49,221 nucleotides of DNA from Candidatus Aerophobota bacterium. GTDB lineage: Bacteria > Aerophobota > Aerophobia > Aerophobales > JAGGXI01. A program made the position numbers and the translations under genes. Below, piece after piece: positions 1 to 49,221 of this stretch. The notes beneath the pieces were generated by a model that was not told the DNA's origin, did not search any database, and worked only from the letters and a program-made list of their open reading frames with translations. The first letter of the stretch is position 1; each line of letters begins with the position of its first letter. Location: the NCBI GenBank assembly GCA_021163155.1, contig JAGGXI010000072.1:1-49221 (forward strand), given 5' to 3'.

Positions 1-122
1 GAAATCTGTATAATTTTAAGATTAATCTTTCTGTTATTCATATAGATCATTATCAATCCAAATATTATGGATTTAAAGGTATCCTAAGAATTTAATAAGA
101 TGAGTTTCCTGCAAAAGTTGGT

Positions 123-161
123 TGTCAAGAATATTTCAGGACTTTTCTCCTCCGTCGCTGT
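123..161. repeat. Dispersed repeat A, left copy
   Basis: This 39-base segment matches 49080-49118 at 35 of 39 positions, and all four differences are transitions. The two copies have the same orientation and the same order relative to repeat B. Read on the minus strand, the copy ends in TTGACA, which in the right copy is the -35 box of a good promoter. No similarly placed -10 box is visible in this left copy. Confidence 0.75.
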
Positions 162-173
162 TTAAGAGTAAAT

Positions 174-340
174 GGGATGATGGGTTGATGGGATAAAACT
201 TTTTAGTACTATTTTTTATAACTCCTTCATCTTTTCTCTTACTCCCCATTTACTTATTTCCCTTATTTACTTATTTACTTATTTACTTATTTTCCTTATT
301 TACCCCTCTACTCATTCACCCTTCTACTCATCTACTCAAA
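174..340. repeat. TGATGGG hairpin array, copy 1
   Basis: The left arm (about 174-193) is made of GGGATGATGGGTTGATGGG-like words. The right arm (about 241-340) is made of TTACTTATTT, CTCATTCACCC and CTACTCATCTACTC words, roughly the reverse complement. The right arm contains a clean TTATTTAC tandem repeat. Two more arrays of the same design lie at 421-518 and 15958-16072. There are no conserved unit-and-spacer lengths, so this is not CRISPR. Confidence 0.6.
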
Positions 341-341
341 T

Positions 342-398
342 CTATAATGCTCCTTCGGGGGAAAGTACCTCGATAGCCATATAAATCTCAAACTAATA
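342..398. repeat. Dispersed repeat B, left copy
   Basis: This segment matches 49166-49221 at about 51 of 57 positions with one single-base gap. The best conserved core, read on the minus strand, is ATGGCTATCGAGGTACTTTC. In this copy it would open a 12-codon frame (MAIEVLSPEGAL) before a TAG; the single-base difference puts the right copy in a different frame. That argues for a non-coding repeat or decayed element over a short gene. Confidence 0.75.
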
Positions 399-420
399 CT
401 TTCTTATATGATCAAGAGAA

Positions 421-518
421 ATGGGTTGATGGGAAAATGGGTTGATGAGTTGATGGGTGAGGGTGTTATTATCTATTCTTTTCCTCATTTACCCATTTAT
501 TCATTTACTCATCTACTT
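421..518. repeat. TGATGGG hairpin array, copy 2
   Basis: The left arm (421-466) repeats ATGGGTTGATGGG words and the right arm (484-518) repeats CATTTACCC and CATTTACTCATCTAC words. The two arms are approximate reverse complements and could fold into an imperfect long stem. The array ends about 15 bases from the ruvC stop codon, so it would be at the 3' end of the ftsH-ruvC transcript. Confidence 0.6.
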
Positions 519-532
519 GAATTATAAAAAGG

Positions 533-1036
533 TTAGTTATTAGGCAAGAAATTTTCTTCGTATTTTTTAATTTTTCGAGAGTAACAGTGGCAAAGAGCCA
601 CAGCAAGAGCATCAGCAGCATCATCAGGATGAGGAATTTGATGTAAACAGAGCAGTTTTTTAATCATAAACTGAACTTGACTCTTCCCTGCTCTTCCATT
701 ATCAGTTACAGCTTGCTTTATCTCAAGAGGAGTATAACTAAAAATCTTCGCTCCTTTATAAGATGCAGCTAAAATAATTACTCCCCGAGCCTGTCCTATA
801 GAAAGGACAGTCTTACTATTTTTATTAAAAAAAATATCTTCAATGGCTACTTCTTCAGGATGATATTCTTTAATAATATTAATTATTCCCTCATAAATAA
901 TTCTCAATCGATTAGACATTTGGTTATGAGCAGAAGTACGAATACAGCCATATTTTATTACCTGAGGAATCCTTTTTATCTCAAGCAATCCATACCCTGT
1001 AATAGCTGTTCCTGGGTCTATTCCCAAGACAAGCAT
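533..1036 (-). CDS. ruvC: Crossover junction endodeoxyribonuclease RuvC
   Basis: Holliday-junction resolvase that, with RuvAB, cuts recombination intermediates symmetrically. The 167 residues are the usual family length. The RNase H-like acidic residues are visible: D7 in the N-terminal GIDPG motif, E66 in VAIEDIFF, and D139 and D142 in PDDAADA. The start is ATG with an AAGGA ribosome site about nine bases upstream, inside the end of ftsH. The gap to ftsH is three bases, so they are probably co-transcribed. ruvA and ruvB are not in the window, so the usual ruvCAB cluster is broken here. Confidence 0.96.
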   Translation of the reverse strand: MLVLGIDPGTAITGYGLLEIKRIPQVIKYGCIRTSAHNQMSNRLRIIYEGIINIIKEYHPEEVAIEDIFFNKNSKTVLSIGQARGVIILAASYKGAKIFSYTPLEIKQAVTDNGRAGKSQVQFMIKKLLCLHQIPHPDDAADALAVALCHCYSRKIKKYEENFLPNN

Positions 1037-1039
1037 TGG

Positions 1040-2908
1040 TTAATTTCCTTTATCTAATTTTAAAAAAGGATCTTCTCTGGTTATTTTTTTACCTAAAACT
1101 TTCTCTATATCTTCTTTTTCCAAAACTTCCTTCTTCTCTAAAAGTTCAGCTAATTTTATTAATTTGTCCTTATTTTCTCTTAATATCTTTAGTGCTCTAT
1201 CATAACAATTTTGAATTATTCGATGTATCTCTTTATCGATATCGAAAGCTAATTCTTCACTATAATTTTTCTCCTTAAGAAAATCCCTTCCCAAAAAAAC
1301 TTCATTATTCCCTGCACCTAAGGTTACCGGGCCAAGCTTATCACTCATCCCATAATCACAAATCATTTTCCTCGCAAGATGAGTAGCCTGTTGAAGATCA
1401 TTTTGGGCTCCACTACTCACTTCTTTAAACATAATCTCCTCACTGGCGCGTCCTGCAAGAAGAACAATAATTTTGTCTATCAGCTCTGATTTAGTAGCTA
1501 AATATTTGTCTTCCATCGGGAGTTGCAAAGTATATCCTAGAGCGATTGAACCCCGGGGGATGACAGACACTTTATGAATAGGATCAGCAAAGGGAAGATA
1601 ATTTCCTACTAAAGTATGACCACTTTCATGATAAGCAATAATTTTCTTCTCTTTTTTTCGCATAACCCTTGACCTTCTCTCCGGACCGGCTATCACTCTA
1701 TCAATAGCTTCTTCAAATTCTTCCATTCCGGTTTTATCCTTATTCTTACGTGCCGCCAATAAAGAAGCCTCATTAACTAAATTCTCTATATCTGAGCCTA
1801 CAAAACCAGGAGTCCTTCGAGCAAGAACTTTGATATCTACTTCACTAGTTACCGGTTTATCTTTTACATAAAGAGCTAAAATCTCCTCTCTTTCTTTTAA
1901 ATCAGGTATGTTTACAGTGATACGACGGTCAAATCTTCCTGGCCGGAGAAGAGCACTATCTAAAACATCGGGCCGATTAGTTGCTCCTATAATTATAACT
2001 CCCTCACGGGTGTTAAAACCATCCAATTCCACTAAAAGCTGATTTAAAGTCTGCTCTTTTTCATCATGTCCTCCTCCTATGCCAGCAAATCTCTGTCTTC
2101 CTACAGCATCCAACTCATCAATAAAGATAATGCAGGGCGCACTTCTTTTTCCCTGCTCAAATAAATCCCTTACCCGAGAAGCCCCCACTCCTACAAACAT
2201 CTCCACAAAATCAGAACCACTAATACTAAAGAAGGGAACGCCTGCCTCGCCAGCTACTGCCTTTGCTAAAAGAGTTTTACCGCATCCGGGAGGACCCACT
2301 AAAAGTATTCCCTTGGGAATTTTTGCCCCTAATCTCTGAAATCTTTGGGGATTTTTTAAGAAATCGATTATTTCATTTAATTCCTCTTTGGCTTCATTCA
2401 CTCCCGCTACATTCTTAAAAGTTATCTTGACTTTTCCTTTAGAGGATAACTTAGCTCTACTTTTACCAAAAGAAAAGGCTTGATTCCCTCCTCTACCCAT
2501 TTGTCTAACGATATACATCCAAATTCCGACAAAAATTAAAATGGGGAGGAAAGTTCCCAGTAAATTAGTTAACCAGGGAGAGGATTTTTGATGAACCTCA
2601 ATTTCAACTCCATTTTTTCGTAGTATTTTTATCAATTCAGGGTCATTAGGAGTAAAGGTTTTAAATAAAGTAGTTTCATTTATCTTTCCACTTATAAAAT
2701 TTTCCTTTATAGTAACCTTTTTAATCTGATGATTTTCTACCATCCTTAAAAACTGGGTATAGGTAATTTCTGTTTCTCTTATCCCAGTATTAAGATGGAG
2801 AAAGTTGAAAAAGGAAATTATAATTATAAATATTATAAGAAGAAGAAAGAGATCCTTCCCAAACTTATTTTTCATAAAAAAATAATTTTTATTTTTTTTA
2901 TTTTTCAA
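1040..2908 (-). CDS. ftsH: ATP-dependent zinc metalloprotease FtsH
   Basis: Membrane-anchored AAA+ protease that degrades misassembled membrane proteins and selected regulators. Transmembrane helices are at about residues 19-37 and 114-136. The Walker A motif GPPGCGKT is at 205-212, Walker B (IIFIDE) at about 260-265, and the zinc ligands are in HESGH at 427-431, where HEAGH is the commoner form. The length of 622 residues is normal. The start is TTG at 2908: a GAGG site sits five bases upstream, whereas the ATG at codon 12 has only an A/T run before it. A possible promoter is at 3065-3092. Confidence 0.97.
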
Positions 2909-3019
2909 TTTTTCCTCTATATAAGTTAATTTCTATAAAATTTAAATTTTCTATTTAAATCGTCTTTGCTAAACCTTAAACAACATCTAATTACCAAAAT
3001 AAAGCCTGTTTTGAATTTT

Positions 3020-3050
3020 GATATTAAAATTTAGTATTTCGCCTTTTTTA
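3020..3050. repeat. 31-base dispersed repeat C, copy 1
   Basis: This segment matches 26074-26104 in the same orientation at 29 of 31 positions (core GATATTAAAATTTA). It lies in the eno-ftsH gap. The second copy is in the rplN-rplX gap inside the ribosomal-protein cluster. I do not recognise its origin. Confidence 0.65.
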
Positions 3051-3064
3051 GAAAATCTTACCTA

Positions 3065-3092
3065 ATTTTAGCATAAATATAAAAGAATACAA
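3065..3092 (-). promoter_or_regulatory. Possible sigma-70 promoter for ftsH-ruvC
   Basis: On the minus strand TTGTAT (3092-3087) and TAAAAT (3070-3065) are separated by 16 bases, directly after the eno stop codon. It would give a leader of about 150 bases for ftsH. The -35 box is imperfect and the region is very A/T-rich, so chance occurrence is possible. Confidence 0.35.
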
Positions 3093-3095
3093 GCC

Positions 3096-4729
<1,634 letters not shown>

Positions 4730-4737
<8 letters not shown>

Positions 4738-5227
4738 ATAAAATTCCCCCTTTTATTTGACTCTTTCCTTTAGCAAGTTCATCCTTGTATCTCTTTATTT
4801 TATTTTCTATCTTTGGAGAAGAAAGAGAGAGTATTTGAATAGCCAAAATAGCTGCATTCTTTGCTCCTGCTGCCCCTATAGCCATGCAAGCTACAGGTAC
4901 CCCAGCAGGCATTTGTACTGTAGAATATAAAGCATCCACACCCTGCAAAGGTGAAGAATTTAAAGGAACAGCAATTACGGGAAGAGTTGTATTGGCAGCA
5001 ATTGCTCCTGCTAAATGAGCCGCTCCTCCCGCTCCAGCGATAACAACCTTGATTCCTCTTTCTCTAAGACTCTTTGCATATTTTAAAGTAAAATCTGGCA
5101 TTCGATGAGCTGATAAAACCTTTATTTCATAAGGAATATCAAATTTATCCAGCATCTTCAAACAATTTTCCATTATAGAATAATCAGATTGACTTCCCAT
5201 CGTTACACTTACTTGAGGTATAACCAC
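4730..5227 (-). CDS. purE: N5-carboxyaminoimidazole ribonucleotide mutase PurE
   Basis: Catalyses the mutase (class I) step that makes CAIR in purine synthesis. Motifs are GSQSDYSIMENC near the N-terminus, SAHRMPD (class I enzymes usually have SAHRTPD), and AGAGGAAHLAGAIAANT, followed by a PLQGVDALYSTVQMPAGVPVA segment. The 165 residues fit class I. The start is GTG with AAGGAG six bases upstream. purK, needed to supply the N5-carboxy substrate, is not adjacent. The closest gene pair is the cyclophilin-like gene and eno downstream, an uncommon neighbourhood for purE. Confidence 0.95.
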
Positions 5228-5396
5228 TAAAATCTCCTTCTTAATAATTCAGAATTGAGAAATAAAAAAATATGATGAACCTCTCTTACTTTTCACTTCT
5301 TCGCAGGCTCTGAGCCTTGCAGCTACCGTCTCACTTCTCACTTTTATTTTCCCTTTAATCCTGCTTTTTTGCCTCTTGCCTCTTACTTCTTACTTC

Positions 5397-7709
5397 TTAG
5401 GGAATATCCTTCGGCAGCAAAGTATCCAAGACTTCAATGGATTTTTTTATCTTAGTTTGATAATAGGGAGTATCAATTACTGTTATTTCATTATTACAAA
5501 GTATAATATTCCCTTTATCTGATAAAAAACGGCGAACAATAGGAATGATATCCGAAGTTTCTACATGCTTTAACTTGTAGGTTCTTCTTTCTTTCCATCT
5601 GTTAAACTTATCTATAGCAAGAATTTTTTGTTTAATTCTCTTTAAAGGATAGGAAGCTTCCTGAAGTACAAATTCGTTTTTCTCTTCATCTTTACTCAAA
5701 ACCTTAGCCTCGAAAGATTTAAGTTCTCCTATTATCTCTATGATTTGGGAAAGAGGAGCATATTTTAAATGAATAATCTCCTCTCTCTTCTCTTTTTCAA
5801 AATTATCAAAACAAGTTAACTTCTCTTTAATTAAAGCCAAATGATAAGAAGAATCCTTCGCAAAAATAGAATTCTCTTCCTCATCAACTTTAACTTCTCC
5901 TTTATCAGACAAAAAAGGAATTATCTTTTTAGACAAAGGAGCAGCAAAACAGTATTTTGCTTGATAACTCATCTCCTCAGGTTGATATATATCAAATTTT
6001 TTAATATTTTTCTTTACTTCATCCAGATGCCATTTCAGAGCGATAACCACCAGAGCATTTCTGTCAGCATCTACCTTTATAGTAGCCTTATTACAAAGAA
6101 CAGAAGAGAGTGTCTTCTTAAACTCTTCTGATGAATAAAGTATATCAGCTTTTACATATTTTAAGAAAAATACTTCGCTCTTTTTTTGGGAGTTAAAATC
6201 ATCCAATTTTGCTATTTTCTCAGCTATTTTCTGAATCACCCAGTTATTATCTACCACCATTAACCTGTTCTTTTTTATATAAATATTTCCCCGAGGGGAG
6301 AGAATTTTTTTTAAAAGAGGGGTAATAAATTCACCTCTTTGAATATACTTTAAAGAAAAGCTCTTTCTTTGTAACTTTTGATTATGTTTTTCAAGAGAGG
6401 CTAAAGCTTCCTTTATTCTCATTAATTGATATGCTCCATCCTCTATTATTAAATTATACTTTTCCTTATTCATACGGATATTTCCTTTTGAAGAAAGCAA
6501 AGGAGAAAGAGCTTCTTTTGCTTCTTCAAGAGAAGAATATCTCAGGGGAAAGACTTTTTCTCTTCTTTGCTCTTTAAAAGTACCCATCCTGCTTAACATC
6601 TTCTGGATTACCTCTACTTTATCTTCAGAATCCCTTACTAAAATTGAATTAGAAGGAGCCTCTTTGGGATTTATCTCCATTGTTCCCTGAGAAGAAATAA
6701 TCCCTTTGATTTGATTAGCCATCTCTTCTGCAATAGCATATCTAAAGGAAAAAACTTTCTTACATCTTCCCTTTATCTCCCTCGGTTTAAGTATATGAGG
6801 AGTCACTGTTATAAGAAGGTTTTTTGTCGATGTTGCCGTCTTCTTACTCTTAAAAATATCACCTATAATAGGAAGGTCGGAAAGAATAGGAAGACCTTTT
6901 TCTGTCTTTTCTTTCTTCTTTATTACCAACCCTCCAATAATGATAGGCTCGTCACTCCTTACAGTGATGTTGGTAGGGGATACCTGACGAGAAAAAACAG
7001 GACGCTCTGTCCCAAATTCTTCAGTACTGTAATCACTCACTACAGGGATAATAGACATTTGAACATATTCTTTCCCTATAATTTTAGGAAGCACTTGAAG
7101 AACTATTCCTACGGTGACATAAGTATACTCTTTAGTCTCTTCACTTATTCCCGCTTCTGTTGTAGTAGTGACCTTGGAAAGATAAGAAACATCTTCAACA
7201 TTATAAATGCCGGCTACCTCTCCACTTATGGTGGTTACCCGAGGTTCTGAGAGAACTTTTGCTTCCCCTTTAGAGACAAGCATATTTAAAAGAGCCTGGA
7301 ATTCTTCCTCTCCGCTTACTAATCTATAGAAATTAAAACTGAAGCCACCTATACTTTTATTTCCTATTTCTGTAAGCGTCTTAGGGCCGTACTCCAAAAT
7401 AGTTCCCTCACCTTCAGTTCCTTTAGGAGTTTCGATGCCTGTTTTCCTCTCTATATATGCACCAAAATTCTGAGCGCCACTTTTTGTAAGCTCTAATACT
7501 CTTGCCTTAATTTGAATCTGTCTTGTCTCTAAAGGAAATTGAGGGATCATCTTCTCTATCTCTTTTAATTTCTCCCTGGGAGCTCTTACCGTAATTCTTC
7601 CCGTAGAAGTATCCACCATAATGGAGGGTTCTGCAAAAACTTTAAAATTAAAGAAAGAAAAAAAAATCATTATTAAGAAAAGTACCCCTACTATTTTAAT
7701 TTTTCTCAT
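5397..7709 (-). CDS. Pilus secretin, C-terminal half, with seven N1-like repeats after the secretin domain
   Basis: 770 residues. A signal peptide (about 1-26, cut near VFA) is followed by half an N1-like unit at 29-58 (strand pair IMVDTSTGRITV plus helix), then the outer-membrane secretin domain at about 60-308. That domain starts with RQIQIKARVLELT, passes through VGIVLQVLPKI and the GGLVIKKKEKTEKGLPILSDLPIIG segment, and ends with NLLITVTPHIL. In known secretins the protein ends about there. Here residues 319-764 add seven N1/NolW-like units, starting near 319, 386, 450, 513, 585, 646 and 710, each strand-helix-strand-helix with a SxKGxI turn. It follows pilMNOP and the 605-residue partner, so it is best seen as the pore-forming part of a type IV pilus or related PilQ. 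The role of the C-terminal array is unknown. Confidence 0.85.
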   Translation of the reverse strand: MRKIKIVGVLFLIMIFFSFFNFKVFAEPSIMVDTSTGRITVRAPREKLKEIEKMIPQFPLETRQIQIKARVLELTKSGAQNFGAYIERKTGIETPKGTEGEGTILEYGPKTLTEIGNKSIGGFSFNFYRLVSGEEEFQALLNMLVSKGEAKVLSEPRVTTISGEVAGIYNVEDVSYLSKVTTTTEAGISEETKEYTYVTVGIVLQVLPKIIGKEYVQMSIIPVVSDYSTEEFGTERPVFSRQVSPTNITVRSDEPIIIGGLVIKKKEKTEKGLPILSDLPIIGDIFKSKKTATSTKNLLITVTPHILKPREIKGRCKKVFSFRYAIAEEMANQIKGIISSQGTMEINPKEAPSNSILVRDSEDKVEVIQKMLSRMGTFKEQRREKVFPLRYSSLEEAKEALSPLLSSKGNIRMNKEKYNLIIEDGAYQLMRIKEALASLEKHNQKLQRKSFSLKYIQRGEFITPLLKKILSPRGNIYIKKNRLMVVDNNWVIQKIAEKIAKLDDFNSQKKSEVFFLKYVKADILYSSEEFKKTLSSVLCNKATIKVDADRNALVVIALKWHLDEVKKNIKKFDIYQPEEMSYQAKYCFAAPLSKKIIPFLSDKGEVKVDEEENSIFAKDSSYHLALIKEKLTCFDNFEKEKREEIIHLKYAPLSQIIEIIGELKSFEAKVLSKDEEKNEFVLQEASYPLKRIKQKILAIDKFNRWKERRTYKLKHVETSDIIPIVRRFLSDKGNIILCNNEITVIDTPYYQTKIKKSIEVLDTLLPKDIP

Positions 7710-7770
7710 TTTTCTCCCTCTAATACTGTTTTTTCTCTTTTTTGTTTTTTCCCCTTTAATCCTCTAATCC

Positions 7771-9588
7771 TTACTTTCCGGGCCCTATTGTCCCTAAATT
7801 AATGTTTGGTGAAGGGACACTCATATTCATCCATTGACCTTTTTTCTCTGTTAATTCCATTCCTTTTATATTTTCAGGTTTCACTCCAATCATATTGGCT
7901 ATAGTAATAGCTATATTATCCAGGGAACCTTCTTCAATATAAAATGTTTTGGTGGTTATCTCTTCTCCCATAGAAGAGCTATTCAGTTTTGAAATTTCCT
8001 TATTTATTTTAGGAATATTCCTTTTTAAATCAGTTATATAAATTGTATTTCTGTTTTCATAAAGTCTATTATTCTTAGGGGAACTATTCTTTTCTTGAGA
8101 TTTAAATTTAACTTCTTCTTTGCTCTCATCTTGAGGAATGATAATATAATCTTCCTCAACATTTTTCTTTTTCTCTTCAACATCTTTAACTTGAGGTAAA
8201 GATATTTTCCCGTATTCGCTAATTACATTTCGAAGAAAATATTCAGCCTCCCTGGCAGTCAAATATTCCAAAGTGTATCCCTTTGTAGTTAACTGAGAGC
8301 TTAAAACATCTACCTTATTAATTAATTCATCAACCTTTTTTAAATACTTTTCTACATCTGAAACTACAATAGTATCTGTCTTTTCATCTATCTCCACCTT
8401 ACCTTTATCCGAGAGAAGCTCCTCTATTTCTCTTGCTGTTTGAGAGAGGGGAGCAAACTTTATTCTATAAGTTTTCCTCTGGGGTTTAAAAGAATCCATC
8501 TCTCCAACAATTTTCTTTATTTTCTCTAAATTATAAGAAAAATCCTTTACTATAAGAAAAGACCTCTCCTTATCCTCCTTTAATTCTCCATAAGAGGATA
8601 GTCTCTCTTTAATAGAGGAGGACACTCTCTTTATTTGGGCATACTTTATCTGAAAATCCTCTTCCTTCATTTGCATCTGGGGATTATCTATACTTAAGAT
8701 AAAATCCTTTATTCTCTTTAAGTTATAAGAGGAGTCTGTAACTATAAGCTCATTTTTATCTTTGTTCACACTTATCTTTCCTTTAGAGCTAAGATAAGAG
8801 GGGATAAGCCTGGAAACTTCATCTGCTAAAGCAAATTTAAGGGAGAAAATTTTTAAAGTTGCCTTAAATACATCCAGAGAGGGGATAAAAGAGGATATCT
8901 CCTTCATTTTACAAGCAACATCTCTTACAAGAAGAGAATTGGCTAAAGAATTAACCTCAATTCCCCCTGTTTCACTTAAATAACTCTTTAAAATAGAGGC
9001 AGCTTTTTCAGCCTCAATAAAATTTAAGGAAAAGTTTTTTTCTCGCATCTGCCTTGCAGGCTCATCTATCTTTAAGATAGCATCCTCTATATTTTTAAAA
9101 TTCTCCTTAATATCGGTAACTATTAAAATATTTGTCTCCTCATTCACCTTAAGAATTCCCTTAGGAGAGAGAAATGATTTAATAGAAGATGCCTGTTCAG
9201 TAGCCAAAGCATACTTTAAGGGGAAATCCTTTGTGAGAAGAGAAACTTTTGCCTTGACCACCTTTATAACATTGTTATCTACTATCTGGTAATCGCAATC
9301 ACTTCCCTTAAGAATGATTTGAAGAGCTTTTAATGCAGGAATGGGCCTGGGGAAACTCGCTGTTACTTTTCCTTCTACATCAGGACCTATAATCATATTT
9401 AAACCTGTTTTAAGAGATATAGCATGTAGAGCATCTCTTAAATTAATATCTGTAAAATTTAAAAAGATATCTTCACTCTGATAAGATATCTTACTGATAT
9501 TGGGGGAGGAACCAAAACAAGAAGAATCTAAAGTAATTATTCCTACCAGTAATCCTAAAAATATCCATACTTTTATTACCTTCATCAT
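7771..9588 (-). CDS. Pilus secretin, N-terminal half: STN domain plus N1-like array
   Basis: 605 residues with an N-terminal signal sequence (hydrophobic 8-20). C24 follows DSS, a poor lipobox. Residues 38-112 are a secretin/TonB short N-terminal (STN, N0) domain. N1-like units start near 120, 185, 246, 311, 373 and 437; the sixth has a charged insertion at about 465-508. Residues 546-605 supply only the first strand and helix of a seventh unit and then stop in a Gly/Pro/Asn-rich tail. There is no secretin domain. The missing second half of that unit begins the next gene, 61 bases downstream. It starts directly after the pilP stop codon. I infer that it forms the periplasmic rings of a two-gene PilQ. 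Confidence 0.82.
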   Translation of the reverse strand: MMKVIKVWIFLGLLVGIITLDSSCFGSSPNISKISYQSEDIFLNFTDINLRDALHAISLKTGLNMIIGPDVEGKVTASFPRPIPALKALQIILKGSDCDYQIVDNNVIKVVKAKVSLLTKDFPLKYALATEQASSIKSFLSPKGILKVNEETNILIVTDIKENFKNIEDAILKIDEPARQMREKNFSLNFIEAEKAASILKSYLSETGGIEVNSLANSLLVRDVACKMKEISSFIPSLDVFKATLKIFSLKFALADEVSRLIPSYLSSKGKISVNKDKNELIVTDSSYNLKRIKDFILSIDNPQMQMKEEDFQIKYAQIKRVSSSIKERLSSYGELKEDKERSFLIVKDFSYNLEKIKKIVGEMDSFKPQRKTYRIKFAPLSQTAREIEELLSDKGKVEIDEKTDTIVVSDVEKYLKKVDELINKVDVLSSQLTTKGYTLEYLTAREAEYFLRNVISEYGKISLPQVKDVEEKKKNVEEDYIIIPQDESKEEVKFKSQEKNSSPKNNRLYENRNTIYITDLKRNIPKINKEISKLNSSSMGEEITTKTFYIEEGSLDNIAITIANMIGVKPENIKGMELTEKKGQWMNMSVPSPNINLGTIGPGK

Positions 9589-10020
9589 CTATCTCCCTAT
9601 TTTTAATTTAATCACCCCATCTTTTCCTATTAAAATGACTTCTCCTGTATCCCTTTTAATCTCAGATATTACAAAATTCTTTATAATATCTCCTCTTTTC
9701 ACAATCCATATCTTCTTTTCCTCTTGAATAATGGCAAGTATTCCTTTCTCATCTCCCACCAAACCCACTAACTTATATTTTGAATTTAGTAATATTTTAG
9801 GAGAAACTGCTAACTTATTAGGTTTAGAAGATTTATAGACTCTCTTTTTGCTTAATAGAGATACGAAAGGGTCTCTTCTCTCTTCACTTTTATATTGAAA
9901 AAAGGACGAGGAAAAATTTGTCCCTTTATCTACCTCTTTTTCTTCTTTTGCCAGAGAAATATTAATATTAAAAGAAGAGATAAGGATTATCTCTAAAATC
10001 ACCAAAAAAATATATCTCAT
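9589..10020 (-). CDS. pilP: PilP-like pilus assembly protein
   Basis: 143 residues with a signal peptide (1-24, ending SLAKEE) and a single domain carrying the PilP hallmark RRDPF at residues 48-52, then beta-rich segments such as YKLVGLVGDEKGILAII and WIVKRGDII. PilP links the inner-membrane PilN/PilO pair to the secretin in the periplasm. No lipobox cysteine is visible, unlike many PilP lipoproteins. The start codon overlaps the pilO stop by four bases, and the stop abuts the start of the secretin N-terminal half, so the stoichiometry of the two is probably coupled. Confidence 0.85.
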   Translation of the reverse strand: MRYIFLVILEIILISSFNINISLAKEEKEVDKGTNFSSSFFQYKSEERRDPFVSLLSKKRVYKSSKPNKLAVSPKILLNSKYKLVGLVGDEKGILAIIQEEKKIWIVKRGDIIKNFVISEIKRDTGEVILIGKDGVIKLKIGR

Positions 10021-10673
10021 TCCCTTTTCCTATTAACTGCTAAAGCAGGGCCTTCTTTCTTTCCTTCACTAACCTTAGGAGTAGGCTTAAAAGAGGATTC
10101 TTTGTAAGTATACATTAAAAGGACCATTTCTATATCTATGGTATTTTTTTTATTCAACTTTTTACTTTCTTCTGTTGTGGTCAATCCTTTTATCCTAATC
10201 TCTTCCACATTAAAAGGAACCATTGCTTTTTTTCTGTTTATATCTGAAAGAAGCATACCTAAAGCATGATAAGTAGAATAAAAATGCATTCTTACCGGAA
10301 GATAGTTATAATACTTTCCCTTGACTATCTGTTGAGGAACTATTTTTATATAATCAATGCCGTATATTTGTGCTTTAACCCCTATTTCTTGAAGGAAAAA
10401 GTATATCTGATCTTCCGTAGAAAGACTTTCTTCTAGAGAAGAGACTCTTGCTTTTGTCTCCTCATATTTACGTTCTATTTCACCATGTTTATAAACTTCT
10501 TTTTGGGCTCGATTAAGAATTAAATTATCCTCGCTTATCTGCCTTCTTATTTTTTTAAGGAGTTTAATCTGAGGAAGATAAAAACCCCAATAAAAAGTGC
10601 AAATTATAGCTAAGCACACTCCTAATCCTATTACTATTCTACCTTTTGGCGTTAAAAAAGATAGTTTACTCAC
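10017..10673 (-). CDS. pilO: Type IV pilus inner-membrane protein PilO
   Basis: 218 residues: a short cytoplasmic N-terminus, one transmembrane helix at about 13-31, a coiled-coil stretch at about 36-85 (IRRQISEDNLILNRAQKEV and following) and a ferredoxin-like periplasmic domain. LPVRMHFYSTYHALGMLLSDI resembles the PilO core in which the helix packs on a beta sheet. A basic, proline-containing tail ends the protein. It overlaps pilN and pilP by four bases on each side (ATGA junctions), as expected for a PilN-PilO heterodimer made in step. Confidence 0.88.
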   Translation of the reverse strand: MSKLSFLTPKGRIVIGLGVCLAIICTFYWGFYLPQIKLLKKIRRQISEDNLILNRAQKEVYKHGEIERKYEETKARVSSLEESLSTEDQIYFFLQEIGVKAQIYGIDYIKIVPQQIVKGKYYNYLPVRMHFYSTYHALGMLLSDINRKKAMVPFNVEEIRIKGLTTTEESKKLNKKNTIDIEMVLLMYTYKESSFKPTPKVSEGKKEGPALAVNRKRE

Positions 10674-11239
10674 TGCTCTTCCTCTCCAAAAAGTTTCAAA
10701 CTACAATTTAGCTTAAATTCCATCACTCCTGTTCCATCTATCACTCTTCTGGATATCTCGGAAAGATTTATTCGGTTAAAAAGAGAAGAATTATTTAAAT
10801 TCTCCATAAACTTAGCTATATCCACAGTCTGGTTGAAACTATATCCCCGAATATTAACCATTCTCTCTTTATTCTTAGGGATTTGTGTAAGTTCAGCTAA
10901 CCAGATATTATCTGGTAAGGACTTACTTATTACATAAAGAATTTGAGGCCAGGAAGGTCGATTGGCCACTAATTTCCTAAGATTATTAAGATGGGAGGTG
11001 ATTTCGGCTTCCTTAGCTTTCAATTCTTTTAATTCCACTAATAAAGGCTGGTATTTTTTAATTTCACTTTTAATTAAATTTGATTGTCTTACAGCTATTT
11101 TAACCTCTTCTTTAACGGAGAAAAAAAGGGAAAGACAAATTAAAACAATGGTTACAGCGGATATGGAAATAAAAATAGCGAAAGCCTTTATTCCTTTACG
11201 TTTAAGCGCTTGTTCAGGTAATAGATTTATCTCTATCAT
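10670..11239 (-). CDS. pilN: Type IV pilus inner-membrane protein PilN
   Basis: 189 residues starting with the conserved MIEINLLPEQ, the cytoplasmic segment that PilN inserts into a groove on PilM. One transmembrane helix lies at about 20-42, followed by a coiled coil (about 45-85) and a periplasmic domain containing PDNIWLAELTQIP and NIRGYSFNQTVDIAKFMENL, typical of the family. The stop overlaps the pilO start and the start overlaps the pilM stop, each by four bases. Confidence 0.92.
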   Translation of the reverse strand: MIEINLLPEQALKRKGIKAFAIFISISAVTIVLICLSLFFSVKEEVKIAVRQSNLIKSEIKKYQPLLVELKELKAKEAEITSHLNNLRKLVANRPSWPQILYVISKSLPDNIWLAELTQIPKNKERMVNIRGYSFNQTVDIAKFMENLNNSSLFNRINLSEISRRVIDGTGVMEFKLNCSLKLFGEEEQ

Positions 11240-12294
11240 ACCTCTGCCACCTTTCTAAAAGCTAAACCTAACACTGGAGTAAACATCGGCTCTACTTCAG
11301 CTAAATAATTAGGCTGGAATTTTCGAGAATCGTAGATAATTTTCTTAAAAGGATGGTATTTCTCTACAGGTATTCCCAACTCTTCGGATAAAAATCCCTC
11401 TATATTCTTAAGACAGGAGGTACCTCCGCTAAGAATTAATTTATTTATAATTTCTCCTCTTTTTTGAGAAGTATAATATTCAAAAGAATGAATAACCTCT
11501 TTTATTAAATTATCCATAGATTTCCTGATCACTTTATCTACCAATCTTCTTTCTTTTTCCTCTTCTTTCTCTATATCCTGAAAAGCAAGAAGTCCATATC
11601 TTTTCTTTATTTCCTCTGCTTCTTTGTAATCAACTTTTAATTGTTTTGCAATAGAGTGTGTAATCTGGAAACCTCCTATATTTATGTCCCTTACTACAAA
11701 GGGACTGCCTTTAAATAACAAGACAATACTGGTTGTGTAATGCCCAATATCAAGAAGAGCTATATTGCTTAATTCTTCTTCATTAAACAATTGAAAAACA
11801 TTAAATAGAGCAAGAGCCTTAACATCTATAATCTGAGGAGAAATACCTGCTTTTTGGAGAAGATTAAGATGTGCATCAATCAGCTCCTTCTTTACGCCTA
11901 CCAGCATTACAGACATTTTTCCCCCCGCCAAGTCCTTATCAAGAATGTGGAATCCTAATGAGATATCATTGGATGGATAAGGGATATACTCTTCTACTTG
12001 CCATTTAATAGATTGTGCAAATTCTTTCTCTGTCATTCGAGGCATTTCCACTATGCGAACAATCACTTTATCTCCCCCTATTCCAGAAACAATTCGTTTT
12101 GGATTAATTTTATATTTGCTAACAATCTTTTTGATGGCTTCTATAGTAAGAGATTCTGACTGAGAATTATCTTCTATAGGGTTTATTTCTACCATACCCA
12201 ACTTTCTTAATTCATAACCTCTCTTTCTATGAATTAATTCTACTGCTTTTACTATTCTTCCTCCTATTTCCAAACCCACACTTACCTTAGCCAT
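11236..12294 (-). CDS. pilM: Type IV pilus assembly ATPase-fold protein PilM
   Basis: 352-residue actin/FtsA-like cytoplasmic protein that binds the N-terminus of PilN and couples the cytoplasmic side of the pilus to the periplasmic alignment complex. Phosphate-binding segments are visible: VGLEIGGRIVKAVEL at the N-terminus, NIALLDIGHYTTSIVLL in the second lobe, and LILSGGTSCLKNIEGFL as the adenosine motif. It is the first gene of the pil set, only five bases after dtd. No pilB, pilT, pilC or pilin gene is in the window. Confidence 0.94.
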   Translation of the reverse strand: MAKVSVGLEIGGRIVKAVELIHRKRGYELRKLGMVEINPIEDNSQSESLTIEAIKKIVSKYKINPKRIVSGIGGDKVIVRIVEMPRMTEKEFAQSIKWQVEEYIPYPSNDISLGFHILDKDLAGGKMSVMLVGVKKELIDAHLNLLQKAGISPQIIDVKALALFNVFQLFNEEELSNIALLDIGHYTTSIVLLFKGSPFVVRDINIGGFQITHSIAKQLKVDYKEAEEIKKRYGLLAFQDIEKEEEKERRLVDKVIRKSMDNLIKEVIHSFEYYTSQKRGEIINKLILSGGTSCLKNIEGFLSEELGIPVEKYHPFKKIIYDSRKFQPNYLAEVEPMFTPVLGLAFRKVAEV

Positions 12295-12299
12295 TTTTT

Positions 12300-12758
12300 T
12301 TATCCCTTACTTCTTAATCTATCTGAATCCAAAATTAAAGTCACCGGTCCATCATTATCCGCTAATATTCTCATTTGAGCACCAAATTTTCCTTCTTTTA
12401 CTTCATCTATTCTTCTTCTAATCAGCTCCCCAAATTTCAGATAGAGTTTCTTAGCAGAATCAACAGGAGCTGCTTCCATAAAATTAGGACGAAAACCTTT
12501 TTTGCAATCTCCATAAAGTGTAAATTGAGGGATGAGAAGAATCCCCCCTCCAACCTGAGAAAGAGATAAGTTTATTTTTCCTTTTTTATCTTCAAATATA
12601 CGTAAGTTAACTATTTTCTCAGCTAAATATTCTGCATCTTCTACTCTATCTCTTTTACCAATACCTAAAAAAACTACCATTCCTTTATTAATAGAGCCTA
12701 TTACCTGTTCATCCACATAGCAGGCAGATTTCTTTACTCGCTGAACTACTGCTCTCAT
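12300..12758 (-). CDS. dtd: D-aminoacyl-tRNA deacylase (Dtd)
   Basis: Removes D-amino acids (and glycine mischarged on tRNA-Ala) from tRNA. I place the start at the second ATG, giving MRAVVQRV, the usual family N-terminus, and 152 residues. The upstream ATG at 12767 lies too close to the only AAAGAG site. The second conserved motif NDGPVTL is intact. The first is PQFTLYGD, where the family has SQFTL; the serine-to-proline change is worth noting but the rest of the pocket looks normal. It sits between tilS and pilM with small gaps, so it shares their transcript. Confidence 0.94.
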   Translation of the reverse strand: MRAVVQRVKKSACYVDEQVIGSINKGMVVFLGIGKRDRVEDAEYLAEKIVNLRIFEDKKGKINLSLSQVGGGILLIPQFTLYGDCKKGFRPNFMEAAPVDSAKKLYLKFGELIRRRIDEVKEGKFGAQMRILADNDGPVTLILDSDRLRSKG

Positions 12759-12779
12759 CTCTGACATACTCTTTGGTTA

Positions 12780-14192
12780 CTAATTTTCTCTTGAAATAAA
12801 TTTGGTCACTTTTATTTTAAGAATTCTTTTAGTCTCTTTCCTAATTTTAAAATGCTCATCAATACGATAACCTACTATCCAAACTATTTCATCTTTACTT
12901 ATTAAAAGAGGAACTTTATCTCGTTTTTCTCGGGGAATTTTAAGATTAATAAAAAAATCCTTAATTTTTTTACTTCCTTGCATACCAAAAGGGTAGAATC
13001 TATCTCCTTCCTTCCTTTTTCTTAAAAATAGAGGTTTTTTCATCTTATCCAAATCAAAATAAGCCTCATTACTATCCTTACCGAAAGAAGAAGGTTTATT
13101 ATACATTATTTTGCTCTTTAACACTATACTTAGCTCTGGCAGGTATGTATCTCCGGGAACAATCAAAGAGCGGGGAGAAAAAATATCCTCTTTTCTAATT
13201 GCTTTTTTAATTAATAAATTTTTATACTCTCTTTGTGCTACAACTCCCCCAGGTATATCCAATTGTTTGCACCCTTTCTTCTCATCCAATTTTAAGATAG
13301 ATGCAATATGTTCAAATGCAACGCCTTTGAGATCACCTTTCATTTGTTGAATAGCTTTTCTTAGAACTCTCCTTTGTAAAGCAAGATGAAGTTGAGAGAG
13401 CTTCTCTCCATTTAAAACTATACATTTTTCATCTCTTTTTTTAAGCAATGATTTAAACTCTTCTTCACTCTTTTCTTTTAAATAAAAATTTTCTTCCCTT
13501 AAGATTTCACTCGTGTGGAAAAGACTTTTTATTAGCCGAGGATTATATTTTTTACAGAGATAAGGAATTAGATGAAGACGAATTTTATTACGTAAAAAAT
13601 AAGTTTTTTTATTGGAGGAATCTATACAAATATAAAGACTGTTCTTCTGGCAATAATTTTCTGTCTCTTCCCTAAAAATTTCAATTAAGGGACGGATAAT
13701 CTTACCCCTTACAGGGGGAATCCCAGAAAGCCCATCTAAACCGCTTCCCCTTATCATCCTCATCAAAAAAGTCTCTATCTGGTCAGATGCTGTGTGCCCT
13801 AAAGCGATCTTATCTGCTTTTATCCGTTTAGCTGCACGCTCAAAAAAATCGTATCGTACTCGCCGTGCTGCTTCTTCTAAAGATAACTTCTCCTCTTTAG
13901 CTAATAAGGCAACATTAAAAGATTCTAAAATTACAGGAATTCCTAATTGAGATGCAAACCCCTTTACCCGTTCAACTTCTTTATCAGCCTCTTCTCCTCT
14001 TAATTGATGGTTAAGGCAAGATGCCCATAACTTAAGATTATATTTAGATTTAAGTCTAAATAAAAGGTGAAGTAAAGCAACCGAATCCGGACCACCAGAA
14101 ACTCCTACTACTACTCGTGCATTTAAAGGGAGCATCTGATATTTTTCTATAGTATTTTCTATCTTTTCTAAAAAAGTCTTCTTACTATTCAC
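12780..14192 (-). CDS. tilS: tRNA(Ile)-lysidine synthase TilS
   Basis: Converts C34 of tRNA-Ile(CAU) to lysidine so that it reads AUA. The PP-loop SGGPDS is at residues 32-37, followed by the N-terminal ATP-pyrophosphatase domain (ASCLNHQLRGEEAD, LGHTASDQIETFLMR, GLDGLSGIPPVRGKIIRPL), a helical middle region, and the C-terminal TilS domain at about 375-465 with LRKRKEGDRFYPFGMQGSKK. The length of 470 residues is full for the longer form. It begins a run of closely spaced genes (tilS, dtd, pilM-P, secretin) after an inverted-repeat element at 14215-14267. Confidence 0.96.
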   Translation of the reverse strand: MNSKKTFLEKIENTIEKYQMLPLNARVVVGVSGGPDSVALLHLLFRLKSKYNLKLWASCLNHQLRGEEADKEVERVKGFASQLGIPVILESFNVALLAKEEKLSLEEAARRVRYDFFERAAKRIKADKIALGHTASDQIETFLMRMIRGSGLDGLSGIPPVRGKIIRPLIEIFREETENYCQKNSLYICIDSSNKKTYFLRNKIRLHLIPYLCKKYNPRLIKSLFHTSEILREENFYLKEKSEEEFKSLLKKRDEKCIVLNGEKLSQLHLALQRRVLRKAIQQMKGDLKGVAFEHIASILKLDEKKGCKQLDIPGGVVAQREYKNLLIKKAIRKEDIFSPRSLIVPGDTYLPELSIVLKSKIMYNKPSSFGKDSNEAYFDLDKMKKPLFLRKRKEGDRFYPFGMQGSKKIKDFFINLKIPREKRDKVPLLISKDEIVWIVGYRIDEHFKIRKETKRILKIKVTKFISREN

Positions 14193-14214
14193 TTTAAAAT
14201 CTCAAAAACTCTCA

Positions 14215-14267
14215 TGAGGCCTCTGAAAAATCTCTAGAGATTTCCGACTTTTTTCAGAAATCTCCTC
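14215..14267. repeat. TCTGAAAAA inverted-repeat element, short member
   Basis: Perfect inverted arms TCTGAAAAA (14222-14230) and TTTTTCAGA (14250-14258) enclose a second palindrome, AAATCTCTAGAGATTT. Outer GAGG and CCTC extend the stem. It fills most of the mcsB-tilS gap and could fold as a terminator or processing hairpin. Similar arms occur beside mcsA (15891-15951) and ppdK (48935-49036), so it is a dispersed element and not only a local terminator. Confidence 0.6.
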
Positions 14268-14275
14268 ATCTTTAT

Positions 14276-15340
14276 TTATTCTCTCAATTTTTCTCTAATA
14301 ATTTTTGCTCTTAATTCATTTCGAGAAAAAGAACTCAGCTCTTTCCCTTCTTTAATCTGAATCTGAGCAGGAGCAATTAAAAAAAGAAGCTCATTTAAAA
14401 CGCGAATGTTTTTCACTTTGGGTAATAAATTCAAACTAAATCCTAACCTCACTTTTGAAAGCAAATCCATAGCTTCTTCAAAACTTATCAAATAAGCATT
14501 CGCAAGAAGACCATAAGCTCTTCCTATATTATCTTTAAGTTCTGTTTTATTTTTTCTAAATAAGATCTCCCTCGCTTTCTTCTCTTCTTCTACTGCTTGT
14601 CGGCTTATTTTTCCCACATTATCTACAATCTCTTCTTCCTTTATACCTAAAGTAACTTGATTTGATATTTGGAAAAAATCACCCTGAGGTGTAGTTCCTT
14701 CACCATATAAACCTCTGGCTACCAATCCTAATTGAGATATCCCTCTTAATACTCCATTAATTCTTTGAGTAGCTACCAGCCCAGGAAGATGCAGCATACA
14801 GGAAGCTCTCATACCTGTACCTGTGTTGGTAGGACAAGCAGTAAGGTAACCCCACTTAGGAGAAAAAGCATAATCCAAATTTCTTTCTAATTCATCATCT
14901 ACTGCATTAATTAACTGCCAGGCCTCTTGCAATTGAAGTCCAGAAAAAATACTTTGCAAACGGAAATGGTCTTCCTCATTTATCATTAAAGAAATTATTT
15001 CTCTTTTTTCCACTACTAAGAATCTATAATCTTCACTCTTAATAAATTCTAAACTAATTAAATGTTTTTCCAAGAAAAATTCTCTTTCCACAGGAGAAAG
15101 CTCGCTTATATTGATTACTCGTGCATTTCTAAAATAGTTACTTTTTCTTACCGAATTTAAAATCTTCTCTGCTGTCTGTTTTAATACAAAAGGTTGAGCA
15201 TAAGGAGGAAAAACAAAACCTTTTAGATTACGAGCTAATCTTATTCGACAACTAAAAACAACATCTGCCTCTGGTCCATTCCCCATCAACCATCCACTGG
15301 TAGAATTAGCTATCTCTTGAAGAGTCGTTTTATTTTTCAT
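14276..15340 (-). CDS. mcsB: Protein-arginine kinase McsB
   Basis: Phosphorylates arginine residues on proteins to mark them for ClpC-ClpP degradation. It is a guanidino kinase homologue of 354 residues. Motifs are SCRIRLARNLKGFVFPPYA at about 29-47, the catalytic-cysteine loop TACPTNTGTGMRASCMLHLPGL, and RGLYGEGTTPQGDFFQISNQ. It overlaps mcsA by 11 bases. ctsR and clpC, which complete the Firmicutes operon, are not here, so the pair stands alone in this genome region. Confidence 0.95.
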   Translation of the reverse strand: MKNKTTLQEIANSTSGWLMGNGPEADVVFSCRIRLARNLKGFVFPPYAQPFVLKQTAEKILNSVRKSNYFRNARVINISELSPVEREFFLEKHLISLEFIKSEDYRFLVVEKREIISLMINEEDHFRLQSIFSGLQLQEAWQLINAVDDELERNLDYAFSPKWGYLTACPTNTGTGMRASCMLHLPGLVATQRINGVLRGISQLGLVARGLYGEGTTPQGDFFQISNQVTLGIKEEEIVDNVGKISRQAVEEEKKAREILFRKNKTELKDNIGRAYGLLANAYLISFEEAMDLLSKVRLGFSLNLLPKVKNIRVLNELLFLIAPAQIQIKEGKELSSFSRNELRAKIIREKLRE

Positions 15341-15833
15341 CTTTTTCTAACCTATGGATTTCATCTCTAATTTCAGCTGCCCTTTCGTATTCTTCCTTTT
15401 TTATCACTTCTTTTAGCTCCTTACGTAATTCATAAATTTGTTTGCTTAACCCATTCTTAACCTTTCCCTTTTGTGGAATCTTACCAGAATGATAAGTTTT
15501 GCCTTGAATTCTTTCCAAAAGAGGAGTTAAGTATTTCTCAAAGACTTGATAGCAAGAACTACAACCTATCTTTCCTCTTTTTTTAATATCTTCATAACTT
15601 AGCCCACAAATGGGGCATCTTACTGTTTCGACTTCTTCTGCAGGAAAAGGAATCTCTATATCTGTTAAACTAGCTATTAAATTGGACAGAGGGAAACCCG
15701 GCATAAAAAAAGGCTTATCCCATCCCTTTTCTTTGGCACATACTTCACATAGATGAAGTTCCCTTACCTCTCCATTGATTACTTCTTTAAAATGAAACGT
15801 AGCTTCTCTTTTGCCACATATCTGACAAAGCAT
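15330..15833 (-). CDS. mcsA: McsA, zinc-finger activator of McsB
   Basis: 167 residues from the ATG at 15833, chosen because GAAAGG lies about seven bases upstream and translation opens directly with the first zinc knuckle CQIC. An upstream in-frame TTG at 15866 lacks a ribosome site. Zinc pairs are CQIC and CEVC in the first module, then CPIC and CSSC in the second. The C-terminal 40 residues (LSKQIYELRKELKEVIKKEEYE and on) are a UVR domain, the kind that contacts Clp ATPases. McsA activates the McsB arginine kinase. The putative promoter at 15850-15877 would leave only about ten bases of leader. Confidence 0.93.
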   Translation of the reverse strand: MLCQICGKREATFHFKEVINGEVRELHLCEVCAKEKGWDKPFFMPGFPLSNLIASLTDIEIPFPAEEVETVRCPICGLSYEDIKKRGKIGCSSCYQVFEKYLTPLLERIQGKTYHSGKIPQKGKVKNGLSKQIYELRKELKEVIKKEEYERAAEIRDEIHRLEKDEK

Positions 15834-15849
15834 TTTTATACCTTTCTTA

Positions 15850-15877
15850 ATTTTATAATTAACCAAAGTTATGTCAA
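15850..15877 (-). promoter_or_regulatory. Putative promoter of mcsA-mcsB
   Basis: TTGACA (15877-15872) and TAAAAT (15855-15850) are 16 bases apart on the minus strand. Transcription would begin near 15843, at the ribosome site itself, giving an unusually short leader. The upstream sequence matches that of ppdK promoter P2 in several blocks (TAGATAAAA, ATTACACAGATT, TTTTCAGAG, then TTGACA). No CtsR-type operator was recognised. Confidence 0.55.
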
Positions 15878-15890
15878 CCAGCTTTTAGAG

Positions 15891-15951
15891 ACCTCTGAAA
15901 AACTTCCAAAGGCCTCAATCTGTGTAATCTCGATTTTTATCTACGAAATCT
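15891..15951. repeat. TCTGAAAAA element, mcsA member
   Basis: It has the right arm CCTCTGAAAAA (15892-15902) and the internal segment 15917-15951, which matches 48981-49014 at most positions (AATCTGTGTAAT, then TTTTATCTA and GAAATC). The second arm seen in the ppdK member is missing or degenerate, and the TGATGGG array begins immediately beside it. Confidence 0.55.
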
Positions 15952-15957
15952 CTTTTA

Positions 15958-16072
15958 AATGGGTTGATGGGGATAATTCATCTATATATTTGGAGATATT
16001 GAGAGGAGTAGTTCTTCTTATTATCTTTATGCGTTAACATCTACTCATTTATCCATTCACTCATCTACCCAG
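15958..16072. repeat. TGATGGG hairpin array, copy 3
   Basis: The left arm ATGGGTTGATGGGGA (15959-15973) faces the right arm of CATCTACTCATTTATCC and CATTCACTCATCTACCC words (16038-16072). It lies in the truA-mcsA gap beside the TCTGAAAAA element. It is the only copy away from the left end of the window. Its 60-base loop region has no open reading frame of interest. Confidence 0.55.
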
Positions 16073-16110
16073 AGTTAATTCTAATACTTTCTATTATCGA
16101 GGTAGGCGAC

Positions 16111-16851
16111 TCATTTATAGTTAACTCTAACTAAGTATAAACCTTGAGGAGGAGCAGTAGTAGGACCTGCAAATCTTCTATTTTTAGCTTCTAATATAGA
16201 ATTTATCTCTGAAAAAGGTATTTTTCCTTTGCCAACTTCTATTAATGTTCCCATCATATTTCTCACCATTTTATAAAGGAAACTATCAGCTTTTATATAA
16301 GCAATAATAAATTTTCCTTTTTTAAAAAGAACAAACTTCTTTATCTCTCTTATTGAGGAAAAAGTAGGACTTCCCTGAGATTGGAATGAGGAAAAATCAT
16401 ATCGACCTATCAGCAACTGACAGGCTTTGCTCATTTTATCTATTTTCAAAGGAAAAGGAATATGCCAGGTAAAATTACGATAAAAAGGGGAATGAAAAAC
16501 ACTATTATATATTATATATCTATACAATCTACTTAAAGCAGATTTTCGAGCATTAAAATCTAAGGGTACTCTTTCCGCTTTTTTAACTCTTATGTCTTTT
16601 GGTAAACGACTATTTAAAGCATACTTAATAGCAAAACAAGGAATCGAGGTAGAGGTAATAAAATTTATTACTTGTCCTTTAGCATGAACTCCAGCATCTG
16701 TTCTCCCAGCAGCAGTCACTTTTATTTCTTCCTTAACAAGAGAATAAAGATTCCTTTCTATAACCTCTTGTATAGTAAGAAACCCTGGTTGTTTCTGCCA
16801 TCCATGATAGGAAGTACCATCATATTCTAAAATAAGTTTTATATTATACAC
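16111..16851 (-). CDS. truA: tRNA pseudouridine(38-40) synthase TruA
   Basis: Makes pseudouridine at positions 38-40 of tRNA anticodon stems. The 246 residues match the family. The catalytic aspartate is D52 in AGRTDAGVHAKGQV. Other motifs are YDGTSYHGWQKQ near the start, NARKSALSRLYRYII, and FLYKMVRNMMGTLIEVG near the end. It is the last gene of the ribosomal cluster, 21 bases after rplQ, which is a common position for truA. Confidence 0.97.
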   Translation of the reverse strand: MYNIKLILEYDGTSYHGWQKQPGFLTIQEVIERNLYSLVKEEIKVTAAGRTDAGVHAKGQVINFITSTSIPCFAIKYALNSRLPKDIRVKKAERVPLDFNARKSALSRLYRYIIYNSVFHSPFYRNFTWHIPFPLKIDKMSKACQLLIGRYDFSSFQSQGSPTFSSIREIKKFVLFKKGKFIIAYIKADSFLYKMVRNMMGTLIEVGKGKIPFSEINSILEAKNRRFAGPTTAPPQGLYLVRVNYK

Positions 16852-16872
16852 TTTTAAAGAAAACAGATGAGT

Positions 16873-17223
16873 TCACAACAGTTTCACTTTACACATTAAA
16901 GCATTATCCCCTTTTCGGTATCCAAGTTTTACTATTTGGGTATAACCTCCCTTGCGATTCTCGTACCTGGGAGTAATTACTTCAAAAAGTTTACTCACCA
17001 CTCGTTTATCTCTTAAAAATTTTAAAACACCTCGTCTACTATGAAGAGAATTCTTTTTAGCTAAAGTTATTATTTTCTCAGTAAATCTAACTGTTTCTTT
17101 AGCTTTAGCCTTAGTAGTGGTAATTTCTTCATGAAAAAGCAATGAGTTAACCAAATTAGCCAACAAAGCTTTTCGATGATCTTTATCTCGTTCCAGTTTT
17201 TTCCCTTTTTTCTTGTGTCGCAT
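16873..17223 (-). CDS. rplQ: Large ribosomal subunit protein bL17
   Basis: 116 residues with the usual opening MRHKKKGKKLERDKDHRKAL and the LLFHEEITTTKAKAKE segment. bL17 binds near the exit tunnel on 23S rRNA. The start ATG lies 41 bases inside rpoA, in another frame, with AAAGAGGAAA just upstream. The N-terminus is too well conserved for a later start, so the overlap is genuine. Confidence 0.96.
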   Translation of the reverse strand: MRHKKKGKKLERDKDHRKALLANLVNSLLFHEEITTTKAKAKETVRFTEKIITLAKKNSLHSRRGVLKFLRDKRVVSKLFEVITPRYENRKGGYTQIVKLGYRKGDNALMCKVKLL

Positions 17224-18175
17224 CTATTTCCTCTTTGCTTAAACTCAAATTATACTTCTTTAGCTTCTCTTCCACCTTTTGTAGAGACTTCTCTCCAAAA
17301 TTTTGTAATTTAAGAAGACTCTTCGCATCCTTGCCTAATAAATCTCCTATCTTCTCTATGCCCGAAGACTTTAAAGCTTTGAGAGGGAGAGAGGGAAGAC
17401 CTATCTCTTCAATGTCACATTCCGAAAAATCCCTCTTTTTTTCCTTTTTATCCTTTTCTTTTTCTTTCTTTTCTTCCCCTGTTTTCTTTTTTGTAATAAA
17501 TAACTGTAAATATTCATCCAAAATCTGTGCTGCTTTTCTTACTGCCTCATCAGGCTTAATAGTTCCATCAGTAAAAACTTCCATCATAAGAGAATCATAA
17601 CTTGTCTTTCTTCCAATTCTTGCTGGTTTTACCTCATAATTTACCTTTTTAATGGGAGTAAATATAGAATCTACAGGGATAACTCCTATAGGTTGATCGC
17701 TTTTCTTATTTTCAGCAGCTTCTACATAACCTCTCCCTTTCAAAAAAGTAACCTCTATTTTCAGATGGGTGTTTTCGTTATCTAAGGTAGCAAGATGAAG
17801 ATCAGGATTAATAATCTCTATTTCTCCATCAAGAGAAAAATGGGAAGCCTTTACCTCTAAAGGACCTTTTACATCCAAAGATAACTTTTTTTCCTCATCA
17901 GTAAAAAGTATTGCTCTAATCTGTCTTAGATTATGGATAATCTCTAGCACATCTTCTTTAACTCCTGGAATAGTTGAAAACTCGTGATAAATTCCCTCTA
18001 TCCTTACAGAGGTAACCGCCGCTCCAGTTAGAGAAGAGAGAAGAACTCGTCGAAGAGAATTACCTATAGTTATTCCATAACCTCTTTCTAAAGGTTTAAT
18101 AAAAAATTTTCCATAAGTATTAGAAAAAGTCTCCTTCTCAATATCAATATTTTTCGGTTTTATTAACTCGTGCAC
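17183..18175 (-). CDS. rpoA: RNA polymerase subunit alpha
   Basis: 330 residues. The N-terminal dimerisation domain (about 1-225) has FIKPLERGYGITIGNSLRRVLLSS, which nucleates polymerase assembly. A lysine/glutamate-rich linker (about 228-250) leads to the C-terminal helix-hairpin-helix domain (about 258-310) with LKSSGIEKIGDLL, which binds UP elements and activators. The 19-residue tail after KYNLSLSKEEID is encoded in the overlap with rplQ. It follows rpsD after ten bases. The beta and beta-prime partners are encoded as one fused chain elsewhere in this window. Confidence 0.97.
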   Translation of the reverse strand: MHELIKPKNIDIEKETFSNTYGKFFIKPLERGYGITIGNSLRRVLLSSLTGAAVTSVRIEGIYHEFSTIPGVKEDVLEIIHNLRQIRAILFTDEEKKLSLDVKGPLEVKASHFSLDGEIEIINPDLHLATLDNENTHLKIEVTFLKGRGYVEAAENKKSDQPIGVIPVDSIFTPIKKVNYEVKPARIGRKTSYDSLMMEVFTDGTIKPDEAVRKAAQILDEYLQLFITKKKTGEEKKEKEKDKKEKKRDFSECDIEEIGLPSLPLKALKSSGIEKIGDLLGKDAKSLLKLQNFGEKSLQKVEEKLKKYNLSLSKEEIDATQEKREKTGTR

Positions 18176-18185
18176 TCTCTCCTCC

Positions 18186-18800
18186 TTATCTTGAATAATA
18201 CTCCACTATTAGCGGTAAATTAATGGTCTGGTCTAACTCTTCTCTCTCAGGAAATCTTCTTACAACACCCTTTAAAGATTCTCTATCTACCTCTAACCAT
18301 TCTGGAAGTGCCCTTTTTTGGGAAAAATTAAGAGCTTGCTTTATCAAAGAGAGTTTTTTACTTTTTTTTCTTACCTCAATAACATCGCCTTCTTTTAATA
18401 AATAGGAAGAAACATCCAATTTATGCCCGTTAACTAAAAAGTGACCGTGATTGATTAACTGTCTGGCTTGTAAATGAGAAGAAGCAAAACCCAACCTATA
18501 TATCACATTATCTAATCTTCTTTCTAATATCCGTAAAAGCTCTTCTCCTGTGATATTCGGAGATTTCTCAGCTATCCAATAATGTCTTTTAAATTGTCTC
18601 TCTAATAATCCATACATCCACTTAAGTTTCTGCTTCTCTTCAAGCTGTTGCTTATATTGAGAGGGTCTCCCCCTTACTATTCTACCTTTTTTTCTTTTTT
18701 CCAAAGGACATTTACTTGTATAACATCTCTCTCCCTTAAGAAAAAGCTTAGTCTTTAATCGACAACACCTCTTACATCTATTTTCCATATCCCGTCCCAC
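18186..18800 (-). CDS. rpsD: Small ribosomal subunit protein uS4
   Basis: 204 residues. uS4 is a primary 16S rRNA binder and in many bacteria a translational repressor of the alpha operon. The start is GTG with a strong AAGGAGGAG site; counting from it places C9 exactly where other zinc-type S4 proteins have it (C9, C12, C26 and C31 are candidate ligands). The S4 RNA-binding domain follows from about 90 (LERRLDNVIYRLGFASSHLQARQLINHGHF). The 125 bases before it hold no gene and no clear promoter. Confidence 0.96.
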   Translation of the reverse strand: MGRDMENRCKRCCRLKTKLFLKGERCYTSKCPLEKRKKGRIVRGRPSQYKQQLEEKQKLKWMYGLLERQFKRHYWIAEKSPNITGEELLRILERRLDNVIYRLGFASSHLQARQLINHGHFLVNGHKLDVSSYLLKEGDVIEVRKKSKKLSLIKQALNFSQKRALPEWLEVDRESLKGVVRRFPEREELDQTINLPLIVEYYSR

Positions 18801-18925
18801 TTATTTCTCCTCCTTATTTGTATCCTTACATATCTCTTCGGCTTCTGAATTCTTAAATAATGAAAGATTTAAACTGATATTTCAGAATAACCTTAGCAAT
18901 ATTATTCAAATCATCGAATCCAGGT

Positions 18926-19324
18926 TTATACCTTTCTTTTTTTAGGAGGACGGCATCCATTATGAGGGAGAGGAGTCGCTTCTTTAATAGAAACAACTCT
19001 TAAGCCCGCTGCCTGTAGTGTCCTAATAGCAGTCTCTCTTCCACTTCCCGGTCCCTTAACTATTACCCTCACTTTTTGCAGTTGGAATTCCTCCTTAGCT
19101 TTCTTCGTTACTTGCTCAGCTGTTTTTTGCGCAGCAAAGGGAGTCCCCTTTTTAGTTCCTTTAAAACCTGCTCCTCCTGCTGAAGACCAGCAAAGAACAT
19201 CCCCTTTTAGATCAGTTATTGTAATAATAGTATTATTAAAAGTAGAATGAATGTAAGCTATCCCTTCTTCTACATTTATTTTTTTCTTTTTCTTTTTTAC
19301 AGGTTTACCTTTTTTCTTTGCCAT
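18926..19324 (-). CDS. rpsK: Small ribosomal subunit protein uS11
   Basis: 132 residues. A lysine-rich N-terminus ([14 protein letters not shown]) precedes the conserved core [18 protein letters not shown], and the C-terminus has the characteristic [16 protein letters not shown]. uS11 shapes the platform of the 30S subunit near the mRNA exit. It lies 15 bases after rpsM. Confidence 0.97.
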
Positions 19325-19339
19325 TTTTCCATTCCTTCC

Positions 19340-19711
19340 TTATTTTCTTTTTTTACTTCCCAACACTTTTCGGGGTCCTTTACGGGTCCTTGCATTGCAC
19401 CTGGTTCTTTGTCCTCTCACTGGCAATCCTACTTTATGCCTAATCCCTCGATAACATTTAATATTTATTAGTCTATTTATATCCGAACTTATTTTTCTTC
19501 TAAGATCACCCTCTATTACATAACTGCTTTCTATAATTTTATGAAGTTTACTTACCTCTTCCTCAGTTAAATCCTTTACTTGAATATTGGGATTAATCTT
19601 GGCACCAGAAAGAACTCGATTAGCTAAAGAATTTCCAATACCATAAATAGCAGTTAAGCCCACAACTACCTTTTTATTTGATGGCAGTTCAATCCCAGCA
19701 ATTCGCGCCAT
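19340..19711 (-). CDS. rpsM: Small ribosomal subunit protein uS13
   Basis: 123 residues opening with MARIAGIELPSNKKV and including the helix-two-turn-helix segment ALTAIYGIGNSLANRVL-like (here GLTAIYGIGNSL) and the C-terminal GLPVRGQRTRCNARTRKGPRK, which contacts P-site tRNA. It sits 15 bases after rpmJ, the usual order. Confidence 0.97.
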   Translation of the reverse strand: MARIAGIELPSNKKVVVGLTAIYGIGNSLANRVLSGAKINPNIQVKDLTEEEVSKLHKIIESSYVIEGDLRRKISSDINRLINIKCYRGIRHKVGLPVRGQRTRCNARTRKGPRKVLGSKKRK

Positions 19712-19726
19712 TTACACCTCCCTTAT

Positions 19727-19840
19727 CTATCCTTGACGTTGTTTGTGTTTAGGATTTTCACAAATAACCCGTATAATCCCTTTTCTTTTCACTATTTTAC
19801 ACTTATTGCATATCTTCTTCACCGAAGATCTAACTTTCAT
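19727..19840 (-). CDS. rpmJ: Large ribosomal subunit protein bL36 (zinc type)
   Basis: A 37-residue protein translated by hand: [20 protein letters not shown], then [17 protein letters not shown]. The zinc ligands are C11, C14, C27 and H32, the normal C-x2-C-x12-C-x4-H pattern. The start overlaps the end of infA by 11 bases. It sits between infA and rpsM as in most bacteria. Confidence 0.95.
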
Positions 19841-20066
19841 TTTTACTTTTTCCTCCTCTATATATAATTCTCCCCCTTGACAAATCATAAGGAGAAAGCT
19901 CTAAATTAACTCTATCTCCGGGCAATATACGGATAAATCTCATTCTCATTTTTCCACATACATGAGCTAAAACTCTATGCCCATTAGAAAGTTCTACTTT
20001 AAATGTAGCATTAGGTAAAGTCTCAATTACAACACCCGAGCTCCTAATTAATTTTTCCTTAGCCAA
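19830..20066 (-). CDS. infA: Translation initiation factor IF-1
   Basis: 78 residues, a single OB fold: [20 protein letters not shown], then [20 protein letters not shown] and [13 protein letters not shown]-1 occupies the A site of the 30S subunit during initiation. It overlaps adk by 19 bases at its start and rpmJ by 11 at its end. The methionine aminopeptidase gene (map) that usually separates adk from infA is missing. Confidence 0.97.
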
Positions 20067-20719
20067 GTCTCCTCCATAACCTCATTTTTCCTCTTCTCAA
20101 TCAGAGTCATTATCCCTCTAAAAACTTTCTCAGGGGACATCTCCCCTTGAATATAATGTAAAATTCCCTTTTTCCTATAATATTCAATTAAAGGAAAAAT
20201 AGATTCTTTATAAACATTAATTCTTCTTTTAATGATGTCAATATTATCATCTTTTCTTTGATATAAAGAGGCTCCACACAACTCACATCTTTTGCCAGAT
20301 GGTAGATTGTCTATATGGTAAACCTTACCACATTGGGAACAAGTTAGACGACCATTTAAACGATGAAGTATTGCTCCCTCATCTATTTTTAAATTAATTA
20401 CTAAATCTAACTCCTTATTCTCTTCTCCTAAAACTGCATCTAATTGTTTTGCTTGTTGGAGATTACGAGGAAAACCATCTAAAATAAATTCTTCATTTTT
20501 CTTTATTATTCCCATTAGAAGCTTTAAGACAACAGAGTCAGGGACCAATTCTCCTCTATTTAAAAAATCTTTTATCTGCTCACCTACTGAAGTTCTTTTA
20601 TTAACAGCCTCTCTAATAATATCTCCTGTAGATATATGAAATAAATTTAATCTATTTCCCAATTTTTCTGCTTGGGTTCCCTTTCCCGACCCCGGAGGGC
20701 CCAATAAAACTACCCGCAT
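20048..20719 (-). CDS. adk: Adenylate kinase (zinc-lid form)
   Basis: Converts ATP and AMP to two ADP. The P-loop [10 protein letters not shown] begins at residue 7, the NMP-binding region includes [12 protein letters not shown], and [17 protein letters not shown] follows. The lid has four cysteines (CSQC and CELC) that should bind a structural zinc. At 223 residues it is the long bacterial form. It lies seven bases after secY, as in most spc operons. Confidence 0.97.
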
Positions 20720-20726
20720 CGCTTAG

Positions 20727-22010
20727 TTAACCTCCTGTCTTTATAAACCCTTTATAATGTCTCATTAATAGATGAGACTCTACCTGTTGAACCGTATCCA
20801 AAGCTACTCCTACAGCTATAAGGATAGAAGTTCCTCCAAAAGGAAAACTATTAAATAAAAATTTTTCATTAATTATAGAAGGCAAAATAGCTATAGCAGC
20901 AAAAAATAGAGCACCTATAAATGTTACTCTAGTAAGAATATTTGTAATATACTCAGCTGTAGCTCTTCCTGGACGTAGACCCGGAATAAATCCACCATAC
21001 TTACGCATATTATCTGCTACTTCTACAGGGTTGAAAACCACTGCTGTATAGAAAAAAGTAAAAAATATAACAGCCAAAGCATATAAAATATAATAAAGAA
21101 GCGTACCTGGACTTAACCAACGAGCAATTGTTTGAGTGATAGGATGAGAGATAAATCTAGCAATAGTTGAAGGAAAAATAAGAATAGCTATAGCGAAAAT
21201 TATAGCAATTACCCCTACCCCTCCTATACGAATAGGAAGATAAGTAGTTTGGCCCCCATAGATTTTTCTTCCCACAACTCTTCGCGCATAACGAATAGGA
21301 ATCCTTCTCTCTCCTTCGTAAATAAGCACTACAGAAGCAGTTATCAATATACCTATTATAACAAAAATAAAGAGGAGAAAAGGACTTAATTGGCCTGTCT
21401 TTAATATTTTAATAACATTCCCTGACATTGGGCGAATACGAGCTACAATTCCCGCAAAGATAATCATAGATATCCCATTTCCTATACCTCTTTCTGTTAT
21501 CTTCTCTCCTAACCACATTATAAATATAGTTCCAGTAACCAGAGTTAACACAGCAGGTAAAATAAAACTAATTCCTTGAGTCACTACAAAAGCACCGTTA
21601 TTTATACTTTGAAGCCAAAGAGTCAATGCAATTCCCTGGATAGCAGAGATGGGGAGAGTAAAATACCGTGCATATTGATTAATCTTTTTTCTTCCTTCCT
21701 CTCCCTCTTTACTTAATTGCTCAAGATAAGGGATAGCTATTGTTAAAAGTTGTAGAATAATAGAAGCACTAATATAAGGCATTATTCCTAAAGCAAAAAT
21801 AGACATTCGCCCCAGTGCCCCTCCAGCAAAAATATTCATCAACCCAAATGATCCTGTTTGAAAGATAGGACTATTAGTAAGAGCAGCCACATTTATCCCC
21901 GGGATAGGGATAAAAGAGCCGAACCTGAAAACTAAAAATATCCCTAATGTAAAGAGTATTTTTTTTCGTAATTCAGGAACTTTAAAAATATTTTGTACTC
22001 TTTCCCACAT
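20727..22010 (-). CDS. secY: Protein translocase channel subunit SecY
   Basis: 427-residue polytopic membrane protein with about ten transmembrane segments, forming the SecYEG channel. Family marks are FRFGSFIPIPGIN in the first helix region, FALGIMPYISASIILQLL, GIGNGISMIIFAGI in helix 5, and RKYGGFIPGLRPGRATAEYI in the cytosolic loop before helix 9 that contacts the ribosome and SecA. Its start codon shares one base with the rplO stop codon. SecE is encoded in the same window. Confidence 0.98.
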   Translation of the reverse strand: MWERVQNIFKVPELRKKILFTLGIFLVFRFGSFIPIPGINVAALTNSPIFQTGSFGLMNIFAGGALGRMSIFALGIMPYISASIILQLLTIAIPYLEQLSKEGEEGRKKINQYARYFTLPISAIQGIALTLWLQSINNGAFVVTQGISFILPAVLTLVTGTIFIMWLGEKITERGIGNGISMIIFAGIVARIRPMSGNVIKILKTGQLSPFLLFIFVIIGILITASVVLIYEGERRIPIRYARRVVGRKIYGGQTTYLPIRIGGVGVIAIIFAIAILIFPSTIARFISHPITQTIARWLSPGTLLYYILYALAVIFFTFFYTAVVFNPVEVADNMRKYGGFIPGLRPGRATAEYITNILTRVTFIGALFFAAIAILPSIINEKFLFNSFPFGGTSILIAVGVALDTVQQVESHLLMRHYKGFIKTGG

Positions 22011-22441
22011 TATATAACCTCTACCATTCCTTTCACTTCTTCTATCTTCTCTTGAGCTTTCTTAGAAAATGCATGAGCTCTCACCTTTAATGAACGATAC
22101 AGATTACCTTGAGCCAAAATTTTAATTTTTCCTCCTTTTTTAATTAAACCTGCCTTTTTTAATACCTCGGGAGTAACTATTTCCCCTTCTTTAAATATAT
22201 TTAAATCTCCTACATTTATTATCTGATTCTTTTCATTAGAAGATCTATTAAATCCCCTTTTAGGAATTCTTCTTACTAAAGGCATCTGTCCGCCTTCAAA
22301 CCATTTAGCTATTTTAGAACGAGCTTTTTGACCATTCTGACCTCGACAAGAAGTTTTGCCATGTCCTGAACTCCTGCCCCTTCCTACTCTCTTCTTCCTA
22401 TGAATAGCCTTAGAAGAAGACTTAAATATCAATAAGTCCAT
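22010..22441 (-). CDS. rplO: Large ribosomal subunit protein uL15
   Basis: 143 residues with the Gly/Arg-rich extension KKRVGRGRSSGHGKTSCRGQ that penetrates 23S rRNA and the C-terminal KIKILAQGNLYRSLKVRAHA. The 67 bases before it, between rpsE and rplO, are where rpmD (uL30) normally lies; only a spacer with an AATTCAGAATTAAGAAC repeat is present. Confidence 0.96.
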   Translation of the reverse strand: MDLLIFKSSSKAIHRKKRVGRGRSSGHGKTSCRGQNGQKARSKIAKWFEGGQMPLVRRIPKRGFNRSSNEKNQIINVGDLNIFKEGEIVTPEVLKKAGLIKKGGKIKILAQGNLYRSLKVRAHAFSKKAQEKIEEVKGMVEVI

Positions 22442-22508
22442 TAATTAATGCCTCCTTTAAATAATTCAGAATTAAGAACTAAAAACTAAGAAAAGCCTCC
22501 TTAAAATC

Positions 22509-23048
22509 TTAGCTCTTAATGTTATTATCTTTCCCTCTTAATTGAAGCACTTTTTGGGGATCTTTTAATTTTTTTAAACCTTCAAGTGTAGCTTTAGATA
22601 AATTAAGAGAGTTATTATTTCCTAAAGACTTAGTTAAAATATCTTTTATTCCAGCTAATTCAACTACCGCTCTCACTGCCCCTCCAGCAATTACACCTGT
22701 TCCTAAAGAAGCCGGCTTAAGAAGAACACGAGAAGCTCCATATTTTCCTATTACCTGATAAGGAATAGTATTATTTTTAAGAAAAATACAAGTTAAATTT
22801 TTTTCTGCTTTTTTTCTCCCTTTTGCTATTGCTTCAACTAATTCTTTCGCTTTTCCCAAACCTAAACCTACTCGCCCATTTTGGTCTCCTACCACCACTA
22901 AAGCATTAAAACCTATTTTTCTGCCACCTTTAACTACAGTGAAGACTCTTCTTACCCTTATTAATCTCTCTTCAAGTTTATTTGCAACCTCAACTTTATC
23001 TATATCACTTTTCCTTAAAGAATTATTCTTTCCAGCTATCTTTTGCAC
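22509..23048 (-). CDS. rpsE: Small ribosomal subunit protein uS5
   Basis: 179 residues from the GTG at 23048, chosen because GGGAG lies seven bases upstream; a TTG two codons earlier is too close to that site. The double-stranded RNA-binding half ([20 protein letters not shown]) and the C-terminal half ([22 protein letters not shown]) are both present. uS5 lines the mRNA entrance and affects decoding accuracy. A 158-base gap with a hairpin separates it from rplR. Confidence 0.95.
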
Positions 23049-23124
23049 TCTCAATCTCCCTCTTTATAAAATTTAAAATTGAGAACTAAAAGTTTAGAGA
23101 TAAGAAAACAAGATGAACCTCTTT

Positions 23125-23166
23125 GTAAACCCTGTTAAATAGAGAAGCTTATTTAGCAGGCTAAAC
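23125..23166. repeat. CCCYGTTAGA-type hairpin in the rplR-rpsE gap
   Basis: Arms CCTGTTAAATA (23131-23141) and TATTTAGCAGG (23150-23160) pair with one mismatch around an eight-base loop, and flanking GTAAAC and CTAAAC extend the symmetry. A related flank, TAAACCTTA followed by AATTCTATTTATA, also follows the hairpin at 24157-24253. There is no U-run after the stem in the direction of transcription, so it is unlikely to be a full terminator. Confidence 0.6.
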
Positions 23167-23206
23167 CTTAATTCTATTTATAGTGGCCTTAAATTAATAC
23201 ATTCAG

Positions 23207-23554
23207 TTAAAATTTTAGCCCTTCTTCTCGTAGACTTTCTGCTAAGGCCTTTATTCGTCCATGATAGATATAACCGCTGCGATCAAATACTAATTGATTT
23301 ATCCCTTTATTCTTAGCTTTTTTACCCAGCTCCTCTCCTAATTTTTCAGCTATCTTTAAATTTTTAGCACAAAAACCTTCTTCTTTTACAGAAGAGACTG
23401 AAACTAATGTTTCACTTCGTTCATCATTTATCAATTGAGCATATAAATATTTATTACTTTTATAAACTGAAAGCCTTGGTATATCCTGTGTACCAAAAAT
23501 TTTTTTTCTAACTCTCTTCCTTTTCCTTTCTCTTAATAAATATTTCTTTTTCAT
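23207..23554 (-). CDS. rplR: Large ribosomal subunit protein uL18
   Basis: 115 residues opening with a basic region (KKKYLLRERKRKRVRKKIFG) and followed by PRLSVYKSNKYLYAQLIND; the C-terminal part has VFDRSGYIYHGRIKALAESLREEGL. uL18 helps bring 5S rRNA into the 50S subunit with uL5. It starts four bases after rplF. Confidence 0.97.
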   Translation of the reverse strand: MKKKYLLRERKRKRVRKKIFGTQDIPRLSVYKSNKYLYAQLINDERSETLVSVSSVKEEGFCAKNLKIAEKLGEELGKKAKNKGINQLVFDRSGYIYHGRIKALAESLREEGLKF

Positions 23555-23558
23555 TTTA

Positions 23559-24113
23559 CTATCCTGCCTTCGCTCCCAACGCTGCCTTTTTGCCTACCTT
23601 ACGTCTTACTAATTCTCCTTTATACCTAATCCCTTTCCCTTTATATGGTTCAGGTTTTTTAAAAGCCCTAATTTCTGCAGCTACCTCTCCCACCATTTGC
23701 TTATCAAGACCAAAAACTCTAATTTTATTAGGGCTAATTAACTTTATATCCACTTGCTGGGGAGGAGTATATTTAACAAAATGAGAATATCCTAAACTTA
23801 AAACCAAATTCCTATCTTTTAGTTCAGCTTTATAACCTATCCCTACAATTTCAAGATTTTTTTCAAAACCATCTATTACTCCCTTTACCATATTCGATAT
23901 AAGACTGCGGAGCATCCCTTGTAAAGATTTGCTTTGCTTATCATCTCTTATCTTTCCTACCAAAATCTGTCTATCTTTAAAGGTTACTTTGCATAATGAA
24001 GGAATTACCTTTTTTAACTTTCCTTTAGGCCCTTTTACTTTAATTTCATCTTTATCTATTTCTACCTCTACTCCTGTAGGAACTACTATCGGTTTTCTAC
24101 CTACTCTGGACAT
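23559..24113 (-). CDS. rplF: Large ribosomal subunit protein uL6
   Basis: 184 residues with the typical opening MSRVGRKPIVVPTGVEVEI, the duplicated RNA-binding fold, and the C-terminal signature PEPYKGKGIRYKGELVRRKVGK. uL6 lies near the sarcin-ricin loop and the factor-binding site. A 175-base gap containing an inverted repeat precedes it. Confidence 0.97.
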   Translation of the reverse strand: MSRVGRKPIVVPTGVEVEIDKDEIKVKGPKGKLKKVIPSLCKVTFKDRQILVGKIRDDKQSKSLQGMLRSLISNMVKGVIDGFEKNLEIVGIGYKAELKDRNLVLSLGYSHFVKYTPPQQVDIKLISPNKIRVFGLDKQMVGEVAAEIRAFKKPEPYKGKGIRYKGELVRRKVGKKAALGAKAG

Positions 24114-24156
24114 AATTAAAAACTCCTCTTCTTCATAATTCAGAATTAAAAAAATC

Positions 24157-24253
24157 TTTTAACCCCTATTAGAAAAAGCTTTGGACCCTCTCAACACATT
24201 AATTTTTAATCTCCACCCTTATGGATGAAACCTTTTTTCTAACGGGGTAAACC
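24157..24253. repeat. CCCYGTTAGA-type inverted repeat in the rplF-rpsH gap
   Basis: Arms AACCCCTATTAGAAAAAG (24161-24178) and CTTTTTTCTAACGGGGT (24232-24248, with one extra T) are reverse complements apart from two positions. The 53-base interior holds a small TCCA/TGGA hairpin. The arms resemble those at 23125-23166 and 41387-41414. It lies between two co-transcribed ribosomal-protein genes and would be part of the mRNA. Confidence 0.65.
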
Positions 24254-24288
24254 TTAGTTTTCAATGCTTAATTCTATTTATATTATTA

Positions 24289-24684
24289 TCACCAAATATA
24301 ACAAAGTATCTCTCCTCCTACTCCTAACTTACGCGCCTCTTTACCAGTAACTATTCCTTTAGAGGTAGAAAGAATACATACTCCGAGACCATCCAATAAA
24401 TTGGGCAACTTCTCCTTATTAACATATACACGCCTACCTGGCTTACTAACTCGTTCTAAATGAGTAATTACTCTCTCTCCTTTATTTCCATATTTTAAAT
24501 ATATCAAGAGACTCTTCTTTTGTTCTTTTTCAATAACATTATATCCTTTGATAAAACCCTCTTTTTTAAGAACAGAGACTATCTTTTCTTTAAAATTAGA
24601 AGTTGGAAGCTTAACTTTATTTTTAAAAATTAAATTTGCATTCCTGATTCTTGTAAGCAGATCAGCAACAGGATCATTCACCAT
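24289..24684 (-). CDS. rpsH: Small ribosomal subunit protein uS8
   Basis: 131 residues opening with MVNDPVADLLTRIRNANLIF and ending with ILSTSKGIVTGKEARKLGVGGEILCYIW. uS8 binds the central domain of 16S rRNA and in E. coli represses the spc operon from the rplE region. The AAAGGAGG ribosome site six to seven bases upstream is near consensus. Confidence 0.97.
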   Translation of the reverse strand: MVNDPVADLLTRIRNANLIFKNKVKLPTSNFKEKIVSVLKKEGFIKGYNVIEKEQKKSLLIYLKYGNKGERVITHLERVSKPGRRVYVNKEKLPNLLDGLGVCILSTSKGIVTGKEARKLGVGGEILCYIW

Positions 24685-24701
24685 CTCAACCCTCCTTTAT
24701 T

Positions 24702-24887
24702 TTACCAACTTGCCTTTTTTACTCCAGGGATATGACCTTCATGAGCTAAATAACGAAAACAGATCCTGCATAAACCAAATTTTCTTATATAACCCCTTGG
24801 ACGACCACAAATTTGGCATCTATTATGAAAACGAACTTTAAACTTTGGTTCTTTTTTACTCTTTTCAATTAAGCACTTTTTGGCCAT
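24702..24887 (-). CDS. rpsN: Small ribosomal subunit protein uS14, zinc type
   Basis: 61 residues with both zinc knuckles, CQIC and CRIC, in the short zinc-binding form. The ends are the usual [11 protein letters not shown] and [15 protein letters not shown]. It sits 17 bases before rpsH and about 50 after rplE. The zinc-bearing forms of uS14, bL33 and bL36 are all used here. Confidence 0.97.
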
Positions 24888-24938
24888 TTTTTAAACCTTT
24901 CTTTATCATTCTATGTTCAACCAAGCTCTCTCATCTCC

Positions 24939-25484
24939 TTAACGTTTCTTCTTGAAAGGCATCCCAAGCGAGACAAGTAGCTCTATCGCTTCTTCATTTT
25001 CTTCAGCAGTAGTAACTATTGTTATAGATAAGCCCTGATTTTTACTCATTTCTTCGTAACCTACTTCCGGAAAAACCAAAAACTCCGATATTCCTAAAGT
25101 AAAATTGCCTTTTCCATCGAATCCTTTTGGAGAAATACCCTGAAAATCCCGAATTCTCGGTATAGCCAAATTGAACAATCTGTCTAAGAATTCATACATT
25201 CTCTCGTTTCTAAGGGTAATCTTGCACCCTATAGGAGTTCCTTTTCTCAAGGAAAAACCAGCTATAGACTTCTTGGCTTTTGTAACTACAGGTTGTTGCC
25301 CAGTAATTAAAGCAAGACTTTTTTTTGCTTGCTCCAACAACTTAGGCTCATTTTTAGCATTACCTAATCCTACATTAACACAAACCTTTTCAATTTTAGG
25401 AACTTCCATTTCATTTTTGTAGCCAAATTTTTTAATCATTATTGGAATAGACTCTTTTTTATATACTTCTTTTAATTTAACCAT
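24939..25484 (-). CDS. rplE: Large ribosomal subunit protein uL5
   Basis: 181 residues with VPKIEKVCVNVGLGNA near the start, the segment TGQQPVVTKAKKSIAGFSLRKG, and RDFQGISPKGFDGKGNFTLGI. uL5 contacts 5S rRNA and the P-site tRNA. The 143-base gap before it contains the near-palindrome GGATTCTTAATTCTGAATCC (25601-25620) and no gene. Confidence 0.97.
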   Translation of the reverse strand: MVKLKEVYKKESIPIMIKKFGYKNEMEVPKIEKVCVNVGLGNAKNEPKLLEQAKKSLALITGQQPVVTKAKKSIAGFSLRKGTPIGCKITLRNERMYEFLDRLFNLAIPRIRDFQGISPKGFDGKGNFTLGISEFLVFPEVGYEEMSKNQGLSITIVTTAEENEEAIELLVSLGMPFKKKR

Positions 25485-25600
25485 TTTTATTACCGCTCCT
25501 GATTAGGATGAACAAAATTTATAATAGAAAAAGAGAAATAGAATCCAATTGGATTTTATTTATAAATCTACAAAAGATTTAGTTAATGTTTTTTCATTCT

Positions 25601-25620
25601 GGATTCTTAATTCTGAATCC
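25601..25620. repeat. AATTCTGAATT-type palindrome in the rplE-rplX gap
   Basis: GGATTC and GAATCC flank TTAATTCT, giving a small hairpin. Related AATTCAGAATT words occur at about 5246, 22463 and 24137, always between genes. The following bases (TTAATTCTCAATC) repeat the theme. Confidence 0.5.
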
Positions 25621-25627
25621 TTAATTC

Positions 25628-25945
25628 TCAATCTATTACCTCTCCGCATTTTTTACAAAATCTTAATTTTCTCTCCTCTTCTTTCGAATATTTTATTCCT
25701 ATTCTCGTCCTTTTTCCACAACGTGAACACACTAGCATTATATTACTCGCATGAATAGAAGCTTCTCTCTCCACTATTCCACTCGCCTGACCTTTCCGAG
25801 TGGGTCTTATATGTTTTTTTACAATATTAATACCTTCTACGATTAGTTTGTCTTCTTTAAAAACTCTTCCCGTTACCTTGCCTCGTTTTCCTTTATCTTT
25901 TCCAGAAAGAACTACTACTTCATCTCCTACCTTTATTCTGGACAT
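25628..25945 (-). CDS. rplX: Large ribosomal subunit protein uL24
   Basis: 105 residues. A KOW motif is near the start (VGDEVVVLSGKDKGKRGKVT), then IVEGINIVKKHIRPT. The C-terminus has two CxxC pairs (CSRC and CKKC), so it should bind zinc, as in many non-proteobacterial L24 proteins. uL24 is an early assembly initiator for the 50S subunit. It lies between two long gaps (143 and 162 bases), unusual inside this operon. Confidence 0.96.
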   Translation of the reverse strand: MSRIKVGDEVVVLSGKDKGKRGKVTGRVFKEDKLIVEGINIVKKHIRPTRKGQASGIVEREASIHASNIMLVCSRCGKRTRIGIKYSKEEERKLRFCKKCGEVID

Positions 25946-26073
25946 TTATCCACCTCAATTATTAAATTTAAACTATCTATTTTTTCTAAAAACTAAGCTA
26001 ACCAGTCTACCACCTGCGAGCCCTCTAAATTGTATTATTCTAAATTTTGTTTATTTGACATTATTTATGATTA

Positions 26074-26104
26074 GATATTAAAATTTATTATTTCACCTTT
26101 TTTA
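26074..26104. repeat. 31-base dispersed repeat C, copy 2
   Basis: It matches 3020-3050 at 29 of 31 positions in the same orientation. It ends a few bases before the rplN stop codon, inside the 162-base rplN-rplX gap, which holds no gene that I can see. Confidence 0.65.
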
Positions 26105-26107
26105 TAG

Positions 26108-26476
26108 CTATAATACTTCGGGGGCCAAAGAAATTATCTTCATAAATTTCTTTTCTCTCAATTCTCGGGTTACGGGACCAAAAATTCTTGTTCCCCGAGG
26201 ATTACCTGCGGTATCAATTAATACCGCTGCATTCTCATTAAATCTAATATATGACCCATCTTTCCGCCGTATCTCTTTCTTTGTTCTTACAACTACTGCT
26301 TTAACTATCTCACCCTTTTTTATTCCTGTATTAGGAATGGCCTTCTTTACTGAAGCTACTATCATATCGCCTATTCGAGCATAACGACGTGAAGAGCCTC
26401 CCATTACTCTTATACACATTATCCTCTTTGCACCAGTATTATCCGCGACTTCGAGTTGAGTTTGAAGCTGAATCAT
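26108..26476 (-). CDS. rplN: Large ribosomal subunit protein uL14
   Basis: 122 residues starting [20 protein letters not shown] and containing the basic loop [21 protein letters not shown]. uL14 forms an intersubunit bridge and is the docking site of the silencing factor RsfS. The start overlaps the rpsQ stop by four bases. Confidence 0.97.
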
Positions 26477-26733
26477 CCTACTTCTTCTCTCCTTTTTATA
26501 ATTTCAACCACACGCCAATGCTTATCTTTACTTAAAGGTCTAGTTTCTACTATCCTTACAATATCTCCCTCTCGGCATCTATTATCTTCACTATGAGCTT
26601 TTATATTCTTTTTTCTTCGTATTGTTTTACCATACAAAGGATGGGTAAATTCACGTTTAATGCAAATTACAACTGTTTTATCCATTTTATCACTTACCAC
26701 TTCTCCTATTCTTTCCTTAATTTTCCTTCCCAT
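26473..26733 (-). CDS. rpsQ: Small ribosomal subunit protein uS17
   Basis: 86 residues. OB-fold protein with [20 protein letters not shown], the basic [19 protein letters not shown] loop, and [19 protein letters not shown] at the end. uS17 is an early binder of the 5' domain of 16S rRNA. It follows rpmC after eight bases. Confidence 0.97.
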
Positions 26734-26741
26734 CTTTTCTC

Positions 26742-26954
26742 CTATTTAGCTTTAGCTACTTTTCCTTTCTCTCGAAGTAGAGTATTTACTCTCGCTGCTG
26801 CCTTTTTTACATCTTTAACTTTTGAGAAATTTGTCATCCTACCTTGAGCTATCTGTATTCTAATGTTTAACCATTCTTTTTTCAAATCTCCAAGATATTG
26901 ACGAAGATCCACTTCATTTAAATCCCTTAGCTCATCTATTCTCATAATATTCAT
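26742..26954 (-). CDS. rpmC: Large ribosomal subunit protein uL29
   Basis: 70 residues forming two helices: [20 protein letters not shown] and the [20 protein letters not shown] segment. uL29 sits at the tunnel exit and with uL23 receives trigger factor and SRP. It overlaps rplP by four bases. The first ATG has GAGAG eight bases upstream, so I keep it over the ATG at codon 4. Confidence 0.95.
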
Positions 26955-27376
26955 AACAGTATGCTCTCTTTTAAAGAAATAACTTTTGTTTTAAGGGGAA
27001 GTTTACAGGAAGCTAAACGAAAAGCTTCTTTAGCTTTTTTCTCTACCACTCCCTCTAATTCAAAAAGAACCCTTCCCGGTTTAACTGGAGCTACCCAGTA
27101 TTCCGGCTCTCCTTTTCCTTTACCCATACGTGTTTCCAAAGGTTTCTTCGTAATTACCTTATCCGGAAAAATTCTAATCCATACTCGTCCCTCTTTTCCT
27201 ATAGAACGAACCATTGTAATTCTTGTTGATTCTATTTGACGTGCAGTTATCCAACTGCATTCCTCAGCCATTAAACCATACTCTCCAAAATTTAGTCTTG
27301 TTCCTTTCGAAGCTTTTCCCTTCATTCTTCCTTTTTGAGTTTTTCTATATTTTGTTCTTTTTGGCTGCAATCTCAT
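26951..27376 (-). CDS. rplP: Large ribosomal subunit protein uL16
   Basis: 141 residues, with [20 protein letters not shown] at the start, a [19 protein letters not shown] segment and the [20 protein letters not shown] motif that reaches towards the A-site tRNA elbow. It lies between rpsC and rpmC as usual. Confidence 0.97.
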
Positions 27377-27391
27377 CTATAAATTCTCCTT

Positions 27392-28030
27392 TTAAACTGG
27401 GGAAAATATCTCCCCTTTGCATATCCACACTTTTACCCCAATACATCCATAAGTAGTATGAGCAGTAGCTGTTCCATAATCAATGTCTGCCCTTATAGTA
27501 TGCAGAGGAACTCTTCCTTCCTTCATCCATTCTTTTCGAGCTATCTCTGCTCCATTAATCCTTCCCTGGCAGGAAATTTTAGCTCCTTCAGCGCCTGATT
27601 CCATTATTCGTGAAATAGCCTGTCTCATTACTTTCTTTGCTCCCATCTTTTTTTTCAATTGAGAAACAATTTTTTTAGCTACTAGTCGAGAGTCTACTTC
27701 TGGCCGTTTTACTTCTTGGACATTTAATAAAATTTTGTTGTTTTCCCCCGTTAATTTTTCTACTTTCTGTTTAGTTTTTTCAATAGCTTCACCTTTTTTC
27801 CCAATAATAATACCGGGACGAGCAACAAAAATATTTATTCGTATCTTACTCGCTGCTCTTTCTATTAAAATCCTTGAAACATTGGCTTTTTTGAACCTCT
27901 CTTCGAGAAAACGGCGTATCAATAAGTCTTCATGAAGATAACATGCATATTTTTTTTCTTCATACCATTCACTTTTCCATTTTCTAGTTATTCCTAATCT
28001 AAAGCCTTCCGGATTAACTTTTTGCCCCAC
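27392..28030 (-). CDS. rpsC: Small ribosomal subunit protein uS3
   Basis: 212 residues from the GTG at 28030, which gives the family opening (M)GQKVNPEGFRLGITRKW. An ATG eight codons upstream would add a lysine/glycine-rich stretch not seen in S3 and would overlap rplV. The KH domain includes NIFVARPGIIIGKKGEAIEK, and GRINGAEIARKEWMKEGRVP lies in the C-terminal domain. uS3 lines the mRNA entry tunnel and has helicase-like basic residues. Confidence 0.95.
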   Translation of the reverse strand: MGQKVNPEGFRLGITRKWKSEWYEEKKYACYLHEDLLIRRFLEERFKKANVSRILIERAASKIRINIFVARPGIIIGKKGEAIEKTKQKVEKLTGENNKILLNVQEVKRPEVDSRLVAKKIVSQLKKKMGAKKVMRQAISRIMESGAEGAKISCQGRINGAEIARKEWMKEGRVPLHTIRADIDYGTATAHTTYGCIGVKVWICKGEIFSPV

Positions 28031-28034
28031 TGCC

Positions 28035-28373
28035 TTATTTCCCCCTTTCTTCAAGGATTACTGTAATATGTGAAGTTCTTCGACGCATTAAATCAGCTCT
28101 TCCTCTTGCCCTGGGTCTTGTTCTTTTAAGAGTAGGGCCTTTATCTACTAAAGCCTTCTTTATATAAAGATTATCAGGAGTTAACCCAAAGTTATTTTTA
28201 GCATTAGATAAAGCTGATTCCAGAACCTTCTCTACCACTCGAGTATGTTTCTTAGTTACAAAACTTAAGATATTCCTTGCTTTTTCTATCTGTTTTCCTT
28301 GAATAAGTTCAGTGATTTTCTTTATTTTAAAAGGAGAAACTCTTACATACTTTGCTGTAGCTTTCACTTCCAT
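28035..28373 (-). CDS. rplV: Large ribosomal subunit protein uL22
   Basis: 112 residues from the ATG at 28373, chosen for the GAAAGGG site seven bases upstream and the standard opening MEVKATAKYVRVSPFKIKK. A GTG six codons earlier is less likely. The extended hairpin that lines the exit tunnel includes VDKGPTLKRTRPRARGRADL. It is followed closely by rpsC. Confidence 0.95.
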   Translation of the reverse strand: MEVKATAKYVRVSPFKIKKITELIQGKQIEKARNILSFVTKKHTRVVEKVLESALSNAKNNFGLTPDNLYIKKALVDKGPTLKRTRPRARGRADLMRRRTSHITVILEERGK

Positions 28374-28413
28374 TAATAAACCCTTTCTCACTTCTTACGT
28401 CTTACTTCTCACT

Positions 28414-28698
28414 TTATTTCGGTGAAACAGTCCTCTTTGTATGCGCTCCATGACGAGTAAACTTGCGAGTAGGAGCAAATTCACCCAATTTATGTCCCAC
28501 CATATCCTCTGTGATATAAACATGGATAAATTCCCTGCCATTATGAACAGCAAAGGTATATCCTACAAATTCGGGAATAATTATAGATCTACGGGACCAT
28601 GTCTTAATGGGCAACCTTTTCCCCTCTTTTCTCACTTTCTCTGTCTTTTTTAACAAACATTCCTGCACATACGGACCTTTTTTAAGCGAACGGCCCAT
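28414..28698 (-). CDS. rpsS: Small ribosomal subunit protein uS19
   Basis: 94 residues, with [18 protein letters not shown] at the start, [19 protein letters not shown] in the middle and [20 protein letters not shown] at the end. uS19 sits in the 30S head next to uS13. It lies between rplB and rplV. Confidence 0.97.
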
Positions 28699-28724
28699 TT
28701 AACTTCCTCTCTTCTTTCTAAAAA

Positions 28725-29567
28725 TCATCTTTTTCTCTTTTTCTTTTTTCTTCCTTGAATAATTAATTTATCAGAGGGTTCACCCTTTTTTCTTGTTATT
28801 TTACCTTTAGTAGGAACTCCCCATGGGGTTACTGGATGCCTTCCTGGACCACTACGTCCCTCTCCTCCTCCATGAGGATGATCTATAGGATTCATAGCTG
28901 ACCCTCTGACTTTTGGACGTCTGCCCAGCCACCTTGACTTCCCAGCTTTACCTATTGTCACATTCTCATAGTCTACATTACTCACTCTACCCAAAGTAGC
29001 TTTACATTCTAAAGAAATTAAACGAACTTCTCCAGAAGGAAGCTTAATTTGCGCATATTTTCCTTCATTTGCTAAAATTTGTGCAAACGTCCCTGCAGAA
29101 CGAACTAACTGTCCTCCTCCACCCTTATTTAATTCAATATTATAAATAAAACTCCCCTCAGGAATCCTTCGCAAAGGAAGAGCATTACCAACCTTCAAAG
29201 GGACATTTTCACCTGAAATTACCTCATCACCTTTTCTTAAATCCGTTGGAGCAATTATATATCTTTTTTCTCCATCCCTATAATGAAGAAGAGCAATTCT
29301 TGCTGACCTATTAGGATCATATTCAATAGAAGCAACATCAGCAGGAATCTCTTCTTTATCCCTTTTAAAATCGATTAAGCGATATTTTCTTTTTGCTCCC
29401 CCGCCTTTATGCCGAACAGTAATTTTACCCTGATTATTCCTACCGCTATTTTTCTTTAACCCGACAACAAGTCTTTTTTCGCTTTTCTTACGGGTAATCT
29501 CAGAAAACTGAGAAACGCTACCCCATCTTCTTCCAGGAGAAGTAGGTTTATATTCCTTTATGCCCAT
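28725..29567 (-). CDS. rplB: Large ribosomal subunit protein uL2
   Basis: 280 residues. uL2 supports the peptidyl transferase centre. Visible marks are [20 protein letters not shown], the middle [20 protein letters not shown], and the C-terminal [20 protein letters not shown], which contains the conserved histidine (HPHGGGEG). The spacing to rplW is one base. Confidence 0.98.
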
Positions 29568-29568
29568 T

Positions 29569-29859
29569 CTATACTCCTAATTCATCAATACTCTCTCCCT
29601 GCTTTAATTTAACTATAGCTTTTTTCCAAGAAGGAGTTTTTCCTGTAATTCGCCCTCGCCATCGGCGATTCTTTCCTCTAACATGCATAGTTCTTACATT
29701 ATCGACTCTTACCCCAAATGCTTCCTCCACCGCCTTTCTTATCTCTACCTTATTTGAGGTTGGAGAAACTTTAAACACATACTTATTCTCCTTTAAAAGT
29801 CGGGTACTTTTTTCTGAAATTAGAGGTTGTAGAATAATATCCTGGGGAGCTCTACTCAT
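29569..29859 (-). CDS. rplW: Large ribosomal subunit protein uL23
   Basis: 96 residues, with [20 protein letters not shown] and the [20 protein letters not shown] segment. uL23 is the docking point for trigger factor and SRP at the tunnel exit. It overlaps rplD by eight bases. Confidence 0.97.
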
Positions 29860-30481
29860 TTTTTTTCAACCTTTCTATAATATCAATTAAAGCTTCTTTA
29901 GTCAAGCATAAATTACGATGAGAGAAAATATCATATCCACAAACTGTAGAAACATAACAGATACATAATTGTTTCAAATTAGAAGATGACCTTATCGCTC
30001 TTTCGTCCTTTTGATCTAAAACAAGCAGAGTCTTCCCTTTCAAAGAAAACTTCTGAAGAAAACTTACCATTTCTTTTGTTTTGGCAGTCTTTAAAGATAT
30101 TTTATCTAAAATAAGAAGATTACCCTCCTTAAATTTTTTTACTAAACTGTATCTTAAAGCTGCACGTTTAACCTTCTTCGAGAGATGAGATTTAAACTTC
30201 CTCGGTTTTGGCCCAAAAATAATCCCTCCTCCAACCCAAAGAGGAGAACGAATAGTGCCTGCTCTTGCTCTTCCCGTCCCTTTCTGCACCCAAGGCTTTC
30301 TACCTCCTCCTTTGACTTCACTTCTTCCTTTTGTAGAAACTGTCCCTTGACGGTGATTATCTAAATAAGCTAATAATGCTTCTCTTAACAAAGTATCCTT
30401 TATCTCTTTGTTAAATATATCTTCAATTAAATCGATTTTCCCACTCTCTTTGCCTTCCATGTCATAAACTTTTAATTCCAT
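29852..30481 (-). CDS. rplD: Large ribosomal subunit protein uL4
   Basis: 209 residues. The tunnel-lining loop GGGRKPWVQKGTGRARAGTI and the following SPLWVGGGIIFGPKPRKFK are intact. In E. coli uL4 represses the S10 operon through its leader; I see no matching leader here because rpsJ follows fusA directly. The gene begins two bases after rplC ends. Confidence 0.97.
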   Translation of the reverse strand: MELKVYDMEGKESGKIDLIEDIFNKEIKDTLLREALLAYLDNHRQGTVSTKGRSEVKGGGRKPWVQKGTGRARAGTIRSPLWVGGGIIFGPKPRKFKSHLSKKVKRAALRYSLVKKFKEGNLLILDKISLKTAKTKEMVSFLQKFSLKGKTLLVLDQKDERAIRSSSNLKQLCICYVSTVCGYDIFSHRNLCLTKEALIDIIERLKKNE

Positions 30482-30483
30482 CT

Positions 30484-31128
30484 CTAACCTTTTTCTACTA
30501 AAGTATTTTTAACTTTTTTTATAGTCAATAACCCACCGTTTTTCCCTGGTAGAGCCCCTTTAATTAAAAGAAAATCCCTTTTCTCATCGACTTTCACCAC
30601 CATTAAATTACGAACGGTCACCTTCCCCCCTCCCATTCTTCCAGGCATTTTTTTGCCCTTAAATACTCGAGAAGGATCGGAAGATGCTCCTATGGAACCC
30701 GGTCGACGATGCCACTGTTTAGCCCCGTGAGAAGCAGGCCCTCCTTTGAAATTATGCCTCTTCATTACTCCCGCAAACCCTTTCCCTTTCGAGATGCCAC
30801 TAACATCCACTAAATCACCCTCTTTAAAAATGTTAACTTTAATCTCATCCCCTACTTCTACCTGATCAATGTCATCTGTTCTTACTTCTTTTAGATATCT
30901 TTGCGGAATAACTCCTCCCTTCTTGAAATGTCCCAATAAAGGCTTTGTAATTCGACTTTTTTTTATTTCCCCAAATCCAAGCTGAATAGCATTATAACCA
31001 TCTTTTTTTTCTGTCTTTTTTTGAATTACTTTGCAAGGTCCTGCTGCCACTACTGCTATAGGAACAAGTGCATCTTTATCAAAAAGTTGAGTCATTCCCA
31101 CTTTTTTACCCAAAATTACTTCCATCAT
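30484..31128 (-). CDS. rplC: Large ribosomal subunit protein uL3
   Basis: 214 residues, starting [20 protein letters not shown]. The long loop towards the peptidyl transferase centre contains [20 protein letters not shown] and [21 protein letters not shown]. The first ATG overlaps the rpsJ stop by four bases, and the second ATG is also possible. Confidence 0.97.
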
Positions 31129-31433
31129 AGCTTAACCTCTACATTAACCCCAGTGGGGAGAGTTATTGCCATCAAGGCATCTACTGTTTTAGGGTTAGAT
31201 TCAAGAATATCTATCAATCTTTTATGAATTCTCATCTCAAACTGCTCCCGAGAATCTTTATGAGTATGAGGAGAACGAAGCACAGTAAATCTACTAATCC
31301 TCGTGGGTAAAGGAATAGGCCCACAAATTTTTGCTCCTGTATTCTCTATCGTCTCCACAATCTTTTTTACAGATTGATCCAATATTCTATAGTCATAAGC
31401 TTTTAATTTAATTCTAATTTTCTGCTTAGGCAT
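31125..31433 (-). CDS. rpsJ: Small ribosomal subunit protein uS10
   Basis: 102 residues from the ATG at 31433, which has GGGAG eight bases upstream (within the end of fusA) and yields the usual [23 protein letters not shown] three codons earlier is possible. uS10 is also NusE, the transcription antitermination partner of NusB. The gene begins within six bases of the fusA stop, so the tuf gene and the S10 leader often found here are both missing. Confidence 0.96.
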
Positions 31434-31438
31434 TTTTT

Positions 31439-33523
31439 TCACTCCCGTTCAATAATTTTATTAGTTATCTCTAAAGGCACCTCTTGATAATAAGCAAACT
31501 CCATATAGGAGATAGCTCTACCTTGAGTTAAAGAACGAAGTGTAGTTATATATCCAAATAACTCCGCTAAAGGAACATATGCACTTATGGAATGGACTTC
31601 TCTCTCTACTTTTATATCATAAATATGCCCCCTTCGACTAATAATATCCCCCATAATCTCCCCTATAAATTTATGGTTAACCTTTACTACCAGCCTCATT
31701 ACAGGTTCTAATAGATAAGGTTTTGCTTGTTGGAATGCCTTCTTTAAAGCAATAGAAGCAGCAACTTTAAAAGAAAACTCTGAGGAGTCTACAGGGTGGT
31801 ATGAACCATCAATAAGACTAACCTTAACATTTACCAGAGGATAACCTCCTAATAACCCATTTAGCATAGTTTCTCTGACTCCCTTTTCTATAGCGGGTAT
31901 AAATTCTTTTGGGACAACTCCTCCTTTAGTTTTATCCACAAATAGATTTTCTTTGCTGTTTTCTGGCATTGGTTCAACTTCAAGGGAAACATCTCCATAT
32001 TGACCCCTTCCTCCGCTCTGGCGAATATACTGACCCCGAGATTGAGCTTTCTCCCTTATTGTCTCTCTATAAGCTACCCTTGGTTCACCCGCATTTACTT
32101 CTAAATTAAATTCACGCTTTAACCTATCCAAAATAACTTCAAGATGAAGTTCACCCATTCCTGAAATTATGGTTTGCCCTGTCTCCTTGCTTTGATGGAT
32201 CTTAAAGGTAGGGTCTTCCTTGGTCAATTTATTTAAAGAAAAAGATAATTTATCCCTCTCTGATTCAGTTTTAGGTTCGATAGCCAAAGAAATCACAGGT
32301 GAAGCAAATTTTATCCTCTCAAAAATTATAGGATGTTTTTCATCACAAAGAGAATCCCCTGTCTCTATATCCTTTGGTCCTATTATTGCTCCTATCTCCC
32401 CGGCAAATATCTCCTCCTTTTCTTCTCTAAAATTAGCATGCATCTCTAAAATTCGGTTTACTCTTTCTTTTTTATTCTTTGTAGAGTTATATACAAAGGA
32501 ACCTGATTTAATCCTCCCTGAATAAATTCTTAAATATGTCAATCTACCAGCGTAAGGATCAAGGGCTACTTTAAAAGCCAAAGCAGAAAAAGGCTCTTGA
32601 ATGGAAGAGATTCTTCCTTCTTTTTCTCCATTAAGAGGATTCAATCCTTTTGTTGGAGAAACATCTAAAGGAGAAGGAAGATAGTCTACCACTGCATCTA
32701 ATAAGAGGCGTGTACCTTTATTTTTTAAAGCACTGCCACAAAAGATAGGAACTCCTTCTCCACGTATAACTAAATTTCTTATTCCTCTCTTAATTTCGTC
32801 TGTTTCCAGGTCTTCTTTATAGGAAAATTTTTCAAGATACTCATCGCTACTTTCAGCTATTTTTTCCACTAAATCATCTCGGAAAAGAGAGACCTTATCC
32901 TGCATTGAAGAAGGAATCTCTCTTTCAAAAATTTTAGAATTTAGATCTACCCCTTCCCAATAAAATGCTTTCATTTCCACTAAATCTACTATTCCCTCAA
33001 GCTCCCCTTCTTTTCCTATGGGTAATTGAAGAGGTAAAAAAGTAAGGGGGAATCTCTCTTTAATAGAAGCTACTACTCTATAAAAATCGGCTCCTATCCT
33101 ATCTAATTTATTGATAAATATCAAGCGTGGAATACGATAACGATCAGCCTGATGCCAAACCGTTTCTGATTGAGGTTCGACTCCCTCTACGCCAGAAAAA
33201 ATAACTACTGCTCCATCAAGGATTCTTAAAGTTCTTTCCACTTCTACTGTAAAATCTACATGTCCTGGAGTATCTATAATATTAATATAATGATTTTTCC
33301 AAAAACAGGTAGTAGCTGCAGAAGTTATGGTAATACCTCTCTCTTTTTCCTGTTCCATCCAATCCATAACTGCCGTTCCTTCGTGTACTTCACCTACTTT
33401 ATAAGTTTTTCCCGTATAGTATAAAATACGCTCAGTAGTTGTAGTCTTCCCTGCATCTATATGAGCTATTATACCAATATTTCTAATTTTATCTATATAT
33501 AAAGAATAATTCTGTTTGTCCAT
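31439..33523 (-). CDS. fusA: Elongation factor G
   Basis: 694 residues from the ATG at 33523; an in-frame GTG at 33532 would add MAK and is equally plausible. The GTPase motifs are [36 protein letters not shown] and [10 protein letters not shown]. Domains II to V follow, with the domain IV segment [24 protein letters not shown] moves tRNAs and mRNA after peptide transfer and splits ribosomes with RRF. It is placed between rpsG and rpsJ. Confidence 0.97.
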
Positions 33524-33601
33524 TTTTTTTGCCACTAATAAATAAGATTCTCTAAAATGAGATTTATTATTCCCTTTTTTAATTTTAATTTGCAATTTCT
33601 A

Positions 33602-34072
33602 TTACCATTTATAATGAGCAAACGCTCGATTAGCTTCTGCCATCTTATGCGTATCTTCCTTCTTCTTTACTGCTAATCCTTTACCCTGAGAAGCTACTAT
33701 AATCTCTTCAGATAACTTTTCCTTCATAGCTTTGCCCTTCTTTTGTGAAGCAAAATAAATTATCCATTTTAAAGCTAAAGCGTCACGCCTTTCAGGCCTT
33801 ACTTCTGTAGGTACCTGATAAGTAGCTCCCCCTATCCGTCGAGAACGAACCTCAAGAACAGGTTTAACATTCTCTAAAGCTGTCAAAAAAATCTGGAGAG
33901 GATCTTTATTCAACCTCTTTTCTATAATATCAAAACATCCGTAACAGATTGACTCCGCTTTACTCTTATTTCCTCCCCTCATTATCTTATTAATGAGTTT
34001 ACTTACCACTTTATTATTATATAAAGGATCTGGAAGTACATCTCTTTTTTTTGATATTTTTCTTCTAGCCAT
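33602..34072 (-). CDS. rpsG: Small ribosomal subunit protein uS7
   Basis: 156 residues, with [20 protein letters not shown] near the start, the [20 protein letters not shown] loop, and [13 protein letters not shown] at the end. uS7 nucleates assembly of the 30S head and in E. coli represses the str operon. It lies nine bases after rpsL. Confidence 0.98.
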
Positions 34073-34081
34073 TCAAATTCC

Positions 34082-34450
34082 TCACTTTCTTTTCTCTCCA
34101 TATTTAGAACGTGCTTGTTTTCTACCCTCCACACCCATTGTATCTAAAGTCCCTCGAATAATGTGATATTTCACCCCAGGCAAATCTTTAACTCTCCCTC
34201 CTTCTACCAGTACAATTGAATGTTCTTGAAGATTATGTCCTTCTCCTGGAATATAAGCAGTCACTAACTTTCCATTGGATAGTCTTACTCTGGCTACTTT
34301 ACGTAGAGCAGAATTAGGTTTCTTAGGGGTAAGTGTTTTCACAGTAACACAAACTCCCTTTCTTTGAGGCGATCCCTGCAATGCTAAAGTCTTCCTCTTC
34401 TTAACAATAGTCTTACGTCCTTTTCTTACTAATTGATTTATAGTAGGCAT
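34082..34450 (-). CDS. rpsL: Small ribosomal subunit protein uS12
   Basis: 122 residues. Residues K43 and K88, whose changes give streptomycin resistance in E. coli, fall at the same numbers here ([11 protein letters not shown] and [13 protein letters not shown]) and are wild type. D89, the site of methylthiolation by RimO in other species, is present. The gene is 24 bases after rpoBC, with no L7Ae-like gene between. Confidence 0.98.
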
Positions 34451-34474
34451 TAATTACTCCTTCTTATTGGCTGC

Positions 34475-37400
34475 TTAGTTTTCGTGTAAATCTGTATTTA
34501 AAAATCCTGTTCCTGCAGGAATTAGTTTACCAATAATCACATTCTCCTTTAATCCTTTTAATTGATCTATCTGCCCCCAAACAGCTGCCTCTACTAAAAC
34601 TTGTTTTGCTCTCTGAAAAGAAGCAGCGGATAAGAAACTCCTATTATCTTCTTGCACTGCTTTGGGTATTGATAAAAGAACAGGTTTTACTTTAGCTGGC
34701 TTACCGCCATTCTTTTTTATTTCCCTGTTAATCTCCTCAAACTCTACTTTATCTATCTGTTCTCCTGGCAGGTAATCTGTATCTCCTGGATCTTCTATTT
34801 CTACCCTTCTCATCATTTGCCTTATAATTACTTCAAAATGTTTGAGATTTATATCTACCCCCTGAGATAGATAAACTTCCTGAGTCTGGTTAACTAAATA
34901 CTCTTCTACCGCCCTAACTCCTTTTATATTTAAAAGAACCCGCGGATTTGTACTCCCCTCAATAATCTTTCTCCCCGCCTCTACTTTCTCTCCATCGGAG
35001 ACGAGTAGCTCTCCTCCTGCTTCGTAAACTATTTCTTCCCCTTTTTCTCCTTGTATCCTAACAAATGAACGTCCTTCTTTATTTTCTATTTTTACTATGC
35101 CTTCCCTTTCGCTTATAAGTGCCTCTTCTCCTTCCCTTTGTCTAATAGACTTTTCTTGGGAATAGTTATGCCTTCGAGGTTCAAACAACTCTGTTACTCG
35201 AGGTAAACCTTGGGGGATATCTCCCCCTTTTCGAAATATCCCTCCTGTATGGAAAGTACGTAAAGTGAGCTGAGTTCCTGGTTCTCCTATAGACTGAGCA
35301 GCTATAACCCCTACAGCTTCTCCTACATTAACTAATTTATGAGTAGATAAATCCCAGCCATAACACCTTTGACACAATCCCCATTTAGCCTGACAAGTCA
35401 AAGGAGAACGAACTTTCACCTTTTTTATCCCTACTTTCTCTATTCTTTCTGCCATCTCCTCTGTTATCTCTTTGTTGGAACCTATTATTACCTCTTTTGT
35501 AGAAGGATCTATTACTGGGGAAACGGTTACCCTACCCACTATTCTACTACTTAAAGATTTTATTAATTTCCCTTCTTCAATTAAAGGACTTATATATAAA
35601 CCATCTATAGTTCCGCAATCCTCTTCTGAAATAATAATATTTTGAGCTACAGCTACTAACTTACGGGTAAGATATCCTGCATAAGCTGTCTTGAGAGCAG
35701 TATCTACTAATCCTTTTCTACCTCCCGATGTGGAGAGAAAATACTCTGAAGTAGTAAGGCCATCTTTAAAACTCGACTTGATAGGTTCTTCAACAATCCT
35801 TCCTCTTAACCTTCCTCCCGAGAGAGGATAAAAATATTGTCTAATTAAAGCAGGAGAAATATTAAGTTGTCTTTTAAATGCTTCATCCCAAAGCTCATGT
35901 CGATAAGTCTCTCTTATGGATCTCCCCATTAAACCCTTCATTCCAACTATTTGACGTAATTGATCCTTACTTCCCCTTGCTCCAGATTTCCACATCAAAT
36001 AAAGAGGATTAAAAATATCCTTTGAAAGATATTGAGATACCTTTTCCCCTATTTGCTCAGTAGCTCTTACTCTTAGATCTATCACATCCATATATCTCTC
36101 TTCTTCGCTAATTTCCCCATCCTCTGCCCTTCTATTATATCCCTCCACTTCTTCCTCTATCGCTTGCAAAAATTTCTTCTTCTTTGGCATATTAGGGATA
36201 TCGCTAATAGAGAAAGTCAAACCTGACTTAGTAGCATATTCAAATCCTATTTTTTTTATTTTATCTAAAACTTTAATGGTAGTCATATTTCCATACTTTT
36301 TCCAAATTTCACTTACTATTTCTGTAAGAGCTTTTTTATCTACTAAACAATTCTTAAATTCCATCCCTTGGGGTAGAACTTGATTTAAAATTACCCTTCC
36401 TGGGGTAGTAGATATCCAACCTTTCCCTTGACGTAGTTTTATTTTCTGATGAAGAGCTAATTTCCCCAGCTCATAAACAAAAATCACTTCCTCTCTACTT
36501 GAAAAAACTCTCTCTTCCTCACCTGTATCCTTTTCTAAAGTTAAATAATAACAACCAACCGTTATATCTTGAGTAGGGGAGATTATAGGCTCTCCGTGAG
36601 AAGGAGAAATTATATTATTGATGGAAAACATCAAAGTTTTTGTCTCAAGTTGTGCTTCAAATGAGAGAGGGATATGTATAGCCATTTGATCTCCATCAAA
36701 ATCGGCATTAAAAGCTGTACACACTAAAGGATGAAGTTGAATAGCATTTCCTTCTATTAAAATAGGCTGGAAAGCTTGCATTCCTAAACGATGGAGGGTA
36801 GGAGCTCTGTTAAGGATTACAGGATGATCTTTAACTACTCTTTCTAATATTTCCCAAATGAAAGGCTCTGTTTTTTCTATAAAGTCATTAGCTCTCTTTA
36901 TAGTTTCTGCTTTACCTTCAAGTAAGATTTCTGCCAGGACAAAAGGCCTGAAAAGTTCTAGAGCCATTTTTTCGGGAACTCCGCATTGATGTAATTTTAA
37001 ATCCGGGCCCGGTATAATCACAGCCCTACCAGAATAATCAACTCTCTTACCCAATAGATTTTGCCTGAATCTACCTTGCTTTCCTTTCATTATCTCGCTT
37101 AAAGATTTAAGAGGTCTATGAGCAGCGCCTAATATAGGTTGAGGGATCTTTTCGTTTTCAATAAGAGCATCTACTGATTGCTGAAGCATCTTTTTTTCAT
37201 TTTGAATAATTATCTGAGGAGCTCCTATATCTAGCAAATATCTAAGGCGATTATTTCGATTAATAATACGTCGATATAAATCATTTAAATCTGAATTAGC
37301 AAAAACCCCGTTTTCTAACTGGACCATAGGTCGAAAGTCAGGAGGTATAACAGGAATAATCTTTAAAATTACCCACTCCGGCTTATTGCCTGAATAAACA

Positions 37401-40400
37401 AATTTCTTCATTACCCCTAACTGCTTAATTAACTTAATTCTTTTAGTTTTATTTCCTTCTTCAAGGAGTTTTTCTTTCAATCTTTTCATTGATTCTTCTA
37501 AGTCCATATTCTCTAAAATTTCTAAAATTGCTTCTGCTCCCATACCTGCACGGAAAGCATCTTCTCCATAAATCTGTTTATATCTTTGATACTCCTCTTC
37601 ACTTAAAATTTGTAATTTCTTTAAAGGAGTTTTACCGGGGTCAATTATTAAATAGTTCATAAAATAGATTACCTTTTCTACCTCACTTCTTTTAAGATTA
37701 AGTAAAGACGGCAAATATTTCTTTACATACCAGATATGAGTAACAGGAGTAGACAACTCGATATGCCCCATTCTTTCTCGGCGAACTTTGGATGAGGTAA
37801 CCTCAACCCCACATCTCTCACATACTACACCCTTATATTTCATCTTTCTATATTTACCACAATAGCATTCATAGCTTTTTGTAGGCCCAAAGATTTGTTC
37901 ACAAAAAAGTCCTCCTCTCTCTGGCCTAAAAGTCCGATAATTAATAGTATCTGTCTTTCTCACCTCTCCATGAGACCACTTCCTTATCTCTTCAGAAGAA
38001 GCTAATCTTATCTTTATTTTATCTATATTATCCATCTTCCATGGTTCTTCCCCTTTTTCCATATCCTCGATAGAAAATTTTTTAGTGCCTTCCCAAAACT
38101 CCAAATTCAATCCCAGGGCTTGAAGCTCTTTAACTAAAACCTTGAAAGATTCAGGAGTTTGAGTACTTAATGTATTTTCCCTTTTTACTATCTCTTCATG
38201 GATTTTGGTTCTTCCCTGAATATCATCAGATTTATTGGTAAGCATTTCCTGAAGAGTATAGGCTGCTCCATATCCTTCCAAAGCCCATACTTCCATTTCC
38301 CCGAATCTCTGTCCTCCTTGCCTTGACCTCCCCCCTAATGGCTGCTGAGTAATCAAAGCATAAGGTCCGGTAGAACGAGCATGTATTTTCTCCTCAGCTA
38401 AGTGGATGAGTTTCATTATATACATATAACCTACGGCAACTGGCTGATGAAAAGGCTCTCCTGTCCGCCCATCATAAAGAATAGTCTTCCCTGACTCGGA
38501 AAGATGAGCCTTATTTAATAGCTCCCTTATCTTATCCTCCAGGGGGCCCTCAAAAACAGGGCATATCATATATGCACCTAAAGTTTTCGCTATCCATCCT
38601 AAGTGCATCTCTAATATCTGACCTATATTCATTCTCGAAGGAACCCCTAAAGGATTTAAGACTATCTCTATAGGCGTTCCATCAGGAAGATAAGGCATAT
38701 CTTCCTCAGGAAGCACCCTGGAGACGACTCCCTTATTTCCATGACGGCCAGCCATCTTATCCCCGACCCCAATTTTGCGCCTAACGGCTATATATACCTT
38801 TACTCTCTTTCTTACATTAGGAGGAAGATTATCTTTGTTAGATTGAGAAAGAACTTTAATTTTAATTACCTTTCCTTTAACACCTGGAGGAATCCTTAAA
38901 GAATTATCCTTAACTTTTTGCGCTTTTTCTCCAAAGATGCTACGCAACAGTCTCTCTTCAGGAGTAAGCTTTATCTCAACTTGGGGAGTCACCTTACCTA
39001 CTATAATATCTCCTGGCTTTACCTCTGCTCCTATTCTAATGATACCCTCTCCATCTAAATTTTTTAAAACTGTTTCTTCCACATTAGGAACATCGGCGGT
39101 TATCTCCTCTATTCCTGATTTAAGTTCTTTTGCCTCAACTTGAAATTCCTCAATATGAATAGAGGTAAAAGTATCTTCCTTTACTAATTTTTCGCTAACT
39201 AAGATTGCATCTTCAAAATTGTATCCTTCCCAGGGCATAAAAGCTACGAGAATATTTCTTCCTAAAGAGAGTTTACCATTATTCATAGCTGGGCCATCAG
39301 CTATGAATGCCCCCTCTTTTATTCTGTCCCCTTTAGATACTAAAACTCTTTGATTTATACAAGTTTTTTGATTGGACTTTCTAAATTTTACTAAATTATA
39401 TGTATCTATGCCTTCAGAACTCCTTACACTTACTTTATCAGCATCTACATAGACGACTTCTCCCCCTTTCTTCGCTACTGTTCCAACCATAGAATCTTTA
39501 GCTACTTTTCCTTCTACTCCTGTTTGAACAAAAGGCTCTTCTGGAATTTCTAAGGGGACTGCCTGACGTTGCATATTCGATCCCATCAAAGCTCGGTTAG
39601 CTTCATCGCTCTCTAAAAAAGGAATCAATGAAGTACTAATACTTACCATTTGTTTAGGAGATACATCTATATAATCTATCTCTTCTTTAGCAACCTTTAC
39701 AATCTCTCCCTTATGCCTGGCTATAACTTGCAGGTCTATAAAATTTCCTTCTTCATCAACAGCACCAGCACCAGCAATATGGTACTTATCCTCTTCTCTT
39801 GCATCCAAATATACTATTTCTTTAGTAGCTCTTCCCTTCTTCACTTTTCTATAAGGAGCCTCCAAAAAACCTAATTCATTTATCCTGGCATAACTAGCTA
39901 AAGAAGCAATTAAACCAATGTTTTGCCCTTCAGGGGTTTCTATGGGGCAAATACGTCCATAATGGGTATAATGAACATCTCTCACTTCTTCTTTAGCCTG
40001 AACGCGTGTTAATCCTCCAAGACCAAGAGCCGACAGTCTACGTTTATGAGTTAGCTCAGCTAAAGGGTTAGTTTGATCTAAATATTGAGAAAGAGAGCCT
40101 GTATTAAAAAAACCATTTATTGCACTTCTCATTACATTGGTATTAATAAGAGAACGAGGAGAAACTTTATCCGGCTCCTGAATACTCATTCCTTGTTGAA
40201 CTATTCTTGCCAAATGGACCAAACCAATATGAAACTGGTTAGCTAAAAGTTCACCTATCCCTCTTACCCTTCTGCAAGAAAGATGATCTATGCTTTTAAT
40301 CTCTTCTTTTTCTCTATTTAATTTGAATAGATGTTTTATAGTTTCTACCACATCTTTTAATTGAAGAATTCCTACATCCCAATTATTATTTAAATCTAAC

Positions 40401-41245
40401 TCCTTATTTATTTGATATCTTCCTGTTTTACTTAGATTATACCTATGAGGATCACGGAAATTCTTATCAAAGATTTCTTTTGGTGATTCAAAGATAGCTG
40501 AATGCCCGGGCCGAAGTCTCTGATAAATCTTAAGAAGAGCCTCTTTTTGCGATTTTACTCCGTCTTGCTCAAAACTTTCTTTTAACATCTTTCTATCTCT
40601 AAAATCAGTAAATTCATTGATAATTTGTTCAGGAACTCCCCCCATAGCCCTTATAAATAAGGTAGTCAAAAATTTCCTTCCTCTATTAATACGTGTATAC
40701 AAAAAATCTTTTTTAATTTCAAAATCTAACCAGTTTCCTCTTTCAGGTATAATTCGCGCTTTATAAAGCACTCCTTTCCCTGTCGTAGCTGTAGGATCCT
40801 CCTCAAAAAAGAGACCTGGTGAGCGTTGAAGCTGACTTACTATTACTCTTTCCGCCCCATTAATAATAAAGCTTCCCTTTTCAGTCATCAATGGAAGATT
40901 GCCTAAATAAATCTCTTGTTCAGTTACCTCCCCCGTTTCTGTCCTCTTTAAACGAAGTTTAACATATAAAAAAAGAGAATATGTAAGTTCTTCTTCCCTG
41001 CATTTTTCTATACTATATTGAGGTTTACTAAGTTGATATTCTACAAAATCTAAACGTAATTTTCTATTATAACTCTCTATAGGAAAAACATCTTTAAATA
41101 TCGCTTGTAATCCCTCATTCTTCCTCTTATTTGGAGGAACATCCTCTTGTAGAAAGTTTTTAAAAGAGATTTTCTGCATCTGTAGAAGATCGGAAGTATC
41201 TATTACAGATTTAGATTTAGTAAAATCTATTATTTTCTCTTTCAT
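34475..41245 (-). CDS. rpoBC: Fused RNA polymerase beta-beta-prime subunit (RpoB-RpoC)
   Basis: One open frame of 2256 codons. Residues 1-1046 are RpoB, with the rifampicin-pocket segment around residue 390 (SLSQYLDQTNPLAELTHKRR) and the C-terminal SFKVLVKELQALGL. About 20 linker residues follow. A methionine at 1071 (nt 38035) then begins the normal RpoC N-terminus (IDKIKIRLASSEEIRKWSHG). RpoC has the zinc cysteines C1127, C1129, C1142 and C1145, the magnesium-binding NADFDGDQ at 1513-1520, and a second cysteine cluster (CQAKWGLCQRC). Both halves are of normal length for proteins without large lineage inserts. Fused rpoBC is known from Helicobacter and Wolbachia; those events are separate. 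The start has GGAG eight bases upstream. Confidence 0.96.
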   Translation of the reverse strand: MKEKIIDFTKSKSVIDTSDLLQMQKISFKNFLQEDVPPNKRKNEGLQAIFKDVFPIESYNRKLRLDFVEYQLSKPQYSIEKCREEELTYSLFLYVKLRLKRTETGEVTEQEIYLGNLPLMTEKGSFIINGAERVIVSQLQRSPGLFFEEDPTATTGKGVLYKARIIPERGNWLDFEIKKDFLYTRINRGRKFLTTLFIRAMGGVPEQIINEFTDFRDRKMLKESFEQDGVKSQKEALLKIYQRLRPGHSAIFESPKEIFDKNFRDPHRYNLSKTGRYQINKELDLNNNWDVGILQLKDVVETIKHLFKLNREKEEIKSIDHLSCRRVRGIGELLANQFHIGLVHLARIVQQGMSIQEPDKVSPRSLINTNVMRSAINGFFNTGSLSQYLDQTNPLAELTHKRRLSALGLGGLTRVQAKEEVRDVHYTHYGRICPIETPEGQNIGLIASLASYARINELGFLEAPYRKVKKGRATKEIVYLDAREEDKYHIAGAGAVDEEGNFIDLQVIARHKGEIVKVAKEEIDYIDVSPKQMVSISTSLIPFLESDEANRALMGSNMQRQAVPLEIPEEPFVQTGVEGKVAKDSMVGTVAKKGGEVVYVDADKVSVRSSEGIDTYNLVKFRKSNQKTCINQRVLVSKGDRIKEGAFIADGPAMNNGKLSLGRNILVAFMPWEGYNFEDAILVSEKLVKEDTFTSIHIEEFQVEAKELKSGIEEITADVPNVEETVLKNLDGEGIIRIGAEVKPGDIIVGKVTPQVEIKLTPEERLLRSIFGEKAQKVKDNSLRIPPGVKGKVIKIKVLSQSNKDNLPPNVRKRVKVYIAVRRKIGVGDKMAGRHGNKGVVSRVLPEEDMPYLPDGTPIEIVLNPLGVPSRMNIGQILEMHLGWIAKTLGAYMICPVFEGPLEDKIRELLNKAHLSESGKTILYDGRTGEPFHQPVAVGYMYIMKLIHLAEEKIHARSTGPYALITQQPLGGRSRQGGQRFGEMEVWALEGYGAAYTLQEMLTNKSDDIQGRTKIHEEIVKRENTLSTQTPESFKVLVKELQALGLNLEFWEGTKKFSIEDMEKGEEPWKMDNIDKIKIRLASSEEIRKWSHGEVRKTDTINYRTFRPERGGLFCEQIFGPTKSYECYCGKYRKMKYKGVVCERCGVEVTSSKVRRERMGHIELSTPVTHIWYVKKYLPSLLNLKRSEVEKVIYFMNYLIIDPGKTPLKKLQILSEEEYQRYKQIYGEDAFRAGMGAEAILEILENMDLEESMKRLKEKLLEEGNKTKRIKLIKQLGVMKKFVYSGNKPEWVILKIIPVIPPDFRPMVQLENGVFANSDLNDLYRRIINRNNRLRYLLDIGAPQIIIQNEKKMLQQSVDALIENEKIPQPILGAAHRPLKSLSEIMKGKQGRFRQNLLGKRVDYSGRAVIIPGPDLKLHQCGVPEKMALELFRPFVLAEILLEGKAETIKRANDFIEKTEPFIWEILERVVKDHPVILNRAPTLHRLGMQAFQPILIEGNAIQLHPLVCTAFNADFDGDQMAIHIPLSFEAQLETKTLMFSINNIISPSHGEPIISPTQDITVGCYYLTLEKDTGEEERVFSSREEVIFVYELGKLALHQKIKLRQGKGWISTTPGRVILNQVLPQGMEFKNCLVDKKALTEIVSEIWKKYGNMTTIKVLDKIKKIGFEYATKSGLTFSISDIPNMPKKKKFLQAIEEEVEGYNRRAEDGEISEEERYMDVIDLRVRATEQIGEKVSQYLSKDIFNPLYLMWKSGARGSKDQLRQIVGMKGLMGRSIRETYRHELWDEAFKRQLNISPALIRQYFYPLSGGRLRGRIVEEPIKSSFKDGLTTSEYFLSTSGGRKGLVDTALKTAYAGYLTRKLVAVAQNIIISEEDCGTIDGLYISPLIEEGKLIKSLSSRIVGRVTVSPVIDPSTKEVIIGSNKEITEEMAERIEKVGIKKVKVRSPLTCQAKWGLCQRCYGWDLSTHKLVNVGEAVGVIAAQSIGEPGTQLTLRTFHTGGIFRKGGDIPQGLPRVTELFEPRRHNYSQEKSIRQREGEEALISEREGIVKIENKEGRSFVRIQGEKGEEIVYEAGGELLVSDGEKVEAGRKIIEGSTNPRVLLNIKGVRAVEEYLVNQTQEVYLSQGVDINLKHFEVIIRQMMRRVEIEDPGDTDYLPGEQIDKVEFEEINREIKKNGGKPAKVKPVLLSIPKAVQEDNRSFLSAASFQRAKQVLVEAAVWGQIDQLKGLKENVIIGKLIPAGTGFLNTDLHEN

Positions 41246-41386
41246 TAATTATTCTCCACTGATAGTTTAATTTTCCTAAACTATCAAATTTTAAAGGTTA
41301 TATATAAAATGAAAGTAAACTATTAATTTAAAAATTTAAATTTCGCTTGTTTAAAAAAATTTACCGTTTCCACACAATTCCAATTT

Positions 41387-41414
41387 ACCCTGTCAGAAAG
41401 CTATCTAACAGGGT
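41387..41414 (-). promoter_or_regulatory. Hairpin between rplL and rpoBC
   Basis: In the transcript ACCCTGTTAGA, a six-base loop and TCTGACAGGGT form an 11-base-pair stem with one mismatch, starting six bases after the rplL stop codon. No U-run follows. In E. coli the same junction holds a partial terminator and an RNase III site that set ribosomal-protein to polymerase ratios, and a like role is possible. The sequence also belongs to the hairpin family seen at 23125 and 24157. Confidence 0.6.
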
Positions 41415-41419
41415 TTATC

Positions 41420-41857
41420 TTATTTCAATTCTACTTTTGCTCCTACCGCCTCTAAGGTTTCCTTAATCTTTAAAGCTTCTTCTTTACTTATACCTTTTTT
41501 AACTGGTTTGGGGGCTTGTTCTACTAAATCTTTAGCCTCTTTTAACCCTAAAGAGGTGAGCTTTCTCACCTCTTTAATTACCTGGATCTTTTTACTTCCC
41601 ATATTAGCCAATATTACATCAAACTCTGTTTTTTCTTCTTTCTCTTCCTTTTCTTCTTTTCCACCTGCAGAAGAAACTTGAGAGACAGCTTGAGGAGCAA
41701 AAGCTTGTATTCCAAATTTTTCTTCGAGTTCTTTCACTAACTCTGATAATTCAAGTACATTCATCTGCTCGATTGCTTTTATAATATCATCTTTCTTTAT
41801 CATTCCTTCTCTTACTTTCTCTTCATTTTTTGCTATCTTAGATGTTTTTTCCACCAT
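41420..41857 (-). CDS. rplL: Large ribosomal subunit protein bL12 with N-terminal extension
   Basis: 145 residues. The normal start would be near [20 protein letters not shown], preceded by M19. However, AGGGAG sits seven bases before the ATG at 41857, while M19 has GAAGG almost touching it. I therefore accept 18 extra charged residues ([18 protein letters not shown]). A glutamate/lysine hinge ([15 protein letters not shown]) joins the dimerisation domain to the C-terminal factor-binding domain ([20 protein letters not shown]). The bL12 stalk recruits translational GTPases. Confidence 0.94.
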
Positions 41858-41860
41858 AGG

Positions 41861-42385
41861 TTAACTCCCTTTTCTTTCTTGTAAAATTGCCTTCAATAAA
41901 TAGATCAATTTCCCCAACGGAGAATTTAAAACCATTATCAGTCTCCTTAGGGGGGATTGCATTCCAACGATAAGCTGCGATAAGAGAACTTCTTGACTAG
42001 GCAGACCCCATAAAAGTTTTACTTTCTCTTTTTCTAAGATCTCATCCCCCAAAGACCCTCCCTTAATGGACAAATTTGGATGTTCCGGGAGAAATCCTTT
42101 AAGAACTTTCGCCGAAGTTAAAGGATCATCTTTAACAAAAATTATTCCCGTGGGTCCGGAAAAAAATTTATTTATTCCTTTTATCTTTGCTTTTTCCGCT
42201 GCTCTATAAGCTAAACTATTCTTAACTACACAAAACTTCGCTTTACCTATTTTTCTTAATCTTTTACGAAAATCTGTAAGTTCATCTACTTTTAGCCCAC
42301 AATAATCCAATACAAAAGAGGCTTTACTCTCTTTTAAATTATTGCTTATCTCCTCCACTTGTTTTATTTTCTGTTCTAATCCCAT
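41861..42385 (-). CDS. rplJ: Large ribosomal subunit protein uL10
   Basis: 174 residues: the rRNA-binding N-terminal domain (SFVLDYCGLKVDELTDFRKR, then KAKFCVVKNSLAYRAAEKA and FFSGPTGIIFVKDDP) and a C-terminal helix (SPLRRLIMVLNSPLGKLIYL) that carries bL12 dimers. It ends three bases before rplL. The rplL ribosome site overlaps its last codons, so the two are probably translationally coupled. Confidence 0.97.
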   Translation of the reverse strand: MGLEQKIKQVEEISNNLKESKASFVLDYCGLKVDELTDFRKRLRKIGKAKFCVVKNSLAYRAAEKAKIKGINKFFSGPTGIIFVKDDPLTSAKVLKGFLPEHPNLSIKGGSLGDEILEKEKVKLLWGLPSQEVLLSQLIVGMQSPLRRLIMVLNSPLGKLIYLLKAILQERKGS

Positions 42386-42386
42386 T

Positions 42387-43088
42387 TTATAACATTCCTA
42401 AAGTTTGTTGTAAATTTAAGTTTATTCCCGGTCCCATTGTCGAACAAAGAGTAATTCCCTTGATATACCTTCCTTTTACTGTGGAAGGCTTATTTTTACT
42501 TAAAGAGATTAATAAAGCTTTTAAATTTTCCCACAAGGCTTCCTTTGTAAAAGAAACTTTTCCTATCATCGCATGAATTACTCCTGTAGCATCATTTCTA
42601 TACTCAATCTTACCTTTTTTTAATTCTTCCACAACTTGCGCCGGGTTATCATTAACTGTCCCTACTTTAGGAGAAGGCATTAAACCCTGAGGACCAAGAA
42701 TTCTCCCCAATTTAGCTACTGTTTTCATCATTTGAGGAGTAGAAACCACTGCATCGAAATCTAACCATCCTCCTTCGATTTTTTTAACTAACTCTCCTCC
42801 TCCTACCCAATCCGCTCCTTTCTCTTTAGCCTCCTCAGCCTCCTTCCCACTCGCGAAAACCAAAACTTTCACTTCCTTACCTAATCCCTTAGGAAGAATT
42901 ACTGTTCCTCTTACTCTTTCTCCTCTTTCTTTAGGTTTTATATTCAGCCATATACTTACTTCTACAGATTCGGCAAACTTACAATTAGCTATTCTCTTAA
43001 TCAATTCTAGAGCCTCCAACGAAGAATACTCTCTATTTTTATCTACCTCTTTTATAATTGATAGATATCTTTTCCCTCTTTTCCCCAT
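42387..43088 (-). CDS. rplA: Large ribosomal subunit protein uL1
   Basis: 233 residues with the L1 signature region GRILGPQGLMPSPKVGTVND and the RGTVILPKGLGKEVKVLVFA segment. uL1 forms the mobile L1 stalk at the E site and represses its own operon in other bacteria. It lies one base from rplJ and three after rplK. Confidence 0.97.
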   Translation of the reverse strand: MGKRGKRYLSIIKEVDKNREYSSLEALELIKRIANCKFAESVEVSIWLNIKPKERGERVRGTVILPKGLGKEVKVLVFASGKEAEEAKEKGADWVGGGELVKKIEGGWLDFDAVVSTPQMMKTVAKLGRILGPQGLMPSPKVGTVNDNPAQVVEELKKGKIEYRNDATGVIHAMIGKVSFTKEALWENLKALLISLSKNKPSTVKGRYIKGITLCSTMGPGINLNLQQTLGML

Positions 43089-43091
43089 AAT

Positions 43092-43520
43092 TCATCCCTC
43101 TATTTCTATGCCCATATTCTTGGCTGTTCCCTGAATAATATTTATAGCTTTATCTACCTCATAAGCATTTAAATCGGGTAACTTTATTTGGACAATTTTT
43201 TCCAAATCTTTCCTGCTTACTTTACCTACTTTCTTTTTATTGGGTTCCCCTGAACCTTTATCTATTCCAGCAGCCTTCTTAAGTAAAGAAGCAGCAGGCG
43301 GTGTCTTTAAGTTAAAAGTAAAAGACCTATCTTTATAAACAGTTATAACTACAGGAATTAAAATACTTTCTTTGCCTTTTGTTCTCTCATTAAACGCTTT
43401 ACAAAATTCCATTATATTTACTCCCTGCTGACCCAATGCTGGACCTACCGGAGGAGCTGGATTTGCTTTCCCAGCTACAATTTGAAGTTTTATCTTTGCT
43501 TTTATAGGTTTTTTTGCCAT
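43092..43520 (-). CDS. rplK: Large ribosomal subunit protein uL11
   Basis: 142 residues, with [20 protein letters not shown], then [19 protein letters not shown] and [20 protein letters not shown]. uL11 forms the base of the factor-binding stalk and is needed for RelA activation in other bacteria. Its start ATG shares one base with the nusG stop codon. Confidence 0.98.
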
Positions 43521-44053
43521 TAAAGTTTCTCCACATTTACATACTCTAATTCTACAGGAGTCTCTCTCCCAAATATAGAAACCAATACTTTAAGTCTCTG
43601 CTGCTGAGAATTAACCTCTACTATTTCTCCTTGAAAGTTAGCAAAAGGACCCTGAGTAATGCGCACACTTTCTCCTACTTCAAAAACAATGCTTGGCTTA
43701 GGCTTTTCTTCAAAAAGACCTACCCGATACTCAATATTACTCACTTCTCTTTCATCGAGGGGAACAGGTTGTCCTTTAGGACCTACAAAGCCACTAACCC
43801 CAGGAGTGCCACTAATCACATACTTCGTCTCATCAGTAAGCTCTGCTTCAATTAACATATACCCGGGAAAAAATTTTTTTCTATATATTCTTTTTTTACC
43901 GTTTTTAACCTCAGCTATCTTTTCCTTAGGGATAAGTATACGAAAAATTTTGTCTTTTATCCCAAAGAATTCTATTCTTTGCATAAGATTAACCCTTATT
44001 TTATCCTCTTGCCCCACATATGTATGAAGAGCATACCATTTCTTATCCATCAT
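43520..44053 (-). CDS. nusG: Transcription termination/antitermination protein NusG
   Basis: 177 residues: an NGN domain ([20 protein letters not shown], and [20 protein letters not shown]) that binds the polymerase clamp, and a C-terminal KOW domain ([20 protein letters not shown]) that contacts Rho or uS10. Two adjacent ATG codons are possible starts; the second has the better spaced AAGG site. It follows secE by one base. Confidence 0.97.
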
Positions 44054-44054
44054 A

Positions 44055-44240
44055 TTACCTTAAAAAAACTTTTACTATTTGAAAAAAAAGGATGTCCATT
44101 CCTCCTATAATTATAGCAAAAACAACAAGAGATACTAACACTATAATAGTAGATTTCACAATCTGAGATTTATTAGGCCAACTAACCCTTTTCATCTCAT
44201 TATTTACTGCGTGTAAAAAACTACCTACTTTATGAGCCAT
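44055..44240 (-). CDS. secE: Protein translocase subunit SecE
   Basis: 61 residues from the ATG at 44240, which has GAGGAG about ten bases upstream; a TTG eight codons earlier lacks a site. The amphipathic helix [20 protein letters not shown] and one transmembrane helix (about 33-55) are the minimal SecE. It clamps the two halves of SecY. The gap of 98 bases to tRNA-Trp has no gene. Confidence 0.94.
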
Positions 44241-44338
44241 TCTTTTATTACTCCTCTTCAGCAATGGTAAACAGAAAACTCCGGGGATTAACTTCTTCTT
44301 GCTATTTACCCTTCATTAATCACCATTCACAATCTTTC

Positions 44339-44415
44339 TGGCAGGCCCGGCAGGACTTGAACCCGCAACCGTCGGATTTGGAATCCGGTGCTCTAGCCAA
44401 TTGAGCTACGGACCT
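44339..44415 (-). tRNA. tRNA-Trp (anticodon CCA)
   Basis: 77 bases including an encoded 3' CCA. The acceptor stem AGGTCCG/CGGGCCT pairs over seven bases with one G-T pair. The anticodon stem CCGGA/TCCGA-like arm presents the loop TTCCAAA with anticodon CCA, and the T arm GCGGGTTCAAGTCCTGC is standard. The first two bases overlap the rpmG stop codon. A tRNA-Trp at this place before secE is common. Confidence 0.95.
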
Positions 44416-44554
44416 ATTTTTCTTTATGAAGTGTATGCTTTCTGCAAAATTTACAATACTTTTTAAGAACTAAAGAGGGAGTTTTTTTCTCCTTTTTGGT
44501 AGTATAATTTCTCCTTTTACACTCACTGCATACAAGCGTAACTATCTCCCTCAC
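44414..44554 (-). CDS. rpmG: Large ribosomal subunit protein bL33 (zinc type)
   Basis: 46 residues, translated by hand: [20 protein letters not shown], then [20 protein letters not shown] and TLHKEK. Zinc pairs are CSEC and CKFC. The start is GTG with AAGGAG seven bases upstream. An ATG overlapping that GTG is followed immediately by TGA (ATGTGA), so it cannot be used for this protein. The TAG stop overlaps the 5' end of tRNA-Trp by two bases. It lies 11 bases after tuf. Confidence 0.93.
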
Positions 44555-44565
44555 ATTTTTTCTCC

Positions 44566-45768
44566 TTATTCAATAATTTTACTAACCACCCCTGCTCCTA
44601 CTGTATGTCCCCCTTCTCTTATGGCGAATCTTAAACCAAGTTCCATGGCAATAGGAGTAATAAGTTTTATCGTCAGTTTCACATTATCTCCTGGCATTAC
44701 CATCTCTACTCCCTCAGGTAAATTTACATCACCAGTTACATCAGTAGTTCTAAAATAAAATTGTGGTCGGTATCCTTCAAAGAAAGGAGTATGTCGTCCA
44801 CCCTCTTCTTTACTTAATATATATACCTGTGACTCAAATTTAGTATGAGGAGTTATACTTCCTGGAAAAGCAAGGACCTGTCCTCTTTCTACTTCCTTTC
44901 TTTCTATTCCTCGTAAAAGTACACCAATATTGTCTCCTGCTTGAGCCTCATCTAATGTTTTTCTAAACATTTCCAACCCTGTAGCTACTGTTTTTTTAAT
45001 CTCTTTAGACATCCCCACTATCTCTACAGGATCACCTGTCTTAATTTTTCCTCTTTCCATCCTTCCTGTAACTACTGTTCCTCTTCCCGTTATAGTGAAA
45101 ATATCCTCTATGGCTAAAAGGAAAGGCTTATCTACTTCTCTTTTGGGAAGAGGAATATAATCATCTACTGCATTTAATAGTTTAATTATGGGACCGCAAT
45201 GAGGGCAATCTTCTTTTCCGCATCCACAATTTAAAGCTTCAAGAGCTGAACCAGAAATTACAGGTAAATCATCCCCAGGGAACTCATAATTACTTAATAG
45301 CTCTCGAACTTCAAGTTCTACTAATTCCAATAATTCCTTATCTTCTACCCGATCTGCTTTATTTAAAAAAACTACTATTGCTGGAACGTTAACCTGCCGA
45401 GCAAGAATAATATGTTCTCTTGTTTGAGGCATAGCTCCATCAGCAGCGGAAACTACCAAAATAGCCCCATCCATCTGCGCTGCTCCTGTAATCATATTTT
45501 TAATATAATCAGCATGCCCTGGGCAATCTATATGAGCATAATGCCTCTTCTCTGTCTCATACTCCGCATGATAAATAGCGATAGTTAAACCTCTCTCTTT
45601 CTCCTCAGGAGCATTATCAATTTCATTTACGTCTTTAGATACAGCAAGTCCCTTCTTGGACAAAATTTTAGTTATAGCTGCCGTAAGAGTAGTCTTACCG
45701 TGATCAACATGTCCAATAGTTCCAATATTAACATGTGGTTTTGTTCGCACAAATTTTTCCCGTGCCAT
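44566..45768 (-). CDS. tuf: Elongation factor Tu
   Basis: 400 residues from the ATG at 45768, with AAGGAGG well placed upstream and the standard [19 protein letters not shown] opening. GTPase motifs are [16 protein letters not shown] and NKADR. Between domains 1 and 2 there is a cysteine-rich segment, with C181, C183, C188 and C191 in [13 protein letters not shown], at the place where E. coli EF-Tu has EGDAEWEAK; it could bind zinc. tuf here is beside tRNA-Thr and rpmG and not after fusA; no second tuf lies in the window. Confidence 0.97.
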
Positions 45769-45824
45769 CTTTTTATCCTCCTTAAAATAAATCAAATTTT
45801 ATATCTTACACACTTTTCCATTAA

Positions 45825-45897
45825 AGCCCACGACCGGATTTGAACCGGTGACCTCATCCTTACCAAGGATGTGCTCTACCCTCTGAGCTACATGGGC
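45825..45897 (-). tRNA. tRNA-Thr (anticodon GGT)
   Basis: 73 bases. The acceptor stem GCCCATG/CGTGGGC, D arm GCTC/GAGC, anticodon stem CATCC/GGATG with loop TTGGTAA, and T arm ACCGGTTCAAATCCGGT all fold. The discriminator is T and no CCA is encoded, unlike the other two tRNAs here. It lies 56 bases before the tuf start. Confidence 0.95.
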
Positions 45898-46014
45898 ATC
45901 AAGAAAAAACAAAATTGAGAAATAAGAATTAAGAAAATAATGAATAAACTTTATCAGCCTCCCAAAGATTAGAAAGCCCCTTTAATCCTTTATCCTTCTA
46001 ATCCTGCTTTTTTC

Positions 46015-46099
46015 TGGTGGGGAGGGATGGATTTGAACCACCGAAGGCAACGCCAACGGGTTTACAGCCCGTTCCATTTGACCGCTCTGGAACCTCCCC
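46015..46099 (-). tRNA. tRNA-Tyr (anticodon GTA)
   Basis: 85 bases with an encoded CCA after discriminator A. The acceptor stem GGGGAGG/CCTCCCC is perfect. The anticodon stem ACGGG/CCCGT carries loop CTGTAAA. A class II long variable arm (TGGCGTTGCCTTCGG region) follows, as expected for bacterial tRNA-Tyr. Tyr-Thr-tuf is an ancient arrangement; the tRNA-Gly often found between them is absent. Confidence 0.95.
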
Positions 46100-46109
46100 A
46101 AAAAAAATG

Positions 46110-46198
46110 GTTTATTGAGTTTTTTGGGTTTTAAAGGTTAAAATAATTCATAAGTAAGATAACTCAAAGAACTCAACAAACTAACTAACTCAATAAAC
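46110..46198. repeat. 12-base inverted repeat between tRNA-Tyr and ppdK
   Basis: GTTTATTGAGTT (46110-46121) and AACTCAATAAAC (46187-46198) are perfect reverse complements 65 bases apart, and the right copy touches the ppdK stop codon. AACTCAA and ACTAACT words recur between them. It may be a processing or termination structure between the ppdK mRNA and the tRNA. I also see a weak TTGAGT-16-TATTTT promoter-like pair inside. Confidence 0.5.
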
Positions 46199-48852
46199 TA
46201 ACTTTGGTCTTCTTCTATTTTTGCCTGTGCTGCAGCTAAACGAGCGATAGGAACCCTATACGGCGAACAGCTTACATAATCCAATCCTACACGATGGCAA
46301 AACTTAACCGAAGAAGGTTCACCTCCATGTTCTCCACAGATACCTACTTCTAAGTTATTATTTTCTTTATGTCCTCTTTCTGTTCCTATCTTCACAAGCT
46401 CTCCCACACCTTCCTGGTCTAGCACCTGGAAAGGATCCTCCTTTATTATATTCTTTTCTATATATATAGGGATAAACTTTCCTTCTGCGTCATCCCGACT
46501 AAAACCAAATGTAGTTTGTGTCAAATCATTGGTACCAAAGGAGAAAAAATCAGCAAATTTAGCAATTTTGCCAGCACATAAAGCAGCTCGGGGAAGCTCT
46601 ATCATTGTACCTATCTTATACTCAAACCGAATCCCTTTATTCTTCATTACTTCTTCAGCTACTTCAACAACCTCTTTCCTGAGAATTGACAATTCCCTTT
46701 CATTAACAACCAGGGGAATCATAATCTCCGGATAAACCTTAACCCCTTCTTGTATTAATTCTGCTGCAGCCCCAAAAACAGCCCTTGCCTGCATTTTATA
46801 AACCTCAGGGAAGGTAATCCCCAATCTACAACCTCTGTGTCCCATCATAGGATTTATCTCACGTAAGGTTACTACTCTCTGTAAAATTTTATCTTTCTCG
46901 GCAATTTTTTCCTTATTCCCATTTTGTAGACGTAATGTATTTAATTCCACCAATAAATTCTCATAATTAGGTAAAAATTCATGAAGAGGAGGGTCAAGCA
47001 AACGAATAATCACAGGTAATCCTTCCATTTCTTTAAAAATTTCTTTAAAGTCTTTCTTTTGCATAGGCTCTAACTTCTTAGCGAACTTGTCCCTCTCCTC
47101 CCGATTATCAGCTAAAATCATCTGTTGGACAAAAGGGAGTCTATCCTTGCCAAAGAACATATGTTCCGTTCGGCAAAGCCCAATACCTTTTGCTCCTAAT
47201 TCACGAGCTATTTTTGCATCTTTAGGAGTATCTGCATTAGTTCTCACACCCAGAGTTCTCACTTCATCTGCCCACTTCATAAGTTTTTCAAAATCACCAC
47301 TTAACTCAGGCTCAAGCATAGGAATCGTGCCCCTCATCACTTCACCTGTACTCCCATCCAGAGTAATTAAATCACCTTCTCTAAAAATACATCTGTTTAC
47401 TTCAAATTTTTTATTTTTTTCATCAACTTTTATCTCTTCACATCCAGCTACACAACACTTACCCATCCCTCTGGCTACAACAGCTGCATGCGAGGTCATT
47501 CCCCCTCGAGCGGTAAGTATCCCCTGAGCTACAGCCATTCCATGTATATCTTCTGGGGATGTCTCCTGACGGACTAAAATCACCTTATCTCCTTTGTTAG
47601 CCACTTCTACTGCTCTATCCGCTGTAAAAACTATTTTCCCTACAGCTGCTCCTGGAGAAGCTGGTAATCCCCTGGCAAGAACTTCAACCTTTGCCTTAGG
47701 GTCGATTCGGCGATGGAGTAACTGCTCTAACTGTTCAGGCTTTACTCTCATTAAAGCTTCTTCTTTGGTAATTAGCCCCTCTTGAACCATCTCGCAAGCT
47801 ATTTTTATAGCTGCTTGAGCGGTTCTCTTTGCCGTTCTGGTTTGTAAAAGATAAAGCTTTTCTTTCTCTATTGTAAACTCAAAGTCTTGAACATCTCTAT
47901 AATGTTTTTCTAACTTTTGGGTTACTTCTAATAATTCCTCATAAGCTTCGGGCATATCTTCCTTTAGTTTAGACAAAGATTTAGGAGTTCTTATACCAGC
48001 AACTACATCTTCTCCCTGAGCATTAATTAAATACTCTCCATAAAGCTTATTTTCCCCTATAGCGGGGTCCCTGGTAAATCCAACACCTGTACCTGAATTA
48101 TTCCCCATATTACCAAAAACCATTGCTTGAACATTAACAGCTGTCCCCCAATGCCCGGGAATTCTATTAATCCTGCGATAACTAATAGCCCTTTTATTAT
48201 TCCAGGATGCAAAAACAGCATTTATAGCCATTTCTAATTGTTTAAAAGGGTCTTGAGGAAATGACATTTTCTTTTTATTTTTTATTAACTTTTTAAATTC
48301 TACCACTATTTCTTTAAAATCTTCCGAAGTTAAATCAACATCTTCCTGAATATTTTTGTTTTTCTTTTTTTTCTCCAGGATACTTTCAAACTCTTCCCCT
48401 TTAATCCCTAAAACTACATTTCCAAACATTTGTAGAAGTCTTCTATAAGCATCGTAAGCAAAACGCTCATTTTTTGTCTGTTTAGCCAATCCCTCTACTG
48501 CCCTATCATTTAAACCTAAATTGAGGACTGTATCCATCATTCCCGGCATAGATATTCTCGCTCCCGAACGAACAGAAATTAACAAAGGATTAACGGCATC
48601 TCCAAATTTTTTCCCCGTTATCTCCTCCACCTTTTTCAAATTTTCTCTTATCTCTTTATTTAATCCTTCTGGATAATTGCCTTTTTGGGTATAATAAGTA
48701 CATACCTCGGTACTAATGGTGAACCCAGGAGGAACTCGAACACCTAAATTTGACATTTCAGCAAGATTAGCTCCTTTTCCTCCTAAAAGATCTTTCATCT
48801 TTGTTGAACCTTCTGCCTTTCCCTCTTTAAAAAAATAAATATATCTCCCCAT
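46198..48852 (-). CDS. ppdK: Pyruvate, phosphate dikinase
   Basis: 884 residues. It interconverts pyruvate, ATP and phosphate with phosphoenolpyruvate, AMP and pyrophosphate. The N-terminal nucleotide-binding domain has GGKGANLAEMSNLGVRVPPG. The phosphohistidine domain has GGMTSHAAVVARGMG with catalytic H455. The C-terminal pyruvate-binding barrel has GICGEHGGEP with catalytic C839, then DYVSCSPYRVPIARLAAAQ. The gene is long but typical. Two promoter-like sequences precede it. Its neighbours are tRNA genes and the elongation-factor cluster, with no other metabolic gene nearby. The regulatory kinase gene is not seen. Confidence 0.98.
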   Translation of the reverse strand: MGRYIYFFKEGKAEGSTKMKDLLGGKGANLAEMSNLGVRVPPGFTISTEVCTYYTQKGNYPEGLNKEIRENLKKVEEITGKKFGDAVNPLLISVRSGARISMPGMMDTVLNLGLNDRAVEGLAKQTKNERFAYDAYRRLLQMFGNVVLGIKGEEFESILEKKKKNKNIQEDVDLTSEDFKEIVVEFKKLIKNKKKMSFPQDPFKQLEMAINAVFASWNNKRAISYRRINRIPGHWGTAVNVQAMVFGNMGNNSGTGVGFTRDPAIGENKLYGEYLINAQGEDVVAGIRTPKSLSKLKEDMPEAYEELLEVTQKLEKHYRDVQDFEFTIEKEKLYLLQTRTAKRTAQAAIKIACEMVQEGLITKEEALMRVKPEQLEQLLHRRIDPKAKVEVLARGLPASPGAAVGKIVFTADRAVEVANKGDKVILVRQETSPEDIHGMAVAQGILTARGGMTSHAAVVARGMGKCCVAGCEEIKVDEKNKKFEVNRCIFREGDLITLDGSTGEVMRGTIPMLEPELSGDFEKLMKWADEVRTLGVRTNADTPKDAKIARELGAKGIGLCRTEHMFFGKDRLPFVQQMILADNREERDKFAKKLEPMQKKDFKEIFKEMEGLPVIIRLLDPPLHEFLPNYENLLVELNTLRLQNGNKEKIAEKDKILQRVVTLREINPMMGHRGCRLGITFPEVYKMQARAVFGAAAELIQEGVKVYPEIMIPLVVNERELSILRKEVVEVAEEVMKNKGIRFEYKIGTMIELPRAALCAGKIAKFADFFSFGTNDLTQTTFGFSRDDAEGKFIPIYIEKNIIKEDPFQVLDQEGVGELVKIGTERGHKENNNLEVGICGEHGGEPSSVKFCHRVGLDYVSCSPYRVPIARLAAAQAKIEEDQS

Positions 48853-48890
48853 TTTCTTTCCTTAAAATTTAAAATTCCTATTTTATTTTT

Positions 48891-48918
48891 ATATTATTTT
48901 ATTTTAAGCCTTTGTCAA
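48891..48918 (-). promoter_or_regulatory. ppdK promoter P2 (proximal)
   Basis: TTGACA (48918-48913) and TAATAT (48896-48891) are 16 bases apart, giving a leader of roughly 35 bases for ppdK. The -35 box is exact and the -10 box matches the consensus at four positions. An AAGG ribosome site lies just before the ppdK ATG. Confidence 0.55.
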
Positions 48919-48934
48919 CTCCCTTAAAAAAAGG

Positions 48935-49036
48935 CTCTGAAAACCTGAACAGTCTCCTGATTACACAGATTTAATAATCTAATCTGTGTAATTTAGACTT
49001 TTATCTATGAAATCAGATATCTCTGGCTCTTTCAGA
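48935..49036. repeat. TCTGAAA element, ppdK member
   Basis: Arms CTCTGAAAA (48935-48943) and TTTCAGA (49030-49036) face each other as inverted repeats. The interior carries the 34-base segment 48981-49014 shared with the mcsA member, and the GATTACACAGATT hairpin. The whole element lies between promoters P1 and P2, so it would be transcribed from P1 as leader RNA. Confidence 0.55.
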
Positions 49037-49057
49037 AATCTCAAAAAATTATTTTTT

Positions 49058-49085
49058 ATTATAATAAATTCCCATTCTCTGTCAA
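49058..49085 (-). promoter_or_regulatory. ppdK promoter P1 (distal, near-consensus)
   Basis: TTGACA (49085-49080) and TATAAT (49063-49058) are both exact consensus boxes, 16 bases apart. The -35 box is the end of repeat A. If active, it would give a leader of about 200 bases containing the inverted-repeat element. This is the best match to a sigma-70 promoter that I found in the window. Confidence 0.6.
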
Positions 49086-49118
49086 GAATATCTCGGGACT
49101 TTTCCCCTCCGTCGTTGT
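49080..49118. repeat. Dispersed repeat A, right copy
   Basis: Partner of 123-161. Here the end of the repeat supplies the TTGACA box of promoter P1. The GGGACTTTTCCC core is a small palindrome, partly preserved as GGACTTTTCTCC in the left copy. Confidence 0.75.
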
Positions 49119-49165
49119 ATATCCGCTTTGGATTGTTTCTGCTCATCTTCTCGTTAAGGTAGCTC

Positions 49166-49221
49166 CTATAATGCTCCTTCGGGGAAAGTACCTCGATAGC
49201 CATACAAACCCCGAAGTAATA
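49166..49221. repeat. Dispersed repeat B, right copy (cut by window end)
   Basis: Partner of 342-398. On the minus strand CTTCGGGG and CCCCGAAG pair perfectly around ATGGCTATCGAGGTAC, a stem that is not preserved in the left copy. The repeat may continue beyond the window. Confidence 0.7.

Follow-up and report, generated by a model that had tools for sequence, protein, structure and literature searches.

Secretins Divided between Polypeptides

Secretins are regarded as homo-oligomers of a single chain, and in both PilQ and GspD this chain carries the N domains and then the secretin domain. A different arrangement has been described for the mitochondrial T2SS of jakobids, heteroloboseans, and malawimonads, in which GspD is split into several polypeptides; two of these, GspDN2 and GspDN3, match the C- and N-terminal halves, respectively, of the Secretin_N domain, and a yeast two-hybrid signal was obtained between GspD and GspDN1 (PMC8134430). 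The mitochondrial GspD itself has no N domains at all, and its C-domain is incomplete. The fission of a pilus machine component has also been published for TadB/TadC of the Tad pili, in the same superfamily (PMC6668835).

The gene pair considered here lies in a 49,221-nucleotide contig of a Candidatus Aerophobota bacterium (the window, i.e., the whole stretch of DNA that was analysed). We read the pair, with a probability of around 0.7, as a type IV pilus secretin made of two chains, the last periplasmic ring of which is completed across the chains. Its plan is like that of the mitochondrial T2SS, in that the secretin is divided and half Secretin_N domains reside on different polypeptides. However, the mitochondrial system is eukaryotic, more fragmented, and has no N0, whereas the Aerophobota secretin consists of exactly two chains, is encoded in a bacterial pilus operon, and has the second half domain fused directly to the secretin domain. 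It differs from TadB/TadC too, since there an inner-membrane platform is cut between two whole domains, whereas the secretin is cut inside one.

The Gene Pair and Its Pilus Operon

The two ORFs reported in the first-pass annotation were found again at the same coordinates, both on the minus strand, separated by a 61-nt gap and in different frames. In gene order, pilMNOP comes before the genes for the N protein and the S protein:

11236..12294, minus strand: PilM (PF11104, 152.8 bits)
10670..11239, minus strand: PilN (PF05137, 47.9 bits)
10017..10673, minus strand: PilO (PF04350, 40 bits)
9589..10020, minus strand: PilP-like protein (PF04351 at 17.7 bits, which does not reach the curated cut-off; order kept in relatives)
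7771..9588, minus strand: N protein of 605 aa, with N0, six whole Secretin_N domains, and half of a seventh between its signal peptide and a conserved tail
5397..7709, minus strand: S protein of 770 aa, in which a signal peptide is followed by half an N domain, the secretin domain, and then seven Secretin_N domains

Genes for PilB-like, PilT-like, and PilC-like proteins and for pilins are present in the source genome, away from this locus. The pair resembles PilQ in following pilMNOP and in having N0 and N domains and then a secretin domain; it departs from PilQ in comprising two chains rather than one and in having N domains after the secretin domain as well. Against the PilQ model (TIGR02515), the S and N proteins score 169.2 and 152.8, below the curated cut-off of 284.35, and the AMIN domain (PF11741), which is common but not universal in PilQ, gave no match at E values up to 1. 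The best-scoring NCBIfam family for each chain is GspD (TIGR02517; S 236.3 and N 164.9, below the curated cut-off of 351.35), and the N0 is of the GspD type, but GspD is a single chain, whereas this pair is two chains in a pilMNOP neighbourhood.

The Two Proteins

In the N protein, Pfam recognizes type_II_gspD_N0 (33.2 bits) and Secretin_N (136.7 bits). An iterated N-domain HMM places the six whole N domains at residues 119-175, 182-241, 246-301, 308-367, 370-427, and 435-536, the sixth with a loop insertion. This secretin does have N0 and N domains; however, the N0 and six and a half N domains sit on a chain separate from the channel. The remaining features of this protein are as follows:

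9508..9588, minus strand: signal peptide (residues 1-27, by eye; MMKVIKVWIFLGLLVGIITLDSSCFGSS)
9259..9462, minus strand: N0 domain (residues 43-110; PF21305)
7873..7953, minus strand: split N domain, first half, b1-a1 (residues 546-572; profile alignment)
7774..7872, minus strand: conserved C-terminal tail (residues 573-605; alignment A2)

A hydrophobic N-terminus is found in every relative of the N protein whose start is on the contig. In the tail, W586, I596, G599, and G602 are invariant (alignment A2). The lengths of the N proteins seen range from 589 to more than 1200 aa.

The S protein belongs to the secretin family by its Secretin domain (Pfam, 123.4 bits; cut-off 27.5), and it also matches Secretin_N (104.3 bits):

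7632..7709, minus strand: signal peptide (residues 1-26, by eye; MRKIKIVGVLFLIMIFFSFFNFKVFA)
7536..7628, minus strand: split N domain, second half, b2-b3-a2 (residues 28-58; Secretin_N 33-63, template 28-57)
6786..7280, minus strand: secretin domain, Pfam core (residues 144-308; PF00263, E 9.4e-36)
5421..6761, minus strand: residues 317-763, seven Secretin_N domains C-terminal to the secretin domain (each with 43-66 bits against the N-domain HMM)

The signal peptide that had been proposed for the downstream protein is borne out by a hydrophobic start, judged by eye, in all 10 S homologues. The seven domains at about 317-763 had gone unmentioned in the first-pass annotation; AlphaFold2 (AF2) models them as repeated N folds, mostly with a pLDDT of 80-92. 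Between two and seven Secretin_N domains lie C-terminal to the secretin domain in the Aerophobota S proteins, whereas no other secretin that was examined had N domains in this place. Those of the S proteins may add periplasmic rings, or else an arm around the stack.

The Split Domain

The S-half (residues 27-58) matches positions 33-63 of the 69 in Pfam Secretin_N, and the N-half (540-605) by itself has no Pfam match. Joined, the window halves align to Secretin_N 2-63 with 21.9 bits, which is below the family cut-off of 28.2; in the swapped order, only the S-half matches (18.0 bits). A template profile was built from 91 whole N domains of Aerophobota. On this template, the N-half profile occupies positions 2-23 of 60 with a score of 15.4 (40 column shuffles: mean 8.8, maximum 12.3), and the S-half profile aligns to positions 28-57 of 60, with no overlap between the two stretches. 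The joined profile covers 2-57 with a score of 34.7 (shuffles: mean 31.9, maximum 34.2). Since the halves align to complementary stretches of the template, the earlier description of a first strand and helix in one protein and of a strand pair and helix in the other was right. The unit had been called N1-like; it is the N domain that most closely precedes the secretin domain, and by position it is N3-like.

The cut falls in the loop that joins helix 1 to strand 2; whole N domains, including domain 6 of the N protein, also have variable insertions there. Both halves rank with the best-conserved parts of their proteins: the mean identity of the N-half is 63%, compared to 43-50% for whole N repeats of the same protein, and that of the S-half is 64%, compared to 58% for the secretin domain.

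The N-half is a strand and a helix in the modelled homologue. When the two proteins of relative G005 are modelled with AF2 as one read-through chain, b1-a1 and b2-b3-a2 are predicted with moderate confidence; this model matches GspD/PilQ structures with an E value of about 1e-12. The S protein modelled alone has a mean pLDDT of 72.9, with residues 28-39 below 50. The S-half block reaches a pLDDT of about 64-85 with the N-half in the same chain, compared to 40-65 alone, a rise that is only suggestive, since the two models come from different species and from shallow alignments and are of low overall confidence (mean pLDDT 58 and 73).

Relatives in Aerophobota and in Other Phyla

A profile search of genome contigs with alignment A1 found the same two-gene pair, with an identical cut site, at nine more Aerophobota loci (a single S protein query gave none). 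With the window, this makes ten pairs in nine MAGs from several genera and families, and spacings and frames vary among them; the joint alignment of N and S was bridged by an in-frame read-through row from G015. All ten have two ORFs in place of the usual single polypeptide with N and secretin domains, so that the split inside a ring domain, as first proposed, is a conserved trait. The survey for this gene order beside pilP, which the first-pass annotation had suggested, found it in all of the relatives with enough contig. In 8 of the 10 pairs, the genes overlap or are at most 61 nt apart, which is compatible with coupled expression.

A secretin split inside a domain, at the same loop, was also found in two other phyla, those of G296 and G134. 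In G296, each half scores 19.4 bits against Secretin_N and the joined halves 38.0 (cut-off 28.2). As in Aerophobota, helix 1 and strand 2 of the last N domain end up on different chains, the products being two adjacent exported proteins. However, in these phyla, no N domains were found after the secretin domain, the N tails are of low complexity and have nothing in common, whereas the Aerophobota tail is conserved, and, in a further difference from Aerophobota, ordinary single-chain secretins also occur. The first-pass statement that no described secretin is built like this must therefore be narrowed, given both the mitochondrial GspD (PMC8134430) and the same split in two bacterial phyla.

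Two short secretins, from G080 (L090) and G042 (L091), had been candidates for same-site splits because their last N domain seemingly starts mid-domain, but that of G080 matches Secretin_N from position 6, so both were left out of the count. The Phycisphaerae loci L059-L061 were omitted on account of weak secretin matches and uninformative reading frames.

In a tree of 96 secretin domains, the splits of Aerophobota, the G296 phylum, and the G134 phylum form three separate clades. Deep support is weak, and the AU test does not reject one clade uniting all three (p = 0.24), so independent origins are not claimed as shown. A single-chain pilQ ancestor is reasonable, although the tree does not resolve ancestry.

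A Channel Completed by Two Chains?

The secretin domain and the fold match point to a multimeric outer-membrane channel, in which the two chains would co-assemble. The N protein would be the periplasmic ring stack, made of N0 and repeated N domains and docking to PilP, and the S protein would be the outer-membrane channel. In the last ring below the channel, N would give strand 1 and helix 1, and S would give strands 2-3 and helix 2, so that the split domain would be completed across the chains. With each chain donating part of this ring, the full channel would close only with both proteins.

A single pilus channel might also be built without any shared domain, the N stack abutting the S channel and the halves being capped by the N tail or by neighbouring subunits. 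The tail, conserved to its last residues, could substitute for b2-b3 of the N-half, which is itself weak on sequence alone. We nevertheless think this unlikely, though it deserves to be taken seriously: complementary halves are kept not only in the ten pairs but in two phyla with unrelated, low-complexity tails, and the S-half is better conserved than the secretin core. Since the mid-domain break is common to all of the relatives found and to two other phyla, the ring is probably completed by the two chains.

The incompleteness of the source genome (93% complete) leaves room for the pair to be an accessory system, with the true pilQ in the missing part, and G001, G010, and G015 do have additional, ordinary secretins. 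However, the S secretin domain is the sole one found in the source genome, no other secretin was found in six relatives (G002, G004, G005, G007, G011, and G013), and the pair follows pilMNOP in every relative with enough contig, all of which makes an accessory role improbable. Still less credible is a recent frameshift, an assembly error, or the recoding of one gene. The window ORFs do lie in different frames, but the survey refutes a recent event: the ten pairs come from nine MAGs that belong to several genera and families, and each S protein has a signal peptide. Recoding or read-through between the genes is ruled out by the differing frames and spacers and by the signal peptide that each S protein has of its own.

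A bolder extension of the two-chain reading, which we put forward tentatively as possible rather than probable, is that secretin fission in the last ring arose several times, as an assembly checkpoint, and that the Aerophobota S protein adds second rings or an outer sleeve. The channel would be completed only on meeting a separately exported periplasmic ring stack, and S would return as many as seven ring-building domains to the periplasm. We know of no secretin with a second ring set or an outer sleeve.

A conserved two-chain form, if true, would mean that ring subunits can arise by complementation between proteins and that the length of the periplasmic stack is free to vary on its own. It would also mean that such systems are misread by annotation and system-finding models built around a single secretin gene. 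Moreover, the split GspD of the mitochondrial T2SS, whose half N domains lack an explanation, would gain counterparts in bacteria, and the Aerophobota pair may serve as a system for asking why a break inside an N domain is tolerated.

The Split Secretin and Its Domain Layout

The two secretin genes close a row of pil genes, and their products are the exported N protein (upstream) and S protein (downstream):

Features of the locus
11236-12294, reverse strand: pilM, first of the pil gene row
between pilM and the PilP-like gene, reverse strand: pilN and pilO
9589-10020, reverse strand: PilP-like gene
7771-9588, reverse strand: N protein gene, 605 aa
5397-7709, reverse strand: S protein gene, 770 aa, after a 61-nt gap
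5421-6761, reverse strand: seven Secretin_N domains of the S protein, past the secretin domain
after the S protein gene: purE, then enolase

Pfam searches on both proteins, as suggested in the first-pass annotation, found GspD N0 (residues 43-110) and Secretin_N (136.7 bits) in the N protein, and Secretin (144-308) and Secretin_N (104.3 bits) in the S protein. A 60-position N-domain model, trained on the N and S proteins themselves, resolves five whole N domains in the N protein (119-427) and a sixth with a loop insertion inside it (435-536); it does not match residues 546-605. In the S protein, it partially matches residues 28-58 (model positions 27-57), which confirms the half domain noticed earlier from the sequence; described then as N1-like, it is by position the N domain that directly precedes the secretin. 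The earlier layout of the S protein, a half domain and then the secretin domain, holds for that part but left unmentioned seven further whole N domains at 317-763, 3' of the secretin domain.

Elsewhere in the window, one 2256-aa ORF (34475-41245, reverse strand) is an rpoB-rpoC fusion, its RpoB domains preceding those of RpoC. The two genes lie in a common frame in six other Aerophobota, with one or two stops within the junction match; most of the remaining Aerophobota give separate matches.

The Pair in Its Genome and in Relatives

The gene split is no artefact. The pair is found at nine more loci in eight relatives of the same order, of which seven have MAGs assigned to Candidatus Aerophobetes and one is labelled Clostridia, yet groups with them. 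All of these share the end point of the N protein, and their S proteins open with a hydrophobic signal peptide leading to (P/S)S(I/M).VD..TGRI. The spacing between the genes varies (1-nt overlaps; 11, 21, 40, 50, and 61 nt; up to about 100-200 nt), and their relative reading frames differ between relatives. Wherever the contig is long enough, the proposed survey of relatives gives the same order beside pilP: pilM-N-O-P, N protein, S protein, and usually purE and enolase.

Searched for the secretin family, the genome that holds the window (1.83 Mb, 93% complete) gave this pair as the single secretin locus, without the ordinary pilQ that would make the pair an accessory; elsewhere, the genome encodes seven pilin-like N-termini as well as proteins resembling PilB, PilT, and PilC. 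Another genome, G015, has two split pairs and two ordinary secretins (L042-L045), each ordinary one following an additional ORF (N0-N1, about 260 aa).

Do the Two Halves Form One Domain?

The best reading, to which we give a probability of about 0.7, is that the two exported chains would build one secretin channel, the last ring of which would be completed across chains by the N-half (b1-a1, at the N protein C-terminal end) with the S-half (b2-b3-a2, near the S protein start). Alone, the S-half matches Pfam Secretin_N at 33-63 (19.6 bits) and the N-half gives no Secretin_N match; the two joined in their natural order cover 2-63 (21.9 bits), and swapping them leaves a match to the S-half alone (18.0 bits). 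Against a template of 91 whole Aerophobota N domains, with 40 column shuffles as the control, the N-half profile aligned to 2-23 (score 15.4; shuffle maximum 12.3), the S-half to 28-57 (31.4), and the joined halves to 2-57 (34.7; shuffle maximum 34.2).

The sequence support for the N-half by itself is thus modest, but it falls on the portion that the S protein lacks. This modest support would also fit the halves being capped separately, with no domain in common, an arrangement that we consider less likely. Both halves rank with the most conserved parts of their proteins, which is not what unrelated fragments would be expected to show: mean pairwise identity is 63% for the N-half versus 43-50% for whole N repeats and 51% for the N protein tail, and 64% for the S-half versus 58% for the secretin core and 40-61% for the C-terminal repeats.

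The S protein alone, modelled from ten sequences, had a mean pLDDT of 72.9 (residues 28-39 below 50; C-terminal N domains mostly 80-92). The junction was modelled from G005 (L037), where a 21-nt spacer separates the two genes and the frame is shared, with three stops read as residues and the spacer plus signal peptide serving as an artificial linker. This model forms b1 (97-103), a1 (109-120), b2 (198-202), b3 (207-213), and a2 (214-226), with block pLDDT of about 64-85 (linker, 132-194, below 50; overall 58), and matches V. cholerae GspD (E 6e-13) and PilQ (E 8e-13). It is suggestive of the halves folding as one domain, albeit in another species than the S-alone model and through an artificial linker.

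Split Secretins Elsewhere

Separated N domains are perhaps mentioned for planctomycete T2SS secretins. No description of bacterial split secretins, planctomycete T2SS secretins, or Aerophobetes pili was found in the literature, mostly outside subscription journals, which is no proof of absence. The earlier statement that no such secretin had been described stands for bacteria to that extent but not for mitochondria, where the T2SS GspD is likewise divided into several polypeptides, GspDN2 and GspDN3 matching the C- and N-terminal halves, respectively, of an N domain, and where a GspD-GspDN1 contact was found by two-hybrid (PMC8134430). Gene fission has also been published for TadB/TadC, of the same superfamily (PMC6668835).

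Two of 386 sampled genomes, G296 and G134, had very short secretin frames of the split kind. The G296 N protein (493 aa) has N0 and three Secretin_N domains and ends in ...QQVYVYRLEHADVDNVAEILRGIFE followed by an Asn/Gly-rich tail; its S protein (405 aa) runs from signal peptide through b2-b3-a2 to secretin. These halves score 19.4 bits each against Pfam Secretin_N (profile 2-26 and 32-69) and 38.0 when joined, above the 28.2 cut-off. In that phylum, 10 of 14 genomes have the short secretin, each with an identically ending N-type ORF just upstream. G134 and four more members of its phylum follow the same two-protein plan, the N protein ending in ...EERVFKLMHIDKKTLEDAIKM... and the S protein starting with a signal peptide and then ..TLxIRETPxNLxKIEQxIKSLD. 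Ordinary secretins are retained alongside the split ones in both phyla. When 96 secretin domains were placed in one tree, the Aerophobota, G296-phylum, and G134-phylum splits formed three clades (support 99-100); one common clade of all of them is not rejected (AU p = 0.24).

In G080 (L090, 2997-4987), two tandem short secretins (338 and 325 aa) follow an AMIN/TPR/STN protein with a strand-like segment at its end, which is perhaps another kind of division.

N Domains Beyond the Secretin Domain

The N protein changes length by whole-block duplication (N0+N1-5 blocks). Enlarged N proteins occur in G004 (L032, 4465-7398, 977 aa) and G015 (L045, 3-3611, over 1202 aa). The S protein of G007 (L038, about 6516) meets a TAG stop after two C-terminal repeats, with the frame open to 741 aa, possibly a recent shortening.

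N domains beyond the secretin domain (two to seven) were confined to the Aerophobota S proteins in a set of 122 secretin ORFs, in which some loci are entered more than once. In most of the other secretins the same model did detect N domains ahead of the secretin domain, so the comparison is a fair control, though not exhaustive. What is new is the recurrence of the split across phyla and this C-terminal N-domain array, which, because the region past the secretin domain is on the periplasmic side in canonical secretins, most likely forms further periplasmic rings or an arm.
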